64,000 nucleotides of DNA from Colwellia sp. RSH04 (GTDB lineage Bacteria > Pseudomonadota > Gammaproteobacteria > Enterobacterales > Alteromonadaceae). Below, piece after piece: positions 1 through 64,000 of the stretch (positions are counted from its first letter, which is position 1; each line of letters begins with the position of its first letter). The notes beneath the pieces were generated by a model, which saw only the letters and a program-made list of their open reading frames with translations, was not told the DNA's origin and made no database searches. A program made the position numbers and the translations under genes. Location: positions 124,001 through 188,000 of the forward strand of contig NZ_QXIO01000007.1 in NCBI RefSeq assembly GCF_003545765.1, read 5' to 3'.

Positions 1-690
1 GTTATCATGTCGGTAATATCGTATAAAAGAGCCAATTTGATATTCCTTTAATTTGAATGGTCCTGTGCCAATCGGTAGTAAATCTATTTCATTTTCTTTG
101 TTGTTAAAGCTTAATTGTTGTGCATATTCTTGAGAAAGAATAATGGCAAAATCGGTCGCTAAATTAGCAAGAAAAGAACTGTCAGCGTATTTTAATTGAA
201 ACCTAACAGTGTATTCATTAATTTTCTCAATTTTTTCAACAAGATTTTCGAATTCAACACTTTGAAAAAATGGGTAATTTCCACCTGATACTTGATGGTA
301 AGGATGTTCTTTGTCAATGATACGATTAAAGCTAAATATAACATCATCAGCATTAAGGTTTCTGCTTGGGGTGAAGTAATCTGTGTGATGAAATGAAACG
401 TCTTGTCTGAGATAGAAGGTTATTTTTTTACCATCTTTAGTGACGTGCCAAGACTTAGCTATTGCAGGTGTGAGTGTGTTTTCTTTTCCTTTATAAGCAA
501 TGAGTCGATCATAAAGTTGTTGAGATGTTGCATCAATGGTTGTACCTGAAGTAACTAACTGAGGGTTAAACGATTCAGGGGAGCCTTCGGAGCAATAAAT
601 AATACTCCGTTGCGTTAAAGATAATTTATTACTCTCACCGCATGCGCTTAACAATAAAGACAATGCTACCAGTGATGAAAGTTTAAACAT
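1..690 (-). CDS. sapA: SapA-like peptide ABC transporter substrate-binding lipoprotein (3' part outside window)
   Basis: Partial gene on the minus strand; 230 codons are visible and the frame runs off base 1. The N-terminus has a lipoprotein signal with lipobox LLSAC (Cys near residue 17), so the mature protein should be membrane-anchored in the periplasm. The following segment, with EGSPESFNPQ and PIGTGPFKFKEY, is typical of family 5 (DppA/OppA/SapA) solute-binding proteins. It starts 28 bases after the pspF stop on the same strand, and pspF followed by sapA is the arrangement I know from related gammaproteobacteria, which favours SapA over other family members. The symbol rests on context; the family call is firm. 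Confidence 0.8.
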   Translation of the reverse strand, partial: MFKLSSLVALSLLLSACGESNKLSLTQRSIIYCSEGSPESFNPQLVTSGTTIDATSQQLYDRLIAYKGKENTLTPAIAKSWHVTKDGKKITFYLRQDVSFHHTDYFTPSRNLNADDVIFSFNRIIDKEHPYHQVSGGNYPFFQSVEFENLVEKIEKINEYTVRFQLKYADSSFLANLATDFAIILSQEYAQQLSFNNKENEIDLLPIGTGPFKLKEYQIGSFIRYYRHDN

Positions 691-718
691 ACCATCTATA
701 ATTAAGGTAGCAATTTTA

Positions 719-1855
719 TTACGCTTCATCAGAGACATTACCATCAAGTAAATTATATTTTTTCAAATAACCTCGAAGCTGATGATAAGTTAACTCTAGC
801 GCATCAGCGGTTTTTTTCTGATTATACTGACAATGAGCTAATGCACTTTGAATTAGGTCAATTTCATAATTTTGTGATAGTGATTTTAATGATTGAGGGA
901 ATGACTGTTCACTTACTGAAACGTTCGTTAATTGGGAAGTTGTCACTGAAGGTGTGTTTTCTTCAGTACTACCTTTTTTTTGGTGAATGTCGCTACTTTC
1001 ACTTTTCGATACGTTGCTATCTTGTGCGAGCTCATTAACTCTGTCATGAGTTTTAATGCGCTGACTTGGTCTATAAGGTGATTCAAATGGATCTATAACC
1101 AACTCATGTACTGGTAAGTGTGGGTTGTTACATCGATAAACACTGCGTTCTACGACATTTTTTAATTCACGAATATTACCAGGCCAATGATAATCAAGCA
1201 TGCTACACCTTGCTTTTTCAGTGAAACCACTGAACAGTTCAAACTCTAACTCTCTTGCCATATTTATGGCAAAATGTTCTGCAAGCATAATAATATCTTC
1301 CACACGCTCTCTTAAAGGCGGAAGAGTAATCACATCAAAAGCTAACCTGTCTAATAGATCAGCTCTAAATTGACCCGTGGCGGCTAAGGTCGGTAAGTCT
1401 TCATTTGTAGCGGCAACTAAGCGCACGTCAGTGTTGATGGTTCGTGAACCACCTACGCGCTCGAACTCACCATATTCAACAACACGAAGTAGTTTTTCTT
1501 GAATAAGGCCAGAGGTGTTAGCTATTTCATCTAGAAATAAAGTGCCTTTATCGGCACGCTCAAAACGACCTTCATGCCTTTTGCTTGCACCGGTGAATGC
1601 GCCGCTGTCATAACCAAATAATTCGGTTTCTAGTAGGTTTTCATTTAATGCCGCACAATTTAACTTTAGATAGCTTTGTTCCCAACGTTTTGACAAATAA
1701 TGTAATCGCGCTGCAACTAACTCTTTACCTGTTCCTCTTTCGCCAATAATAAGAACGGGTTTACTTAATGGTGCTATTTGCGATATTTGTTCTAAAACTT
1801 CAAGAAAACTATTAGATTGGCCGAGAAGATTGTCTTGTTGATTAAATCGAGCCAT
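719..1855 (-). CDS. pspF: Psp operon transcriptional activator, sigma-54 dependent
   Basis: PspF is an enhancer-binding activator that drives sigma-54 transcription of psp genes and is held inactive by PspA. The protein (378 aa) begins almost directly with the AAA+ domain: Walker A GERGTGKE near residue 40, the sigma-54 contact loop GAFTGA, and Walker B LFLDE. It lacks an N-terminal receiver or sensor domain, as in E. coli PspF. A Fis-type helix-turn-helix lies at the C-terminus (YNQKKTADALELTYHQLRGY), after a Ser/Thr-rich linker longer than in E. coli. The ATG at 1855 is preferred over an in-frame TTG at 1861 because it matches the family start and follows an AGG-type ribosome site. Divergent from pspA, upstream of sapA. 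Confidence 0.95.
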   Translation of the reverse strand: MARFNQQDNLLGQSNSFLEVLEQISQIAPLSKPVLIIGERGTGKELVAARLHYLSKRWEQSYLKLNCAALNENLLETELFGYDSGAFTGASKRHEGRFERADKGTLFLDEIANTSGLIQEKLLRVVEYGEFERVGGSRTINTDVRLVAATNEDLPTLAATGQFRADLLDRLAFDVITLPPLRERVEDIIMLAEHFAINMARELEFELFSGFTEKARCSMLDYHWPGNIRELKNVVERSVYRCNNPHLPVHELVIDPFESPYRPSQRIKTHDRVNELAQDSNVSKSESSDIHQKKGSTEENTPSVTTSQLTNVSVSEQSFPQSLKSLSQNYEIDLIQSALAHCQYNQKKTADALELTYHQLRGYLKKYNLLDGNVSDEA

Positions 1856-1980
1856 ATTCAACCTATAAATTGGTTTTTTTCACTAACAAATAGTGTATTT
1901 CATTAATGCTTCGGATTAAAGTGTTTTTGATTAAATAAAATAAACCATATAAAAACAAGTGGTTATGGATGTTTTTAAAG

Positions 1981-1997
1981 TTGGCGTAAAATGTGAA
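1981..1997 (+). promoter_or_regulatory. Candidate sigma-54 promoter of pspABC
   Basis: TTGGC at 1981 followed by GTGAA at 1993 gives the -24/-12 geometry (TTGGCAC-N5-TTGCA). The GG of the -24 element and the G of the -12 element are in place, but the -12 C is replaced by A. It lies about 100 bases before pspA in the pspF-pspA divergent gap, where PspF family knowledge predicts such a site. Moderate support only. Confidence 0.45.
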
Positions 1998-2096
1998 TAA
2001 CAATGACTGTTAGTAAAGGTGCTGAAATAAATTTAAACAAGCACCAAGTTATAGGTTAAACATGTAGTTTACCTTGTTTATATAGAGGAAGATGTT

Positions 2097-2759
2097 ATGG
2101 GTATTTTTTCAAGATTCACAGATATAGTTAATTCAAATATTAACAATTTATTAGACAAGGCTGAAGATCCAGCGAAAATGGTTCGTTTGATCATTCAAGA
2201 AATGGAAGATACCTTAGTTGAAGTCCGCTCAAGCTCAGCGAAAACGTTAGCGGATAAAAAAGATTTAGCAAGACAAGTTTCACGTTTTGAAGCTGATGCG
2301 GAACAATGGCAACAAAAAGCGGAATTAGCGTTAAGTAAAGACAGGGAAGACTTAGCTCGCTCAGCTTTAATTGAAAAGAAAAAATGTACAGAGAGTGCTC
2401 AGTCACTTCTCGATGAGTTAGGGCATACAGACGAGCACCTAGCTAAACTGCAAGATGAAATTACTCAGTTACAAGAAAAACTCGCTGATGCTAAAGCACG
2501 TCAAAAAGCAATCATTATACGAGAAAAAGCAGCCAGTTCACGCTTAAAAGTTAAACAAAACATTAATAGTGAGCGAGTGAATGATGCGCTTAACCGTTTT
2601 GATCATTATGAAAGAAAGATTGATGATATTGAAGCTCAAGTAGAGTCTTATGACTTAGGAAGTAAGTCTTTGGCAGACGAGATTGCAGATTTAGAATCTA
2701 ATGAAAAAGTAGATGATGAATTAGCAGAACTTAAAGCTAAAATGAATACCAAAAAATAG
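2097..2759 (+). CDS. pspA: Phage shock protein A (PspA/IM30/ESCRT-III family)
   Basis: Peripheral inner-membrane protein that binds stressed membrane and also inhibits PspF. It has 220 residues, the normal family length, and starts MGIFSRFTDIVNSNINNLLD, the amphipathic helix typical of the family, followed by a long charged coiled coil (about residues 25-190) and an acidic tail ending KAKMNTKK. An AGGA-type ribosome site precedes the ATG. First gene of pspABC, divergent from pspF; expected to be induced through the sigma-54 promoter upstream when envelope damage releases PspF. Confidence 0.96.
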   Translation: MGIFSRFTDIVNSNINNLLDKAEDPAKMVRLIIQEMEDTLVEVRSSSAKTLADKKDLARQVSRFEADAEQWQQKAELALSKDREDLARSALIEKKKCTESAQSLLDELGHTDEHLAKLQDEITQLQEKLADAKARQKAIIIREKAASSRLKVKQNINSERVNDALNRFDHYERKIDDIEAQVESYDLGSKSLADEIADLESNEKVDDELAELKAKMNTKK

Positions 2760-2847
2760 TACTAAAAAGCAGTGTTTTATTTGTAACTGTTAACGTATAT
2801 TTTAGTTATCAATTGAAGTTTCCCGTTTCGTTTTAAGGAGAAATGTT

Positions 2848-3075
2848 GTGGAAGATATCATTATGGCACCCGTGATCATCTTTATGGTTATTGTTGCACC
2901 CATATGGCTAGTTTTACATTATCGAAGTAAAGGCCAAGTAAGCCAAGGGCTTAGTGAAGAGGAATATGTACAATTATCAGAATTATCAGAAATGGCAGAT
3001 CAAATGAGTGAAAGAATTCATACATTGGAAGCTATTTTAGATGCTGAAACCCCAAACTGGAGAAGTAAACTATGA
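2848..3075 (+). CDS. pspB: Phage shock protein B
   Basis: Small inner-membrane protein that with PspC senses envelope stress and relieves PspA inhibition of PspF. It has 75 residues: one N-terminal membrane helix (about residues 6-25) containing PIWLVLHY, then a cytoplasmic coiled coil with the family signature ILDAETPNW near the end. The start is a GTG at 2848, chosen because a clear AAGGAG lies seven bases upstream; the nearby ATG at 2843 is out of frame. The stop overlaps the pspC start by four bases (ATGA), implying translational coupling. Confidence 0.93.
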   Translation: MEDIIMAPVIIFMVIVAPIWLVLHYRSKGQVSQGLSEEEYVQLSELSEMADQMSERIHTLEAILDAETPNWRSKL

Positions 3076-3515
3076 ATAAGCGACGTGGAGAGTTATATCG
3101 TAACCCCAGTCGTGGAAAAATAGCTGGGGTTTGTGCCGGCATAGCAGATTATTTTGGATGGGAAACTTGGTTAGTACGCATATTAGTTGTATCAGGTGTG
3201 TTATTTGGAATGCCTTTTTTAATTTTCGGCTATGTAGCTGCTTGGTTTATTTTAGATAAAAACCCTAATAGCTCTTCTAACCTAAAAGGGAAAGTAAGCC
3301 AAAGCCATCATAAATCGACAATAGATACTGATGAAGAAGTAACTAATGAGTCTATAAAAGTTAAAGCTCGAATTTGGCAATCAGGTGAGCCACCTAAACA
3401 AGCTTTTCATGATATTAGACGTAAATTTAAAACCTTAGAACATAAGCTGCAAAGCTTAGAAAAATATGTAACGTCACCAGAATTTACAGTATCAAGAGAA
3501 ATAAATAAGTTATAA
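3072..3515 (+). CDS. pspC: Phage shock protein C
   Basis: Membrane partner of PspB. The 147-residue protein carries a PspC domain at about residues 5-65: LYRNPSRGKIAGVCAGIADYF with the conserved Gly-rich amphipathic segment and GWETWLVRIL, then a membrane helix of about 20 residues. The C-terminal half is charged and ends in a coiled coil (RRKFKTLEHKLQSLEKYV), the part that contacts PspA/PspB in the family. Overlaps pspB by four bases and is followed by a strong terminator, so pspABC looks like a complete transcription unit without pspD or pspE. Confidence 0.93.
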   Translation: MNKRRGELYRNPSRGKIAGVCAGIADYFGWETWLVRILVVSGVLFGMPFLIFGYVAAWFILDKNPNSSSNLKGKVSQSHHKSTIDTDEEVTNESIKVKARIWQSGEPPKQAFHDIRRKFKTLEHKLQSLEKYVTSPEFTVSREINKL

Positions 3516-3543
3516 AGACTTTTACAAATAACTAAGTAATACA

Positions 3544-3578
3544 AAAGAGCTATTTACTATCGTTAATAGCTCTTTTTA
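3544..3578 (+). terminator. Rho-independent terminator of pspABC
   Basis: Perfect 11-bp stem AAAGAGCTATT / AATAGCTCTTT with a 10-base loop, followed by a T-run. Lies 28 bases after the pspC stop. Confidence 0.88.
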
Positions 3579-3613
3579 TGTGTAATAAGACCTAAAGTAG
3601 TAAGGGTTTTCAA

Positions 3614-3663
3614 TAAATAATAGTAATAGAGTTAAAGGCTATTATTTATGAGGAAAAGCCTTT
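3614..3663 (+). repeat. Two overlapping inverted repeats before ycjX
   Basis: AAATAATAG (3614-3622) pairs with CTATTATTT (3639-3647), and an overlapping pair AAAGGCT / AGCCTTT encloses the second arm. The two hairpins are mutually exclusive. They sit between the pspC terminator and ycjX and could be an operator or attenuator-like structure. No function can be assigned from sequence alone. Confidence 0.3.
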
Positions 3664-3715
3664 ATTATCAATTCTATTCTTCAATGTAATAATGACAGTA
3701 TTTAAAGAATAAACC

Positions 3716-5173
3716 ATGGCGTTAATAAAGAAGCAGAAGTTAGATAAATTAAAAGGTAAAGCGAATGATTTGTTCAGTAGAACAATCGATCAGCATATTA
3801 ACTTAGCTGTGACAGGCTTAAGCCGAAGTGGTAAAACAGCTTTTATAACTTCCTTAGTAAATCAATTGGTTAATGAAGGGGCTAGTTCTCAGCTAAACTT
3901 TTTTGATCCTGTTCATCAAGGCAACTTCATTGCTGCGAAAAGAATACCTCAAAAGCATTACCATGTGCCAAGATTTGATTATGAAGGCGCTATCTCTGCG
4001 TTAACCAGTGAACACCCTAAGTGGCCTGAGCCAACTCATGGCATTAGCGAGTTAAGGTTAGCTATCCGCTATCAACCTAAACAGTCTTTATTAAAGTACG
4101 CAACAGACATGGCAACCTTAACTGTTGATATTACCGATTATCCTGGTGAATGGTTGTTAGATTTACCAATGCTTAAGCAAACCTTTGAACAGTGGTCGAT
4201 TAAAATGCTGGAGCTGTTAACCAGTGAGCCAAGATTAAGTCATAGTCAGACATTTATTGATAAGGTCTCTAAAATAGATCCTTTTTCAATTGCCAATGAA
4301 GAAGAAATTGCTGAGCTTGCAGCAGAGTATACTGAATTATTACATAAATTTAGATATGAATTGGGCTTATCAGTAATTCAACCAGGGCGATTTATTTTAC
4401 CTGCAGAACTTGCAGGCGCACCTATTTTAGAGTTTTTCCCCTTTGTAAACTTTAATAACATTGATGGTAATGACTATCAAAATGCCAAAGACGATAGCTT
4501 TATTGGTATGCTAAGAGCTAGATATGTTGAATATAAAGAACGTGTGGTTAGGCAATTTTATCAAAAGCATTTTTCGCGATTTGATAGACAAATCGTTTTG
4601 GCTGATTGTTTAACACCACTTAATAATGGCGCACACAGTTTTGCTGATTTAGAAATGGCTATGTCAATGATATTAGAAAGTTATAGCTATGGACGTTCAG
4701 GGATATTATCCCGCTTATTTGCGCCTAAAATAGATAAATTACTTTTTGCCGCGACAAAAGCAGATCATGTTACCCCTGAGCAACATAACTCACTTACCGC
4801 TTTATTAAATCAGTTAATTTATCAGAGTAAACATCAGTTAAATTATGAAGCGATAGAAATGAAATCTTTAGCTATCGCTTCGGTAAAAGCGACAAAGTCC
4901 GGTAAAACGGTTCATCAAGGCAAAGAAATCCCCGTTGTTCAAGGTAAGGTACTTAAAGCGGATACCGAATCAGCTGTAGATAAAGCTGATGAGATGATTA
5001 CAGTATTTCCGGGAGCAGTGCCTGAAAACTTACCCGATGAAACTTACTGGCAAAGCAAAGGCTTTAACTTTATTAATTTTGCACCTACGGATAGGCTCAA
5101 CAAGAATCAAGCGTTACCACATGTACGAATGGATCAAGTATTACAATTTTTACTAGCGGATAAGATGTTATAA
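3716..5173 (+). CDS. ycjX: YcjX-family GTPase-like protein (DUF463)
   Basis: P-loop protein of the Psp regulon; exact biochemical role unknown. The 485-residue sequence has the diagnostic LAVTGLSRSGKTAFITSL, with Walker A around residues 34-41, a TDYPGEW motif near residue 145 corresponding to a switch region, and a conserved C-terminal segment with DETYWQSKGFNFINF. Length matches the family. Two bases separate it from ycjF, so the two are co-transcribed. In E. coli, ycjXF lies downstream of the psp operon and is induced with it; here the pair follows pspABC after a terminator and probably has its own promoter. Confidence 0.92.
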   Translation: MALIKKQKLDKLKGKANDLFSRTIDQHINLAVTGLSRSGKTAFITSLVNQLVNEGASSQLNFFDPVHQGNFIAAKRIPQKHYHVPRFDYEGAISALTSEHPKWPEPTHGISELRLAIRYQPKQSLLKYATDMATLTVDITDYPGEWLLDLPMLKQTFEQWSIKMLELLTSEPRLSHSQTFIDKVSKIDPFSIANEEEIAELAAEYTELLHKFRYELGLSVIQPGRFILPAELAGAPILEFFPFVNFNNIDGNDYQNAKDDSFIGMLRARYVEYKERVVRQFYQKHFSRFDRQIVLADCLTPLNNGAHSFADLEMAMSMILESYSYGRSGILSRLFAPKIDKLLFAATKADHVTPEQHNSLTALLNQLIYQSKHQLNYEAIEMKSLAIASVKATKSGKTVHQGKEIPVVQGKVLKADTESAVDKADEMITVFPGAVPENLPDETYWQSKGFNFINFAPTDRLNKNQALPHVRMDQVLQFLLADKML

Positions 5174-5175
5174 CT

Positions 5176-6243
5176 ATGGAAAAAGAACAAGAAAAGCATC
5201 AACAGCAAATATTGTTTGCCGAAACAGAGTTAGAAACAGAGGAGCCAAAGGCACCTAATTTCGAATTTGGCTCAGATAACGCAGAACAATTGATGTTTGA
5301 TAATACGGATTATTTACCACAACCCATTTTAGAAAATGAGTTGGATGAGTTGAATAACGAATTATTAAATCAAGATATTGAAGCTGTTGAGAAAAACTCA
5401 ATTCCTTGGTTGTGGCGAATTTTTATACTTTCTTTGACGGTGCTTGTCGGTGTAGAAGCGGTTAATTTCTTCATCAACGGTTTTGAGCAGTCTCCAATAG
5501 TTACCTCCCTTTATGCTGTGATTTTGGGTTGTATTGGGATAGCGGGTTCAACATCTTTGTATCGTGAAGTCGTCGGTTTATCCCAGTTTAAACGCCGACA
5601 AATAAATAAAACAACCGCATTGAGTTTATTAGCTGATAAGTCGAATTCAGTAAAAGACGTAGAGTCATACTGTCTTGAAATCAATCAAACTTTATCTTGT
5701 GACTTAGATGCCGAACAACAACGTGCATGGCAAAGTGCGCTGGACGGCTCTCACAACCAAGCAGAATTATTACAACTCTATTCTCGTATTGTATTAAGCA
5801 AAGTTGATGATAAAGCCTTAAATGAAGTGGCAAAATTTTCTACAGAAGCGGTTGTGTTGGTTGGTTTAAGCCCCGTTGCATTAATTGATATGTTTATCAT
5901 GCTTTCTCGTAATTTAAGAATGATTAATAAAATTGCAGGCATGTATGGATTAAAACTAGGCTACTGGAGTCGAATTAAGTTAATTAAACAAGTATTTGTC
6001 AATATGGCATATGCTGGTGCAAGCGAGCTAGTTGCTGACTTAGGAAGTGAAGTACTTGGTGCTGAATTAATGGGGAAACTGTCAACTAAATTTGCACAAG
6101 GATTAGGTGCAGGTATGCTTACTGCGCGTTTAGGTGTTAAAACAATTCAGCTTTGTCGACCAATTCCTTTTGATGATAAACCTAAACTAGGCCATGTACG
6201 TAAAAAGGTCATTGAACAATTAAAAGGGCTTATCAAGCCATAA
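5176..6243 (+). CDS. ycjF: YcjF/TIGR01620-family inner-membrane protein (DUF697)
   Basis: Membrane protein partner of YcjX. The 355-residue chain begins with an acidic cytoplasmic segment, then two membrane helices at about residues 80-98 and 108-128, followed by a soluble part and the DUF697 region (roughly 220-340) with VVLVGLSPVALIDMFIMLSR and the Gly-rich GAGMLTARLGVKTIQLCRPI. Length and order match E. coli YcjF. Starts two bases after ycjX. A 264-bp repeat element begins five bases after its stop, so no native terminator is seen. Confidence 0.9.
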   Translation: MEKEQEKHQQQILFAETELETEEPKAPNFEFGSDNAEQLMFDNTDYLPQPILENELDELNNELLNQDIEAVEKNSIPWLWRIFILSLTVLVGVEAVNFFINGFEQSPIVTSLYAVILGCIGIAGSTSLYREVVGLSQFKRRQINKTTALSLLADKSNSVKDVESYCLEINQTLSCDLDAEQQRAWQSALDGSHNQAELLQLYSRIVLSKVDDKALNEVAKFSTEAVVLVGLSPVALIDMFIMLSRNLRMINKIAGMYGLKLGYWSRIKLIKQVFVNMAYAGASELVADLGSEVLGAELMGKLSTKFAQGLGAGMLTARLGVKTIQLCRPIPFDDKPKLGHVRKKVIEQLKGLIKP

Positions 6244-6248
6244 AGCTA

Positions 6249-6512
6249 GGGGCTGTAGATCTTTCGGGGTTGTTTTTGCAGCTTTTTGTTGGATATTTTT
6301 ACAAGGCAGAGCCTTTGTCATGTGGTTATTCCACATAAAAAGGCGATAACGCCGTAAAAATCACCAACAAACGCTGTCCGAAGGATTCGGCTAAAAGCAT
6401 TTTATGCTTTGTTGAGTAGTATTTGCTTAGAATGACTAAGCTACACACTACTCGCCGCGAATAAAACGCTTTTAGCTCGAACAAAATTTAATCGCGAAAG
6501 ATCAACAGACCC
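6249..6512 (-). mobile_element. 264-bp MITE-like element, copy 1
   Basis: Non-coding element with imperfect terminal inverted repeats (GGGGCTGTAGATCTTTCG at left; complement of GGGTCTGTTGATCTTTCG at right), flanked by TA on both sides. Near-identical copies lie at 45565-45828 and 61638-61901, all exactly 264 bp, which fixes the ends. Inside are six consecutive hairpins: AAGGC/GCCTT at 6303, ATGTGG/CCACAT at 6320, GGCG/CGCC at 6342, CCGAA/TTCGG at 6378, AAAGCAT/ATGCTTT at 6394 and a bulged AGTAGT-GCTTAG/CTAAGC-ACTACT at 6415-6452. No open frame. A non-autonomous transposon is the best reading. This copy is inverted relative to the other two. Confidence 0.8.
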
Positions 6513-6629
6513 TAAACTAGCTTAACAATAAAACTCCTTTTTAAGTAGCAGGGGAATTATACTTTCCTGCTATATGCACTCTATCAAATTCAATCTTTTC
6601 AATAGGTTACTTTTTTTTGTAATCTTCTG

Positions 6630-6647
6630 TGTAACTCTTAATGTACA
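6630..6647. promoter_or_regulatory. Candidate TyrR/PhhR box upstream of phhA
   Basis: TGTAACTCTTAATGTACA fits the TyrR-family operator TGTAAA-N6-TTTACA with two mismatches and the correct six-base spacer. A weaker overlapping half-site lies just upstream at 6618. The site is 129 bases before phhA, and the gene for a TyrR-type regulator is two genes downstream, which supports local control by aromatic amino acids. The remainder of 6513-6775 shows no other clear signal. Confidence 0.45.
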
Positions 6648-6775
6648 CTTTCTATTGTTGGTGTATTTTTGACCGTTTTACATTGCTTTATTTTCTTTTA
6701 TGCCATGTCATAAGATTAATGCATCCTTGAAATGCATTTGAATGCGTAAAAATACTATAAGAAAGGTTAATAGCG

Positions 6776-7579
6776 ATGGCTAAGGCAACAAAATATGTTT
6801 CTAAAACTCCTGATGAACAGGGCGTTATAGAATGGACAGCAGAAGAAAATACTACCTGGCAAACATTAATTACTCGTCAGTTATCTTGTATTGAAGGTAA
6901 AGCTTGTGATGAATATATGACAGGCCTAACAAAATTAAACTTACCGCAAGATAGAATACCTCAACTTGGTGAGGTTAGTGAAATCTTAATGGCTGAAACA
7001 GGCTGGCAATGTTACCCCGTACCGGCATTGATTGGTTTTGGTGAATTCTTTCAACTTCTCTCTGAAAAAAAGTTTCCTGTAGCAACCTTTATTCGCTCAA
7101 AAGAAGAAATGGATTACTTACAAGAGCCCGATATTTTCCATGAAATATTTGGTCATTGCCCTTTACTAACCAATAAATCTTTTGCTGACTATACTCAAGC
7201 CTATGGGAAAATGGGTTTAAATGCGACACATGAGCAACGTGTTTTCTTAGCGAGGCTTTATTGGTTTACGATAGAGTTTGGATTGTTGAATACAGCAGAT
7301 GGATTACGAATTTATGGAGGAGGTATTTTATCTTCACCAGGAGAAACAGAATACGCTCTAAATCATAAGGAGGTCGAACGCACACCGTTTGATATTCTTG
7401 ATGTATTAAGAACACCTTATCGAATTGATATCATGCAACCTGTTTATTACATGATACCTGAAGTCGCTTATTTAGATGAAATAAGAAAGTTCGAAGTAGA
7501 AGATATTATGGCGCTGGTAGAAAAAGCGAAAGCATTAGGCTTGCATAAGCCTTTATTTCCCGCAAAAGAAGCCAGTTAA
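6776..7579 (+). CDS. phhA: Phenylalanine 4-monooxygenase
   Basis: Hydroxylates L-phenylalanine to L-tyrosine using oxygen, tetrahydropterin and non-haem iron. The 267-residue protein is the usual bacterial catalytic domain without the ACT domain of the mammalian enzyme. The iron ligands are visible: His122 and His127 in FHEIFGHCP, and Glu166 in YWFTIEFGL. The start ATG follows AGAAAGG with good spacing. It is followed after 45 bases by phhB, which recycles its pterin cofactor, and then by tyrR; expected to be induced by aromatic amino acids. Confidence 0.96.
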   Translation: MAKATKYVSKTPDEQGVIEWTAEENTTWQTLITRQLSCIEGKACDEYMTGLTKLNLPQDRIPQLGEVSEILMAETGWQCYPVPALIGFGEFFQLLSEKKFPVATFIRSKEEMDYLQEPDIFHEIFGHCPLLTNKSFADYTQAYGKMGLNATHEQRVFLARLYWFTIEFGLLNTADGLRIYGGGILSSPGETEYALNHKEVERTPFDILDVLRTPYRIDIMQPVYYMIPEVAYLDEIRKFEVEDIMALVEKAKALGLHKPLFPAKEAS

Positions 7580-7624
7580 AAAACAACCGTTAAATAAAAT
7601 TAATTACCAAGGTAGAAAAAAGTT

Positions 7625-7978
7625 ATGTCAGAACAAGTCTCAGAAAATTTAGCACAGCAAGTATGTGAAGCATGTCATGTTGACGCTCCTAAAGTAACAG
7701 ATGAAGAGTTAAAAGAACTTATTGCTCTGATTCCTGATTGGGTACCTCAAGTTCGTGATAATGTGATGATGTTAGAGCGAGAATATAAGTTTAAAAACTT
7801 TAAACTTGCCTTAGCCTTTGCCAATGAGGTCGCTGAATTAGCAGAGGCTGAATTTCATCATCCCTCAATTTTGCTTGAGTGGGGAAAAGTTACAGTGACA
7901 TGGTGGACACATGCCATTGGTGGTTTGCACAAGAATGATTTCATTTGTGCCGCAAAAACAGACAAATTAACAGCGTAG
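7625..7978 (+). CDS. phhB: Pterin-4a-carbinolamine dehydratase
   Basis: Dehydrates the 4a-hydroxytetrahydrobiopterin made by PhhA so the cofactor can be reduced again. It has 117 residues, normal for the family, with the conserved motif [20 protein letters not shown] including the paired His, and the downstream [15 protein letters not shown] with a third His and the final Asp. Located 45 bases after phhA on the same strand, the classical phhAB arrangement. An extended N-terminus containing CEACHVDAP is common in gammaproteobacterial members. Confidence 0.95.
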
Positions 7979-8117
7979 ATCATAATTTAAACATTAACTT
8001 AACCTTAAGGTAAAGTTAATGTTTTCAAGTTGTAAAATATAATTTACAATAAGCCTTTGTTGGTTATGTTATCAATTCGTCATTTTGACAGGTAACACTA
8101 TTAAGAAGGGCTATGTA

Positions 8118-9668
8118 ATGCGTTTAGAAATTTCTTGTCATGATCGTGTCGGGATTGGGCAAAAAGTTTTAGGTGTGTTCGTTGAGCACGGTATAAATGT
8201 TCGTGGTATCGAATTAAAAGAGACAGGTCGTATTTTTATTAATATACCTGATCGTGAATTTTCTGAATTGCAAAGCTTTATGCCCCAGTTGCGTTTGATT
8301 GAAGGGGTAGGTGATGTAAAAACAGCCCCTTACATGCCATCTGAGCGTGAAAAAAACGAATTAGCTACGCTAATTAAAACCTTTCCAGATCCATTTATTT
8401 CCATAGATGCCAAAGGTAATATTAGGATAGCCAATACGGTGGCTTCTTCAATTATGGGCAGTGATCAAGAAAGTCTTGTAGGTCAACACATTAGTCAGTG
8501 GCTTAAAGGGTTTAACTTTTCTAAATGGCTCGATAGCAAAGATGTTTTAGCACAAACTCGTCGATTGAAATTTCAAGGTGACGATTATGTTGCCGATATC
8601 ATGCCGATAAATGTTAAAGGTGAAGAAGACAATCAGGTGCTAGCTGGCGCTGTACTTATTCTAAAATCTGAGGCGCGTTTAGGGCAGCAGATTAATGCGT
8701 TCAAACAACCCAATGATAGTACTTTTAATGGTATTCAAGCTAACTCTAGTAGTATGCGTAAAGTATTACGCGAAGCAAAACGTATGTCTCAACTCGATGC
8801 ATCAATACTTATTATGGGTGAAACTGGTACAGGTAAGGAACTATTAGCTAGAGCGTGTCATGGGGCTAGTGAACGTTCAGAGCACCCTTTTATGACACTA
8901 AATTGTGCAGCTTTACCCGATGATGTTGCTGAATCTGAGCTTTTTGGTACTGGCGAAAAAGATCAGCAAGACAGTAAACGAGGAATTTTTGAGCTGGCAG
9001 ATGGTGGCACAGTATTTCTTGATGAAATTGGAGAAATGTCAGCTAAATTACAAAGCAAGCTTTTACGTGTTATTCAAAATGGCAGCTTTAGGCGAGTTGA
9101 TTCAGAGAATGAAGTCACGGTTAATGTACGCATTATTAGTTCAACCAATAAAGATTTACTCAACCTAGTTTCAGTAGGTGATTTCAGAGAAGATTTATAT
9201 TATCGATTAAATGTTTTTGGATTATCGCTACCCGCTCTGAGAGAACGAAGAAGTGATATTTTACCTTTAGCTGAAACTTTCATAACTCAATCGGCTCAAC
9301 GCATTGGCCGTACACATTTAAAGATGTCTGATGAATGTCGAGATTTTGTAGAGCACTATCCTTGGCCAGGAAATGTAAGACAGTTAGAGAATGTATTAAC
9401 GCGAGCGGCTTCTTTATTAGAAGGCGAAGAAATTGAAGTGAGTCACTTGCAACTGCCAGCTTATACTAGAGAACATGGTTATTTAGAACAAGAGTTTGAA
9501 GGAACGCTGGACGCTGCTGTTAAAAGCTTTGAAGCTGATTTATTAAGAAAACTTTACCCTGCATACCCTAGTACACGTCAATTAGCTAAAAAGCTTGGTT
9601 TGAGTCACACCGCTATTGCAAATAAACTAAGAGAATACGATATCAACAAAAAAACTGTAAAAATATAG
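8118..9668 (+). CDS. tyrR: TyrR/PhhR-type aromatic amino acid regulator
   Basis: Transcription factor responding to aromatic amino acids. The 516 residues are, in order, an ACT domain (1-70, MRLEISCHDRVGIGQKVLGV), a PAS domain (about 78-180), an AAA+ domain (about 205-430; Walker A GETGTGKE, FLDEIGEM) and a C-terminal helix-turn-helix with YPSTRQLAKKLGLSHTAIAN, almost identical to E. coli TyrR. The GAFTGA loop needed for sigma-54 contact is replaced by a short GTGEKDQQDSK, so it should act with sigma-70, as E. coli TyrR does. The ATG at 8118 is preferred over 8085 because the family starts with MRLE and AAGAAGGG lies upstream. Confidence 0.93.
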   Translation: MRLEISCHDRVGIGQKVLGVFVEHGINVRGIELKETGRIFINIPDREFSELQSFMPQLRLIEGVGDVKTAPYMPSEREKNELATLIKTFPDPFISIDAKGNIRIANTVASSIMGSDQESLVGQHISQWLKGFNFSKWLDSKDVLAQTRRLKFQGDDYVADIMPINVKGEEDNQVLAGAVLILKSEARLGQQINAFKQPNDSTFNGIQANSSSMRKVLREAKRMSQLDASILIMGETGTGKELLARACHGASERSEHPFMTLNCAALPDDVAESELFGTGEKDQQDSKRGIFELADGGTVFLDEIGEMSAKLQSKLLRVIQNGSFRRVDSENEVTVNVRIISSTNKDLLNLVSVGDFREDLYYRLNVFGLSLPALRERRSDILPLAETFITQSAQRIGRTHLKMSDECRDFVEHYPWPGNVRQLENVLTRAASLLEGEEIEVSHLQLPAYTREHGYLEQEFEGTLDAAVKSFEADLLRKLYPAYPSTRQLAKKLGLSHTAIANKLREYDINKKTVKI

Positions 9669-9707
9669 TTTATTAAGGTAGTTGGCATTTTTAGAAGAAA
9701 ACCCTGA

Positions 9708-9742
9708 TTTTATTGGTTACTTTACATGAGTAGCCAATAAAA
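9708..9742. terminator. Hairpin after tyrR
   Basis: TTTTATTGGTTAC (9708-9720) pairs with GTAGCCAATAAAA (9730-9742), a 13-position stem with one mismatch, 40 bases after the tyrR stop. The A/T base of the stem can act as the uridine tract in either direction. The rest of the 309-bp gap before fah shows no confident signal apart from the AGAAGG ribosome site of fah. Confidence 0.6.
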
Positions 9743-9977
9743 TAGCCAATTACAGCTACCTATAAAATCGTTATAGTTCTAGACAACACTTCTCTTCAAA
9801 AATATCTATGGGCTTCTTAAACTCTTAGTTTTATCTAGTGTAATTATCAGCGTAAAGAAAATATTCCGAGCGAAGGGGGATTAGCTTTAGCGTTTTCTTG
9901 GTAGTTATCAGAAAAATTCGTACTATGCTTCTTATTAAACATATACAGCTTGTTTGCTATTACTAGAAGGTCAAAAA

Positions 9978-10964
9978 ATGAAATTAGCAACCCTAAAAAA
10001 TAACACACGCGACGGTCAACTTGTTATTGTAAACCGTAATTTAGATAAAGCCGTAGTAGTTGGTGATATTGCCCCTACTTTGCAGTTTGCACTGGATAAC
10101 TGGGCAGAAATAGCACCAAAATTAGAGAAAGTTTACCTTGCATTGAATAACAACGACGTATCAGACGCGATTGTTTTCGAACAAGCGGAGTGTGAATCAC
10201 CATTACCGCGCGCATACCAATGGGCCGACGGTAGTGCGTATGTCAACCACGTTGAACTCGTACGTAAAGCAAGAAACGCTGAAATGCCAGAAACTTTTTG
10301 GACAGATCCTTTAATGTATCAAGGTGGTTCAGATGCATTTATAGGTCCTCGCGATGATATCAAGGTAGCTTCACAAGAATATGGTATTGATTTTGAATCA
10401 GAAGTTGCCGTAATTACTGATGATGTGCCAATGGGATGTTCAGCAGAAGAAACGTCAAAGCATATTAAACTGATTATGCTAGTTAATGATGTTTCACTAA
10501 GAAACTTGATCCCTGGAGAACTTGCAAAAGGGTTTGGTTTCTTTGCTTCTAAACCATCAAGTGCATTTTCACCGGTCGCAGTTACACCAGATGAGTTAGG
10601 TGAGTCTTGGGATGGAAGCAAACTTCACCTGCCGTTAACAACTCACTTAAATGAAGAGTTATTTGGCCAGCCAAATTGCGGTGTTGATATGACCTTTGAT
10701 TTCCCAACTATTGTTGCTCATGCTGCTAAAACACGCCCACTATCAGCGGGATGTGTTGTTGGTTCAGGAACTATTTCAAATTACGATCGTTCAGCAGGAT
10801 CAAGTTGTCTTGCTGAAAAGCGTATGTTAGAAATTATTGCCGATGGCAAACCATCTACTCCGTTTATGAGTTTTGGCGATCAAGTAAGAATTGAAATGTT
10901 TGATGATGCCGGCCAATCTATTTTTGGCGCTATTAACCAAACAGTGGTTGAATACAAAGCTTAA
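9978..10964 (+). CDS. fahA: Fumarylacetoacetate hydrolase family protein
   Basis: Predicted last step of tyrosine degradation: hydrolysis of fumarylacetoacetate to fumarate and acetoacetate. The 328-residue protein has the FAH fold signature with the acidic metal site (ESEVAVITDDVP, residues about 140-150) and GSGTISNYDRSAGSSCLAEKR towards the C-terminus, typical of the bacterial FahA branch near maiA. The ATG at 9978 is chosen over an upstream in-frame codon at 9954 because AGAAGG lies eight bases before it. maiA follows 68 bases later. Substrate assignment rests on this neighbour and the family. Confidence 0.88.
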   Translation: MKLATLKNNTRDGQLVIVNRNLDKAVVVGDIAPTLQFALDNWAEIAPKLEKVYLALNNNDVSDAIVFEQAECESPLPRAYQWADGSAYVNHVELVRKARNAEMPETFWTDPLMYQGGSDAFIGPRDDIKVASQEYGIDFESEVAVITDDVPMGCSAEETSKHIKLIMLVNDVSLRNLIPGELAKGFGFFASKPSSAFSPVAVTPDELGESWDGSKLHLPLTTHLNEELFGQPNCGVDMTFDFPTIVAHAAKTRPLSAGCVVGSGTISNYDRSAGSSCLAEKRMLEIIADGKPSTPFMSFGDQVRIEMFDDAGQSIFGAINQTVVEYKA

Positions 10965-11032
10965 CTATCAATCGCAGCTAGTGAAATGCTAAAGCTGGTT
11001 GCCTTTGTTACCAAACATTACGGAGATAATTG

Positions 11033-11671
11033 ATGAAGTTATATGGTTACTGGCGTTCAACTGCAGCATACCGTGTACGTATTGCACTGTATCTAAAACA
11101 GATTGCATTTGAATCTGAAGCTATCCATTTAATAAAGAATGGTGGCGAACAGCATAATGAACAATATGCTGCAATTAATCCTAATGAGTTAGTGCCTTGT
11201 ATTGTTGATGGTGATTTTGTTTTAAATCAATCGCTAGCTATTATTGATTATTTAGATAATCAATACCCTGACATACCTCTTTACCCGAATGAATTAAAGA
11301 AAAAAGCGAAAGTGCAGGCTTTATCATTAGATATTGCTAGCGAAATTCATCCACTTAATAATTTAAGAGTTCAGCAATATTTATCTTCTGAACTTGAAGT
11401 CAATGCCGAAGCAAAAACAGCTTGGGTTGAGCATTGGATGAAAATAGGTTTTAGCGCAATAGAGAAAAATATTAGCCAAACATCAGGCTTGTACTGTTTT
11501 GGCGATGAAGTTACTGTTGCCGATATTTGTTTGGTAGCGCAAGTATATAATGCTAATCGCTTTGAAGTTAACATGAATGATTACCCTATGATAAACAAGG
11601 TAGTCAAAAACTGTAACCAATTGCCTGCGTTTATAAAAGCAATGCCTGAAAATCAAGGCGATGCTGTTTAA
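11033..11671 (+). CDS. maiA: Maleylacetoacetate isomerase (zeta-class GST)
   Basis: Glutathione-dependent cis-trans isomerase converting maleylacetoacetate to fumarylacetoacetate, the substrate of the preceding gene. The 212-residue chain has the zeta-class N-terminal motif YGYWRSTAAYRVRIAL (E. coli and plant family members have SSCS/RSSAA at the glutathione site), NPNELVPC and the N-capping QSLAIIDYLD, followed by the all-helical GST C-terminal domain with FCFGDEVTVADICLVAQVY-like sequence. ATG at 11033 follows GGAG; a TTG directly before it is not needed. Ends at a strong terminator, closing the fah-maiA unit. Confidence 0.94.
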   Translation: MKLYGYWRSTAAYRVRIALYLKQIAFESEAIHLIKNGGEQHNEQYAAINPNELVPCIVDGDFVLNQSLAIIDYLDNQYPDIPLYPNELKKKAKVQALSLDIASEIHPLNNLRVQQYLSSELEVNAEAKTAWVEHWMKIGFSAIEKNISQTSGLYCFGDEVTVADICLVAQVYNANRFEVNMNDYPMINKVVKNCNQLPAFIKAMPENQGDAV

Positions 11672-11716
11672 TTAATTGAGGTAATAACACTACTCTGTGA
11701 GTTTTTAACTATAATT

Positions 11717-11742
11717 AGCCAAGTGTTTACTTGGCTTTTTTA
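11717..11742 (+). terminator. Rho-independent terminator after maiA
   Basis: Perfect 8-bp stem AGCCAAGT / ACTTGGCT with a four-base loop, followed by a run of T. 45 bases after the maiA stop. Confidence 0.9.
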
Positions 11743-11902
11743 TCTTTTTTACATTTCAAAACAATTAATACACAAAAAAAGAAGAAAAAACACTTTTACA
11801 AGGTTGCATCTCAAGTAAAAAAGCGGTGGAATAAACCCTTAGAAATTAATTAGCAATCGCTATTGTTCCAATTTTATATTTCAAGCTGTATTAAAGGTGT
11901 GT

Positions 11903-12862
11903 ATGGAAAATTCAGATAGTTCATCAAAGCAAGTTGATAATGAAGAGGTAAGTGTTAAAAGTAAAAACACTGGACCATTGTTGATGTTTATCATCGCATT
12001 CATTTTAGTTGTCGTTGCTATTTGGCAGTTTCCTGAGGGGAAAGTGGAAAAACGTACTTTAGAATTAGATGAATTGGTTAAGCAAGAAGACGTGGTTATA
12101 AAAGAAGAGCCTCAAGGTGTTATTGAGCCTGATGAGGAGCCCAGTGAGATTGTTGATGATAGTTCAGTCGTATTACCTGAAATTGTTATTGATGAAGTGG
12201 ACACTGAACAAGTAGCCCCCCCCGTTGTTGAAGAAATTAATCCATTACCAAGTTTAGATGACAGTGACTCTTGGTTAAAAGTAAAGTTACCTGAATTAAC
12301 GTGGCGAAAAGAGTTATTAAAACTCGTTATCGATGAAGATATGATCAGAAGGTTTGTTGTCTTTACTGATAATTTTGCTCAAGGGACACTTGCCTATGAG
12401 CATAGCCCTTTTATTTTACCTACTGTTAAATTTACGCCTGATGACGAAACAGTGAGTTTTCAAAACAATCAAAATGTATGGGGTTGGGATGAAAAATCTA
12501 GCGAGCGATTTAATTTATATGTAGACCTATTACGCTCAATCGATAGTGCAAGTCTTGTTGAATGGTATTTTGAGGTTAAACCACTCGTAGATGAAGCTTA
12601 TCAAGAGCTTGGTTATGATGATGACTTTACTGTTGTGCTTCAAGAGTCAATCATGCATGTGTTAGATATGGAGCTTCCTAAAGAGCAGGTTAAATTGATC
12701 CAACCCAGTGTAATGTACAAGTATCAAGATCAATCGCTAGAAGAATTAAGCGATAGTGATAAGCTATTATTAAGGTTAGGTAAAGAAAACTTACTTATTA
12801 TTAAATCTATTTTGTTAGAAATAAATGAAAAAATAGCACAACACCACAACGGAGTTGAGTAG
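11903..12862 (+). CDS. DUF3014 domain membrane-anchored protein
   Basis: Function unknown. The 319-residue protein has a short polar N-terminus, one membrane helix at about residues 24-43 (LLMFIIAFILVVVAIW), a highly acidic Glu/Asp/Pro/Val-rich linker to about residue 115, and a folded C-terminal region with LPSLDDSDSWL and RRFVVFTDNFAQG, the pattern of the DUF3014 family. The topology suggests a cytoplasmic N-terminus and a periplasmic body. The ATG at 11903 is preferred over a GTG at 11897, with AAAGG upstream. Stands alone between the maiA terminator and the SRP RNA gene. Confidence 0.8.
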   Translation: MENSDSSSKQVDNEEVSVKSKNTGPLLMFIIAFILVVVAIWQFPEGKVEKRTLELDELVKQEDVVIKEEPQGVIEPDEEPSEIVDDSSVVLPEIVIDEVDTEQVAPPVVEEINPLPSLDDSDSWLKVKLPELTWRKELLKLVIDEDMIRRFVVFTDNFAQGTLAYEHSPFILPTVKFTPDDETVSFQNNQNVWGWDEKSSERFNLYVDLLRSIDSASLVEWYFEVKPLVDEAYQELGYDDDFTVVLQESIMHVLDMELPKEQVKLIQPSVMYKYQDQSLEELSDSDKLLLRLGKENLLIIKSILLEINEKIAQHHNGVE

Positions 12863-12931
12863 ACCTATTTTTGGTTTTTATCTGAGGTGAGTAAAAAACA
12901 ATCAAACAATATGTTAATTAGAAACTAATGG

Positions 12932-12960
12932 TTGCATATAGCCTTTTGTTTAGCGATAAT
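12932..12960 (+). promoter_or_regulatory. Sigma-70 promoter of the SRP RNA gene
   Basis: TTGCAT, 17-base spacer, GATAAT, followed directly by the GC-rich stretch TCGCGCGC. A GC-rich discriminator is typical of growth-rate and ppGpp-controlled stable RNA promoters. The predicted transcription start is about 50 bases upstream of the mature RNA, implying 5' processing. Confidence 0.6.
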
Positions 12961-13015
12961 TCGCGCGCTTTCAAGTAAACGTACTTTCTAAGTAAATTAC
13001 TTCTGAAAACATCTA

Positions 13016-13130
13016 TGGTGACCCTTTCGGTCCCCTCGCAATGATACTCTGTGAACTCGGCCAGGTCCGGAAGGAAGCAACCGCAGCAGACGACTCATGT
13101 GCCGAGGTGTGGCTGCTTGGGTTGCCACCC
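13016..13130 (+). ncRNA. ffs: 4.5S signal recognition particle RNA
   Basis: The RNA component of the bacterial SRP, which with Ffh targets nascent membrane proteins. The universally conserved Ffh-binding region is present (CAGGTCCGGAAGGAAGCA at about 13062-13079, including the GGAA tetraloop), with the opposing strand GCAGACGACTCATGTGCCG. The ends GGTGACCC and GGGTTGCCACC pair to close the single long hairpin, giving about 114 nt, the same length as E. coli 4.5S RNA. The exact ends are approximate. T-rich sequence follows. Confidence 0.96.
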
Positions 13131-13209
13131 TTTCCTATTTACTCTATCTTTATATTCAAAATTTCTAACTGTTTTGATATCAATCAATACGTCTTGATAC
13201 CAACAAACT

Positions 13210-14016
13210 ATGATGGTTTTCAATATTATTATCATTATATTGTTCATCATGTTAAATAACACCATAGTAGAAAACAAAATACCATTAAGTACTTATACTG
13301 TGTCTGGTCGAGGAAAAACCGATAAGGAGCCAGCACTAGATTTTCTAGAAAGGTGTTTCGGTTCAGTGCCCCTTTCGCAAATTGAAAGTATTTTTGGCTT
13401 CGTAGAGCCGTCTACGTTATATGGTGGTCGTTTTTATCAAATGAGACAGATATCAGACTATGATGCTACTAGTCTAAATGAAATAGGAATAGGCGTCAGA
13501 ATAGCCTTCACTAATCATTTTGCTTCTCGAGATGAATATCTTGAAAATCGAGCACTACTAAAAAAGTACTATAACCCTCTAAACTCGATTATTTGTACTA
13601 ATGATGATTTGGCTCTGTGGATTAAAGATGAATTTACTGATTATGATGTTGAAGCGAGTGTTATTAAAAACATAACTAATTTAGAGCAAGTGAATGAAGC
13701 ATTAACACTTTATGATACCGTTGTTTTACCTATGGCTGCGAACGATGATAATGATTTTTTAAATAGTATTGATGATAAATATCGTATCAGGTTGTTTGCT
13801 AATGCAGGTTGTGCTTATACATGCCCCGCTAAGATTTGTTATAAGTCGTTCTCAAAATTCAATAAAACGGGGGTAGGTGAACTAAAATGTTCTCAAAACG
13901 CAAAAGATAGGCCAATGAAAGGGATGATAGACTTTGATCTTGCTCTATTAAAAGCAAAAGGTTTTAGTAAATTTAAACTTTTACAAGCAAGGGTAGGAAA
14001 TGGTACTGGGTATTGA
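13210..14016 (+). CDS. Uncharacterised protein with a cysteine motif; remote resemblance to U32-type proteins
   Basis: Not firmly recognised. The frame gives up to 268 residues. The region around VRIAFTNHFASRDEY, then a segment of alternating strands and helices, then LFANAGCAYTCPAKICY with three Cys, recalls the barrel and cysteine segment of U32 peptidase-like proteins, but this is only a visual resemblance. The first 20 residues are very hydrophobic and no ribosome site precedes 13210; an in-frame ATG at 13249 would remove this segment, so the start is uncertain. Stands alone between ffs and a convergent comFB, closed by a bidirectional terminator. Confidence 0.6.
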   Translation: MMVFNIIIIILFIMLNNTIVENKIPLSTYTVSGRGKTDKEPALDFLERCFGSVPLSQIESIFGFVEPSTLYGGRFYQMRQISDYDATSLNEIGIGVRIAFTNHFASRDEYLENRALLKKYYNPLNSIICTNDDLALWIKDEFTDYDVEASVIKNITNLEQVNEALTLYDTVVLPMAANDDNDFLNSIDDKYRIRLFANAGCAYTCPAKICYKSFSKFNKTGVGELKCSQNAKDRPMKGMIDFDLALLKAKGFSKFKLLQARVGNGTGY

Positions 14017-14032
14017 TTAAAACAATTTAGAA

Positions 14033-14063
14033 TTTTCAGGGGAATATATATCCCCCTGAATTT
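14033..14063. terminator. Bidirectional terminator between convergent genes
   Basis: TTCAGGGG (14035-14042) pairs with CCCCTGAA (14053-14060), with A-rich flank on one side and T-rich flank on the other, so it can terminate in both directions. It lies between the gene ending at 14016 and the minus-strand comFB stop at 14073. Confidence 0.8.
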
Positions 14064-14072
14064 ACATGTTAT

Positions 14073-14339
14073 TTAATCTGTACGGTGTGTACTCATAAAT
14101 TCAAGGGCCTGACTGATTGCATGTTTTACTTTGCTTTCCATTTCAAATCTTTCTGAAGCAGGCAAGTAAAAAGCCATATCTACTTCATGTCTTATATATC
14201 TGGTTGGCAGTTGGTTTAATACTACGCATGTTAAATCAGCAATAAAGTCAATATCATATTTGTCTTCAAACTTTGCAGCAGTAAAGTGTTGCATAACGAG
14301 CTTTTCATAGTAATTGTGAATATCATCAGAAATTTTCAT
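14073..14339 (-). CDS. Late competence protein ComFB family
   Basis: Small protein of the ComFB family, named after Bacillus competence operons. In cyanobacteria, related proteins bind cyclic dinucleotides; the role in gammaproteobacteria is not settled. The 88 residues contain the family core: IHNYYEKLV near the start, DIDFIADLTCVVLNQLPTRYIRHEVDMAFYLP in the middle (read as consecutive motifs FIADLTCVVLNQLP, RYIRHEVDMAF), then ERFEMESKVKHAI. AGAAGG precedes the start with good spacing. Followed on the same strand by nothing close; priC lies 100 bases upstream. Confidence 0.85.
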   Translation of the reverse strand: MKISDDIHNYYEKLVMQHFTAAKFEDKYDIDFIADLTCVVLNQLPTRYIRHEVDMAFYLPASERFEMESKVKHAISQALEFMSTHRTD

Positions 14340-14439
14340 ATAAACCTTCTTTATACAATTAAATAACGTAACGTGAATAAGTATTAATATTTTAGAGATT
14401 AACGCTTGCTAAGATAAATTGCTATTTTTTAACGTTGCT

Positions 14440-15108
14440 TTACTGACTTTTTTCACTAAACTCAATTTTTCTCTCTATTGCAGAGATAGCTTTACGACAT
14501 CTGCCCAAGCGCTGATGCAACGCAAGCACCTCAGCGGAAAGTGTATTAATTTTTTGATTATTACATTGTCGTCGCTGTTCTTCTCTTTCATTAACCATTA
14601 ATAATAGTCTACGTTCAAATTCATGATGCTCTGAAAGCTGTTGATACAACTGATGGCTAGACATCATTACTGATTGGGCGAGCTGCTCTAATTTTGGTTG
14701 ATTAGCTTGATGACGCTGAATTCTTTTATGACGAGCTTTTTTATGTGCATCAAAACTTAATTTAGCCACTTGGTGCAAACTATTATTTGCTGAAAAAGCA
14801 TTATGAATGGCACTTATTTGTTGCTCTAGGTGATTTAACAGATGTTGGAGGCGTTCATCATTCATCTTTGCTTTACTATATCTTTTATTGGAGAGCCTAA
14901 TAAATACATCAAGTCTAGATTTAGCTTCATCAACATAGTCACTAAACATATCACTATCAGTTTGAAATAAATGCTTTGTGAATAAATTGCTATTCTCAAT
15001 TAAATAATGTGATTTATTAGCAGTGTTTTCTTTATCTATCAGTTTTGCTTGCAGTGTTAAGTGTTCGAATAAGTGCGACAAACGATCTACTTGGTTCTTT
15101 AAGGTCAT
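14440..15108 (-). CDS. priC: Primosomal replication protein PriC
   Basis: PriC restarts stalled forks by loading DnaB through a PriA-independent route. The 222-residue protein is longer than E. coli PriC but keeps its pattern: HLFQT in the N-terminal half, RIQRHQANQPKLEQL in a basic central helix, HEFERRLLLMVNERE, and the C-terminal RLGRCRKAISAIERKIE. It is all-helical and basic. Divergent from the TonB-dependent receptor gene, with a 650-bp gap between. Confidence 0.85.
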   Translation of the reverse strand: MTLKNQVDRLSHLFEHLTLQAKLIDKENTANKSHYLIENSNLFTKHLFQTDSDMFSDYVDEAKSRLDVFIRLSNKRYSKAKMNDERLQHLLNHLEQQISAIHNAFSANNSLHQVAKLSFDAHKKARHKRIQRHQANQPKLEQLAQSVMMSSHQLYQQLSEHHEFERRLLLMVNEREEQRRQCNNQKINTLSAEVLALHQRLGRCRKAISAIERKIEFSEKSQ

Positions 15109-15408
15109 GGTGTTGAATTAATGGTGAAGATATATAAAAAATCAGTGTAACACAGTTCGTTTCCACACACTTTCTTAAAAGAATTCAATCTACCTTCAGA
15201 AAAATTATTTAAACGGTGAAACCTGTTTTTTTATTCTTTTGTAAACTATATAGTACATTTTATAAAGGAGGGTTTATTTATCTATATGAAAAGTAAAGGT
15301 TTTTGAATATGTGTAGATATAAAGATAATATGCTTTTAGAATAAGGTTAGTTAGGTTTTTTTATAAACTACTGATTTTAAGATGTTTATTTTTGTGATGA
15401 GATAAAAA

Positions 15409-15452
15409 TTAAGTAAAGTAAAAAAAAAGATAAATTATTTTACTTTACTTAA
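15409..15452. repeat. Perfect 15-bp inverted repeat upstream of the TonB-dependent receptor
   Basis: TTAAGTAAAGTAAAA (15409-15423) and its exact reverse complement (15438-15452) are separated by 14 bases. It lies in the 650-bp priC-receptor gap, about 190 bases before the likely -35 element. It could be an operator, or a terminator-like hairpin insulating leftward or rightward transcription. Apart from this and the promoter at 15597 the gap is very AT-rich without other recognisable content. Confidence 0.7.
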
Positions 15453-15596
15453 ACGTCAACTGATTAAAAATTTTATGATGCTAACAGACTGTTTTATAAG
15501 GTTTAGTTTGGTGTTTGTTAACGAGGTGTAAACGCCTATTGATGTAACTAGATATGTTAGTTTGTTAAAAAAGTTACTAAATGGTTATAAATGGTG

Positions 15597-15626
15597 TTGA
15601 CGGTCTGCTCAGATAGAGTTTACTAT
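15597..15626 (+). promoter_or_regulatory. Sigma-70 promoter of the TonB-dependent receptor
   Basis: TTGACG, 18-base spacer, TACTAT. It leaves an untranslated leader of about 130 bases before the ATG at 15761. Confidence 0.6.
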
Positions 15627-15760
15627 CTTAGTCGACAGATCAGGTCTAACGACTTGTTTAAGAGTATACAAAGCAAGATAAGCTTTGATTCTTTAAAGTA
15701 TAAAAATACCCAATTAAACAAATAAACAACCAAATCACTTATGTGATCCAGGGAGTAAAC

Positions 15761-18370
15761 ATGTATAACAATAGTAAAGTAGCTAAAGCCATTCGCTTAG
15801 CGATGATGTTCGGTGCAGGTACAGCTGCTGCCATTTCTGCTCCAGCTTTTGCTGCAGATGAAGGTGCTGAAGAAGTAGAAAAAATTGAAGTAACAGGTTC
15901 ACGTATTAAACGTAGTGACCTTGAAGGTGCTTCTCCAGTAACAGTAATTACGACTGAAGATATGAAAATTGAAGGTAACTTAACAGTTGCTGATGCTCTT
16001 CGTAACTCAAACCTTAACTCTTTTGGTTCTTTCTCAGAACGTTCAGGCTCTTCTGCACAATCTCAAGCAACTATCGATTTACGTGGTGCTGGTTCTGACC
16101 GTACTTTAGTATTGATTGATGGTAAGCGTTTCCCAGGTTCACCAACGCTTGGTGGTTCTTCTGCTAACTTAAACGCTATTCCAATGGCTGCTGTTGAGCG
16201 TATCGAAATTTTAACTGATGGTGCTTCTTCAACTTACGGTTCTGATGCAATGGCTGGTGTTGTTAACATCATCATGAAGAAAAACTTTGAAGGTTTAGAG
16301 TTTAACTTCGGTGCAGGTAGTCGTGACCGTGATGATGGCATCAACTCAAAAGAGTTCTCAATTGTCGGTGGTTTCCAAACAGATAAAGGTGGCGTTACAT
16401 TCTCAATCGATCATCAACAACGTGACGGTATAGCTGATGCTGATCGTCATTTCACTGCACCTTGGCAAGAAGATTTGGATGGTGACGGTGTTATTCAAGC
16501 ATACACTGAAACTGATGGTTGGAGCTGGTACGGTGCAACTGTTGTAGCACCTGATTTCTCTGAAATGCAAGCGGCTAACTCTTGTGATGACTTAATTGCA
16601 GAGTATGGTAGTGACGTATTTAGAAGAACTGCGGCTGATGATGACTGGAGCCAAGGCTCTGAGTACTGTATGTATGCATACGGTAATGTTTCATACAACA
16701 AAGCTTCTGTTGAGCGTAACACGTTATACGTAGATGCAGACTATGACTTGACTGATGATATAGAGTGGTTTGGTCGTGCAATGTTTACACAAAACAACTC
16801 TTTTGGTCGTTATGCGCCACCTGCTGCACAGTGGCAAAACATGGCTGCAGATCATCCTGATAACCCTTACGGTGAAGAAACATTAGGTTTATACCGTTGG
16901 GTAGGTGTTGGTACTCGTGACGGTAACGTACATGATTACAACCAAGATTTCTTAACAGGTTTACGTGGTGAGTTAGACTGGAACAACGCTAGCTGGGAAG
17001 TTTACTATCACTACAACAAAGCTGATAACAAATCAATGGGTGAGTACTACTTGAGTTACTCAGGTTTAGCTTATAATGAAGCTAACGATATCCCTTTAGG
17101 TTCTGAAGAAGGTCAAAACAACATGAAGGCGACTACCTTGACTCAAGGTACCTCAGACTTCCATCAGTATAATGCTGGTATTGGTTTTGATTTATTTCAA
17201 TTGCCAGGTGGTGATGTAGCTCACTACTTCGGTATTGAGTACTTCGATACGGTTTATTCTGAAGTTTACGATGGTCAATCTGAAGCTGGCTTAATTGGTG
17301 GCTCAGCAGGTAACTCTGCTGGTGGTGATCGTCAAGTATTCGCAATGTTCTATGAAGCAGCTTTACCAGTCATTGATTCAGTTGAGGTTAATATCGCAGC
17401 TCGTTACGATGATTACTCTGATTTTGGTAGCAACGTATCACCTAAAGTAAATGTTCGCTGGCAAGCACTTGATAGCTTAGTATTCCGTGCATCTTACTCA
17501 GAATCTTTCCGTGCACCTGCGCTTGATAATTTATACGCAGCAACTACTTTCAGTGCTGATGACGGTATTGATTACCCTTACTGTGAAGGCCAAGGCGTTT
17601 CAGAAACTGATTGTGGTGAGAAGCAATATAATACATACATTCGTGCTAACAAGGACTTAGGTCCTGAAACGTCTGAGTACATCAACTTAGGTGTTGCTTG
17701 GGATGCGACTGATGACTTTGGTGTTAAAGTGGATTACTTTGACTTAAACATCGATAACGTAATTTCTCGCCGCTCTATTACTAACGTAATGCGAGGCATT
17801 GCCGCTGGTACTTTAGCACCAAGTGAGACATTCTACGTTGACCGTGCTCCTAATGATGTAAATGGTAACATTGGACCAGCAAAAGAGATCGGTACTGGTT
17901 ACGGTAACGGTAACAAGATGCAAATCACTGGTTTAGATTTAGCAGTAAATGGTAACTGGGAAACTGGTTTTGGTGAGTTCGGCGTAAACTGGACTAACAG
18001 CTTTATCTTTGACTACATTATCGAAGTTGAAGGTGGTGGTGAAGCTCAAAATACTGCTGGCTGGAATGGCCAACCAGAGTATAAGTCGGTATTTACTACA
18101 ACTTACACAATTGGCGATCACCGTTTAGGTTGGAACATGAACTATACTGATTCAACTACGGAACGACAAGATGAAGGTAAGTTGGACTCTTGGTTAATTC
18201 ATAATCTTAACTACACGTACGATATTGGTAACTACGGTCGTGTAATGGTTGGTGTTAACAACTTAACTGATGAAGATCCAGTATTGACTTCTACTGGTAA
18301 GTACGAAAACGCTGATCTTTACAACAACTACGGTCGTGAATACACGTTACGTTACTCAATTTCTTTCTAA
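15761..18370 (+). CDS. TonB-dependent outer-membrane receptor
   Basis: Ligand-gated outer-membrane transporter powered by TonB. The 869 residues show a signal peptide (about 1-32, ending APAFA), a TonB box in KIEVTGSRIKRS near residue 45, a plug domain (SPVTVITTEDM to about residue 165, with DLRGAGSDRTLVLIDGKRFPGS and YGSDAMAGVVNIIMKK), and a large beta-barrel ending in an aromatic residue (LRYSISF). ATG at 15761 has GGGAG upstream. The substrate cannot be read from sequence; plug style matches the large oligosaccharide/peptide-type receptors of Alteromonadales. Codon use is strongly biased (CGT, GGT, AAC), indicating high expression. The energy operon lies 2 kb downstream. Confidence 0.93.
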   Translation: MYNNSKVAKAIRLAMMFGAGTAAAISAPAFAADEGAEEVEKIEVTGSRIKRSDLEGASPVTVITTEDMKIEGNLTVADALRNSNLNSFGSFSERSGSSAQSQATIDLRGAGSDRTLVLIDGKRFPGSPTLGGSSANLNAIPMAAVERIEILTDGASSTYGSDAMAGVVNIIMKKNFEGLEFNFGAGSRDRDDGINSKEFSIVGGFQTDKGGVTFSIDHQQRDGIADADRHFTAPWQEDLDGDGVIQAYTETDGWSWYGATVVAPDFSEMQAANSCDDLIAEYGSDVFRRTAADDDWSQGSEYCMYAYGNVSYNKASVERNTLYVDADYDLTDDIEWFGRAMFTQNNSFGRYAPPAAQWQNMAADHPDNPYGEETLGLYRWVGVGTRDGNVHDYNQDFLTGLRGELDWNNASWEVYYHYNKADNKSMGEYYLSYSGLAYNEANDIPLGSEEGQNNMKATTLTQGTSDFHQYNAGIGFDLFQLPGGDVAHYFGIEYFDTVYSEVYDGQSEAGLIGGSAGNSAGGDRQVFAMFYEAALPVIDSVEVNIAARYDDYSDFGSNVSPKVNVRWQALDSLVFRASYSESFRAPALDNLYAATTFSADDGIDYPYCEGQGVSETDCGEKQYNTYIRANKDLGPETSEYINLGVAWDATDDFGVKVDYFDLNIDNVISRRSITNVMRGIAAGTLAPSETFYVDRAPNDVNGNIGPAKEIGTGYGNGNKMQITGLDLAVNGNWETGFGEFGVNWTNSFIFDYIIEVEGGGEAQNTAGWNGQPEYKSVFTTTYTIGDHRLGWNMNYTDSTTERQDEGKLDSWLIHNLNYTYDIGNYGRVMVGVNNLTDEDPVLTSTGKYENADLYNNYGREYTLRYSISF

Positions 18371-18393
18371 TTACTAAGTAATTAGTTTGATAT

Positions 18394-18420
18394 AAAAAGA
18401 CCCGAAAGGGTCTTTTTTTT
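18394..18420 (+). terminator. Rho-independent terminator of the receptor gene
   Basis: AAAAAGACCC / GGGTCTTTTT stem with a GAAA tetraloop and a T-run, 24 bases after the stop codon. Confidence 0.95.
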
Positions 18421-18475
18421 TATAAGTAGTAAATAGTAAGAATATTTTTTAGGTGAAACACTTTTAGGTAGAGCT

Positions 18476-19417
18476 ATGAGCGAAAAAAACAATTGGAGTC
18501 ACTATTGGGCGCAAGGTCATAAAACCTCATTTGGCGATAGCTTTAAAGATTGCTATGAAGGGATACTTAAAAAAGAATGGCTTGACGTTTTTTCTAACCT
18601 TGATAATGGAGACAATGTATTGGATCTTTGTACTGGTAATGGTTCATTACCTCGGCTTGCACAAGGGAATTTAGAAAACTTCTCAAAAATAAACTTCTAT
18701 GGCGTTGATTATGCGGTTATGAAGAAAGAAGACCCCTTTATCGCGTTAGATAATATTAAATTTACATTTGACTGTAATATTGAAAGCTTACCTTATGCAG
18801 ATGGAGAAATGGACTACATTATCTCTAATTATGGTGTTGAGTATAGTAATCTACATAAATCTATACCAGAAGTAAGTAGGGTAATGAAAAAGTCAGGCAG
18901 GGCAGTATTTATTTGTCACTGTAATAGCTCTCGTATATATAAAGAAAATCAAACAGAACTTACTTTATTAACATTTTTATTAAAACAAGGTGGTTTAATT
19001 GACGTCTTAGGCGCTTTAATTGAATTGCTTGAGTTAAAAAAAATGACTTCAAATGAAGGGGCTTTACTTCGTTTAAGTCATGAAGCTGAACATTATAGAA
19101 ATACATTAAACAGTAAGCTAGCTGATGCACTAAATGAATTTGGTGTTAGCTTTCATCAGAGTGATTTTGTCCACTTTATGAAATATATTATGAATAAAAG
19201 CATATCAGAAAAAGGTGATAAGTTTTTTGCTTATAGGGAAGAAACAGTTTCTCATAAATCAAGGTTATATGCTTTATGCAGCGCCGCAATAAAAATTGAG
19301 GGACTACAAGATACTATTGAATTATTCAATACTGTCGATTTAAAGTTATTGCATAAGAAAATAATTACAGATGAAAAAGGTATCATCGCTATTAAATTTG
19401 ATTTACAGAAATATTAA
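18476..19417 (+). CDS. Class I SAM-dependent methyltransferase
   Basis: Predicted small-molecule methyltransferase; substrate unknown. The 313-residue protein has the Rossmann motif I VLDLCTGNGSLPRLA (about residues 45-60), an acidic residue ending strand 2 in FYGVDYA, a motif around SLPYADGEMDYIISNYGVEY, and VSRVMKKSGRAVFICH as motif III. The N-terminus NNWSHYWAQGHKTSFGD resembles family members annotated near lipid or quinone methyltransferases, but that is not enough to assign a role. It follows the receptor's strong terminator and stands as a single gene. Confidence 0.8.
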   Translation: MSEKNNWSHYWAQGHKTSFGDSFKDCYEGILKKEWLDVFSNLDNGDNVLDLCTGNGSLPRLAQGNLENFSKINFYGVDYAVMKKEDPFIALDNIKFTFDCNIESLPYADGEMDYIISNYGVEYSNLHKSIPEVSRVMKKSGRAVFICHCNSSRIYKENQTELTLLTFLLKQGGLIDVLGALIELLELKKMTSNEGALLRLSHEAEHYRNTLNSKLADALNEFGVSFHQSDFVHFMKYIMNKSISEKGDKFFAYREETVSHKSRLYALCSAAIKIEGLQDTIELFNTVDLKLLHKKIITDEKGIIAIKFDLQKY

Positions 19418-19514
19418 ATGTTTCATCGCTAATATTTGTTTACAAACAAAAAATTGAATGAAAATTAACTTATAGCTACTATTAAAATGGATAACATAAT
19501 TCAAGGAGAAGAAC

Positions 19515-19979
19515 ATGAAGAAAAAGTTCGTTAATAAATGCCTGATAGGCCTTTCTTTTGCAGGACTGCTTGCAACTAATAGTGTACTTGCAGTGAACAA
19601 AGTCGATGGTAATGAGCAAGTAAAAAATACCAGCGAATGCGGAATAATAACCCTTTATAATAAGCCACCAGCAACTAAAGATATTCACTTTGCCAGTATT
19701 AATTCAATAGATGGTGTAACAACGAGTCTGGAAAGTGGAAGTTTTACTCTGACACCAGGCAAGCATATTATAAGGGTAATTGAGCATGTCCGCGAAAACT
19801 CTATAACGCGCAGGCGAGGCGAAGCTAAGAATTATCATATTATTGAGTTTCAAGTAGAGGCAGGTAAAAAATACGCATTAGGTGCAAAATATAATCGAAA
19901 AAATCGTAATAAATTTAAAACAGGTGAATACTGGACTCCAGTGGTTTGGAAAACGTCTGAAGTTGACTGTAAACTTTAA
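19515..19979 (+). CDS. Exported protein of unknown function
   Basis: Not recognised. The 154-residue protein begins with a signal peptide (MKKKFVNKCLIGLSFAGLLA, cleavage likely after SVLA at about residue 26). The mature part is predicted to be mostly beta strands: SFTLTPGKHIIRVIEHV, then FQVEAGKKYALGAKYNRK, a pattern seen in proteins with a PEGA-like or transthyretin-like fold. Two Cys, near the mature N-terminus and at the penultimate region (VDCKL), could form a disulfide in the periplasm. A clear AAGGAG precedes the ATG; a strong hairpin follows the stop. Confidence 0.7.
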   Translation: MKKKFVNKCLIGLSFAGLLATNSVLAVNKVDGNEQVKNTSECGIITLYNKPPATKDIHFASINSIDGVTTSLESGSFTLTPGKHIIRVIEHVRENSITRRRGEAKNYHIIEFQVEAGKKYALGAKYNRKNRNKFKTGEYWTPVVWKTSEVDCKL

Positions 19980-19991
19980 AATACTCAACAA

Positions 19992-20030
19992 ACTAGAAAT
20001 ACTAAATAGCAGTAAGTATTTCTAGTGTTT
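19992..20030 (+). terminator. Hairpin terminator after the exported protein gene
   Basis: Perfect stem ACTAGAAATACT / AGTATTTCTAGT with an 11-base loop followed by GTTT. Only a short T-run, so a moderate call. Confidence 0.7.
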
Positions 20031-20256
20031 CAACATATTACCTATCTACCTCCTTCTTATTAGCTGTTTAAAATTATTAGTAATATAGCTAAAATCGATT
20101 ATAAATTTATTCATTTGACAGCTAATTAAAGCATTTTTTATACAATTTTTAGTAAATAAATTTGACTTACTACGAAGTTATTAGTAAAACAGTGTACTGC
20201 AAAATTTAATGTCTCTTAGATTTTTAATTAAGTTTACGTTATTTTGTCAGGATCAA

Positions 20257-20295
20257 GGTACATTGTTTTGATTAACAACATTAAAACAATGTACC
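20257..20295. repeat. Perfect 13-bp inverted repeat upstream of the TonB2-type operon
   Basis: GGTACATTGTTTT (20257-20269) and its exact complement (20283-20295), 13-base spacer. No T-run follows, so it is not a standard terminator; it ends 18 bases before the -35 element at 20314, a position suited to an activator or repressor. The rest of 20030-20256 is AT-rich without recognisable content. Confidence 0.7.
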
Positions 20296-20313
20296 CTGAA
20301 TTAAAGTCTCACC

Positions 20314-20342
20314 TTGACAGCTAGACCGTCATTTGGGATTAT
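20314..20342 (+). promoter_or_regulatory. Sigma-70 promoter of the DUF3450-ttpC-exbBD-tonB operon
   Basis: TTGACA, 17-base spacer, GATTAT. Leaves a leader of about 100 bases before the ATG at 20449. The inverted repeat at 20257-20295 lies just upstream. Confidence 0.6.
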
Positions 20343-20448
20343 TGCTTAGTTGTATTCATAAAAAGTTACATTTTAAAAACGACAGACTTTTATATTTGCG
20401 GTAACAATATATTTGTTATCAAAATTAAATAGCAATTGGTTGGGAACT

Positions 20449-21228
20449 ATGTCCAAAGTAAGTAAGAAAAGCCTTATCGCAAGCGCGATGGTAGGTGCAT
20501 TAGCATTAACTGCTAGCAATTTTGCTGCAGCAGATGCGCTAACAAACCTTCAAAAAGAAGAAGCTAAAATTTTTAAAGCTTCTGCTAAATCACAAAACAA
20601 AATCAATAACATTTACGAACAGTCGCAAGAACTTATTGCTGAGTATCGTAATACTATTGATGAAGCAGACGTATTACGTGGTTATAACGACCATGTTCAA
20701 CGTATGGTTGATGATCAAAAAGCAAATATCGTATCTCTTCAAAAACAAATTGATGGTATCGATAAAGTTAAGCAAGGTGTTGTACCGTTAATGTACAAGA
20801 TGATCGACTCTTTAGAGAAGTTCATTGAGCTTGATGTTCCAATGAATATTGAACGTCGTAAAGAACGTGTAGCGAATCTTCGTACTGTAATGGATGATTC
20901 AAACGTTACTGTTTCTGAGCAATTTCGTTTAGTACTTGAAGCGTATGAAATTGAAGCGGGTTACGGCACAATTTTTGATGCTTACCAAAGTGAGATTGAC
21001 TTAGGTGGTCGTACATTAACTGCTGATTTCGTTCACATGGGGCGTATTGCCTTAGTTGCACAATCACTAGATGCGAAACATTCTTGGTTATGGAACAACG
21101 AAACACGTTCTTGGGATGAATTAGGTGATGAGTTCTTAAAACCTGTTACAGACGCCATCCGTATGGCGCGTAAACAACTTCCAATGGACTTAACTAAATT
21201 GCCAGTATTTGCAGCAGGAGCAAAATAA
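20449..21228 (+). CDS. DUF3450 periplasmic protein of the TonB2/TtpC system
   Basis: First gene of a six-gene energy operon. The 259-residue protein has a signal peptide (MSKVSKKSLIASAMVGALAL, cleavage after about residue 29), then a coiled coil to about residue 105 and a helical domain with LDVPMNIERRKERVANLR and FVHMGRIALVAQSLD, the DUF3450 signature. In Vibrio cholerae the corresponding gene (VC1548 as I recall) precedes ttpC. The ATG at 20449 is preferred over an upstream in-frame start because it opens the signal peptide. Its stop overlaps the ttpC ATG by one base. Confidence 0.88.
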   Translation: MSKVSKKSLIASAMVGALALTASNFAAADALTNLQKEEAKIFKASAKSQNKINNIYEQSQELIAEYRNTIDEADVLRGYNDHVQRMVDDQKANIVSLQKQIDGIDKVKQGVVPLMYKMIDSLEKFIELDVPMNIERRKERVANLRTVMDDSNVTVSEQFRLVLEAYEIEAGYGTIFDAYQSEIDLGGRTLTADFVHMGRIALVAQSLDAKHSWLWNNETRSWDELGDEFLKPVTDAIRMARKQLPMDLTKLPVFAAGAK

Positions 21229-22577
21229 TGAAAAAAGTTATTAATTTTGTGATGCTAGCTGCATCAATGACTGCAGGTTTTGCTGCTACAACTCAAGCAA
21301 ACACGCTTGATGACTTATTAAAGCAAGTAAAGGCTGATCGTGTTTCTGAAGCTAAGCTTGATAAAAAACGTGAAGCAGAGTTTTTATCTGCACGTGCTGA
21401 CAAGCAAGCGTTGTTAAATAAAGCAAAGCAAGAATTAGCTAATCAGCAGGCGCGTAATAAACGTTTAACTAAAGAATATGCGGCTAATGAAATTACTTTA
21501 GCGCAAAAAGAAGTAGAGTTAGATAACGCTACCGGTACTTTAGGTGAAATGTTTGGTGTTTCTCGTGCAGCAGCAGCAAGTGCGTATGGTCAAATTACAA
21601 CGTCAATTGTAAGTGCTGAATTTGCTAATCGCGGTGAAGCATTAAATCGCATTGCTAACGCTAAAGAAATTCCAGCTTTAGAAGATTTAGAAGAATTATG
21701 GTTTGCTTTGCAAACTGAAATGACTGAATCAGGTAAAGTATCTAAGTTTAGTGTTGATGTAACTAACTTAGATGGTACTAAGTCAACTGAAACCGTTACT
21801 CGTATTGGTACCTTTAACTTAGTATCAGCTCAAGGTTACTTAACGTACAACGATGAAGTTGGCCAAGTTCAACCATTACCTAAGCAACCTGCAGGCTATA
21901 TTTCTGATACAGCTAAAAGTTTCTTTAACACAGGCTCTGGTTTTGGCGCTGTATATGTGGATCCATCTCGTGGCGGTATCCTTTCTTTAGAAACGCGTAA
22001 GAAAACCCTTGAAGAATTCTTCCATGAAGGTAAACAAGTAGGTTATGCAATTACGGTACTACTAATTTTAGGTTGTTTAATTGCACTAGAGCGTTTAATT
22101 GTTCTAGGTGGCATGAGCTCAAAAATTAAAGCTCAAGAGAAAAATCTTGATAAGCCAAATGAAAACAACCCACTAGGTCGTTTATTAAAAGTTTTCTACG
22201 ATAACCAATCTGCTGATGCTGAAACGTTAGAATTGAAACTTGATGAAGCTATTTTACGTGAAACGCCACAGGTAGACCGTGGTATTAACTTAATCAAAAT
22301 GTTTGCTGCTATTGCCCCGTTAATGGGTCTATTAGGTACGGTAATCGGTATGATTATGACTTTCCAAACAATTACTTTGTTTGGTACAGGTGACCCGAAA
22401 ATTATGGCGGGTAATATCTCACTTGCGTTAGTTACAACTGCCTTAGGTTTAATCTGTGCATTGCCACTTATTTTAATCCACTCTGTTGTAGCAGGTAAGA
22501 GTAAGTCTGTTTTACAAAAACTAGACGAGCAAAGCGCCGGTTTAATCGCTGCAATTGCTGAGAAGGGGTCTAAATAA
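21228..22577 (+). CDS. ttpC: TtpC-type MotA/TolQ/ExbB proton channel protein
   Basis: Component of TonB2 systems, needed in Vibrio for TonB2-dependent uptake. The 449-residue protein is much longer than ExbB: signal peptide (1-24, ending TTQA), a periplasmic coiled coil to about residue 95, a globular periplasmic part, then a membrane helix (about 268-288) and the MotA_TolQ_ExbB domain (about 330-445) with IAPLMGLLGTVIGMIMTFQ and ALVTTALGLICALPLIL. The start overlaps the preceding stop and its own stop overlaps exbB (TAATG), so translation is coupled. Confidence 0.92.
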   Translation: MKKVINFVMLAASMTAGFAATTQANTLDDLLKQVKADRVSEAKLDKKREAEFLSARADKQALLNKAKQELANQQARNKRLTKEYAANEITLAQKEVELDNATGTLGEMFGVSRAAAASAYGQITTSIVSAEFANRGEALNRIANAKEIPALEDLEELWFALQTEMTESGKVSKFSVDVTNLDGTKSTETVTRIGTFNLVSAQGYLTYNDEVGQVQPLPKQPAGYISDTAKSFFNTGSGFGAVYVDPSRGGILSLETRKKTLEEFFHEGKQVGYAITVLLILGCLIALERLIVLGGMSSKIKAQEKNLDKPNENNPLGRLLKVFYDNQSADAETLELKLDEAILRETPQVDRGINLIKMFAAIAPLMGLLGTVIGMIMTFQTITLFGTGDPKIMAGNISLALVTTALGLICALPLILIHSVVAGKSKSVLQKLDEQSAGLIAAIAEKGSK

Positions 22578-23101
22578 TGTTATTCCTGATAGAGCTTTGG
22601 GAATCTGTCAGGGGTTTTATTGCGACTGGCGGTAACGTACTTTATGTTGTTGCCTTCGCTCTCTTCTTGATGTGGATATTGATGATAGAACGTTATTGGT
22701 TCTTAGGATCAGTTTATCCAAAAATGAGAGATGATATCATCGCTCGTTGGGATGCAAGACAAGATACTACATCTTGGTATGCACATCGTATTAGAGATAC
22801 TTGGATCTCCGAAGCAGACGAGTTACTTGAAAAGAACATGATAACCATTAAAACATTAGTGGCAATGTGTCCTCTTATCGGCTTACTGGGAACAGTAACG
22901 GGTATGATTGGCGTATTTGAAGTCATGGCTCAACAAGGCACAGGTAATCCGCGTTTAATGGCCGCAGGTATTTCGCAAGCAACTATTCCGACAATGGCGG
23001 GTATGGTAGCAGCGTTATCAGGCGTGTTCTTTAGTTCAAGATTAGACGCTAAAGTTAAACTAGCAAAGGCTAAACTGGTTGACAGTTTACCTCACCACTA
23101 G
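22577..23101 (+). CDS. exbB: ExbB-type proton channel subunit (ExbB2)
   Basis: Inner-membrane subunit that with ExbD converts proton flow into TonB movement. The 174 residues have three membrane helices (about 17-38, 90-115 and 133-155), with the family segment MCPLIGLLGTVTGMIGVFEVM and ATIPTMAGMVAALSGVFF. The short length is typical of ExbB2 in TtpC operons. Starts on the last base of the ttpC stop codon and is followed 12 bases later by exbD. Confidence 0.94.
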   Translation: MLFLIELWESVRGFIATGGNVLYVVAFALFLMWILMIERYWFLGSVYPKMRDDIIARWDARQDTTSWYAHRIRDTWISEADELLEKNMITIKTLVAMCPLIGLLGTVTGMIGVFEVMAQQGTGNPRLMAAGISQATIPTMAGMVAALSGVFFSSRLDAKVKLAKAKLVDSLPHH

Positions 23102-23113
23102 AGAGATATTTTC

Positions 23114-23515
23114 ATGGCACGTAAAAAAATCCGTGAGGAAGAAGAAGCAGCAATTGATATGACTCCAATGCTGGATATCGTATTTATCATGCTTATCTTC
23201 TTCATCGTTACCACTTCTTTCGTTAAAGAAGCAGGTATTGAAGTAAATAAACCAAAAGCGGCAAATCAAACTAAACAGAAAAATGCCAACATCTTTGTTG
23301 CAATTAAAGATAACGGTGAAATCTGGTTAGATAAAGGTCGTGTAGACATTGAACGTGTTGGTGCGAGGATTGAAAAATTACTTGCTGAACAACCGACTGA
23401 TGTTGTTATCATTCAAGCTGACAAAGATGCTAAACACGGTATTGTTGTTAAAGTAATGGATGCAATTAAAGAGGCTGGCATAGATAGAATTTCTATCGCG
23501 GCTGCGAAGGGGTAA
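23114..23515 (+). CDS. exbD: ExbD-type energy transducer subunit (ExbD2)
   Basis: Single-pass inner-membrane protein with a periplasmic domain. It has 133 residues; the membrane helix (about 20-40) contains the protonatable aspartate, Asp21 in MTPMLDIVFIMLIFFIV, the key residue of ExbD/TolR proteins. The periplasmic part ends with VVIIQADKDAKHGIVVKVMDAIKEAG, here given as the motif VVIIQADKDAKHG, conserved in the family. AGAGATATTTTC precedes the start. Three bases separate it from tonB. Confidence 0.95.
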   Translation: MARKKIREEEEAAIDMTPMLDIVFIMLIFFIVTTSFVKEAGIEVNKPKAANQTKQKNANIFVAIKDNGEIWLDKGRVDIERVGARIEKLLAEQPTDVVIIQADKDAKHGIVVKVMDAIKEAGIDRISIAAAKG

Positions 23516-23518
23516 ATT

Positions 23519-24133
23519 ATGGTTCGCTTTTTAGTATCAATACTACTAGGCGCTGGCGTTACCTTTGGCTTATTTGCTTTTATGGCTTTCCTTGTTTCAT
23601 CTGGTGATCGAAATAAAGAAGAGCAACAAGAGAACATTATTGTCGAAGTAAATACTACTCCGCCAGAGTCAGCTGCAGAACAGCGTCGTCGTGTACCGCC
23701 GCCGCCTCCGCCGCCGCCAAAAGCGCCACCTAAGCAACAGACTCCTGAGCCTGAAGCTAGTAACGACACTGGTGGGTTGAAATTCAACATGCCAGGTGTT
23801 CAAATGGCAGGTGCGTCAACGGGCTTATCAGCTCCTGGTGCAGGTATTGGACGTGATGGTGATGCAACACCAATAGTGCGTATTGAACCAAAATATCCAA
23901 TACAAGCTGCTCGTGATGGTAAAGAAGGTTACGTAATTCTTTCTTTTACTATCAACGAAGTTGGTGGTGTTGAAGATGTTAAAGTTATAGAGGCTAAACC
24001 TAAGCGTATTTTCGATAAAGAAGCGAAACGAGCACTTAGAAAGTGGAAGTACAAGCCAAAAGTTGTTGATGGCAAAGCTCAAAGACGACCTGGTTTAACT
24101 GTACAACTAGACTTTAAAATGGGAGGTGAATAA
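23519..24133 (+). CDS. tonB: TonB-type energy transducer (TonB2)
   Basis: Spans the periplasm and pulls the plug of outer-membrane receptors. The 204 residues comprise an N-terminal membrane anchor (about 3-26), a short proline-rich segment with eight consecutive Pro (about 61-68), and a C-terminal TonB domain (about 112-200) with RIEPKYPIQAARDGKEGYV and the final ALRKWKYKPKVVDG. The short spacer is typical of TonB2. The stop overlaps the TPR gene by one base (TAATG). It presumably serves the receptor at 15761 and others elsewhere. Confidence 0.95.
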   Translation: MVRFLVSILLGAGVTFGLFAFMAFLVSSGDRNKEEQQENIIVEVNTTPPESAAEQRRRVPPPPPPPPKAPPKQQTPEPEASNDTGGLKFNMPGVQMAGASTGLSAPGAGIGRDGDATPIVRIEPKYPIQAARDGKEGYVILSFTINEVGGVEDVKVIEAKPKRIFDKEAKRALRKWKYKPKVVDGKAQRRPGLTVQLDFKMGGE

Positions 24134-25395
24134 TGCTTAAAAAGTTATCAACTTCTTTAGTGATAGCGGCGAGTCTTCTTATTGCTCAAGCACCTTTTGC
24201 TGATGTAGTTAATGCTGCAGAAGCGAAAGCGGAGAAAAAGAAGAAACGTCCAACACAATTAGTCGGTCCACGTGTCGGCAAAAAAGTACAAAAAGCTTTT
24301 GAAGCGTACAGTGCTGACGACATACCTGGTGCATTAGCAATATTATTGGAAATTGAACCGTCTAAGGCCTATGACAAAGCGTATGTAGCACGATTTATTG
24401 GTGTTATGTATGCCACCTTAGGTGATAACGATGCAAAAACAATAGAGTGGTTAACAAAAGCGGTTGAACCTGATTTACTTAATGAAGTAGATCATGGTGA
24501 GTCGTTGAAGTTACTTGCTGATATTCAAATGCAATCTAAAGACTATAAGTCTGCGCTTAAAAACTACTATGCTTGGATGGAGTTTACTGGCAAAGAAGAT
24601 GGCCCAACTTATGTGAAGGTTGCAAATGCATACTATTCACTTAAGCAGTTAGATAAAGTGATTGTACCAGCTGATAAAGCCATTGCAGCCTTTGGTGATA
24701 AGCCAAATCAAAACCCGTATGTTTTAAAAGTAACATCTTACTATGAACGTAAGAAGTACAAAGAAGCTATCGAGGTTTTAGAAACGGTCATTCAATTGTT
24801 CCCTGAGAATAAACAGTGGTGGACACAGCTACCAATGTTCTACTTGTTAGTAGAGAACTATGATAAGGCTACTCAAACACTAGACATGGCGTATAAACTT
24901 GGACATCTAGATAAAGAAGGCCAAATTAAAACGCTTGCGAGTTTATATTCGCAGTCAGGTGTGCCGTATAAATCTGCTCGATTACTAGAAAAGCATATTG
25001 CTTCTGGTTTAGTTAAACGTGATGACAAAAACATTGCGACATTAGCTAATGCTTGGCACTCTGCTCAACATGTAAGTAAAGCAGCTAATTATTATGGTGA
25101 ACTGGCTAAAATGACAAACAGTGCTAAGCATTATCGTAAGCAAGGCATGTTATTGAAGCAAGATGAGCAGTTTGCAAAGGCTATTCCTGCATTGAACAAA
25201 GCAATTGAGTTAGGCATTAAAAATCAAGGTCGAATTCAAATGAGTATTGCTGAATCTTACTTTTATTTAGAAAAGTATAAAGAAGCTTATGCTGCTATTC
25301 AAAAAGCGATGAAAGAGCCTGGTACACGTAAATCAGCTAAAAGTTGGAAAAGCTTTATTGTTGATACTGCGAAACGTAAAAACGTCAATATTTAG
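24133..25395 (+). CDS. TPR-repeat periplasmic protein of the TonB2 operon
   Basis: Last gene of the operon. The 420-residue protein starts with a signal peptide (MLKKLSTSLVIAASLLIAQA, cleavage around residue 28) followed by a Lys-rich stretch (KAEKKKKRPTQ) and then several tetratricopeptide helices: AFEAYSADDIPGALAIL, YKSALKNYYAWME, YKEAIEVLETVIQLFPENKQWW, YDKATQTLDMAYKLG, FAKAIPALNKAIELGIKNQG. In Vibrio the matching gene (VC1543 as I recall) is conserved in the operon; the role is likely as a periplasmic scaffold. A strong terminator follows. Confidence 0.88.
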   Translation: MLKKLSTSLVIAASLLIAQAPFADVVNAAEAKAEKKKKRPTQLVGPRVGKKVQKAFEAYSADDIPGALAILLEIEPSKAYDKAYVARFIGVMYATLGDNDAKTIEWLTKAVEPDLLNEVDHGESLKLLADIQMQSKDYKSALKNYYAWMEFTGKEDGPTYVKVANAYYSLKQLDKVIVPADKAIAAFGDKPNQNPYVLKVTSYYERKKYKEAIEVLETVIQLFPENKQWWTQLPMFYLLVENYDKATQTLDMAYKLGHLDKEGQIKTLASLYSQSGVPYKSARLLEKHIASGLVKRDDKNIATLANAWHSAQHVSKAANYYGELAKMTNSAKHYRKQGMLLKQDEQFAKAIPALNKAIELGIKNQGRIQMSIAESYFYLEKYKEAYAAIQKAMKEPGTRKSAKSWKSFIVDTAKRKNVNI

Positions 25396-25413
25396 TACTT
25401 TTTTACTTAATAT

Positions 25414-25443
25414 AAAAAACCAGCGTTATGCTGGTTTTTTTTT
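25414..25443 (+). terminator. Rho-independent terminator of the TonB2-type operon
   Basis: AAAAAACCAGC / GCTGGTTTTTT stem with loop GTTAT and a long T-run, 19 bases after the TPR gene. Confidence 0.95.
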
Positions 25444-25583
25444 GACTAAAATTTACTTAACGATAAAATAACCAGTAATTAAATTAAAATATGAAATTTT
25501 TATATTTAGTTGCTGGTCTACATTAGCAGATACCAAAAATTCAGCTTATTATAAGTTGTACTATATTAAAAAAGGGAAACATT

Positions 25584-26192
25584 ATGAGTTTATTGAATAA
25601 GTCTTTTATATTGGCAATGTCGGGCGTACTGGCGTTAAGTGTATTCACGAGCAAGGTTGCACAAGCTGAAGTAAATCCATTTACTGCTCAAGACACCGTA
25701 AGTTATGCAGAAAAGAAAGATGCAAACAAATGCGGTGAAGGCAAGTGCGGCGAAGGTAAAATGAAAGCCAAAGGCAAATGCGGTGAAGGTAAGTGTGGCG
25801 AAGGTAAAAAGAAAGCCAAAGGTAAATGCGGTGAAGGCAAGTGTGGCGAAGGTAAAATGAAAGCCAAAGGCAAATGCGGTGAAGGTAAGTGTGGCGAAGG
25901 TAAAATGAAAGCCAAAGGCAAATGCGGTGAAGGTAAGTGTGGCGAAGGTAAAAAGAAAGCCAAAGGTAAATGCGGTGAAGGCAAGTGTGGCGAAGGTAAA
26001 ATGAAAGCCAAAGGCAAATGCGGTGAAGGTAAGTGTGGCGAAGGTAAAATGAAAGCCAAAGGCAAATGCGGTGAAGGTAAGTGTGGCGAAGGTAAAAAGA
26101 AAGCCAAAGGTAAATGCGGCGAAGGCAAGTGTGGCGAAGGTAAAAAGAAAGCCAAAGGCAAATGCGGTGAAGGTAAAAATAAAGCCAAATAA
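25584..26192 (+). CDS. HvfA-like secreted Cys-rich repeat protein, probable modified metallophore precursor
   Basis: The 202-residue protein has a Sec signal peptide (about 1-28, ending KVAQA), a short NPF-containing leader and nine perfect-length 16-residue repeats KCGEGKCGEGK(M/K)KAKG plus a partial tenth, with 19 Cys in all. Nine Cys lie in the EGKCG motif; nine lie in KGKCG and the first in NKCG. From known biology, HvfA-type peptides with EGKCG repeats are modified by an MNIO (DUF692) enzyme HvfB with HvfC, converting Cys to oxazolone/thioamide groups that bind copper. Neither HvfB nor HvfC is in this window, so this copy is an orphan or is modified in trans. RBS AAAGGGAAAC; own terminator. 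Family call fair; modification inferred. Confidence 0.72.
   Translation: MSLLNKSFILAMSGVLALSVFTSKVAQAEVNPFTAQDTVSYAEKKDANKCGEGKCGEGKMKAKGKCGEGKCGEGKKKAKGKCGEGKCGEGKMKAKGKCGEGKCGEGKMKAKGKCGEGKCGEGKKKAKGKCGEGKCGEGKMKAKGKCGEGKCGEGKMKAKGKCGEGKCGEGKKKAKGKCGEGKCGEGKKKAKGKCGEGKNKAK
25728..26189 (+). repeat. Nine 48-bp tandem coding repeats plus a 30-bp remnant
   Basis: Units of 48 bp run from 25728 to 26159 and a partial unit ends at 26189. By base-level comparison units 2, 5 and 8 are identical, units 3 and 6 are identical, and units 4 and 7 are identical, so 25776-25919 and 25920-26063 are exact 144-bp copies. The position-12 residue follows Met-Lys-Met, Met-Lys-Met, Met-Lys-Lys. This indicates recent expansion by blocks of three units through unequal exchange or replication slippage. 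Confidence 0.95.
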
Positions 26193-26210
26193 AGACTTAT
26201 ATTTGAATAG

Positions 26211-26236
26211 AAAAAACGGGCATTTGCCCGTTTTTT
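26211..26236. terminator. Rho-independent terminator, likely bidirectional
   Basis: AAAAAACGGGC / GCCCGTTTTTT stem with loop ATTT. It lies between the HvfA-like gene and the convergent lipoprotein gene and has A- and T-tracts on the two sides. Confidence 0.95.
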
Positions 26237-26257
26237 AGTTTTTACGCAAAAAGTGAA

Positions 26258-26779
26258 TTATTGATTTTTACCAACATAATAATAAACCGACCAAGTATTA
26301 CTATAAACGCTACTTGATGGTACTAAATGTGTTGACACAGTTACCTCACTTTTGTCAGTAGAAAATAGCGTTTTCGAGCCGTCATCATGGCGTCTTTTAC
26401 TGCTATTAGCTTGCCACTCACTACCTAAGCATTGTTTAACGGTACTTACTGCTTTGTTGTAATAATCCTTAGCAACTTGTTCGTCGACTTGAACGGTATT
26501 ACATGAGTATGTTGTTTTATCGCCACCCAAAGTCCAAATAGTACAATTCTCACCAATCAGGTGATATTTAGCTTGCCAAATTTTACTCGCTCTTGCTTTA
26601 ACTTCTCCAGCTTTTAACTGCTCAAAACCTTCGTTATAGGCCTTAATTAAATAATCTAGCTTTTGACAAGGGTTAGATACTGGTGCTAAGTTTTGTTGTG
26701 CAATGTGATTTTGATTAGCGCAACTGGTAACTAAGAGAGTCGTAAATACAGGTAATATAATTTTGGTTGAATTTATCAT
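26258..26779 (-). CDS. Putative lipoprotein of unknown function
   Basis: Not recognised beyond its localisation. The 173-residue protein has a lipoprotein signal with lipobox LVTSC (Cys about residue 20) and no Asp at the next position (Ala-Asn follow), so outer-membrane sorting is likely. The mature part has four more Cys (PCQKLDY, ENCTIW, YSCNTV, KQCLGSEW), which may form two disulfides, and ends in beta strands VSTHLVPSS and SVYYYVGK. The ATG at 26779 is preferred over a TTG two codons earlier. It converges on the HvfA-like gene but no functional link is evident. Confidence 0.7.
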   Translation of the reverse strand: MINSTKIILPVFTTLLVTSCANQNHIAQQNLAPVSNPCQKLDYLIKAYNEGFEQLKAGEVKARASKIWQAKYHLIGENCTIWTLGGDKTTYSCNTVQVDEQVAKDYYNKAVSTVKQCLGSEWQANSSKRRHDDGSKTLFSTDKSEVTVSTHLVPSSSVYSNTWSVYYYVGKNQ

Positions 26780-27031
26780 AGTCAATCTGAATGGCTTCCA
26801 TATCCATGGAGGTAATTAAAGTATTCTATAGTACAAAATATCATAAGTCTTTCATAGTAGACTGAACTTGTTTGTTATCATGGAATAAGCTTCGCTACAT
26901 GAATTAGTTGTATATGAAGGAATAAACAGTTCTTAAACTATAAAAAACACATCACCATTTCTTTATAGCGTTTTGCAGCATCTTACTGATGGGTTATAAT
27001 ATAGCTCTTTTAAGCCCATCAGGAATTCAAT

Positions 27032-27685
27032 TTGACTAACAATGATATATTACGCCGTTTACGTTATACCTTTAACTGGAATGATAACGAGATGGCTTCT
27101 ATGCTCTCTTTAATGGGAGTTAAGGTTACCAGCGGACAAGTTAATCATTGGTTGAAAAAAGATAACGATGAAAATTACGAAGAATGTACAGATTATAATT
27201 TTGCAGCATTGTTAAATGGCTTTATTGAAAAGAAACGTGGTAAAAAAGAGGGGCCTAGAGCCGAAATAGAAGCTAGGCTCAACAATAATATAATTCTTAC
27301 AAAAATAAAAATTGCATTAGGTTTAAAAGCAGATGACATAATAAGTATGTTAGCAAGTGTCGATTTTACATTGAGTAAACCTGAATTAAGTGCTTTTACC
27401 AGGAAAGTTGATCATAAGCATTACCGTGAATGTAAAGATCAAGTACTTAGAAACTTTCTTAAAGCAATAGAGAAGCGCTTCTTTGTCGCGAGAAAAGAAA
27501 AAGCCAAAGTACCTAATAAAGTATCAAATAAGAGTAAGCCTAGCTATAAAAAAGAAAAAGGTGATTCAGTAGAGGGTGCTCGACCTAATGCCAGTAATAT
27601 ATATCACAACCCATATGCAAACTCACCAAGCTCTGAATCTTCCCAAAAAAATAGTCGTAGTAAATTAACATTAAAAAAGCCTTAG
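27032..27685 (+). CDS. yehS: YehS-like DUF1456 protein
   Basis: Cytoplasmic protein of unknown function with two DUF1456 repeats, at about residues 3-68 (NNDILRRLRYTFNWNDNEM, VNHWLKKD) and 92-155 (NNIILTKIKIALGLKADDI, FTRKVDHKHYRECKDQVLRN given here as two motifs). E. coli YehS has the same two repeats. A basic, low-complexity tail of about 60 residues follows, which E. coli YehS lacks. The start is TTG at 27032, supported by AGGA eight bases upstream and by the family N-terminus (NDILR at residues 4-8). Confidence 0.88.
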   Translation: MTNNDILRRLRYTFNWNDNEMASMLSLMGVKVTSGQVNHWLKKDNDENYEECTDYNFAALLNGFIEKKRGKKEGPRAEIEARLNNNIILTKIKIALGLKADDIISMLASVDFTLSKPELSAFTRKVDHKHYRECKDQVLRNFLKAIEKRFFVARKEKAKVPNKVSNKSKPSYKKEKGDSVEGARPNASNIYHNPYANSPSSESSQKNSRSKLTLKKP

Positions 27686-27841
27686 GGCTATGAGGCTAAA
27701 AGCCTCTGTACTCTGCGTTAAAGAGTGCTTATTTAGCGAGTAAACTACGTTATTTTTGCCTTGAATAAAGAGATTTTATCTCTCAGCTGAATTATGAAAC
27801 AATGATAAACACTCCCTAGCGTAAAGATATTCTAAAGTTAT

Positions 27842-27869
27842 TGATATTAGTAAGTTATTGCTAATATCA
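27842..27869. repeat. Inverted repeat in the yehS-receiver gap
   Basis: TGATATTAG and CTAATATCA, exact complements separated by ten bases, about 125 bases before the receiver gene. The 309-bp gap also holds a small GAGGCT/AGCCTC hairpin at 27692 just after yehS. No strong terminator or promoter is evident, so the role is open. Confidence 0.45.
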
Positions 27870-27994
27870 GAATAAATGCTCTAATAAAGTTGATAGAAAC
27901 CAAGGCTAAATACTGTTGTAAAAGGGTCTAATAAGGTATTATGCGCGCCATTAAATTTGGTTAAAATTTTATATTTAGAGCTGATAAATTCAAA

Positions 27995-28393
27995 ATGCGC
28001 ATACTTTTAGTTGATGACAAGCAAGCCGTACAAGACAGTTTAGTTTCATTACTATCTCAATTAGGCTATGAGGTAGAAACAGCTACGAATGGGCTAAATG
28101 CATTTGAAAAAGCACAAAACGCAAACTTTGATCTATATATTATCGATCACCTTATGCCATTGATGAATGGTGTTCAGCTCACAAAAAACTTAAAGCAAAC
28201 ACCGCAGTGTAAAGCAATTCCTATTTTATTTATGACTACCCAAGGGCTTGATGCCGTTAGTAAACTTGAAGAGTTTTCTCAATTCTCTGATGTGATATGT
28301 AAACCGGTAGATAGCGACAACTTGATTGAAAAATTAGTTAAATTAGGCATATTTCGCCCCCAAGCACAATTCTCTATGCACTCTAATGCATAA
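27995..28393 (+). CDS. Single-domain response regulator (CheY-like receiver)
   Basis: Stand-alone receiver domain of 132 residues. The acidic pair is Asp7-Asp8, the phospho-acceptor Asp51 (YIIDHLMP), with Thr81 and Lys103 (CKPVD) completing the active site, so it should be phosphorylated. There is no output domain, and no histidine kinase gene lies in the window, so the partner is unknown. Located alone between yehS and dnaX. Confidence 0.9.
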   Translation: MRILLVDDKQAVQDSLVSLLSQLGYEVETATNGLNAFEKAQNANFDLYIIDHLMPLMNGVQLTKNLKQTPQCKAIPILFMTTQGLDAVSKLEEFSQFSDVICKPVDSDNLIEKLVKLGIFRPQAQFSMHSNA

Positions 28394-28631
28394 CACCCAC
28401 ATTATATTTATTTCTTAGCTGATTATCTTACTTATAGAATTTCATTATGGGTAACGATAAAGTAGTATATAGAGTTAGCTATATACAAGAGTTACATTTG
28501 TGTCACTCTAGTGATATTTATCGATATCATTAATGAAAATGGCATGCTAAGACGCAATCATTAAAATAATCAGCGTTCAAAGTAAGTCTTTAATTTACAT
28601 AATTACGTATGGAAGTTGAGTAAAAAACTTT

Positions 28632-30815
28632 ATGAGTTATCAAGTTTTAGCAAGAAAGTGGCGCCCTAAAAACTTTCAACAGCTTATGGGACAAGAGCAT
28701 GTTGTCAGTGTGTTAACTAATGCACTATCTCAACAGCGTATTCATCATGCTTATTTGTTTACCGGCACTCGAGGTGTAGGTAAAACGACCATAGCAAGGA
28801 TCTTTGCAAAAAGCTTAAATTGCGAGCAAGGCATCACAGAGTCACCATGTGGTCAGTGCCAAACTTGTTTAGATATCGATAGCGGGCACTTTATTGATTT
28901 ACTTGAAGTCGATGCGGCATCAAAAACCAAAGTGGATGACACGCGAGAGATACTTGATAATGTACAATATGCACCAACACGTGGGCGCTATAAAGTATAC
29001 CTAATAGATGAAGTACATATGCTTTCAAGGCATAGTTTTAATGCTTTATTGAAAACGCTAGAAGAGCCGCCAGCCCATGTGAAATTTATTTTAGCGACAA
29101 CAGATCCGCAAAAACTTCCAGTTACCGTGTTATCACGCTGTTTACAGTTTCATTTAAAAGCATTAACCGTAAAACAAATAGAAGCTAAACTTGATGATAT
29201 TTTGAAAAGTGAATCAGTATCTCATCAACCAGGCTGCCTTACATTAATCGCAAAAGCTGCTCGTGGTAGTATGCGAGATTCACTCAGCTTAACTGACCAG
29301 GCTATAGCGCAAGGTCAGGGGCATATTTCGCTAGAAAATATTCAGCAAATGCTTGGCGGAATCGATCATAACTGGGTATATAAAATACTCATTACTTTAC
29401 TTAAACAAGATGGTAAAGGTTTGATGACTTTGTCTCAAGAAATTGCCTCTTATGCACCTAGTTATAACCGTTTATTTGCAGAGTTAATCCAACTATTTCA
29501 TCAAATTGCATTGATGCAAATTGTAGAACAACATTTCGATTTACCAGCAGAGCAAGTTACTTTACTGAAAAAGTTTGCTGAATCAATGTCTGCTGAAGAT
29601 ATTCAACTTTATTATCAAATAGCATTAAATGGACGTAAAGATTTACCTTATGCTATTGATGAGCAAGCAGCGTTTGATATGACGTTATTACGTTTACATG
29701 CTTTCAAACCAATGCAAACTGGTGTAACTCAGCAGGTAATAGATAATACGAATCCTCAAGTTACACCTGTCGATTTTACTAGTGACTCTTTGCCTGATAC
29801 CAACATGGCAAAGCCCATACTTTATGCAAGTGACAATGATAGTGAAACAGTAAGCTTAGGCAACTCTGAACAGATCAGCAGCGAATTGCCAATAACTTCA
29901 ATAAATGAAGTCCCTACAGAAGATCAGCAGCTATCACAAGAAAACTCGTTAGCAGAAGAAAACACTGAAGAAATTAATAATAACGAACTAATTGACCAAG
30001 CACCCGTCTCATTAGATGAACAAATGGTTGCAATTGAGCAAGAGGCTCAAGCGCTGTCATCTATGCCAACTGATGTTCAGCATGAACAAAGTAGCGCCAT
30101 GGAAGCTCCTTTAATTGTAAGTAAGCAGACTATTATTGATGCTAACAGGAACACTGAACAAATAGCTGAGCCAACAGCGCCAGTTATTGAAAGCCCTGTA
30201 AGTGCCGTTCTAGCAACCAGAAATATGCTTCGTAGTCGAAAAAAGCAACTGGAGCAGCAAACAAAAAAGTCTGATGGCGCTAATCAGCGTCATAATAAAA
30301 GTTCAACTGAATTACAGACGCAAGCTACAGAAGAACAGGCAACAAATGAACATGTTGTTAAGCATACACCTCCAGAGCCAACAGTCCCTTTTAGTGAAGA
30401 GCAGATAGATCCTGCTGTTATTAAGAAAGCTAATCAGGTTGATAAATGGGCTCATATGATTGATGCGATGGAGCTTACTGCTAGAATTAGACAATTAGCT
30501 ATTCACGCAACCATTGGCGAAAACTCCACAGACGATCATTTAATTCTACAGTTAGATCAAGCGACAAAGCATTTAAATACCGAAGTAGCCCAACAGCAGT
30601 TACAAGATTATATTTGTCAGTTTTTAGCAAAGCCAATCACAGTAACGGTAGAGTTAGTTGATAAAACCGTTGCAGATCCTTACCAGATACAATCGCAAAT
30701 TAATGATAAACGGTATGATTATGCAAAAGCCTTGCTATTTGAGGATACGACGGTGAAGTCACTACAGCAAATATTTCAAGCTGAGCTGGATGAAGAGACT
30801 ATTCAGGCTCATTAA
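28632..30815 (+). CDS. dnaX: DNA polymerase III tau (and gamma) subunit
   Basis: Clamp-loader ATPase subunit. The 727-residue tau form begins MSYQVLARKWRPKNFQQLMGQ, with Walker A GTRGVGKTT (about 45-53), four zinc-ligand Cys (CEQG, CGQC, C in QTC), the DEVHMLS Walker B and the SRC sensor; domain III ends near residue 360. A long acidic/Gln-rich linker follows and a C-terminal tau-specific domain (about 600-727). A programmed -1 frameshift site lies at 30239-30293 and would produce a gamma form of about 547 residues. ybaB and recR follow, the usual dnaX-ybaB-recR order. Confidence 0.97.
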   Translation: MSYQVLARKWRPKNFQQLMGQEHVVSVLTNALSQQRIHHAYLFTGTRGVGKTTIARIFAKSLNCEQGITESPCGQCQTCLDIDSGHFIDLLEVDAASKTKVDDTREILDNVQYAPTRGRYKVYLIDEVHMLSRHSFNALLKTLEEPPAHVKFILATTDPQKLPVTVLSRCLQFHLKALTVKQIEAKLDDILKSESVSHQPGCLTLIAKAARGSMRDSLSLTDQAIAQGQGHISLENIQQMLGGIDHNWVYKILITLLKQDGKGLMTLSQEIASYAPSYNRLFAELIQLFHQIALMQIVEQHFDLPAEQVTLLKKFAESMSAEDIQLYYQIALNGRKDLPYAIDEQAAFDMTLLRLHAFKPMQTGVTQQVIDNTNPQVTPVDFTSDSLPDTNMAKPILYASDNDSETVSLGNSEQISSELPITSINEVPTEDQQLSQENSLAEENTEEINNNELIDQAPVSLDEQMVAIEQEAQALSSMPTDVQHEQSSAMEAPLIVSKQTIIDANRNTEQIAEPTAPVIESPVSAVLATRNMLRSRKKQLEQQTKKSDGANQRHNKSSTELQTQATEEQATNEHVVKHTPPEPTVPFSEEQIDPAVIKKANQVDKWAHMIDAMELTARIRQLAIHATIGENSTDDHLILQLDQATKHLNTEVAQQQLQDYICQFLAKPITVTVELVDKTVADPYQIQSQINDKRYDYAKALLFEDTTVKSLQQIFQAELDEETIQAH
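30239..30293 (+). promoter_or_regulatory. Programmed -1 ribosomal frameshift cassette in dnaX
   Basis: Two slippery heptamers A-AAA-AAG are in the correct phase, at 30239-30245 and 30263-30269. A -1 slip at either reaches the same TGA at 30272-30274. The second site gives AAAAAAG-TC-TGA, the same geometry as E. coli dnaX. GGAG at 30251-30254, eight bases before it, can act as the internal stimulatory Shine-Dalgarno, and ATGGCGCT / AGCGTCAT (30274-30281 with 30286-30293, one G-U pair) forms the downstream hairpin four bases after the heptamer. Confidence 0.82.
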
Positions 30816-30930
30816 CGGTAAAATATATGATACAGTTTAATATAAAGTTCAAAGATTAAATGATGCTGTTAATTCTGCATCAAGGTATAATAAGCACATA
30901 GTTTTTAGTTTTAAGATCTTGGAGAGATAG

Positions 30931-31257
30931 ATGATGAAAGGCGGTATGGGCAACTTGATGAAGCAAGCCCAACAAATGCAAGCAAAAATGGCTAAAGCAC
31001 AAGAAGAATTAGCTAATATGGAAGTTGTCGGTGAAGCTGGCGCAGGCATGGTTAAAGTAACCATGACAGGTAGCCATAGTGTTCGTCGAGTTGAGCTTGA
31101 TGAAAGCTTAATGGAAGATGATAAAGATATGATTGAAGACTTACTAGCGGCAGCAGTAAATGACGCTGTACGTCGTGTAGAAGAGCAAAATAAAGAAAAA
31201 ATGGGTGCATTAACAGGTGGTATGCAATTACCTCCTGGCATGAAAATGCCATTCTAG
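30931..31257 (+). CDS. ybaB: YbaB/EbfC nucleoid-associated protein
   Basis: Small DNA-binding protein, a dimer in known structures. The 108 residues read [20 protein letters not shown] at the N-terminus, a central segment with [13 protein letters not shown], and end [11 protein letters not shown], very close to E. coli YbaB over the whole length. GGAGAGA precedes the ATG. Located between dnaX and recR as in most gammaproteobacteria, though an apparent terminator hairpin separates it from recR. Confidence 0.96.
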
Positions 31258-31279
31258 TAAAACAACTTATCTTTGCCAA

Positions 31280-31317
31280 AAACAGGTATTTGAAATTTTC
31301 ATCTACCTGTTTTTTTA
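31280..31317 (+). terminator. Terminator-like hairpin between ybaB and recR
   Basis: AAACAGGTA (31280-31288) pairs with TACCTGTTT (31304-31312) and is followed by a T-run. It should reduce read-through into recR, which starts 50 bases later, so recR may depend on read-through or a weak local promoter. Confidence 0.75.
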
Positions 31318-31366
31318 ATTGAATTGTTAAACTTATATCGTTATTCAATAACATTTAAGGAAAGTG

Positions 31367-31972
31367 ATGAAATTTAGCCCAGTAGTACAAGAGTTAATTG
31401 ACGCTTTAAAATGCCTGCCAGGCGTTGGTGCTAAATCTGCTCAACGTATGGCTTTTCAGCTTTTAGAACGAAATAGGCGAGGGGGAACCAAGCTCGCTCA
31501 CTCGTTAGAAAAAGCGATGACTGATATAGGCCATTGTCAAGAGTGCCGTAATTTTACTGAATTTGATCTCTGTGAAATTTGCCAAAGCCCTAAGCGTAAA
31601 CTTGCAACAAATTTATGTATTGTTGAAAGCCCAGGTGATGTTATAGCTATTGAACAAACAGGTGAATTTACCGGAAAGTATTTTGTTTTGATGGGGCACT
31701 TATCTCCCATAGATGGTATTGGGCCAAATGATTTAGGCTTAGATATTCTTGCAAAACAATTTGCTAGTGGCCATTTTGAAGAAGTTATTTTGGCGACAAA
31801 CCCGACCGTTGAAGGAGAGGCTACAGCGCATTATATTGCAGAACTTGCAAACGAATATGGTATTAGCATGTCACGTATTGCACATGGTGTTCCTGTCGGT
31901 GGTGAGTTAGAGTATGTCGATGGCAATACATTGTCTCACGCATTGTCGGGTCGCAAAAAGTATTTATTATAA
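31367..31972 (+). CDS. recR: Recombination mediator protein RecR
   Basis: Works with RecF/RecO to load RecA on gapped DNA. The 201-residue protein has the N-terminal helix-hairpin-helix ([14 protein letters not shown]), a four-Cys zinc finger ([16 protein letters not shown]), a Toprim domain with VESPGDV and [12 protein letters not shown], and the C-terminal [16 protein letters not shown]. All regions match E. coli RecR. The ATG at 31367 is preferred over a GTG three bases earlier because of the better spacing to AAGG. Confidence 0.96.
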
Positions 31973-32060
31973 GTTTTTAAATCGGGAAAATGTGCGTTTA
32001 GGCTTTTTAGCTCTTTATGAGTCGATGTTAAAGGGGGGAGCTTTGCGCTAGCGGTTTTAG

Positions 32061-32468
32061 CTAGCCGCCAATAAACTTTACCTTAAAGCCTTCTTTTTCT
32101 AATACCGCTTTAATCTCGTCTCGTTTATCGCCTTGAATCTCAATAACTTCCTCTATAACCGTGCCGCCTGTACCACAAGTTTTCTTTAGTTTTTTAGCTA
32201 ACGTTTTAAGTGCATTGTTATCTAAGCCTAAACCGGTGATGGTAACAACACCTTTACCTTTACGACCTTTTGTTTCTCTTCTTACTTTCGCGTAACCATC
32301 GCTACTTGTTACGTTTTCATTGGACTTATTAGGCTTAATTCGGCCACTGTCAGTTGAATAAACTAAGTTTTCATCATGTGAAGAACTTGTTTCATTTGTT
32401 GGCGTTGTGATCGTGTTTTTACCAAATACTGAGGCTAAATCACTTAAACTTGTTAATTTTTCTTTCAT
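32061..32468 (-). CDS. yciH: SUI1/eIF1-like protein YciH
   Basis: Bacterial homologue of translation factor eIF1, proposed to affect initiation fidelity under stress. The 135-residue protein has a variable polar N-terminus and a C-terminal SUI1 domain (about 62-135) with GKGVVTITGLGLD, KKTCGTGGTVIE and the final GFKVKFIGG. Convergent with recR; its own stop region contains the GCTAGC palindrome at 32050-32064 which may form a small hairpin. Confidence 0.92.
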   Translation of the reverse strand: MKEKLTSLSDLASVFGKNTITTPTNETSSSHDENLVYSTDSGRIKPNKSNENVTSSDGYAKVRRETKGRKGKGVVTITGLGLDNNALKTLAKKLKKTCGTGGTVIEEVIEIQGDKRDEIKAVLEKEGFKVKFIGG

Positions 32469-32510
32469 TTTATTGTCGCTGTTATCTGGTTATCACTTTA
32501 TTAAAGACAA

Positions 32511-32539
32511 AATAAAACCACTACAAGAGTGGTTTTATT
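32511..32539. terminator. Terminator after etfA
   Basis: Perfect 12-bp stem AATAAAACCACT / AGTGGTTTTATT with a five-base loop, 33 bases beyond the etfA stop in the minus direction. The A/T ends supply a U-rich tail in both directions. Confidence 0.85.
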
Positions 32540-32572
32540 ATATCAAAACTTAAATGCTTAACGCAGTTTAAA

Positions 32573-33499
32573 TTACAATTTACTTTCTAGCTCTGGTAAT
32601 GCATCAAATAAGTCAGCAACAATACCGTAATCAGCTACTTGGAAGATAGGAGCTTCTGGGTCTTTATTAATAGCGACAATAACTTTCGAATCTTTCATAC
32701 CCGCAAGATGTTGAATAGCACCACTGATACCTACAGCAATATATAAGTCAGGGGCTACAATTTTACCTGTTTGACCTACTTGCATATCATTGGGTACAAA
32801 ACCCGCATCAACAGCAGCACGTGAAGCACCAATTGCTGCACCTAGTTTGTCAGCAATACCTTCAAGTAAACTAAAGTTGTCACCATTTTGCATACCGCGA
32901 CCACCAGAAATAACGGTAGTTGCAGCGCCAAGATCTGGGCGCTCTGATTCAGTAAGTTCATCACTTACATGGCTTGAAGTTCCTGCATCACAAACAGTAT
33001 CCAGTGTTTCTACATTAGCGTTACCGTCAGTTGCAACAGCGTCAAAACCTGTAGCACGTACTGTAATAACTTTCTTAGCATCTAAACTTTGTACTGTCGC
33101 TATTGCATTACCTGCGTATATTGGTCTTACGAAGGTGTCAGCACTTTCTACACCAATGATATCTGAAATTTGTGCAACATCTAATAGTGCAGCAACGCGA
33201 GGCATGAAATTCTTACCTGTGGTTAATGCTGTTGCGACAATGTGTTCATAATTTTCGGCAAGTTCTGTTACCAATAAACTCATATTTTCAGCAAGTTGAT
33301 GTTCATAAACAGCATTGTCACAAAGAAGTACTTTAGATACGCCATTAACCTTGCTTGCTGCATCGGCAACTGCCTGACAATTTAAACCAGCAACAAGTAC
33401 TGTGATATTACTACCCATTGCTTGTGCTGCTGCAACTGTTTTTAATGTTTCAGCTTTTAATGTGCTGTTATCATGTTCAGCAATAACTAAAATACTCAT
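32573..33499 (-). CDS. etfA: Electron transfer flavoprotein alpha subunit
   Basis: Binds FAD and, with EtfB, carries electrons from acyl-CoA and other dehydrogenases to the quinone pool. The 308-residue protein shows the N-terminal ETF domain and the conserved C-terminal FAD domain ([64 protein letters not shown]). Its start overlaps the etfB stop by four bases, so the pair is translationally coupled. Closed by a hairpin at 32511-32539. Confidence 0.96.
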
Positions 33500-34248
33500 G
33501 AGATCACCTTAGCTTCGTTCTTTAATTTTTCTACTAATTCATCGATGGTTTCTACCACTATGCCAGCTTCACGTTCAGCAGGTGGAGTTACCTTTAATAC
33601 TTTTGTACGAAGAGACAAATCAATGCCAAAATCAGCCGCTGATTTTACATCTAATGGCTTACGCTTAGCTTTCATAATATTTGGTAATGAAGCATAGCGT
33701 GGTTCATTTAAACGTAAGTCAGTAGTCACAATCGCGGGTAGATTAAGTGCTACCGTTTGTAGGCCGCCATCTACTTCACGAGTAACATTTACTTTGTCAC
33801 CATCAATCTTAACTTCAGAAGCAAACGTGCCCTGAGCTAGACCTGTTAACGCAGCAAGCATTTGTCCTGTTTGGTTATTGTCGCTATCAATTGATTGTTT
33901 ACCTAAAATAACCAATTGCGGTTGCTCTTCTTCAACAACTTTTTGCAATAACTTTGCAATGTTAAGTGAATCTAAGTCACCATCAGCTTCGATTTGGATT
34001 GCACGATCTGCACCTAAAGCGAGAGCTGTGCGTAGTTGCTCTTGGCATGATTTATCACCAATTGAAACAGCAATAACTTCTGTGGCGTTACCTGCTTCTT
34101 TTAAACGAACAGCTTCTTCTACTGCAATCTCACAAAAAGGGTTGATTGCCATTTTTACATTGGCAAGATCGACATTTGAATGGTCGGGCTTCACACGTAC
34201 TTTGACGTTATAGTCAATCACACGTTTTATCGGAACTAATACTTTCAT
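33496..34248 (-). CDS. etfB: Electron transfer flavoprotein beta subunit
   Basis: Partner of EtfA; binds AMP structurally. The 250-residue protein begins [20 protein letters not shown], contains the family signature region [10 protein letters not shown] and [20 protein letters not shown], and ends with a helix-rich tail. First gene of etfBA, divergent from the ETF-quinone oxidoreductase gene across a 271-bp control region that holds two PsrA-like boxes. Confidence 0.96.
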
Positions 34249-34436
34249 TATTGCCTCTGATCAGGTTTGTAAATAAGTAAATACGTTTTGCTAAAAATTA
34301 TAGATAAAAGATACTCTTGGTTTACGTCAACGTCAACGTAATCTTGGTGAAAACTTTTAAACTAAGATACAATCAAGAGAAAAGCTTATTAAGGCAGCTT
34401 ATTAACTGCTTGCTTGGCTATCTGTAATAAGATACT

Positions 34437-34473
34437 ATCAAACACCTGTTTGAATATCAAACGCCTGTTTGAA
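34437..34473. promoter_or_regulatory. Two tandem PsrA-like operators
   Basis: ATCAAACACCTGTTTGAA (34437-34454) and ATCAAACGCCTGTTTGAA (34456-34473) are near-perfect palindromes with the core CAAAC-N4-GTTTG known for the fatty-acid repressor PsrA. Their centres are 19 bp apart, about two helical turns. They sit between etfB and etfD, closer to etfD. Binding by PsrA, released by long-chain acyl compounds, is the likely control. Confidence 0.82.
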
Positions 34474-34519
34474 TTTTAAAGAATTAAACTTGATAAATAG
34501 AATAATAGTGGGAGATTTT

Positions 34520-36175
34520 ATGGAACGCGAATCGATGGATTTTGACGTAGTAATTGTTGGTGCAGGTCCTGCTGGTCTATCTACAGCTTGCCGCCTAATG
34601 CAATTAGCCCAAGAAAAAGAGCAAGAGTTAATGGTTTGTGTTGTTGAGAAAGGCTCTGAAGTCGGTGCTCATATTCTTTCAGGTGCGGTGTTTGAACCTA
34701 AATCTTTAAATGAATTATTTCCTGACTGGCAAGAAAAAAATGCCCCACTTACAACGAAAGTGACAGGGGATGATATTTATTTGCTTAATAATGAAAGCAA
34801 AGGAACAAAATTACCAAACTTTTCTGTACCAAAAACGATGCATAATGATGGTAACTATATCGTTAGTATGGGGAATGTTTGTCGTTGGTTAGCTGAACAA
34901 GCAGAGCAACTTGGTGTTGAGATTTTCCCAGGATTTCCTGCTCAAGAAATTATTTATAATGAAGACGGCAGTGTTGGCGGTATTATTACTGGCGATATGG
35001 GCTTAGATACCGACGGTAATCAAAAAGATTCTTTTATGCCAGGTATGGAATTAAGAGCAAAATATACTGTTTTTGCTGAAGGTTGCCGCGGACATTTGGG
35101 TAAAGAATTAATAGAAAAATTTAACTTAGATGCGAACTCTTCACCACAACACTATGGTATAGGCTTTAAAGAAATTTGGGATATAGACCCTGAAAATCAT
35201 CAAGAAGGTTTAGTTGTCCATACTGCCGGCTGGCCATTGGAAAACGACACTAATGGCGGTGGTTACCTATATCATGCAGAAAACAACCAAGTTTTTGTCG
35301 GTTTAATTGTTGATTTAAATTACAGTAACCCGCACTTGAGCCCATTTGATGAGTTTCAACGCTATAAACATCACCCAAAAATCAGTCAGTACCTAAAAGG
35401 CGGAAAACGTGTTTCATATGGTGCAAGAGCAATGGCAAAAGGTGGTTTTAATTCACTTCCTAAAATGACGATGCCTGGTGCGCTATTAGTAGGTTGCGAT
35501 GCTGGAACAATCAATTTTGCTAAGATTAAAGGTAACCATACCGCAATGAAGTCAGGTATGTTGGCAGCAGAAGCTATTGCAGAAACATTAATGACCTCAG
35601 AGGGTATTGCTGAAGAAGGAAAACAAGATTTAACGGTATTTACTGATAAGTATAAGAACTCTTGGCTATATGAAGAGTTATATAATACCCGTAATTTTGG
35701 TCCTGCGATGCATAAGTTTGGTACCTTTTTAGGTGGGGCTTATAACACCATTGATCAAAACTTTTTTGGTGGAAAACTTCCTTTCAACTTTAAAGATGAC
35801 AGCTTAGATCATGAGCAATTAAAGTTAGCAAGCGAAGCGCCAACAATTAATTATCCTAAACCTGACAACACGCTTTCGTTTGATAAGCTTTCTTCGGTGT
35901 TTTTATCAAACACGAACCACGAAGAAGAACAGCCATGTCATTTGAAATTGAAAGATACTCAAATTCCTATTACGGTTAACTTAGCAAAATATGATGAACC
36001 AGCTCAGCGATATTGTCCTGCTGGGGTTTATGAAATAGCAGAGTCGGGCGATGAATTAGTCATTAATGCTCAAAACTGTATCCATTGTAAAACTTGTGAT
36101 ATTAAAGACCCAACACAAAATATTACCTGGGTTGCACCTGAAGGTACGGGTGGCCCAAATTATCCAAACATGTAG
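34520..36175 (+). CDS. etfD: Electron transfer flavoprotein-ubiquinone oxidoreductase
   Basis: Membrane-associated FAD/[4Fe-4S] enzyme passing electrons from EtfAB to ubiquinone. The 551-residue protein has the N-terminal dinucleotide fold VVIVGAGPAGLSTACRL, GAHILSGAVF, the mid-region KGGFNSLPKM and GTINFAKIKGNHTAMKSGM, and four cluster Cys in RYCPAGVYE and NCIHCKTCDIKDP near the C-terminus. The ATG at 34520 is chosen over an upstream in-frame start at 34469 because it follows GGGAG and agrees with the family. Transcribed divergently from etfBA through the shared PsrA-box region. Confidence 0.95.
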   Translation: MERESMDFDVVIVGAGPAGLSTACRLMQLAQEKEQELMVCVVEKGSEVGAHILSGAVFEPKSLNELFPDWQEKNAPLTTKVTGDDIYLLNNESKGTKLPNFSVPKTMHNDGNYIVSMGNVCRWLAEQAEQLGVEIFPGFPAQEIIYNEDGSVGGIITGDMGLDTDGNQKDSFMPGMELRAKYTVFAEGCRGHLGKELIEKFNLDANSSPQHYGIGFKEIWDIDPENHQEGLVVHTAGWPLENDTNGGGYLYHAENNQVFVGLIVDLNYSNPHLSPFDEFQRYKHHPKISQYLKGGKRVSYGARAMAKGGFNSLPKMTMPGALLVGCDAGTINFAKIKGNHTAMKSGMLAAEAIAETLMTSEGIAEEGKQDLTVFTDKYKNSWLYEELYNTRNFGPAMHKFGTFLGGAYNTIDQNFFGGKLPFNFKDDSLDHEQLKLASEAPTINYPKPDNTLSFDKLSSVFLSNTNHEEEQPCHLKLKDTQIPITVNLAKYDEPAQRYCPAGVYEIAESGDELVINAQNCIHCKTCDIKDPTQNITWVAPEGTGGPNYPNM

Positions 36176-36231
36176 TATATGCTTAGTCATTATATTTCAG
36201 TCAATTATTTAAGTTAACCTCAGGCTAATAT

Positions 36232-36262
36232 AAAAACGCTACATTTTTATGTAGCGTTTTTA
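36232..36262 (+). terminator. Terminator of etfD, likely bidirectional
   Basis: AAAAACGCTACAT / ATGTAGCGTTTTT stem with a short T loop. Lies between etfD and the convergent yggN-like gene. Confidence 0.95.
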
Positions 36263-36311
36263 TTTGTACGAAAAAAGCTTACTGTGTAATCTTGTTTACC
36301 TTGAGTAGAGC

Positions 36312-37118
36312 TTAATTAGTTTCAATAAGGTTAAAAGACTGTAATGCAGGAATTGTTTGGTGCAATTGTGATTCAATGCTGTCTAGTTCCGCTAGTTGTT
36401 CACAGTATTCCTTTGCTTTGTGCTCTAATGCTTTGGCACGGTCGCTGACAGCTAATTCTAGCCCTTTACTCATACCAGCGATACGATCGTCGTAGGTGGC
36501 AATGCGCTCTTCACCATTGCCGCCTTCATAGCGGTTGTCATCTTTAATAAGTGATTGTCCTACCGCTTTTAAAATTGTGCCAATAGACTCTTGAATAACT
36601 TCTTCTATTTCTTGTTCGAATTCACCTGCAAATAACTCTTCAAAGTCATTTAAATCTTGAGGAGCTATATAGTAATTATTTGCACTTTGATTAAAACGAG
36701 TTCGAATGCGCCACTTTAATTCTTCAAACTTGGCTTGAACATTTTGCTGAGAAGCACTGTTCTCTCCAGTTAAACCACCAATAACTTCATTAACAGCTTT
36801 TAAACCAATGTCTACACCTTCAATTGCTATTGATACTATTTCAGGAAATTGCTCTCGAATACCCGTTGAAAACTGTTTGAACAATAGCCTTTGCTCTTCA
36901 TTAAGCTGTTGTTCTCTTCCTTGAATAAATAACTGATCATCATTGTTTATTTGAACTTGTGTCTGACCACGATCAACAATTCTAATATGTGTGGGATTAA
37001 TAATTACCCCATAATTGAGGTTGATAGAACATTGTTGGCTAGATGCCATCGAAACAGAAGGGGTCATTAGTATTGCGATAAAACAAATGCTCGAGACAAG
37101 GTGGGATAATAAATTCAT
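36312..37118 (-). CDS. yggN: YggN-like DUF2884 periplasmic protein
   Basis: Exported protein of unknown function. The 268 residues include a signal peptide (1-26, ending SMASS) and a mature region with CSINLNYGVIINPTHIRI near its start, a Gln/Glu-rich middle and the conserved Cys in KEYCEQLAEL near the C-terminus, giving one possible disulfide. The arrangement agrees with E. coli YggN (DUF2884). It follows the FapA-like gene by 11 bases on the same strand, so the two may be co-transcribed. Confidence 0.78.
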   Translation of the reverse strand: MNLLSHLVSSICFIAILMTPSVSMASSQQCSINLNYGVIINPTHIRIVDRGQTQVQINNDDQLFIQGREQQLNEEQRLLFKQFSTGIREQFPEIVSIAIEGVDIGLKAVNEVIGGLTGENSASQQNVQAKFEELKWRIRTRFNQSANNYYIAPQDLNDFEELFAGEFEQEIEEVIQESIGTILKAVGQSLIKDDNRYEGGNGEERIATYDDRIAGMSKGLELAVSDRAKALEHKAKEYCEQLAELDSIESQLHQTIPALQSFNLIETN

Positions 37119-37129
37119 AAATCTTAAAA

Positions 37130-38821
37130 TTATTCGCTATGGACAAGAGCTTCAATATGAACTTTTCGTTCAAAATAACGCATTTTACTGGGACCATATT
37201 CGCGACGTGTTCTATCGTGGAAGTCTCCGACAATCATCTCTACACCATGATATAACTTTTCATTGGCGAGAATAAATACGCTGCACATATACTCTTGTAG
37301 GTTGGTTTCTAGAGAGTCTTTTTCTTCTTGGATTATACCCATTTCTTTTGCTTGTGCTTGGTAACTTGAAATCACTTTGGCTAATAATTCTGGTTTTGCT
37401 TTATCTTTTGGTAGGTTCTTGAGTTTGTTAACTGCATTTTTTAATTCAGTCATACTCTCTGAAGCCGCTTTTAATTTTTCATCAATATCGTGAATCTGTT
37501 CTTTGAATTTTATAATCTTATGTTCATAATTAATAATGGTATTGCTACCAGCTGTCGCACCAACCATTCCCGCTTGAACAGAAGTTCCTGCTTTGATGTA
37601 TCCGCCAATTAGTTTACCGTCGGCCTTATCTTCTTTACCTACCCAAAGGCGACCATTGATGTTTAAAATACTATGTAAAAGTTGATTTTCAATTCTTACA
37701 TCTTGACCTGAATTAATTTGAGCATACTGTGCATATTTAGCAAAAATACTGCCTTTTGCGCTGACGTTTACGCTCATAACAACATCGGTCACTTCTGTTT
37801 TCTCAACATCATATTTACGACCAATTATACCGCCTGAAATCGTTATATCCCCACCAGCTTCAAGAGTGGCAGATTCAACAAAACCGCCTATAGTAATATC
37901 CCCACTGGCTATTACTTTCATACCTTCTGTAACATCACCTTCAATAATGACGCTACCCGTAAAATTTATATTACCTGTTGCAACAGTGACATCTTTGATT
38001 TTATAAATTTCGTCAACTTCCATACCGTTATCAATTAATTTAGGTAAGCCTACTTTTTCTGATACTAGGACGTTTTCATTTTTTGCACTAATACATGTGC
38101 CTTCACCAGAAATGAGTTGGATATCATTGCCTGGCTCCGGTGTAAGTGGTGTTGCGGTAACGGTGTATCCCTCTTTTCCTTGAGTGAGGGGGATTTTTTT
38201 AGCGAGTGGGTCGCCTACTTTTACGCAAATAATGTCGCCCAAATCTCGCATGTCGACACTGCCATCTTCTCTTTTTTTAGGTTTGAGAATACGTGTTTGT
38301 GCACTTTCAACTAATGGTTTAATGACCGCATCTTTACCATTGATAGCGACTTTACCTGAAGCAATTTGCATTACTACTTGGCTGTTTGGTTCTTCTTTAG
38401 CAGCTAGTTGAGCAAGCTTAACTAAATGTTCTTTACTAAAACCTTTTTTAACGCCTGCTTCTTGTGCTGCTGTTAAAATTGCTTTCGCGGTGAGGTGTTG
38501 CCCACCTTGTGCTGTTGTGATTTCAGCAGAGGCTTCCATTTCATCACTTTCAATGGTTATCTTGATTGTAGCATCAATCCTTTCAAGCACTTGATAACGT
38601 ATGTCTCTACCCACTTGCTTTTCTTGTAGAGGCTTTAAAACATCATTGAGTTCAGCTACTGCATTTTTTATATTGTTCTCATTGAGATACAAGCTTTTAA
38701 ATTCTGATGCGCTAATCAGCTCTTTAATTGTTAAAGCAGAGATAGACTCTCCACCTTTTATAGGCTCTAATAGCAAGTCTACATTATTTTTATCGTTGGT
38801 AATTAAACTAGCTTTAGTCAT
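37130..38821 (-). CDS. FapA family (DUF342) protein
   Basis: Cytoplasmic protein of the DUF342/FapA family, some of which act in flagellar placement or polymer synthesis control. The 563 residues contain the family core VKVGDPLAKKIPLTQGKEGY and the parallel beta-helix region with DVTVATGNINFTGSVIIEGD, GDITIGGFVESATLEAGGDI and ITISGGIIGRK, followed by a coiled coil (about 425-500) and a C-terminal strand region. No flagellar genes lie nearby, so a flagellar role cannot be claimed. The yggN-like gene follows after 11 bases. Confidence 0.85.
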   Translation of the reverse strand: MTKASLITNDKNNVDLLLEPIKGGESISALTIKELISASEFKSLYLNENNIKNAVAELNDVLKPLQEKQVGRDIRYQVLERIDATIKITIESDEMEASAEITTAQGGQHLTAKAILTAAQEAGVKKGFSKEHLVKLAQLAAKEEPNSQVVMQIASGKVAINGKDAVIKPLVESAQTRILKPKKREDGSVDMRDLGDIICVKVGDPLAKKIPLTQGKEGYTVTATPLTPEPGNDIQLISGEGTCISAKNENVLVSEKVGLPKLIDNGMEVDEIYKIKDVTVATGNINFTGSVIIEGDVTEGMKVIASGDITIGGFVESATLEAGGDITISGGIIGRKYDVEKTEVTDVVMSVNVSAKGSIFAKYAQYAQINSGQDVRIENQLLHSILNINGRLWVGKEDKADGKLIGGYIKAGTSVQAGMVGATAGSNTIINYEHKIIKFKEQIHDIDEKLKAASESMTELKNAVNKLKNLPKDKAKPELLAKVISSYQAQAKEMGIIQEEKDSLETNLQEYMCSVFILANEKLYHGVEMIVGDFHDRTRREYGPSKMRYFERKVHIEALVHSE

Positions 38822-38920
38822 GAAGGGGGTGCTCCACCTAACTGTATATAAGTCGAAGAAAAACGGTCAGGTATTAATAAATAATATAAAATCGTTATAG
38901 ATTTTAACTACATGTACTCA

Positions 38921-39247
38921 TTAAATGTAATGTGTTTGATGAATTTTAATAAAGTTGCCTGTGCCTTCTTTACTGTAATCAACCTTGTATTCAACACCGT
39001 CTAGGGCTTGAACAAATAACAAGGTTTTCTCTTCGCCAAAAACATCAACAGCAGTAACATCGACAATGTCTTGATAGGCCTTTTTAGCAATAGAGCGCTT
39101 GCTTGGGATTTCACCTTTAAAAATACCAATGCCTCTGTGACTAATAATTACCGCAGGTTTGTCGCCATTAACAATGATTAAATCAAACTTTTTAATCTTA
39201 TGGATAATTGTATTACGCCCACTGGTGATAAAGTTTTTCTCTATCAA
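38921..39247 (-). CDS. Small protein of unknown function
   Basis: Not recognised. The 108-residue protein is basic and beta-rich: KKFDLIIVNGDKPAVIIS, GIGIFKGEIPSKRSIAKKAY, then TAVDVFGEEKTLLFVQALDG and a His-rich end (IHQTHYI). The start is TTG at 39247, supported by AGGAG seven bases upstream; the first internal Met is absent from the whole chain, so no alternative ATG exists. It precedes the FapA-like gene by 100 bases on the same strand, and might be part of the same unit. Confidence 0.65.
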   Translation of the reverse strand: MIEKNFITSGRNTIIHKIKKFDLIIVNGDKPAVIISHRGIGIFKGEIPSKRSIAKKAYQDIVDVTAVDVFGEEKTLLFVQALDGVEYKVDYSKEGTGNFIKIHQTHYI

Positions 39248-39429
39248 AATATGCTCCTAACTTGATGAACATCTTTGTTTATTTAAATTCAATATATAAA
39301 TTTTTTAAGCACTACGCAATAACTATCATAGTCTTATGTGTCGCGATTAGAAAAAATTTTTAGGTAGTCGCTCTTAGTCGCCTTAATTTTTAATAATTAT
39401 GCTTCTTGGATATCAAGTTATAAAGGTTA

Positions 39430-40722
39430 TTAAATACCTCGTTCAATAACATAATTAGGTGTTTCTATTGAATGAATTAATTTTCGCCTTATTAAGTCTA
39501 GACTAATATTGGCAACATATTGCTGAAAATATCTTCTAGCTAAAGGGATTAAAAAGCATTGACTCTGTAAATTATCAATACTTCCCCAGGCAACCCATAC
39601 TGTGCCTACAGGCTTTTCTTTCGTTCCACCATTTGGTCCTGCTATACCTGATACAGCAATAGCTAGATCTGCTTTAGATTTTTTTAACGCGCCTGTTGCC
39701 ATTTCAAGGACGACTTCTTTACTTACGGCACCATGTTGCTCGAATAATACAGGGTTAACTGCAAGCATATCGGTTTTCATCTTATTACTATAGGTAACGT
39801 AGCCAGCCTCAAAGCTTGCTGATGAGCCACTAATGTTAGTCAATAAACTCGAAATTAAGCCACCAGTACATGATTCCGCACAAGTTAATTTATAATTATG
39901 CTGTTGTAAAAGGTTGAGTGTATGCTCTGCTAAGGTTTTAGGTGAGTTTTTTACCGTGCCTAAATAATGCCCCGCTAAAACGGTTTTGAGTTTATCTAAC
40001 CACACTTCTTTTTGTTCTAGGGCCGATTCATTTCGACAAGTTATTTTTACTTCCAGTAATGGCTTACCTGCTCTAAACCCTATTTCTATATCGCTTGGCC
40101 AATCGGGTAACTGCTTATCTATTTCCTTTTGTAAAGAAGATTCACCTAGGCCAAACACCTGTAATCGTGTGGTTTCTGATATAGCATTTTTCGGTACTAA
40201 ATTAGTAATAGATGGAATTATTTGTTCTTGCAGCATGGTTTGTAATTCATGGGGCACCCCTGGTGTACAATAAATATCACATTGTTGGTGTGAAACGATA
40301 AACCCAGGCGCACTACCGTTTTTATTAGGTATGATAGTGCAGCTCTTTGGTAACAGTGCTTGCTTTAAATTTGGCGCATTAAGAGGGCTATTACGTCTTT
40401 CACACCAAGCTTTTATTTGCGCTAAAGCTTGCGGATGCTCCTCAAGCTCTGTTGATGTTGCTTTGCTTAATGCTAGCGCGGTTAAATCATCGATGGTAGG
40501 GCCAAGACCGCCATTGATAACAAGAATGTCAGCATCTAGAGTTATGTTGTTAATTTCAGTGATTAGCGTATCTAGGTTATCACCTACCGTTGTTTTTTTG
40601 GCTAAATCTAAACCTAAGTTTTTTAGCTCTTGAGCTATCATGGCAGAATTACTATCAAGTATATCTCCTGACATTAGTTCATCACCAGTTAAGAGTAATT
40701 GAATATTCAGTGTTTTGTTCAT
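39430..40722 (-). CDS. cinA: CinA family protein with C-terminal nicotinamide-nucleotide amidase domain
   Basis: Two-domain protein. Residues 1-170 form the MoaB/MogA-like CinA domain (LLTGDELMSGDILDSNS, INGGLGPTIDDLTALAL, KNGSAPGF, CTPGVPHELQTM) that in related enzymes acts as ADP-ribose pyrophosphatase; residues about 260-415 form the PncC amidase domain (TCAESCTGGLISSLLTNISG, VSGIAGPNGGTKEKPVGTVW), which deamidates NMN. The full-length, 430-residue form is normal for CinA. Divergent from the DUF4097 gene. Confidence 0.92.
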   Translation of the reverse strand: MNKTLNIQLLLTGDELMSGDILDSNSAMIAQELKNLGLDLAKKTTVGDNLDTLITEINNITLDADILVINGGLGPTIDDLTALALSKATSTELEEHPQALAQIKAWCERRNSPLNAPNLKQALLPKSCTIIPNKNGSAPGFIVSHQQCDIYCTPGVPHELQTMLQEQIIPSITNLVPKNAISETTRLQVFGLGESSLQKEIDKQLPDWPSDIEIGFRAGKPLLEVKITCRNESALEQKEVWLDKLKTVLAGHYLGTVKNSPKTLAEHTLNLLQQHNYKLTCAESCTGGLISSLLTNISGSSASFEAGYVTYSNKMKTDMLAVNPVLFEQHGAVSKEVVLEMATGALKKSKADLAIAVSGIAGPNGGTKEKPVGTVWVAWGSIDNLQSQCFLIPLARRYFQQYVANISLDLIRRKLIHSIETPNYVIERGI

Positions 40723-40842
40723 AACGCTTATCTTTTAAAAATTTATTACGTCAATTTAAACCTTTTTAATCGCGCTTACATCTAATAATTTAAATAAAGC
40801 AAAAGACTCTTTGCTGTCTCAATAACAACAAAAGGAAATAAC

Positions 40843-41607
40843 ATGAACTATTCAATTAAAAAAAGTATTGCTGCTGGCGTTTTGGTTAGCTCAATTAGTT
40901 TATCTGTATTTGCAGATATTAATGAAACGGTAGAAAACTCATTTACCGTAGCAAGTAACAGTACTTTTAGTCTTTCTAATATTAACGGCTCTGTTGATAT
41001 TGTCAGTTGGAATGAAAATAATATTAAAGTCATCGCGACTATTGAGGCCGATAATCAGGAAGATAGAGATCGCATTAAAGTTAAAATGAATCAAAGTGGT
41101 CAGAAAGTTACTGTCGTTACTGAATATGAAAAAAACTCATCGTTTAACCGAAATAATTCAGGCGAGGTGAGTTATAAAGTGTGGATGCCTGCTAACACCA
41201 ACCTTGAAGATATTGAGTTAGTAAATGGTAGTTTAACCATTGCAGATATTCATGGTGAAGTAGAGGCTGAATTAGTGAATGGTTCAATTAAGGCAACAGG
41301 TTTAAAAAGCGATAGTGAATTAAGCTCTGTAAACGGCAGCATTAAAGCTTATTATCAATCGTTTGATGGTGATATTAATGATGTTGAAATTGAAACGGTT
41401 AATGGCAGTATAAAACTGTATTTACCAGAAAATGTTAATGCTAAACTAGATATCGATACATTGCATGGCAGCATTAAAACAGATTTTGGTTTACAAGCAG
41501 AAAAAAAATCTTTTGTCGGGAAGAGTTTAACAGGAAATATAGGCCAAGGTGGTGCAAAAATAAATCTTGAAAGTGTTAATGGTAGTATTAAAGTATTATC
41601 AAATTAA
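40843..41607 (+). CDS. DUF4097 exported repeat protein
   Basis: Exported protein with a signal peptide (1-24, ending SVFA) and a parallel beta-helix-like body in which short turns containing NGS recur roughly every 20 residues: LSNINGSVDI, LVNGSLTI, LVNGSIKA, SVNGSIKA, TVNGSIKL, TLHGSIKT, SVNGSIKV. This is typical of DUF4097 adhesin-like domains. 254 residues; biological role unknown. AAAGGAAATAAC precedes the ATG. A terminator follows at 41676. Confidence 0.85.
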   Translation: MNYSIKKSIAAGVLVSSISLSVFADINETVENSFTVASNSTFSLSNINGSVDIVSWNENNIKVIATIEADNQEDRDRIKVKMNQSGQKVTVVTEYEKNSSFNRNNSGEVSYKVWMPANTNLEDIELVNGSLTIADIHGEVEAELVNGSIKATGLKSDSELSSVNGSIKAYYQSFDGDINDVEIETVNGSIKLYLPENVNAKLDIDTLHGSIKTDFGLQAEKKSFVGKSLTGNIGQGGAKINLESVNGSIKVLSN

Positions 41608-41675
41608 TTTTCATGGTCTTTTCCAAGATAGTTTAAGGTTATACATTGGCTTTGTTGTCAATAGCCTATAAAATG

Positions 41676-41709
41676 ATGCGACTTTGTATAACGAAGTCGC
41701 ATTTTTTTT
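41676..41709 (+). terminator. Rho-independent terminator after the DUF4097 gene
   Basis: ATGCGACTT / AAGTCGCAT stem with a nine-base loop and a run of T, 68 bases after the stop. Confidence 0.92.
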
Positions 41710-41751
41710 AGGAAAGCGACTACTTGTTGTACAACTTTTTATTGGAATATT

Positions 41752-42135
41752 ATGATGAATTATTCAAGAGAGTTGCTTATTGGTCGTTGGTATAGAAAAG
41801 ACAGAGACGAACAAGGTCATCAATTGGTTGAATATGCTGAGTTGACTGCTGATGGCAGTTTTGAGTTTACCTTTGTGTTCTATAACGAACAAGGCGATAT
41901 AACCAGCCAAGTTATTGAGCTAGGTGACTGGGGACTCGTTGGAGATATTCATTTTACCACCACGAAAAATGAAGTGATTGATCAAGAAGTGTATGCAACC
42001 GACTTAAACAATGCTGATAACTATCATGCGTATAAAGTGTTGCAATTATCACATCAAACTTTCCAATATCAACACATAGTGACGAATGATATTTTTACTA
42101 TGCACCGAGTGACTGATAATGTTGGTCATTGTTAA
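41752..42135 (+). CDS. Small soluble protein of unknown function
   Basis: Not recognised. The 127-residue protein has no signal peptide or membrane segment. It reads as a small beta-barrel: LLIGRWYRKDRDEQGHQ, LTADGSFEFTFVFYNEQG, ELGDWGLVGDIHFTTTKNEV, LQLSHQTFQYQHIVTND. The pattern W-Y, GSFEF, GDWGL-GD is reminiscent of lipocalin-like sheet proteins, but no family can be named. Either of two consecutive ATG codons may be the start. 59 bases before the dapA-like gene on the same strand. Confidence 0.7.
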   Translation: MMNYSRELLIGRWYRKDRDEQGHQLVEYAELTADGSFEFTFVFYNEQGDITSQVIELGDWGLVGDIHFTTTKNEVIDQEVYATDLNNADNYHAYKVLQLSHQTFQYQHIVTNDIFTMHRVTDNVGHC

Positions 42136-42194
42136 TAGTTGATTTATAGCTGTTTGACCTTTAGGTCTGAATTATTTAAAAGTTAGAGAACGTA

Positions 42195-43103
42195 ATGAAA
42201 AGATTACAAGCCGCAAGTTTAATCACCGCAATTAAAACACCTTATGATAGTAACGGTGATATTTGTTTAACCACTTATGATGCCTTAATTGAACAGCAAA
42301 TTGCTGCGGGTGTTGATGGCATTATTGTTGGTGGTACAACAGGAGAAGGTCAGCTGTTAAGCTGGGAAGAGCATATAATACTGATTGCTCATTGTGTTCA
42401 TCGATTCTCAGACAAGTTAATTATTGTCGGTAATACTGGCAGTAATAACACCAGAGAAGCCATTAAAGCTACTGAGAATGGTTTTGCTGTTGGTATGGAT
42501 GCTTCTTTACAAATTAATCCTTATTATGGGCGAACCTCATTAGCGGGTGTTGCCGAGCATTTTCAACGTGTTTTAGCGATTGGCCCTGCTTTTATCTACA
42601 ATGTACCAGGTAGAACAGGTCAAGATTTAACCCCTGAAATTATCGAACCATTAGCTAAACATAAAAACTTTATTGGTGTAAAAGAGTGTGCTGGTAATGA
42701 GCGAATCGCTCACTACGAACAGCAAGGTATTCCTTGTTGGTCTGGCAATGATGATGAATGTTTTGTTGGTAAACATAAGTTTGGCTCACACGGTGTTATT
42801 TCCGTGGCTTCAAACATTGTGCCAGGCTTGATGCGTCAATTAATGGATAGTGATGTTCCACAAGTAAATGAACGCCTACAATCGTTAATGAAATGGTTGT
42901 TTTGTGAGCCTAACCCTATTGCTATTAATACTGCGTTAATGATGACAGGGGCTGTAAAACCAAACTTTCGTTTACCTTATAAAGCGTTAACACAAACACA
43001 ACGAGAAGAAGGGGCGACTCTTTTAAGAGCAACCGCTCAACAAGACTTAGTTGGTGATACAGTTGAAGTGTTATCTGATAGTGACTTTAATTACTGCGCT
43101 TAG
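42195..43103 (+). CDS. dapA: 4-hydroxy-tetrahydrodipicolinate synthase, plant-type branch
   Basis: Condenses pyruvate with aspartate semialdehyde in lysine and diaminopimelate synthesis. The 302-residue aldolase has the active-site set: Thr48/Thr49 in VGGTTGEGQ, Tyr135 in IYNVPGRTGQD, Arg140 and Schiff-base Lys163 in IGVKECAGN. Several stretches (SLITAIKTPY, GGTTGEGQLLSWEEHI, IVGNTGSNNTREAIKATE, INPYYGRTS, WSGNDDECF, ISVASNIVPGLMRQLM) match the chloroplast DHDPS of plants as I recall it better than E. coli DapA. Function as DHDPS is likely but another aldolase activity is possible. It may be a second dapA; the usual one beside bamC is not here. Confidence 0.82.
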   Translation: MKRLQAASLITAIKTPYDSNGDICLTTYDALIEQQIAAGVDGIIVGGTTGEGQLLSWEEHIILIAHCVHRFSDKLIIVGNTGSNNTREAIKATENGFAVGMDASLQINPYYGRTSLAGVAEHFQRVLAIGPAFIYNVPGRTGQDLTPEIIEPLAKHKNFIGVKECAGNERIAHYEQQGIPCWSGNDDECFVGKHKFGSHGVISVASNIVPGLMRQLMDSDVPQVNERLQSLMKWLFCEPNPIAINTALMMTGAVKPNFRLPYKALTQTQREEGATLLRATAQQDLVGDTVEVLSDSDFNYCA

Positions 43104-43153
43104 GAGCTTAATTGCACTTAAGGTATTAACAAAAAAATTAAAGTGACAAGAGC

Positions 43154-44083
43154 CTAAGCTTCAACAATGGCAAAATGGGGCTTATCTTCATCAAGCACCT
43201 TAAATGCTTTTACTTGCTCAGTGAATGGGCAAGTAAAAGATAAACTTACTGCGCAAAGTTGTAAGTCTGCAGCGTAACTTTCAACTGAACCCTCAGCTAA
43301 ACTTTTATCGCCATGCAATCTATCACCCACTACTGGAAAACCAATACTGGCAGCATGTTTTCTTATTTGATGTTTTCTACCTGTATCTATTAATACATTC
43401 ACTAACGATTGATTTAGTGCTTGATGGTATTGGGCAAAGGTGAAAGTGCTTCTTGCTGGCTTTTCATCAATAGGGAGCTCAATAACCTTTGGTGTAGTCT
43501 GTGAACTAAAGTCGCCATGAACAATGATTTGATATTGTTTTTCTAGCTGATGCTTTTCAAATAATGCACTAAATAGCTTAGCCGCTTTTTTACTATGCGC
43601 GACTAAAATTAACCCTGTCGCAGCTCTGTCTAAACGGTGTACTATAAAAACGGCTCTTTCATCAGGGAAGTATTGCTGCGCGAATCGGGTGATGGTGCAG
43701 TGATCGCTCCATTTTGAGCCCTGACTAAGCATGCCATATGGCTTAAACCAGACACTGTAATCTTTTAAATCTGCGATAAGCTTTGCAGGCGCTACCTCGG
43801 TTGAAAGTACCTTAGGGTTAAAGTAGAAGTGCAGTTTATCTTGTGCTAATAACTTTTTCTTTAACCGCCTAAGACGTTGGGTATGCTTACCTCGGCTTAA
43901 CCACAATGCCCCTTTAGCAATAGCTTGTTTAATTTGGGCTTTAGATAGCTTAACGCCTTGTTCGTTACATTGATTTACGAGTAAATCGACAATACTAATT
44001 GCCTCAAGGTCAATGATGTCTATGTGGCATTCAAATGGGTTCATGATTTCATTTTCAGTATTTAATTGTTCTACTTTTTGCAT
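43154..44083 (-). CDS. RluA-family pseudouridine synthase
   Basis: RNA-modifying enzyme. The 309-residue protein has an N-terminal region resembling a divergent S4-like part (KAQIKQAIAKGALWLSRGKH), then the catalytic domain with the motif VHRLDRAATGLILVAHSK, where Asp is the catalytic residue, and the C-terminal RKHQIRKHAASIGFPVVGD. The target site in rRNA or tRNA cannot be assigned. A second ATG at codon 14 (44044) could be the start. Convergent with the dapA-like gene. Confidence 0.86.
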   Translation of the reverse strand: MQKVEQLNTENEIMNPFECHIDIIDLEAISIVDLLVNQCNEQGVKLSKAQIKQAIAKGALWLSRGKHTQRLRRLKKKLLAQDKLHFYFNPKVLSTEVAPAKLIADLKDYSVWFKPYGMLSQGSKWSDHCTITRFAQQYFPDERAVFIVHRLDRAATGLILVAHSKKAAKLFSALFEKHQLEKQYQIIVHGDFSSQTTPKVIELPIDEKPARSTFTFAQYHQALNQSLVNVLIDTGRKHQIRKHAASIGFPVVGDRLHGDKSLAEGSVESYAADLQLCAVSLSFTCPFTEQVKAFKVLDEDKPHFAIVEA

Positions 44084-44182
44084 AACTGACGCACTTAATT
44101 AATTTGATTCTACTATTTTACTAGGTTTATTTTGATAGCAAAGCTAAAATAAACAATAGATTAAAAAAAGAGTAAATAGACT

Positions 44183-44524
44183 ATGTCTCGTGACCTTAAC
44201 CTTTTCCCAGAAGATGAAATAGGCAATGTACTGTGGGAGATGCAACAAGCAGGTGAAGACTTATCACATGAACGTGAAATTGAATTCTCTGTGATTTTCC
44301 CTTCACAAGAGCTAGCGCTAAAGTTTGGCCAGCTTTTGCTAGAAAATAATCAAAAGTTATCGTTTTGTCCTTTTGAAGCAAACCCAGATTTTCCTTGGGA
44401 GATAACTGCTTACCCTCAAATGCCAGCAAACTATTTTAGTATAAGTGGTTATCAAGAATTGCTAGAAACGAGTTCCGCTCCTTTACATGGAAAATTTGAT
44501 GGTGTTTATTTTGTTAAACCGTAA
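44183..44524 (+). CDS. RraB-like small protein
   Basis: 113-residue protein with the pattern of RraB-domain proteins: IEFSVIFPSQELALKFGQLLLEN followed by a short beta segment, here given as the motifs FSVIFPSQELALKFG and HGKFDGVYFVKP. E. coli RraB inhibits RNase E; this protein is shorter and lacks the acidic tail, so the same activity is not certain. AAAAAGAG precedes the ATG. The next gene follows 18 bases later and may be co-transcribed. Confidence 0.6.
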   Translation: MSRDLNLFPEDEIGNVLWEMQQAGEDLSHEREIEFSVIFPSQELALKFGQLLLENNQKLSFCPFEANPDFPWEITAYPQMPANYFSISGYQELLETSSAPLHGKFDGVYFVKP

Positions 44525-44542
44525 AATGGAGGCGGTTAATTA

Positions 44543-44758
44543 ATGGCTATTGATCTAAGTCAGTTTTCTGAACTACAAAAGCACAGCAAAGCGTCGTTTA
44601 ATAACCATAAAAAAATGGTTAAACAAATGATGGTAGGGAAAGTGGTTCGTTGTGAACTATGTGGACAACCCTTAACACTATATACACCGGAAAAAAGTGA
44701 ACATTCTGGTATACGTTGTGATAAAGGTTGTACGGATGTTGCGTTAGACTTTTGTTAA
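44543..44758 (+). CDS. Small putative zinc-ribbon protein
   Basis: Not recognised as a named family. The 71-residue protein has a helical N-terminus (KASFNNHKKMVKQMM) and a C-terminal CELCGQPL then RCDKGCTDVALDFC: Cys pairs C-x2-C and C-x3-C, followed by a terminal Cys, consistent with a zinc ribbon. GGAGG precedes the ATG with good spacing. Next to an RraB-like gene, which makes an RNA-related role imaginable but unproven. Confidence 0.72.
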   Translation: MAIDLSQFSELQKHSKASFNNHKKMVKQMMVGKVVRCELCGQPLTLYTPEKSEHSGIRCDKGCTDVALDFC

Positions 44759-44799
44759 ATTTTTTCAAAAAACACTATGCGATTTCATGAATAGTTGAC

Positions 44800-45474
44800 T
44801 TATAAAAAAGTAGCAATGTCGTCTAACGATTTTTTAACTTGAGCATGGCTAGGCACTGTTGCGTCATTTGCAGGGTAACCTGCAATAAGTAACATATAAG
44901 CCCTTTCGTTTTCTCCTCGATTACAGACTTTACTGAGAAACGACATAGGTTTTGGTGTGTGGGTAAGGGTTACTAAACCAGCATTATGCAGTGCAGTAAT
45001 TAATATTCCCGTCGCTATTCCTACCGATTCATGAACATAGTAATTGGTCTGTTTATCTTCTTCTTTTACTCCGCCTTTCTTTTGGCTAAAAATAGCAATT
45101 AACCAAGGCGCATGTTCTAAATAGGGTTTATTGGCATCTGTGCCTAAATCCTTTAAAGCATTTAACCACTCTTCACCAGCTCTTCCTTCATAAAACCCAC
45201 GTTCATGATGCTCAGCTTGCTCTCGGATTTGTTTCTTTACTTCTGCACTACTTACGGCAACAAAATGCCATGGTTGATGATTAGCACCACTTGGGGCAGT
45301 ACCAGCCGCTTTTAAGCAGTTTTCAATAATTGTTTTATCAACAGGACGATTACTAAACTTACGAACTGAATGGCGGCGTTTTATGTCATTATAAAAACTT
45401 TCTGAACGTTCAAGCATTTCTGTTTCAGGGTATTCTATATAGTCAGTTAATGGTGAGCTGTCGTGTTCTTGCAT
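44800..45474 (-). CDS. Nitroreductase family flavoprotein
   Basis: FMN-dependent oxidoreductase of 224 residues. The FMN-binding segment RRHSVRKFSNRPVDKTIIEN, with the basic cluster typical of the family, is followed by AAGTAPSGANHQPWHFVAV and the C-terminal AYMLLIAGYPA. The presence of an extra helix region around HHERGFYEGRAGEEWLNAL resembles the iodotyrosine deiodinase-like subgroup. Substrate unknown. Single gene, convergent with the zinc-ribbon gene. Confidence 0.85.
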   Translation of the reverse strand: MQEHDSSPLTDYIEYPETEMLERSESFYNDIKRRHSVRKFSNRPVDKTIIENCLKAAGTAPSGANHQPWHFVAVSSAEVKKQIREQAEHHERGFYEGRAGEEWLNALKDLGTDANKPYLEHAPWLIAIFSQKKGGVKEEDKQTNYYVHESVGIATGILITALHNAGLVTLTHTPKPMSFLSKVCNRGENERAYMLLIAGYPANDATVPSHAQVKKSLDDIATFL

Positions 45475-45534
45475 AGTAAGCCTATTGATTATTTCGTGCT
45501 GAAAAGAAAATAGCTTAACAATTTTTTAACAATA

Positions 45535-45563
45535 AAAAAACCGACATATGAATGTCGGTTTCT
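45535..45563 (-). terminator. Terminator in minus orientation, probably purL's own
   Basis: AACCGACAT / ATGTCGGTT stem, with a T-run when read on the minus strand. It ends one base before the second 264-bp element, which lies between it and the purL stop codon. It therefore looks like the original purL terminator displaced by the insertion. Confidence 0.85.
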
Positions 45564-45564
45564 A

Positions 45565-45828
45565 GGGTCTGTTGATCTTTCGCGATTAAATTTTGTTCGA
45601 GCTAAAAGCGTTTTATTCGCGGCGAGTAGTGTGTAGCTTAGTCATTCTAAGCAAATACTACTCAACAAAGCGTAAAATGCTTTTAGCCGAATCCTTCGGA
45701 CAGCGTTTGTTGGTCATTTTTACGGCGTTATCGCCTTTTTATGTGGAATAACCACATGACAAAGGCTCTGCCTTGTACAAATATCCAACAAAAAGCTGCA
45801 AAAATAACCCTGAAAGATCAACAGCCCC
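45565..45828 (+). mobile_element. 264-bp MITE-like element, copy 2
   Basis: Same length and ends as copies 1 and 3, with flanking TA on both sides. Compared with copy 3 it differs at four positions (first T of GGGT, GCGT for GCAT in one hairpin arm, ATATCC for ATACCC, CCCTG for CCCCG). One arm of the fifth hairpin is thus slightly mismatched. No open frame. It lies 43 bases after the purL stop, between that stop and the terminator at 45535. Confidence 0.8.
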
Positions 45829-45871
45829 TAATGTATTTACAGGTGTTTACTTTTTAATAAAAAATAAATGA

Positions 45872-48800
45872 TTAACCAATAAATTTACGCGCATTACGGA
45901 ACATGCGTACCCATGGAGAATCTTCACCCCAGTTATCTGGGTGCCATGAGTTTGCCACTGTTCTAAATACACGTTCAGGGTGAGGCATCATGATAGTAAC
46001 ACGACCATCTGTTGTAGTTAACGCCGTAATACCATCGGGTGAACCATTTGGATTAGCAGGGTAGGTCTCTGTTACTTGACCGTAGTTGTCAACATAACGC
46101 ATTGAAACGGTACCTGAATCGTTGGCAGCACCTATAGCCTCTTCCGAGCTAAACTCTGTGCGACCTTCACCGTGAGAAACAGCAATAGGCATACGAGAAC
46201 CAGCCATGTCAGTAAATAATACCGATGGGCTTTCTTGTATTTCAACTAGCGAGAAACGTGCTTCAAAGCGCTCAGATTTGTTTTGTACAAAGCGAGGCCA
46301 TGCGTCAGAACCAGGAATAATTTCTTTCAAATTAGACAGCATTTGACAACCATTACAAACACCTAAGCTAAATGTGTCTTCACGTTCAAAGAAAGCTTTA
46401 AACATTGCTCTTGCATTGGCATTAAACAAGATTGATTTTGCCCAACCTTCACCTGCACCTAAAACATCACCGTAAGAGAAGCCACCACAAGCAACTAATC
46501 CATTGAAGTCAGCAAGATCAGTTCGACCAGATAAGATATCTGACATATGAACATCCATTGCCACAAAGCCTGCACGGTCAAAAGCAGCTGCCATTTCAAC
46601 ATGCGAGTTAACACCTTGCTCACGAAGAATTGCGATTTTAGGGTGGGTGCTCTCTTTTGCATCTTTTGCAATAAGGTCGGCTACAATGTCTTCGCTGATG
46701 TCGTAAGTTAGTTCAGTGTTTAAACCAGGGTCTTCAGTATCAAATTTCACATCATGTTCTTGCTGCGCACATTCAGGGTTATCACGAAGTGATTGCATCT
46801 TGAATGTTGTTTGTGCCCATAAGGTACGGAAATAAGTACGAGAATTAGCCAGTACTTCGTTGCCATCTCGACTAAAACGAATAACATCTTCATCATTAAT
46901 ACGACCAATGTCAGTACAGAGGCCTAAAATACCGTGTTCAGTGAAAACTTCATGAATGCTATCAACATCATCTTCATGAATTTGAATAACGGCACCTAAC
47001 TCTTCGCTAAATAACACATCTAAGTCATTGCCTAAATGAGAAGTGAACTTGCTAAGATCAATATCTACGCCAGTGTGACCGGCAAAGGCCATTTCAGCAA
47101 CCGTTGTAAATAGGCCACCATCAGAAATATCGTGATAAGCAATAAGTTTTTTCTTATCAACTAATTCTTGAATGGCTTTAAAGAAGCCTTTTAATGCTTG
47201 TGCATCATCAACGTCAGGTGTTTCACTACCTAACTGCTTATATACTTGTGCTAAACAAGAGCCACCTAAACGGTATTTACCTTGTGATAAATCGATAGCG
47301 ACAAGACGAGTATTACCTTTATCAGTTCTTAGTTCTGGGGTTACTGTTTTTCGAATATCGTCAACGGCACCAAACGCTGTAATAACTAATGACATAGGTG
47401 AAGTAACACACTTATCTTCCCCGTTTTCTTGCCATTGCGTTTTCATTGACATTGAATCTTTACCTACTGGAATGGTTAAGCCTAATTCAGGACATAACTC
47501 TTCACCAATGGCTTTAACGGCTTCATATAAACCTGCATCTTCACCTGGGTGACCCGCTGGAGACATCCAGTTAGCAGAGAGTTTAATACGATTTAGGGTA
47601 CCAATATCGGCACCTGCAATGTTCAATATTGACTCGGCCACGGCTAATCGTGCTGATGCGCCATAGTTTAATAACGCAACTGGCGTTCGTTCACCCATTG
47701 CCATTGCTTCACCGTGGTAGCTATCAAGAGCATTCGCGGTAACACCACAATCAGCTACAGGCACCTGCCATGGACCAACCATTTGGTCACGATTAACCAT
47801 GCCCGTTACTGAGCGATCGCCAATAGTAATCAAGAAAGTTTTTTCTGCTACGGTAGGTAAGCTTAAAATTCTATCAGCCGCATCACTTAACGACGCTTGG
47901 CTTAAATCTAATGAATCACCTGAAGCTGTTGTTGATTCAACATTTTTGATGATTTTTGGTGTTTTACCTAACAATACGTCAAGTGGTAAATCAATTGGCG
48001 TATTTAGTTCTTCGTTATCAGCAAAGTGTGAATCAGTTACCGTTAAGTGTTCTTCTTCTATTGCTTTACCTACTACAGCAAATGGTGCTCTTTCACGTTG
48101 ACAAATTTCGGTGAAAAGATCTAGTTGCTCATCTGACACGGCAAGCACATAACGCTCTTGTGATTCATTACACCAGATTTCATGAGGTGTCATACTACGT
48201 TCGTCATTTGGTACATTACGTAATTCAAAAACGCCACCACGACCGCCGTCAGAAACAAGCTCAGGGAAAGCGTTTGATAAGCCACCTGCGCCAACATCAT
48301 GAATAAATAAGATTGGATTTTTGTCACCCAATTGCCAACATTTGTCGATAACTTCCTGACAACGACGTTCCATTTCAGGGTTTTCACGCTGTACAGAAGC
48401 AAAATCTAAATTTTCGGCTGATTGACCAGAAGCCATAGAAGAAGCTGCGCCGCCACCTAAGCCAATGTTCATTGCTGGTCCACCTAAAGCAATGAGGTTA
48501 GCACCAACAACAATGTCACCTTTTTGAACATGTTCATCACGAATGTTACCTAAACCACCGGCAATCATTATTGGTTTATGGTAACCACGGACTTCTTTGC
48601 CATTGAATGAGTTAACTTCTTCTTCGTATGTTCTGAAATAACCTAAAATAGCAGGACGACCAAATTCGTTGTTAAAGGCTGCGCCGCCTAATGGGCCTTC
48701 CATCATAATATCAAAGGCAGAAACGATACGACCTGGTTTGCCAAAGTCACTTTCCCAAGGCTGAACATAGTCTGGAATACGTAAGTTAGAGACACTAAAA

Positions 48801-49813
48801 CCAACAAGGCCTGCTTTAGGCTTTGAGCCAATACCTGTTGCGCCTTCATCGCGAATTTCACCACCGCTACCTGTTGCTGCGCCTGGGTATGGTGAAATGG
48901 CAGTAGGGTGGTTGTGTGTTTCAACTTTCATTAACACTTGAATGTCTTCATGATGGTAATCATAAACATTGGTTTCAGGGTTTGGAAAGAAACGACCGCC
49001 TTTATTACCCACCATTACTGCCGCATTATCTTTATAGGCACTTAATACAAAATCAGGGTTCACTTCGTGGGTGTTGCGGATCATTTTGAATAATGATTTT
49101 TCTTGCTTTACACCATCAATAGTCCAATCGGCATTAAATATTTTATGACGACAATGCTCAGAGTTTGCTTGAGCAAACATATAAAGCTCAATGTCGTGTG
49201 GGTTACGCCCTAATTTAGTGAAATTTTCAAATAAGTAATTAACTTCATCATCGGCAAGTGCTAAACCAAGTTCAACATTGGCATTGATTAAAGCTGCTTT
49301 ACCGCCAGTTTGAATATCAATTGAAGTAAATTCTCCAGGCTCACTGCTGGCGAATAAATCGCTTGCTTGTGATAAGTCACTAAAAACACTTTCCATCATG
49401 CGATCATGAAGCAATGATGTTAATTGCGCTTGTTGCTCTGTTGATAATTTATCTGATACTTCAACGTAATAGGCTAAACCTCTTTCTAAACGAACTACTT
49501 TATTTAACCCACAGTTATGGGCGATATCGGTAGACTTTGAAGACCAAGGTGAAATAGTCCCTGGACGAGGTGTTACAAGTAACAATAGTCCTTGAGGTTG
49601 ATGTTCCTCAATTGTTGGACCATAGGTTAATAACTGTTTTAGAACATTATCTTCTTCTGTTGTTAACTCATCGTTCAGTTGAGCAAAGTGAGCATATTCA
49701 GCATAAATGTCAGTTACTGGTAATTGTTGAGTTTCACATTGGGCCAACAATTTATTTACTCTAAACTCTGAAAGTGCCGGAGCACCACGAAGGTTTTTAA
49801 TCAACATCGTCAT
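45872..49813 (-). CDS. purL: Phosphoribosylformylglycinamidine synthase
   Basis: Fourth step of purine synthesis, converting FGAR to FGAM with glutamine and ATP. The 1313-residue single-chain form is typical of Gammaproteobacteria and has the N-terminal domain ([18 protein letters not shown]), two AIRS-type ATPase halves ([49 protein letters not shown]-like region) and a C-terminal glutaminase with [13 protein letters not shown] containing the nucleophile Cys, and [10 protein letters not shown]. The sequence closely follows E. coli PurL. Divergent from mltF. No recognisable PurR operator in the short gap. Confidence 0.98.
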
Positions 49814-49991
49814 AGGATATTTACCAAGTTTTATGTAGGGTTTTAATTAATGCAGACTATTATTTGCACTAACTGAAAATTTCGCGCGTATTATAGTTGA
49901 AAAATGCGGTTTTGTTAATGAGAAAAATTAGCCAAAGGTCTAAGTAAAAAAGTACTTGGCTATTATCTTAATACACGACACAATTGAGGTT

Positions 49992-51569
49992 ATGAAAAAA
50001 TCTGTTAACTTTTTATTTTTTGGGAATGTTTTACGTCTTTTTGTGACATTTTTATCGGGTAGTTCTGGTAGAACTGTTAAGGTAAAAGTGCGTGCTGTTG
50101 CATTTATCCCTCTGATTTGTCTAGCTTTAATAAGTTGTAAAGATAAGTCAGAAAGCCCAAGTTTATCTCGAATTTTACAACGTGGTTATATTAATGTTGG
50201 AACGGTTTTTGGGCCAACTAATTACTATGTAAAAGCAGATGGCTTTGCAGGTTTTGAGTATGAATTGGCGAAAAAATACGCAGACACACTGCAAGTAGAG
50301 CTTCGAATCATTCCAAGTTATAGCTTAGACGAGCTATTTATTAAATTAAACACAGGCGAAGTAGATTTGCTTGCTGCAGGTTTGGCTGTCACAGATAAGC
50401 GACTCAAGCGCTTTCGCTTTGCACCGACTTACGAAACGGTAAGTCAGAAACTTGTTTTTAAACAGGGTAAAATTCGACCAAGAAAAATAACTGATTTAAC
50501 GGGTAACTTAATGGTAACTTCTGGCTCAAGCTATGTTGAAAACCTTGATAAGCTCAAACGTAAATACAGTAAACTTTCTTGGCAAGAAACCAATGAATAC
50601 GATAGTGAAGAGTTGCTTGAGAAAGTACTTAATGAAGAAATTGACTACACCATCATAGACAGCAATAGTTTAGCGGTAAATCGTCGTTATTACCCTGAAA
50701 TTAGTATTGGCTTTAGTATCAATAAACCAGAAGAATTGGCTTGGATGGTGAGTAATAATAGTGCTGATGACATCTTAGCGAGCTTAATTGAGTTTTTTGG
50801 AAAAGTGCATCATGACGGCACCTTACTTGCCTTAGATGATAAATATTATGGTCATATTGAAAAGTTTGATTACGTAGACACAAGAACATTTATTAAATCG
50901 GTAGAGACAACACTGCCTACCTATCAATCTTTATTTGAAAAATACGCACAAGATATTGATTGGCGTTTACTGGCAGCAATCAGTTATCAGGAATCTCATT
51001 GGCGGCCTCATGCCCGCTCTCATACTGGTGTACGAGGTATGATGATGCTAACTCTGGCAACAGCAAAACAAATGGGAATAAAAAGCCGCTTAGATGCTGA
51101 GCAAAGTATCAAAGGTGGTGCTAAATATTTCAAACGTATGATAGATAAAATGCCAGATCGTATTCCTGCTCCTGATCGCATTTGGTTTGCTTTAGCTTCG
51201 TATAACGTAGGCTTTGGTCATTTAAATGATGCACGTATTATCACTCAGCGACAAGGTGGCGACCCTGACAGATGGGTAGAAGTTAAAAAGCGTCTGCCAT
51301 TACTTCAGCAAAAGAAATACTATAAAAACACTAAGTATGGCTATGCTAGGGGAGAAGAGCCCGTTCGCTACGTTGAAAATATTCGTCGTTACTATGATAC
51401 CTTAGTGTGGCTAGATAATAAGGCGACAGAACTTGCTAAGGCAGAACAGCGACAAATTGAAGAAAGTAAAATCAATGAGAAAGGGGCTGAGGTGAGTGAA
51501 TTGCCAGTGCAAGCACTAGAACCAGTAACTGAACAAGCCCCTCAACAAGAAAAACCTCCTAAGCAGTAA
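49992..51569 (+). CDS. mltF: Membrane-bound lytic murein transglycosylase F
   Basis: Cleaves peptidoglycan to 1,6-anhydro products. The 525-residue protein has an unusually long N-terminus (about 40 residues, one hydrophobic segment [12 protein letters not shown] that may act as a lipobox), a periplasmic binding-protein-like domain (about 55-285; [28 protein letters not shown]) and a lytic transglycosylase domain (about 300-470) with catalytic Glu in [13 protein letters not shown] and [18 protein letters not shown]. The ATG at 49992 follows GAGG; an earlier in-frame start has no ribosome site. Divergent from purL, as in enterobacteria. Confidence 0.93.
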
Positions 51570-51626
51570 TTTATACTTCTTTTAACAGAGGGTGATAAAT
51601 TATGAATAAATTGTGACAGTTTGTAT

Positions 51627-51644
51627 GTGTCATAAAACTGTCAT
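51627..51644 (+). promoter_or_regulatory. PhoB-type Pho box
   Basis: GTGTCATAAAACTGTCAT matches the E. coli Pho box CTGTCATAWAWCTGTCAY at 17 of 18 positions. An AT-rich -10-like stretch (AATAAT, 51655-51660) lies ten bases downstream, the expected distance. It is 54 bases before a 42-codon open frame with a good ribosome site. Confidence 0.85.
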
Positions 51645-51697
51645 TTTCATCATAAATAATAGCCTTATTAAAGAAATTATTAATTATGGAGCTCATA

Positions 51698-51826
51698 ATG
51701 AGACTTAAAAGACAATTACAAACTAGCCAACGTAGAAAACAGTTAATTAGACAACAGCAAAAAATGATTAATCGTCGTCAGTGTTACTTCAACCAAAGCT
51801 TATTTGTTCAAGTAGCCCAGAGCTAA
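51698..51826 (+). CDS. Small basic protein under a Pho box, not previously recognisable
   Basis: A 42-residue frame, MRLKRQLQTSQRRKQLIRQQ and onward, ending FVQVAQS. It is rich in Arg, Lys and Gln with one Cys and ends in a short hydrophobic stretch. GGAG at 51688-51691 is six bases before the ATG; an in-frame ATG at 51686 lies within that GGAG and is less likely. A near-consensus Pho box lies 54 bases upstream, which makes expression during phosphate limitation likely. No family can be named. Evidence for being real is the promoter, ribosome site and spacing. Confidence 0.68.
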   Translation: MRLKRQLQTSQRRKQLIRQQQKMINRRQCYFNQSLFVQVAQS

Positions 51827-51866
51827 ATGATCAAAACTGCAAAATAAACAACTAATTTGTAAAGAA

Positions 51867-52436
51867 CTAGCTATTGGTTTGTTTTAATTGCTTTGCTTGT
51901 AGCTTAGCGGCTTTTTTTTCTTGGCGGCGTCGCTTAAAAAATGCTGAAAGTAACTGGCTACATTCTTGTGTTTTTATGCCTGAGAGTACGTCAATTTGAT
52001 GATTTAACTTAGGTGTATTTACTAAATTAAAGACACTACCCGCCGCACCTGTTTTTAAATCAGGGCTTGCAAAAACAACGCGTTTAATTCTGCTATGAAC
52101 TAATAACCCTGCACACATGGCACAAGGCTCTAGAGTGACGTAGAGTGTACAGTCGAGTAATCGGTAGTTGTTTATTTTTTTACCTGCGGCTCTAATAGCG
52201 ATCATTTCAGCATGAGCAGATGGATCGTTAAGCATAATTGATTGGTTAAAGCCTTCGCCGATAATTTCATTTTGGTAAACAACAACGGCACCAACAGGGA
52301 TCTCATCATGTTGCTCGGCTTGCTGCGCTAATTCAAACGCTCTTTGCATAAACTTTTCTTCATTAGCCAGCGCTTGTGGGGTTAACGTTGAAATATTCAT
52401 TGGAGTTGATGCATTCTTTTTGGCTAAAGTTGTCAT
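51867..52436 (-). CDS. tadA: tRNA-specific adenosine deaminase
   Basis: Deaminates A34 to inosine in tRNA-Arg(ACG). The 189-residue protein has the cytidine-deaminase zinc site His75-Ala-Glu77 (HAEMIAIR) and Cys105/Cys108 (PCAMC), with an N-terminal extension of about 25 residues and a basic Lys-rich C-terminal tail (KKAAKLQAKQLKQ). Overlaps the hemW stop by four bases, so it is translated with hemW. Next to mltF and purL as in many gammaproteobacteria. Confidence 0.94.
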   Translation of the reverse strand: MTTLAKKNASTPMNISTLTPQALANEEKFMQRAFELAQQAEQHDEIPVGAVVVYQNEIIGEGFNQSIMLNDPSAHAEMIAIRAAGKKINNYRLLDCTLYVTLEPCAMCAGLLVHSRIKRVVFASPDLKTGAAGSVFNLVNTPKLNHQIDVLSGIKTQECSQLLSAFFKRRRQEKKAAKLQAKQLKQTNS

Positions 52437-53581
52437 AGAAATAATGCTAATAAATCATTTAAATAACGATGACCTAACGACGTGATTTGCCATCTTTGTT
52501 TGCTATGATCCATTAAGCCTTTTTGTTCAGCAAGCAATAGCTGAGGTAAAACCGTGTCATTGGCTAATCCCGTTCTTTGTTGATAGTCATTAAGAGAAAA
52601 TGATGAAAATAAACGTAATCGATTCATCATAAACTCAAAGGGTAACTCAGAAGCTTCAACAACATGGCAGTGATCTAAATGGCTTCTATCTAAATCTAAA
52701 TAACCTTTGGGATGTTTCACTTTAACGGTTCTAAATATCTTCTGATTCTTAGTATCTGTAATTTTTCCATGAGCACCACAGCCAATACCAAGGTAGTCAC
52801 CAAACTGCCAATAATTTAAATTGTGTTGGCATTGCTTGTTAGCTTGGCTAAATGCTGAAATTTCGTATTGAACATAACCTGCTTCAGCAAGTAGTTTAAA
52901 TCCTTGATCTTGAATTTCCCATAACACTTCATCTTGAGGTAGTTTAGGTGGCTTAGAGTGAAAAGCCGTATTAGGTTCAATGGTAAGTTGATACCAAGAT
53001 AAATGATCTGGTTTAAGCTCAATCGCGGTTTTTAAATCATCTAAAGCATTTTCGAGTGATTGATTAGGGAGGCCATGCATTAAGTCAAGATTAAAGCTAG
53101 TAATCCCAGCCTCTTTGGCATAGCTAGCAGCATTCAAGGCTTGTTGCGAATCATGTATTCGACCGAGTTTTATCAGTTTCTCTGATTCAAAAGATTGTAC
53201 GCCGATTGAAAGACGATTGACGCCTGCTTTTGCAAAGCCTGCGAATTTTTCACTTTCAACGGTACCAGGGTTTGCTTCTAGAGTAATTTCAATGTCTTTG
53301 GCATGAGTAAACCTAGCTAGTACTTGGCTTAATAGTGATGCTATTGCTTGCGGTGAAAATAAGCTTGGTGTGCCACCACCAATAAAAATAGAATGAAGAG
53401 CTCTATCGGCTAAGTCAAACTGCTTTATATCACTATCGAGATCTTTGATTAATTCCTTCACATAAGCAGCTTCATCGATGTCATGTTTGAGTGCGTGTGA
53501 ATTAAAATCACAATAGGGGCATTTTTGCACACACCAAGGAATGTGAATATATAGTGAAAGCTCTGGAGCAATTAAATTCAT
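52433..53581 (-). CDS. hemW: Heme chaperone HemW (radical SAM)
   Basis: Radical SAM protein, now regarded as a haem-binding chaperone rather than coproporphyrinogen oxidase. The 382 residues start with the iron-sulphur motif Cys17, Cys21, Cys24 in PWCVQKCPYCDFNSH, followed by SIFIGGGTPSLF, NRLSIGVQSF and the HemW-type segment GIGCGAHGKI near the C-terminal half. It lacks the HNxYW-type ligand of true HemN. Member of the rdgB-hemW-tadA transcription unit, 19 bases after rdgB. Confidence 0.94.
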   Translation of the reverse strand: MNLIAPELSLYIHIPWCVQKCPYCDFNSHALKHDIDEAAYVKELIKDLDSDIKQFDLADRALHSIFIGGGTPSLFSPQAIASLLSQVLARFTHAKDIEITLEANPGTVESEKFAGFAKAGVNRLSIGVQSFESEKLIKLGRIHDSQQALNAASYAKEAGITSFNLDLMHGLPNQSLENALDDLKTAIELKPDHLSWYQLTIEPNTAFHSKPPKLPQDEVLWEIQDQGFKLLAEAGYVQYEISAFSQANKQCQHNLNYWQFGDYLGIGCGAHGKITDTKNQKIFRTVKVKHPKGYLDLDRSHLDHCHVVEASELPFEFMMNRLRLFSSFSLNDYQQRTGLANDTVLPQLLLAEQKGLMDHSKQRWQITSLGHRYLNDLLALFL

Positions 53582-53600
53582 TATTTAGCTAAATACCTTA

Positions 53601-54218
53601 TTAAGCGTTAACTTTTGCCGCGCTAAGTTTTTCAACAAGCTGTGCAAGCGCTTGACCACGATGGCTTAGTTTGTTTTTAATGTCGCGCGGTAATTGTGCA
53701 GAAGTCATGTTTAATGATGCTTGCCAAAACACGGGATCGTAACCAAACCCTTGTTCACCATGCTTTTCGTTTGAGATTGAACCCTGCCAGACACCGTGGC
53801 AAATAATTGGTGTAGGATCATGCTCATGTTTCATGTAAACCAGCACACAATGAAAGCGAGCAGTGCGGTTGGGGTTGGCGACTTCAGATAATTCATCAAG
53901 TAATTTATTGGTATTATCATCATCTGTTACGTTTTCGCCAGAGATATCAATGGCATAGCGTGCTGAATAAACACCTGGTGCTCCGTTAAGTGCATCCACT
54001 TCTAAACCTGAATCATCAGCGATAGCTGGCAAGCCTGTTATTTTGGCTGCATGGCGAGCTTTGATGATGGCATTTTCTACAAAGGTAGTACCTGTTTCTG
54101 CCACATCAGAAACGTTAAATTCACTTTGTGGTACAACAGTAATATTATGATCAGATAATAAAGCAGCAAGTTCATTAACTTTACCTTGATTACCCGTGGC
54201 GAGAACAACTTTAGACAT
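53601..54218 (-). CDS. rdgB: XTP/dITP diphosphatase
   Basis: Removes non-canonical purine triphosphates. The 205-residue protein has [18 protein letters not shown] at the start, the motif [22 protein letters not shown], and C-terminal GFGYDPVFW and [11 protein letters not shown], all characteristic of HAM1/RdgB. First gene of rdgB-hemW-tadA. Confidence 0.96.
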
Positions 54219-54291
54219 GACATTTTGCTTTGATAATAGGGTGAACTGAGTATTTTAACGCAATTTAAAGTGAGTTGGAAAACTTTGCCAA

Positions 54292-54317
54292 AAAAAAGAG
54301 CTATTTTTAGCTCTTTT
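54292..54317 (-). terminator. Terminator after the DUF4426 gene
   Basis: AAAAGAGCTA / TAGCTCTTTT stem with loop TTTT; on the minus strand a run of T follows. It closes the yggS-proC-yggT-DUF4426 unit before rdgB. Confidence 0.88.
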
Positions 54318-54369
54318 AATTATATTTATTCTGTCTTGGTTTTCAGCGAATTTTAGTTATCGCTAAAAA

Positions 54370-54804
54370 CTAGTCAGCGTAGAATTTTTGCGAGAACTTT
54401 AATCGTTGCTCTTCTTTACCATCAGTTATGGTTAAATCGAAATGAATAGTTTCTTCATTGTTATAACTAACCTGTGCTAAGTAATATATAGCGCTACCTT
54501 CTTTTACTTCTGTAAATTCAAGGGGCTTAAATTGACCTACGTTATTCTTTGCTTTACCTGAAATGCTTACTGACTTTGCCGGCGTTCCTTTTTGTGTATT
54601 ATCAAGCACAGAAATGTTAACTAAGCCATTGAATCGGCTACGGGTAATACCATAGGCTTTTGCAATTTCAGGCGTAAAAAACGTTGAGCCAATTGCCATA
54701 TAATGAACATTCATATTGCCAAGCTTCTTCATATTTTCAGCTTGAGCAGTCGGTGAGCTTAATGTTGAGATAATAAGTATTAATGCTGATATAAATATTT
54801 TCAT
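54370..54804 (-). CDS. DUF4426 exported protein
   Basis: Periplasmic protein of unknown function. The 144 residues begin with a signal peptide (1-22, ending TAQA), followed by a domain with NMNVHYMAIGSTFFTPEIAKAYGI and beta strands LVNISVLD, IYYLAQVSYNNEETIHFDL, in agreement with DUF4426. The gene is conserved between yggT and rdgB in many marine gammaproteobacteria. AGCACATC precedes the ATG; weak ribosome site. Confidence 0.85.
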   Translation of the reverse strand: MKIFISALILIISTLSSPTAQAENMKKLGNMNVHYMAIGSTFFTPEIAKAYGITRSRFNGLVNISVLDNTQKGTPAKSVSISGKAKNNVGQFKPLEFTEVKEGSAIYYLAQVSYNNEETIHFDLTITDGKEEQRLKFSQKFYAD

Positions 54805-54925
54805 GATGTGCTCCAGAAATAATGACTAACAGGCAGTTTTATACCTAGTGTTAAGTATAGAACTACCTGTTTAATTTAGTAAGAGGATGGGGGTTTTACT
54901 ATCATCCTAAGTTTCGCAAGCAGGA

Positions 54926-55471
54926 TTAAATTGAAGCCCAATAGGGAAGTGATCCAGCCAGTAAAATATTAATGACATTCATCGCTAAAAAAGCGGCTAA
55001 TAATGATAAATCTAAACCGCCGATATTAGGGATAATAGCGCGAATAGGTCTTAAAAAAGGTTCGGTTAATTGGTGCAATATCATTAACGTAGCATTATAT
55101 CCCTGAACAACCCAGCTCATTAGTGCCATAACAATCATAATAACAAAGAGCAAGAAGCCTGCTTGTTTAATGAGTACCAGTAAACCAATGTAAAAAGCGA
55201 GTACACCTAAACTTTCCCCAGCAAGAGCCGCTAGCGTTACAAACTTAAGTGTGGCGATAGCATAAGCAAGCAGTAATGTTGCTATGTCTAGGCCACCAAA
55301 GCCGGGGATAACACGGCGAAGTGGTACCACAAGCGGGTTACTCACTTTAACAATAAACTGACTCAAAGGATTGTAAAAATCAGCTTTTACCCATTGTAAC
55401 CATACGCGAATGATAAGAATCATTAATAAGGCGTCAAAAGCAAATCTAAGCAAATATATTATTGCTTCCAT
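54926..55471 (-). CDS. yggT: YggT family inner-membrane protein
   Basis: Membrane protein of unknown function with two YggT repeats. The 181 residues have a first half with RVWLQWVKADFYNPLSQFIV and PLRRVIPGFGGLDIATLL and a second half with MSWVVQGYNATLMILHQLTE and LRPIRAIIPNIGGLDLSLL, i.e. the same pattern twice, with four or five membrane helices. The ATG at 55471 is preferred to an upstream start at 55522 because GGAGAC lies upstream and the family N-terminus starts at the first helix. Part of the yggS-proC-yggT unit. Confidence 0.92.
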   Translation of the reverse strand: MEAIIYLLRFAFDALLMILIIRVWLQWVKADFYNPLSQFIVKVSNPLVVPLRRVIPGFGGLDIATLLLAYAIATLKFVTLAALAGESLGVLAFYIGLLVLIKQAGFLLFVIMIVMALMSWVVQGYNATLMILHQLTEPFLRPIRAIIPNIGGLDLSLLAAFLAMNVINILLAGSLPYWASI

Positions 55472-55569
55472 AGGAATAAAGTCTCCGAATAAAACATATT
55501 TTTCATTTGTCGCTGTAAGCATAAATAAAAAGCGTACAGATAACCATGGTTAACTTTGTAACAATTAGC

Positions 55570-56400
55570 TTAATTACTGCTTTTTGCCATTTCTTGTGCT
55601 CGAGTTAAGGCGGCTTGCATAGATTTAGCTACCATTTCTTCAATACCTTGCTTTCTAAATGTTTCTAAAGCAGCAAAAGTTGTCCCGCCTTTAGAGGTTA
55701 CATTTTCACGAAGCTGACTAATGGCTATTGGACTATGTTCTACCATTTGAGCAGCACCTAATGCGGTTTGCTGTACTAATAAGCGGCTTTCTTGCTCAGT
55801 AAAACCAAACTGTTGTGCTTGTTTTTGCATAGCTTCCATAAATAAGAAAAAATAGGCAGGGCCAGAGCCTGCAACCGCAGTAATTTCATTGATTTTATCC
55901 TCACTATCTACCCAGATAACTTCACCAACGGCCGACATAAGCTTATTGGCCGCTGCTTTTTCTGCTTCGTTGACTTCTATGGAGGCAAAAAGTCCGCTCA
56001 TGCCTAAGCCTAACTGTGAAGGTGTGTTAGGCATTGTTCTGACAACGCTAACTTTTGCGTTAAGCGCGGCTTGCATATTTTCAATAGTTGTACCTGCTGC
56101 AACAGATAAGAAAAGTTTATTACTAATGTTTACTTTTTTACTGATATCTTGACAAACTTGCTCAATAAAATGAGGCTTGACAGAGAGTACAATGATATCT
56201 GCAAACTCAACCGCATCAATGTTACTTGCTGTTTGATTAATACCAAACTCTTTTGCTAGGGCTAATCTTTTTTCTGGAGAAGGGTTTGCCACAATGATGT
56301 TTTTTGCTGGAACGCCTGAGTTGACTAACCCAATGATGATTGATTTGGCCATATTGCCAGCACCAATAAAGGCTATTTTATTTAACTTTTGCTTATCCAT
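55570..56400 (-). CDS. proC: Pyrroline-5-carboxylate reductase
   Basis: Last step of proline synthesis. The 276-residue protein has the NAD(P)H fold IAFIGAGNMAKSIIIGL, the segment VVRTMPNTPSQLGLGMSGLF, and AVAGSGPAYFFLFMEAM with the C-terminal ENVTSKGGTTFAALETF, all standard for ProC. 36 bases after yggS on the same strand. Confidence 0.96.
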   Translation of the reverse strand: MDKQKLNKIAFIGAGNMAKSIIIGLVNSGVPAKNIIVANPSPEKRLALAKEFGINQTASNIDAVEFADIIVLSVKPHFIEQVCQDISKKVNISNKLFLSVAAGTTIENMQAALNAKVSVVRTMPNTPSQLGLGMSGLFASIEVNEAEKAAANKLMSAVGEVIWVDSEDKINEITAVAGSGPAYFFLFMEAMQKQAQQFGFTEQESRLLVQQTALGAAQMVEHSPIAISQLRENVTSKGGTTFAALETFRKQGIEEMVAKSMQAALTRAQEMAKSSN

Positions 56401-56436
56401 AAATTTACTACCTGTTTTGCGTATGATGTTTTAGAG

Positions 56437-57138
56437 TTATTTGTTATTGCGTTGACCAAATATCGCGGTACCAATTCGTACCATAGTGGAATCATGCTCT
56501 ATCGCTATGGCAAGATCATTAGACATACCTAATGATAAAGTATCAACACTGACATAACGAGATTTTAATTCACTGAAAAGTTGTGACATTTCCTGATATA
56601 TCGCTTTGTTAGCATTTTTTTCAGGAATTGCCATCAGGCCACGCAAGGTTAAATTATCACACTGATTTACGACCTCTGCTAAAGCAAATATTTGCTCGGG
56701 TGATATGCCTGATTTAGTTTTTTCTTCGCTAATATTCACTTGTAAACAAACGTTTAGCGGGGTAAGGTGACTTTCATTTTCATTGATAGCATCTTTGCGA
56801 TGATCATTGAGACGTAAAGCAATTTTTTCTCTGTCTACACTATGTACCCATGAGAAATGGCTAGCAATTTGTTTTGTCTTATTAGATTGAATAGGGCCAA
56901 TATAATGCCAGCATATTTCTTCTAGGTGAGAAAGATGTTCTACTTTTTCTAGAGCTTCTTGTAAATAGTTCTCACCAAAATGATGTTGGCCAGCTTGGTA
57001 TGCTTGTTCGATATCTTCAATGGGCTTAGTTTTACTAACAGCTAATAGCTGTACTGAATTAACTAATCGGTTATTTAGTTGGCAAGCTTGGGTAATTTGC
57101 GCTTTAATTTTATCAAGATTATCTTTAATGTTTATCAT
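56437..57138 (-). CDS. yggS: Pyridoxal phosphate homeostasis protein YggS
   Basis: PLP-binding protein that controls free PLP and affects amino-acid pools. The 233 residues carry the PLP lysine Lys36 in LLAVSKTKP, then FGENYLQEAL, WHYIGPIQSNKTK, GLMAIPE and LSLGMSNDLAIAIEHDSTMVRIGTAIFG (given as two motifs: LSLGMSNDLAIAIE, RIGTAIFG). Start of the yggS-proC-yggT-DUF4426 unit, divergent from pilT. Confidence 0.95.
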   Translation of the reverse strand: MINIKDNLDKIKAQITQACQLNNRLVNSVQLLAVSKTKPIEDIEQAYQAGQHHFGENYLQEALEKVEHLSHLEEICWHYIGPIQSNKTKQIASHFSWVHSVDREKIALRLNDHRKDAINENESHLTPLNVCLQVNISEEKTKSGISPEQIFALAEVVNQCDNLTLRGLMAIPEKNANKAIYQEMSQLFSELKSRYVSVDTLSLGMSNDLAIAIEHDSTMVRIGTAIFGQRNNK

Positions 57139-57181
57139 GTTTAGTTGTTAACCTTTCCACTTAAAAAATACTGAGGTTTTT

Positions 57182-58225
57182 ATGGATATTACCGAATTAC
57201 TTGCATTTAGTGTGCAGCATGACGCTTCTGATTTACATCTATCAACAGGCACCCCACCTTCTATTCGCGTAGATGGTGATGTACGTAAGCTCAATATCCC
57301 CGCTTTTGATGCAAAAGATGTTAATGCGTTGGTCTATGATATTATGAATGACAGGCAACGCAAAGAGTATGAAGAAAATTTAGAGGTCGATTTCTCGTTT
57401 GAAGTGCCAAACCTTGCTCGATTCAGGGTAAATGCCTTTAATCAAAATAGGGGGCCTGCGGCAGTATTTCGTACTATCCCAAGTAAAATATTAACGCTTG
57501 AAGATTTAGGCTGTCCTGATATTTTTAGAGATATTTCTGATACCCCGCGCGGATTAGTGCTAGTAACAGGGCCAACAGGCTCTGGTAAATCGACCACCTT
57601 AGCGGCAATGGTCGATTATATTAATGATCAAAAGCATGATCACATCCTGACGATTGAGGATCCTATCGAATTTGTTCATGAAAATAAAAAATGCTTAATT
57701 AACCAGCGTGAAGTTCACCGTGATACCTTAAGCTTTGAAGCCGCGTTACGCTCAGCACTTCGTGAAGATCCAGATGTTATTCTTGTTGGTGAAATGCGTG
57801 ATTTAGAAACCATTCGATTAGCCATGACCGCTGCCGAAACGGGTCATTTGGTGTTTGGTACCCTGCATACGACCTCAGCACCTAAAACGATTGACCGTAT
57901 TATTGATGTATTCCCCGGTGAAGAGAAATCGATGGTACGTTCAATGTTATCAGAGTCACTCCGTGCAGTAATTTCTCAAACATTAATCAAAAAAGTAGGC
58001 GGTGGTCGGGTTGCTGCTCATGAAATTATGATTGGTGTTCCAGCGATTCGAAACTTAATTCGTGAAGATAAAATCGCCCAAATGTACTCTGCAATTCAAA
58101 CGGGTATGTCTCATGGTATGCAAACCATGGATCAATGCCTACAAAATTTGGTTAATAGAGGCATGATTACCCGTCAAGATGCGATGGAAAAAGCCGTTGA
58201 TAAAAACCAGTTCTCTGGATATTAA
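57182..58225 (+). CDS. pilT: Type IV pilus retraction ATPase PilT
   Basis: Hexameric motor for pilus retraction and twitching motility. The 347-residue protein has an N-terminal PAS-like domain (MDITELLAFSVQHDASDLHL), Walker A GPTGSGKST (about 131-139), the Asp box IEDPIEFVHENK, Walker B ALREDPDVILVGEMRD and the His box HTTSA. Length and sequence match PilT of Vibrio and Pseudomonas. The pilU gene follows after 117 bases; divergent from yggS, as in Vibrio. Confidence 0.97.
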   Translation: MDITELLAFSVQHDASDLHLSTGTPPSIRVDGDVRKLNIPAFDAKDVNALVYDIMNDRQRKEYEENLEVDFSFEVPNLARFRVNAFNQNRGPAAVFRTIPSKILTLEDLGCPDIFRDISDTPRGLVLVTGPTGSGKSTTLAAMVDYINDQKHDHILTIEDPIEFVHENKKCLINQREVHRDTLSFEAALRSALREDPDVILVGEMRDLETIRLAMTAAETGHLVFGTLHTTSAPKTIDRIIDVFPGEEKSMVRSMLSESLRAVISQTLIKKVGGGRVAAHEIMIGVPAIRNLIREDKIAQMYSAIQTGMSHGMQTMDQCLQNLVNRGMITRQDAMEKAVDKNQFSGY

Positions 58226-58342
58226 ATATAGAGTAGTGCGATATGGGCAAACTCTAATGTGTTTTGTTATAAACGTGGTGTTGGTTTGAACGCTCAATTA
58301 TTGGTGTTCAAACTCACTGCAACATGAAAAAAAGGTAATGGA

Positions 58343-59470
58343 ATGAAGTTTCATCAATTATTAATGAAAATGGTGCAAGAAGATGCATCTGATATGTTTG
58401 TAACCGCTAAATTACAAGTAAGCGCTAAAATAAATGGTGAGTTACAACCTATTGATGATGAGCCATTAACAGCTGAAGAGTCTTTATCATTAGTTCATGA
58501 TGCAATGAATGAAAAGCAAAAGCAGCAGTTTGATCAAGAGAAAGAATGTAATTTTGCTATTGAAATTGAAGGTATTGGTCGTTTTCGTGTTTCTGCTTTT
58601 TGGCAGCGCGATATGGCAGGTATGGTCATTCGTCGTATTGTAACTGATATTCCTGATGTTGATGATTTAGGTTTACCGTCTGTTCTTAAAGATGTGGTGA
58701 TGACAAAGCGTGGTTTGGTACTTTTTGTAGGTGGTACTGGTACCGGTAAGTCGACTTCTATGGCCGCATTGATTGGTTATCGTAACCGTAATTCTCGAGG
58801 GCATATTCTTACCATTGAAGACCCTGTGGAATTTGTGCATGAGCATGGTAAAAGTATGATAACGCAACGTGAAGTTGGATTAGATACTGAATCATTTGAT
58901 GCAGCTCTGCAAAGTTCATTGCGCCAAGCGCCTGATGTTATTTTAATTGGTGAGATCCGTAGTAAAGAAATTATGGAGCATGCGTTAAGTTTTGCCGAAA
59001 CAGGGCATTTATGTATTGCTACGCTGCATGCTAATAATGCTAACCAAGCAATAGATCGTATTATGCATTTAGTCCCAGCAGATCAACATGGAAAGCTACT
59101 TTTCGATTTAGCGTTAAACCTTAGAGGGGTTGTAGCACAGCAACTTGTACCAACAAAAGATGGAAATAGCCGTGTTGCTGCGATTGAAATATTATTAAAC
59201 TCACCATACGTCAGTGAGTTAATTAAAAAAGGTGAAATTGGTGGTATTAAAGAGGTCATGGAGAAATCTAATGAACTTGGTATGCAAACCTTTGATCAGG
59301 CTTTATTTAATCACTACCAACAAGGTTTAATTACATATGCTGATGCTCTTCACCATGCTGATTCACCGAATGACTTGCGATTAATGATAAAATTACGTAG
59401 TAATGAACAAGGTGGTACTGGCGGTTTATCTGGTGTGACTTTAGATGGGTTTGAAAATGATGATGTTTGA
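58343..59470 (+). CDS. pilU: PilT-like accessory retraction ATPase PilU
   Basis: Second retraction motor, acts with PilT. The 375 residues have Walker A GGTGTGKSTS (about 128-137), IEDPVEFVHEHGKSM, DVILIGEIRSKEIMEHAL and the PilU-type C-terminus that ends in a Gly-rich acidic tail (GGTGGLSGVTLDGFENDDV). AAAAGGTAATGG precedes the ATG. The terminator that follows overlaps the stop codon of the convergent CBS-domain gene. Confidence 0.95.
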   Translation: MKFHQLLMKMVQEDASDMFVTAKLQVSAKINGELQPIDDEPLTAEESLSLVHDAMNEKQKQQFDQEKECNFAIEIEGIGRFRVSAFWQRDMAGMVIRRIVTDIPDVDDLGLPSVLKDVVMTKRGLVLFVGGTGTGKSTSMAALIGYRNRNSRGHILTIEDPVEFVHEHGKSMITQREVGLDTESFDAALQSSLRQAPDVILIGEIRSKEIMEHALSFAETGHLCIATLHANNANQAIDRIMHLVPADQHGKLLFDLALNLRGVVAQQLVPTKDGNSRVAAIEILLNSPYVSELIKKGEIGGIKEVMEKSNELGMQTFDQALFNHYQQGLITYADALHHADSPNDLRLMIKLRSNEQGGTGGLSGVTLDGFENDDV

Positions 59471-59510
59471 TATCAACCCGAATAATAAAGAACTTTCTTA
59501 GGAAGCATGT

Positions 59511-59536
59511 AAAGGCTAATTTATTAGCCTTTTTTG
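59511..59536 (+). terminator. Terminator of pilTU
   Basis: AAAGGCTAA / TTAGCCTTT stem with loop TTTA and a T-run. The right arm contains the complement of the stop codon (59524-59526) of the minus-strand CBS-domain gene. Confidence 0.9.
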
Positions 59537-59967
59537 ATCTTATTACTTAACTTTTTGCGATACTGCAAGGCTATGACTTTTAAAATATCTCGCCAGGTTA
59601 TTATACCAATCGCTTTGTCTTTCTCATTGGTAATGGGTAAACAAGAAATATGGTTATCATGAAAGAGCAAAACCGCTTCATTTATTGATTGATCTTTTTT
59701 AGCGCTAATTAAATCTCTAGACATAATTTGATGAACTTTTTGTTGAGCAAAAGTAATGTCTCTTGGTGTTTCTTTGCTAGTGCCTATTGTAGGGCTAAGT
59801 TGTTTAAACAAATCCCTATCAGTAATCACACCTGCTAATATACCGTCATCATCATTTATAAGAATATGGTGGATATTATGGGTTGCAAAGATATCTTTTG
59901 CTTTATTTAAGTCGTCATCTAATTGTAATGATATAACAGACTTTGTCATCAACGTTTCAATTTTCAT
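59524..59967 (-). CDS. CBS-domain pair protein
   Basis: 147-residue protein made of two CBS domains (about 3-60 and 78-135): METLMTKSV-type start MKIETLMTKSVISLQ, GVITDRDLFKQLSP, then KVHQIMSRDLISAKK and IGIITWRDILKVIA. Such pairs usually bind adenine nucleotides and regulate a partner, which cannot be named here. The ATG at 59967 is preferred to a TTG eight codons earlier because it matches the usual first strand of the CBS domain. Convergent with pilU. Confidence 0.88.
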   Translation of the reverse strand: MKIETLMTKSVISLQLDDDLNKAKDIFATHNIHHILINDDDGILAGVITDRDLFKQLSPTIGTSKETPRDITFAQQKVHQIMSRDLISAKKDQSINEAVLLFHDNHISCLPITNEKDKAIGIITWRDILKVIALQYRKKLSNKIKKG

Positions 59968-60154
59968 TGTAGTAATTTCTCTACTTTTCAAACGATTAAA
60001 AGTTAAGTTAACTGTTTTTTAAGTATAGTGCCAAAAAACTTCGCAACAAGAAAGACTAATTACCATTATACCTCATCGGATCAGATGATTTAGCTTTCAC
60101 ATAATGCTATCTTGATGTCATATCTTAGATAAGTCATTGCTGATGAGGAGTAAC

Positions 60155-61609
60155 ATGGCAGAGAATAGCTATACGCAAGCTGATGAAACTAAAGAAATAT
60201 CGAATATTAATCATATTTTTTCTGATCAACAAGCAGCATTCAAAGGGCAACGTTATTTATCATTGTCAGAAAGAGTTAATGACCTTCAACAGCTTAAATT
60301 AGCAATAAAGTCATTTAAAGATCCTTTAATAGAAGCGTTATCTCAAGATTTTTCTGGTAGAAGTGCAGGTGACAGTAAGATGGCGGATATCATGCCAACT
60401 ATCATGGGCATAGATTATACCATCAAACATTTAAAGAAATGGATGAAGCCTGCTAAGCGCCATGTCGGCGCATTATTTCAGCCAGCTAAAGCATTTGTTG
60501 TATATCAACCGTTGGGGGTTGTAGGAATTATCACCCCATGGAATTACCCTGTCTTTCTATCTATAGGGCCACTAACAACAGCATTAGCGGCGGGTAATCG
60601 CGCTATGGTTAAAATGTCAGAGTTTACACCTGCTACTAATGAGGTTATTCGTTCAATGCTAGCGAGTGTTTTTCCTCAAGAAAAAGTGGCAGTGATCACT
60701 GGGGGCATTGAAAGTGCCAGTCATTTTTCAGAGCAAGCATTTGATCACTTACTTTTTACTGGCTCAACACAAGTCGGTAAAAAAGTGATGGCCAGTGCCG
60801 CGAAAAACTTAACTCCTGTCACCTTAGAGCTTGGTGGAAAGTCTCCAGCAATTATTGATACTGAGATTGATATCAGCGTTGCCGTTTCACGTTTGTTATT
60901 AGGCAAAACTCTTAATGCAGGGCAAACCTGTGTTGCTCCTGACTACGTATTGTGCCCCGACGAAAAAGTTGAAGAGCTAATTCATGAACTGAAAGTGCAG
61001 TTTAATAGCATGTACCCAAATTTTGCTGATAATGAAGACTTTACCTCTATTATTAATCAAGCTCAATTTGACCGTTTAGAGCGAAGTTTAGCCGATGCTG
61101 TCGATAAAGGTGCGATAATCACCTCTTTGGCCAATTATTCTCAACGTAATGGTAAAGCCATAGAAAATAATCGAAAAATGCCATTGCGTGTCGTAACGAA
61201 TGTCACTGATGAAATGCAATTAATGCAAGAAGAGATCTTTGGCCCAATCTTACCTATTGTAAGTTTTAAAACCTTTGAGCAAGCATTAAGCTATGTGAAT
61301 GATAGACCAAGACCTTTAGCAATATATTTATGTAGTTTTGATGAAAATAGAAAGCAACAGGTTCTTCAAGAAACTCATGCAGGCGGTGTTTGTATCAATG
61401 ATGCAGCAGTGCATGTTGCACAAGATGATTTACCTTTTGGTGGTATTGGCCCTTCAGGAATGGGGCAATATCACGGGCATGAAGGCTTTTTAACTTTCTC
61501 AAAAGCAAAGCCTGTGTTTGAAAAGGGTAAGTTTAACAGCGCTAAAATGGCATATCCTCCTTATGGAAAATGGATTCACAGATTGATGGATAAACTATTT
61601 TTGTCATAA
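60155..61609 (+). CDS. Aldehyde dehydrogenase, coniferyl aldehyde dehydrogenase-like
   Basis: NAD(P)-dependent oxidation of an aldehyde to an acid. The 484-residue protein has the Rossmann region FTGSTQVGKKVM, the glutamate motif VTLELGGKSPAII and the catalytic Cys in GKTLNAGQTCVAPDYVLC, and ends in a hydrophobic/basic tail (WIHRLMDKLFLS) like CalB-type and class 3 membrane-associated family members. Substrate not certain. ATG at 60155 follows GAGGAG. Single gene; copy 3 of the 264-bp element starts 28 bases after its stop. Confidence 0.9.
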   Translation: MAENSYTQADETKEISNINHIFSDQQAAFKGQRYLSLSERVNDLQQLKLAIKSFKDPLIEALSQDFSGRSAGDSKMADIMPTIMGIDYTIKHLKKWMKPAKRHVGALFQPAKAFVVYQPLGVVGIITPWNYPVFLSIGPLTTALAAGNRAMVKMSEFTPATNEVIRSMLASVFPQEKVAVITGGIESASHFSEQAFDHLLFTGSTQVGKKVMASAAKNLTPVTLELGGKSPAIIDTEIDISVAVSRLLLGKTLNAGQTCVAPDYVLCPDEKVEELIHELKVQFNSMYPNFADNEDFTSIINQAQFDRLERSLADAVDKGAIITSLANYSQRNGKAIENNRKMPLRVVTNVTDEMQLMQEEIFGPILPIVSFKTFEQALSYVNDRPRPLAIYLCSFDENRKQQVLQETHAGGVCINDAAVHVAQDDLPFGGIGPSGMGQYHGHEGFLTFSKAKPVFEKGKFNSAKMAYPPYGKWIHRLMDKLFLS

Positions 61610-61637
61610 AAGCTTCATTTTATTGTGTTACTTATAA

Positions 61638-61901
61638 GGGGCTGTTGATCTTTCGCGATTAAATTTTGTTCGAGCTAAAAGCGTTTTATTCGCGGCGAGT
61701 AGTGTGTAGCTTAGTCATTCTAAGCAAATACTACTCAACAAAGCATAAAATGCTTTTAGCCGAATCCTTCGGACAGCGTTTGTTGGTCATTTTTACGGCG
61801 TTATCGCCTTTTTATGTGGAATAACCACATGACAAAGGCTCTGCCTTGTACAAATACCCAACAAAAAGCTGCAAAAATAACCCCGAAAGATCAACAGCCC
61901 C
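61638..61901 (+). mobile_element. 264-bp MITE-like element, copy 3
   Basis: Same length and layout as copies 1 and 2, with near-perfect terminal repeats GGGGCTGTTGATCTTTCG and the complement at the right end (one mismatch in the 18 bases: CGAAAGATCAACAGCCCC is exact). The right flank is TA; the left flank is AA, so the putative TA duplication is altered at this copy. Five or six internal hairpins intact, including AAAGCAT/ATGCTTT. 28 bases after the aldehyde dehydrogenase stop. Confidence 0.8.
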
Positions 61902-62076
61902 TAAATAATCGATTATTAAGAAGGATGATATTGATAGTTTGAATTATGATATTTAATTTTATTTGTCTAATTGTCTGTCATCATTAAACTGCAGCCCTTT
62001 AAATATAAAGTGTTATAGGGTTGATAGCTGCCACTAAAATTAATTGTTTTTTAAGTATTTTAGTCAGTCTTTGGGT

Positions 62077-62110
62077 GTGTCACAAAAGTGTCATATTACT
62101 GTCTTATAAT
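62077..62110 (+). promoter_or_regulatory. Pho box and -10 element of pstC
   Basis: GTGTCACAAAAGTGTCAT (62077-62094) matches the Pho box at 15 of 18 positions. TATAAT at 62105-62110 starts eleven bases after it, the spacing of PhoB-activated promoters. The GTG start of pstC is 35 bases further. The interval 61902-62076 shows nothing else. Confidence 0.82.
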
Positions 62111-62144
62111 TGCCTCGTTATTTAAAATTAACGAGGTTGGCTCA

Positions 62145-64000
62145 GTGACAAGTGTTGCACGCTCTTCAAATACAAGAAAAATTAAAAACTCATTAGCAAA
62201 ATGGCTAATTACGTTAGGTGGTATTAGTGTATTATTCACATTAGTGCTTATTTTTATGTACCTTTTGTACGTGATTAAACCTATTTTCGAATCGGTTAGC
62301 ATTGAACCCGATATGTCTATAGCACTGAGAACTGATAGTAAAGTGCTAAGTACTGGTGTCGATGAGCTAAAAGAAGTCGCATTTCAAATTACCTCATCAG
62401 GTAATATAGAATTCTTTTCATTGCTAGAAGATGAGCAAGCACCTGCTGGTAAGCTGTTACTATCTGAACGACTGATTGATACTACGGATAGTCTCAAGTT
62501 AGTTGAGGATGCAGGGCAAGATAAAAAGTTATTGCTAACAGAGCAAGGTCAGGTATTTGTTGTAACACCACAATTTACTGCTCAATATGACAATGATAGC
62601 CGTAAAATTATTCCAAGTATTACTTATCCTATTATCAATTCATCGATTCAAGTTGATGAACATGCGCAAAACTTCACTCAATTAGCTTTTGCTATGGATG
62701 AGGAAAAGGCAGTATTTGTCGGCTTTACTCAAGATAAGCGTTTAATAAAAACGAGTTTAATTAGCGAAGATGAATTTGGTGAAGAAGATGGTGAGTTTGA
62801 AACTATTTTTCAAGAAATAGATTATTTAGCTCATCATATTGATGATATAGCAATTTCTCCTGATTTAACTATGGTATTTGTGCGAAATGAATCACATGTT
62901 TCTGTGTTTTCATTAGATGACGACGATATTGTTGAAGAAAAAGCGCAAATTAATGTGGATTTTTCTAATAGACCTGATGCAAAGCTAACCGCTATGGCAC
63001 TTCTATCAGGTGGTAGCTCTGTTTTATTAGGCGATAACCAAGGACAAGTGAGTCAATGGTTTGAAGTCTCAACTGAACAAGGTCGTCAGTTTCAACAAAT
63101 TAGAACATTTGATGCCGGCAATGAAGCTATTGCTAGTATAAACACCGAACAGTTTCGTAAGAGTTTTTACACGTTAACAGATACCGGTAATATGGGAGTT
63201 TTCTTTACCACCAGTGAAGCTGAACTTTGGCAAGGTAATATTGCCAAGAAACATCCAACTGCTTTTGCTATTTCCCCTCGTTCTGATGCCATTGCCATTG
63301 CTATGTATGATGAGCAAAAGTCTTCAACAATTTTAGAATTATTTAATGTACACAATGAGCACCCAGAAGTTACTTGGCAAGCGCTTTGGCAAGAAGTTTG
63401 GTATGAAGGTTACCCTGAGCCCGATTATATCTGGCAATCTACTTCAGGCTCTGATGATTTTGAAGCGAAATTTTCGTTAGTACCTATCTCATTTGGCACA
63501 ATTAAAGCGGCTTTGTATGCCATGCTTTTTGCAGTACCAATTGCGCTTACCGCAGCAATCTATACCGCTTATTTTATGACCCCTGGGTTAAGAAAGAAAG
63601 TTAAACCAACCATTGAATTAATGGAGGCTTTACCAACAGTTATATTAGGTTTCTTAGCGGGCTTATGGTTAGCGCCAATCATGGAAAAATATTTACCAGC
63701 AATCTTTTTATTATTTTTATTCTTGCCGTTGGCAACCATATTAACTGCTTTTGTATGGCATAACCTTTCAAGAGATTTAAAAGAGAAAATTCCAGAAACA
63801 TTAGCCCCAATTATTTTAATCCCTGTATTAATTGGCGCAGCTTATTTAGCATTTACCTTGTCACCATTATTTGAAAGTGCATTTTTTGGTGGCGATATGC
63901 GTCAGTATATTACCAATGATTTAGGTATAAACTTTGATCAACGTAATGCGTTAGTTGTGGGTATTGCGATGGGGTTTGCGGTAATACCTACCATTTTCTC
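62145..64000 (+). CDS. pstC: Phosphate ABC transporter permease PstC, large form (3' end outside window)
   Basis: Inner-membrane permease for phosphate, partial at the window edge; 618 complete codons are visible. A short N-terminal cytoplasmic part is followed by a membrane helix (about residues 23-47), then an unusually large extracytoplasmic insert to about residue 440 that contains repeated beta-strand segments (ELLNLVEDAG-type region; GQVFVVTPQF, AFAMDEEKAVFVGFTQD, AISPDLTMVFVRN, GGSSVLLGDNQGQVSQW) resembling a WD/beta-propeller-like fold. The permease part begins FGTIKAALYAMLFAVPIALT, with the family's AYFMTPGLRKKVKP and LMEALPTVILGF. Start GTG at 62145 with GAGG eight bases upstream. 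Such large PstC forms occur in Vibrio and Alteromonadales. Confidence 0.88.
   Translation, partial: MTSVARSSNTRKIKNSLAKWLITLGGISVLFTLVLIFMYLLYVIKPIFESVSIEPDMSIALRTDSKVLSTGVDELKEVAFQITSSGNIEFFSLLEDEQAPAGKLLLSERLIDTTDSLKLVEDAGQDKKLLLTEQGQVFVVTPQFTAQYDNDSRKIIPSITYPIINSSIQVDEHAQNFTQLAFAMDEEKAVFVGFTQDKRLIKTSLISEDEFGEEDGEFETIFQEIDYLAHHIDDIAISPDLTMVFVRNESHVSVFSLDDDDIVEEKAQINVDFSNRPDAKLTAMALLSGGSSVLLGDNQGQVSQWFEVSTEQGRQFQQIRTFDAGNEAIASINTEQFRKSFYTLTDTGNMGVFFTTSEAELWQGNIAKKHPTAFAISPRSDAIAIAMYDEQKSSTILELFNVHNEHPEVTWQALWQEVWYEGYPEPDYIWQSTSGSDDFEAKFSLVPISFGTIKAALYAMLFAVPIALTAAIYTAYFMTPGLRKKVKPTIELMEALPTVILGFLAGLWLAPIMEKYLPAIFLLFLFLPLATILTAFVWHNLSRDLKEKIPETLAPIILIPVLIGAAYLAFTLSPLFESAFFGGDMRQYITNDLGINFDQRNALVVGIAMGFAVIPTIF

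Follow-up and report, generated by a model that had tools for sequence, protein, structure and literature searches.

A gene of the window (the whole 64-kb stretch of Colwellia DNA that was analyzed) appears to be the positional orthologue of hvfA, the precursor gene for a copper-binding RiPP of the oxazolin/captophorin type, and it stands in a genome in which we have found neither of the enzymes that accompany such precursors in sister genera. The reading that we favor, on balance, is that an oxazolin precursor has outlived its enzymes and serves today, unmodified, as a probable stress-induced thiol or metal buffer of the envelope. Descent from an hvfA-type precursor is a well-supported part of this reading; that the gene is induced and that its product binds metal are parts that we infer.

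The features of the locus are collected in Table 1. The open reading frame begins with an ATG at 25584 and ends with a stop codon at 26190-26192, and its product of 202 residues contains 19 Cys; the N-terminus, judged by eye, is signal-peptide-like, with a putative cleavage site between AQA and EVNPF. At the DNA level the repeats form a tandem unit of 48 nt (9.4 copies, 94% matches, score 809), and at the protein level NF050137 (NCBIfam KCGExKCG_twice) recognizes nine stretches (E 2e-42; 142.5 bits, cut-off 19.5). An earlier note on this DNA had described nine Cys-rich units with 19 Cys behind a signal peptide, half of the Cys in a KGKCG context, and had related to HvfA a solitary gene with its own terminator, placed directly after a TonB operon; on each of these points it was borne out, the terminator as a terminator-like hairpin (one found in a scan of the region against 0.9 expected in shuffles; fold of 26196-26245, z = -5.0). 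When the own genome is searched with the window protein a single locus is found, the second row being the same place in another frame, and an open reading frame on the reverse strand at 25703-26188 was rejected as a gene since it mirrors the repeats. Within the TonB2-type operon the TPR protein alone was scanned; the remaining names (DUF3450, MotA/ExbB-like, ExbB, ExbD, TonB), and that of dnaX, are ones that we take these sequences to merit. A small putative lipoprotein, recognized by eye and without a confident Pfam family, is encoded on the minus strand at 26258-26785, and it lies between the orphan and DUF1456 in some relatives also. We speak here of canonical and orphan proteins according to their leaders, as defined below. 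The HvfA equivalog model NF050188 gives the window protein 71.5 bits, under the cut-off of 95, which is a weak test in that 5/11 canonical proteins also fail it; with 0/11 orphans but just 6/11 canonical proteins over the cut-off, this score was rejected as a separator of the two classes. AlphaFold2, run with 30 sequences, predicted a helix at the N-terminus of the window protein and nothing else with confidence (mean pLDDT 46), and it did not reproduce the beta-helix that the available part of PMC12452194 reports for a canonical protein.

Table 1. Features at the locus of the window gene (positions are those of the window)
Feature	Position	Strand	Basis or remark
TonB2-type operon (DUF3450, MotA/ExbB-like, ExbB, ExbD, TonB, TPR)	20413..25395	+	Landmark upstream; TPR protein scanned, other names presumed
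Promoter-like element TGAAAT-N17-GGTCTA	25492..25520	+	Exact in the window; conserved in the genus upstream alignment
Leader region	25584..25727	+	Signal peptide and NPFTAQDTVSYAEKKDAN; motif of MNIO-adjacent HvfA lacking
Orphan HvfA-type precursor	25584..26192	+	19 Cys in the protein; nine KCGEGKCGEGK units; putative signal peptide; NPF leader that lacks L-x-x-G-Y
Intrinsic terminator-like hairpin, single-gene unit	26211..26236	+	Hairpin scan, fold z
DUF1456 protein	27032..27685	+	PF07308, 162.4 bits; next same-strand landmark, where sister genera have HvfB-HvfC
dnaX	28632..30815	+	Name presumed; downstream landmark common to orphan and canonical loci

The own genome (4.15 Mb in 71 contigs, 100% complete) has no match to PF05114 (MNIO), still none at E<=10, and none to PF09836 (DUF2063, PME), and both models do pick up their targets in relatives as well as in control genomes. 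Our genus sample consists of 39 genomes, from records named Colwellia or Litorilituus and including the own genome. The repeat protein is carried by 35 of them, again counting the own genome, a PF05114 match over the cut-off by 20 and a PF09836 match by 21 (in one case a fragment interrupted by two stops); 16 genomes have the repeat protein and an MNIO, 19 the repeat protein alone and four an MNIO alone. All 19 genus genomes that lack an MNIO thus carry the repeat protein, 17 of them are at least 90% complete, and one, G109, is a single contig. The intact genus proteins that were read have 8 to 19 Cys. The fragmentary DUF2063 gene (G207:C16:61344-61466), in an MNIO-less genome of Colwellia type, is perhaps what remains of a decayed bufferin cluster. 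The earlier note had found DUF692 and DUF2063 wanting in the window, as we do, and had left it that the modifying enzyme must act from elsewhere or be absent; it is absence that stands, for the whole genome and for 19/35 genus carriers, and an enzyme acting in trans within the window's own genome was rejected on the strength of the two null searches. The expectation that the Cys of this protein are MNIO-modified falls too, within the reach of these searches and of the assembly, a genome without any DUF692 having been named beforehand as the finding that would count against it. The oxazolone/thioamide chemistry on which that expectation drew has meanwhile been corrected in the literature to 5-thiooxazole (PMC13097082 and PMC13419390, in the sections available).

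Among the four genus genomes without the repeat protein, G259 and G264 keep the TPR gene and are missing the orphan, and in G253 and G271 the search for the TPR gene gave no orthologue that was intact, so that the place of the gene may be missing from these two assemblies. At the loci of G264 (L237) and G259 (L239) the TonB2 TPR gene is intact and the orphan gene and its promoter element are both gone; the sigma gene discussed below retains its own element in the two genomes. In a family sample of 246 genomes, 179 have the repeat protein and 176 an MNIO (142 both, 37 the repeat only, 34 the MNIO only, 33 neither), and the 70 MNIO-less genomes accordingly divide into 37 with the repeat protein and 33 without it. 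The clean loss in G259 and G264, together with these 33/70 genomes, indicates that the gene is dispensable. Of the 29 MNIO-less genomes with the repeat outside the genus, 28 had a readable leader, orphan-type in every case. A published survey counted a Buf_EGKCG precursor without an MNIO in 67/2583 genomes (Table 3 of PMC12452194, a source available in part), against which the present clade looks unusual in its number of MNIO-less carriers, the samples being different and the counts not directly comparable.

The place of the window gene corresponds to that of HvfA-MNIO clusters in sister genera. In all 29 genus loci that were read, the homologue of the window gene stands beside the TonB2 TPR gene, with DUF1456 in the nearby flank in 27. 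For comparison there are 20 canonical pieces from the family with wide flanks, nine of which were picked for a TPR gene already seen. Canonical HvfA-MNIO has dnaX downstream in 17/20 of these pieces and the TonB2 operon upstream in 10/20, that is, in the nine preselected ones and, among the other eleven, in L225 (gap ~2.8 kb); the gene order in those ten is DUF3450-MotA-ExbB-ExbD-TonB-TPR-HvfA-MNIO. Eight pieces have at least 5 kb upstream and no TonB2 operon, and two more are too short to tell. In L194 all three proteins score over curated cut-offs, the enzymes those of HvfB and HvfC and the precursor, with 97.8 bits, that of HvfA, and in Ferrimonas sediminicola, by name outside the sampled family, HvfA-MNIO likewise lies upstream of dnaX. 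Twenty wide orphan pieces from outside the genus have dnaX downstream in 12, upstream in three (genus g8, at ~8 kb) and in neither place in five, and three of the 20 have TonB2 upstream. It is dnaX that is the wider landmark, the full order of TonB2, precursor and dnaX being found in the genus of the window and in roughly half of the pieces with canonical HvfA; with TonB2 upstream and dnaX downstream, the window gene stands where a positional orthologue of hvfA is to be expected. In the g8 loci (L205, L213, L216) the orphan, with an orphan-type leader, is ~6 kb downstream of YbaB and 8 kb downstream of dnaX; the L216 genome has MNIOs elsewhere too. The earlier note drew no functional tie to the TonB operon from this position, and nor do we: the HvfA-MNIO clusters of sister genera hold the corresponding place, half of those compared after a TonB2 operon, so standing after this operon can be inherited and is by itself no functional tie. 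A TonB-specific function read from position alone was rejected, since canonical clusters have that position in common with the orphan.

An MNIO lies near 39/43 loci with a canonical leader and near 0/66 loci with an orphan leader (the DNA searched on either side ranged between ~1.5 and 9 kb). The canonical loci without a nearby MNIO are L159, L181, L189 (gene near contig end) and L012, and the genome of L012 has an MNIO on the same contig, ~59 kb away. A dnaX tree was built from 57 stretches of at least 300 aa, 55 once identical ones were removed (37 orphan; 18 canonical, Ferrimonas being one); on this tree there is one change of label, at a split of 100/100, and several of the canonical rows, that of Ferrimonas included, are on long branches. 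A tree of the ECF sigma factor (31 rows) agrees weakly with the dnaX split (71/83). The canonical form is present in other Gammaproteobacteria too, Ferrimonas and Microbulbifer among them, and the simplest reading is then that the enzyme pair was lost once; the direction of this change rests on parsimony, which is short of proof. An orphan-like KCGE protein was also seen in a record titled Planctomycetia MAG (L171); neither an MNIO (16 kb) nor the promoter element accompanies it, and it may stem from a misbinned contig or mark a second origin.

The leader and the surroundings of the Cys residues have changed in the orphans, and the Cys themselves have been kept. For this comparison 137 proteins were read and 109 kept, after removal of identical ones, those containing X and those of <80 aa. 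The leader classes were set by a regular expression written post hoc, so that the leader statistics describe the classes and are no blind test; the count of nearby MNIOs and the Cys context are checks separate from the class definition. Canonical leaders follow the pattern NPF-x4-L-x-S-G-Y (L 88%, S 71%, G 93% and Y 90% of the 42 read), and the commonest letters of the 64 orphan leaders read are NPF-A-x-Q-E-L-V-T-I-V. The pair [GS][YF] is found in 42/43 canonical leaders and in 1/66 orphan leaders, the one being that of the window protein, which has T-V-S-Y where its MNIO-adjacent relatives have L-x-S-G-Y, a motif defined here after the sequences had been seen. Three positions ahead of the Cys (-3), Glu occupies 99% of 414 canonical sites, whereas the 726 orphan sites are divided between Glu (46%) and Lys (43%), and Glu at +2 rises from 69% of canonical to 96% of orphan Cys. 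Cys stands at the KxG position in 639/639 orphan units and in 385/387 canonical ones, and the repeats of the window gene and of its G109 counterpart (both from MNIO-less genomes) differ by dN 0.032 and dS 0.59 (dN/dS 0.05), against a dN of 0.37 and a dS that is not computable for the leader; repeat arrays homogenize, so that both the dN/dS and the 639/639 overstate independent conservation. In the sections of PMC13097082 available, FonBC accepted most substitutions at -3 and individual Ala replacements ahead of the core; among the variants reported at -3, Arg (and Pro) alone blocked it, with Lys unmentioned in that section. With such tolerance, the loss of G-Y or of Glu is no proof that an MNIO could not modify an orphan, and the changes in the leader and at -3 are consistent with relaxed enzyme recognition and do not prove it.

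Orphan and canonical genes share a promoter-like element. The strict form TGAAAT-N17-GGTC lies upstream of 52/66 orphan and 21/26 canonical genes (family plus Ferrimonas), and the loose form upstream of 61 and 23, respectively; upstream of canonical genes in other Gammaproteobacteria the element was found in 0/17. As controls for the loose form, downstream windows gave 0/65, 0/26 and 0/15, and mononucleotide shuffles 38/6600, 15/2600 and 14/1700. On our reading, TGAAAT-N17-GGTCTA would be an ECF-type -35/-10 promoter. The exact element (last letter A/T) has three matches in the own genome, against two for the reversed control: one at the window gene, one inside an open reading frame that is presumably an acyl-CoA dehydrogenase, and one directly before an ECF sigma gene (NF009170) that is followed by a DUF3379 gene (C71, ~69.8-71.1 kb; L250:1501-2755). 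Elsewhere, two of the six exact matches in G155 are at these two genes, the sole match in G005 is at HvfA, and the sole match in G109 is at neither gene. The sigma gene is present in 30/30 chosen genomes, with DUF3379 beside it in 30/30. Before it, strict TGAAA[TC]-N17-GGTC is found in 12/30 genomes, in nine of them at position -36 relative to the start that was matched (shuffles 1/9000), a loose form in eight more and none in ten; ten canonical genomes gave no strict and three loose matches at this place. Three residues of DUF3379 (H114, C159 and H168) are invariant in 31/31 sequences and follow a stretch read as a membrane helix; we infer that the protein is an anti-sigma factor, and this His/Cys/His set may form a periplasmic metal or redox site. 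No mention of DUF3379 was found in a literature search that had most subscription papers outside its reach. Many Colwellia upstream sequences have TATAAC 17 nt after TTGCAG, a pair that the window does not have, and a general sigma-70 scan of the window gene region found three sites against a shuffle mean of 2.1; a sigma-70 site was considered as a candidate second promoter. In Caulobacter, sigma-F controls two DUF2282-DUF692-DUF2063 operons under chromium and cadmium (PMC3511200, available in part); RpoE2 of H. influenzae was rejected as a precedent, the available part of PMC7907618 containing no mention of DUF692 or copper.

Since 16/35 genus carriers of the repeat protein do have an MNIO, and since FonBC tolerates many changes in its substrate (available part of PMC13097082), it might be supposed that the orphan is still modified in trans by an MNIO encoded elsewhere. 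This supposition fails for the window genome unless its assembly missed such a gene, and 18 other genus carriers are likewise without one; we give it very little credence. In the 16 MNIO-bearing carriers every MNIO match is distant from the gene, on another contig except in G251, where it is >370 kb off. The genus has 33 MNIO matches that exceed the cut-off; one locus in each of 20 genomes was read, and ten of these MNIOs were scanned. A bufferin-like Cys precursor lies just upstream of the MNIO at 18/20 loci (six of 13 Cys, twelve of 4 Cys), and all ten scanned MNIOs score best to BufB, at 302-386 bits (seven over the cut-off of 310, three just under), and at 179-274 bits fall below the HvfB cut-off of 360 (0/10 pass). 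Nor do the orphans of MNIO-bearing and MNIO-less Colwellia differ, with Lys at -3 in 43% of both and 10.7 vs 11.1 Cys (13 and 16 proteins). At two MNIO loci, L109 (G259) and L110 (G264), no Cys-rich precursor was found just upstream of a BufB-type MNIO of 315 bits (cut-off 310).

The uniformity of the new unit, with its +2 Glu, is what the recognition motif of an unrecognized, non-MNIO enzyme acting on Cys in the K-C-G-E-G-K context would look like, but no such enzyme is evident among the conserved neighbors (TonB2 operon, DUF1456, a receiver-domain protein, dnaX), and we think this explanation very unlikely. A similarly slight chance attaches to a decaying relic, that is, to a precursor that has been drifting since the enzymes were lost. 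Gene and element have indeed gone altogether from G259 and G264, 33/70 MNIO-less family genomes lack the repeat protein and the number of Cys varies from 8 to 19, but drift sits poorly with retention in 35/39 genus genomes, including all 19 that are MNIO-less, with Cys in 639/639 units, with a dN/dS of 0.05 over the repeats and with a loose element kept in 61/66. The high Lys content and the repeats without confident predicted structure would suit a structural or electrostatic role, as a Lys-rich and perhaps disulfide-linked envelope protein, in place of metal buffering. We consider such a role unlikely, though it deserves to be kept in mind; descent from a copper-binding peptide and the shared promoter element speak against it, as would the invariant H114/C159/H168 of DUF3379 if, as seems to us plausible, they suit metal or redox sensing.

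The favored reading, that of a precursor that has outlived its enzymes, would run as follows. In the ancestor of the Colwellia-type clade, hvfB (MNIO) and hvfC (PME with an RRE domain) would have been lost upstream of dnaX and the precursor kept; the precursor would then have diverged, with L-x-S-G-Y disappearing and the unit moving from E-G-K-C-G towards K-C-G-E-(G)-K, the Cys being replaced in none of the units found. The product would be exported without modification, as a repeat polypeptide rich in Lys and Cys. Transcription would probably depend on the ECF sigma factor encoded with DUF3379, whose own gene is often behind the same element, and envelope stress, such as copper or oxidants, would most likely release this factor and thereby turn on the orphan, the inducer presumably being metal or redox. 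The exported free thiols would then bind metal or take up oxidation. Put more boldly, a marine clade may have turned a thiooxazole RiPP metallophore into a gene-encoded thiol buffer under a dedicated ECF sigma/DUF3379 switch, the enzymes having been discarded once and the recognition features eroded, a proposal for and against which we find the balance about even.

The closest known systems are oxazolin/HvfA and the other captophorins (fontiphorin, gonophorin), with which the orphan has in common a signal peptide, an NPF leader and repeated KCG units, and the HvfA-HvfB clusters of sister genera, whose genomic place it shares. Captophorins are characterized by 5-thiooxazole on Cys (-4 Da each) and by Cu binding. 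Unlike HvfA, the window protein occurs in a genome where no HvfB or HvfC was found and scores under the NF050188 cut-off, and orphans have a leader without L-x-S-G-Y and about half of their Cys with Lys, not Glu, at -3. Metallothioneins and copper storage proteins offer a working analogy, in that the orphan, like them, would bind metal by way of Cys that carry no modification; in contrast to them the orphan would be exported and has repeats without a predicted fold, and we claim no homology. The bufferins BufA1 and BufA2 (DUF2282, 6/12 Cys) are, like the orphan, exported Cys-rich peptides, and those of Caulobacter are ECF-controlled (PMC3511200, available part), but they belong to another sequence family, and the MNIOs of Colwellia adjoin bufferins and not the window gene. 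Buf_EGKCG precursors without an MNIO resemble the present case in that the precursor is there and the MNIO is not, and for them the authors propose either that they act unmodified or that their function has been lost (available part of PMC12452194). What differs here is that an orthologous family has been kept across a clade (37/179 repeat-bearing family genomes) with leader and unit altered, and the part of PMC12452194 available holds no description that we saw of such a clade-wide MNIO-less orthologous family. Colwellia went unmentioned in five MNIO papers drawn from a literature that included few subscription papers.

The family of the window gene is a known one and its state here a new one; the gene, a positional orthologue of hvfA, is not to be filed as a modified metallophore. 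The corresponding loci with and without enzymes are a natural comparison through which it may be asked whether the thiooxazoles of captophorins are needed or whether Cys repeats suffice, and ECF/DUF3379 is a candidate regulator for that comparison in marine bacteria. If the favored reading is true, the annotation of every KCGE repeat protein as a modified metallophore, in the style of NF050137, would be wrong for this clade, and the clade would provide an example of a RiPP precursor that has outlived its own modification.
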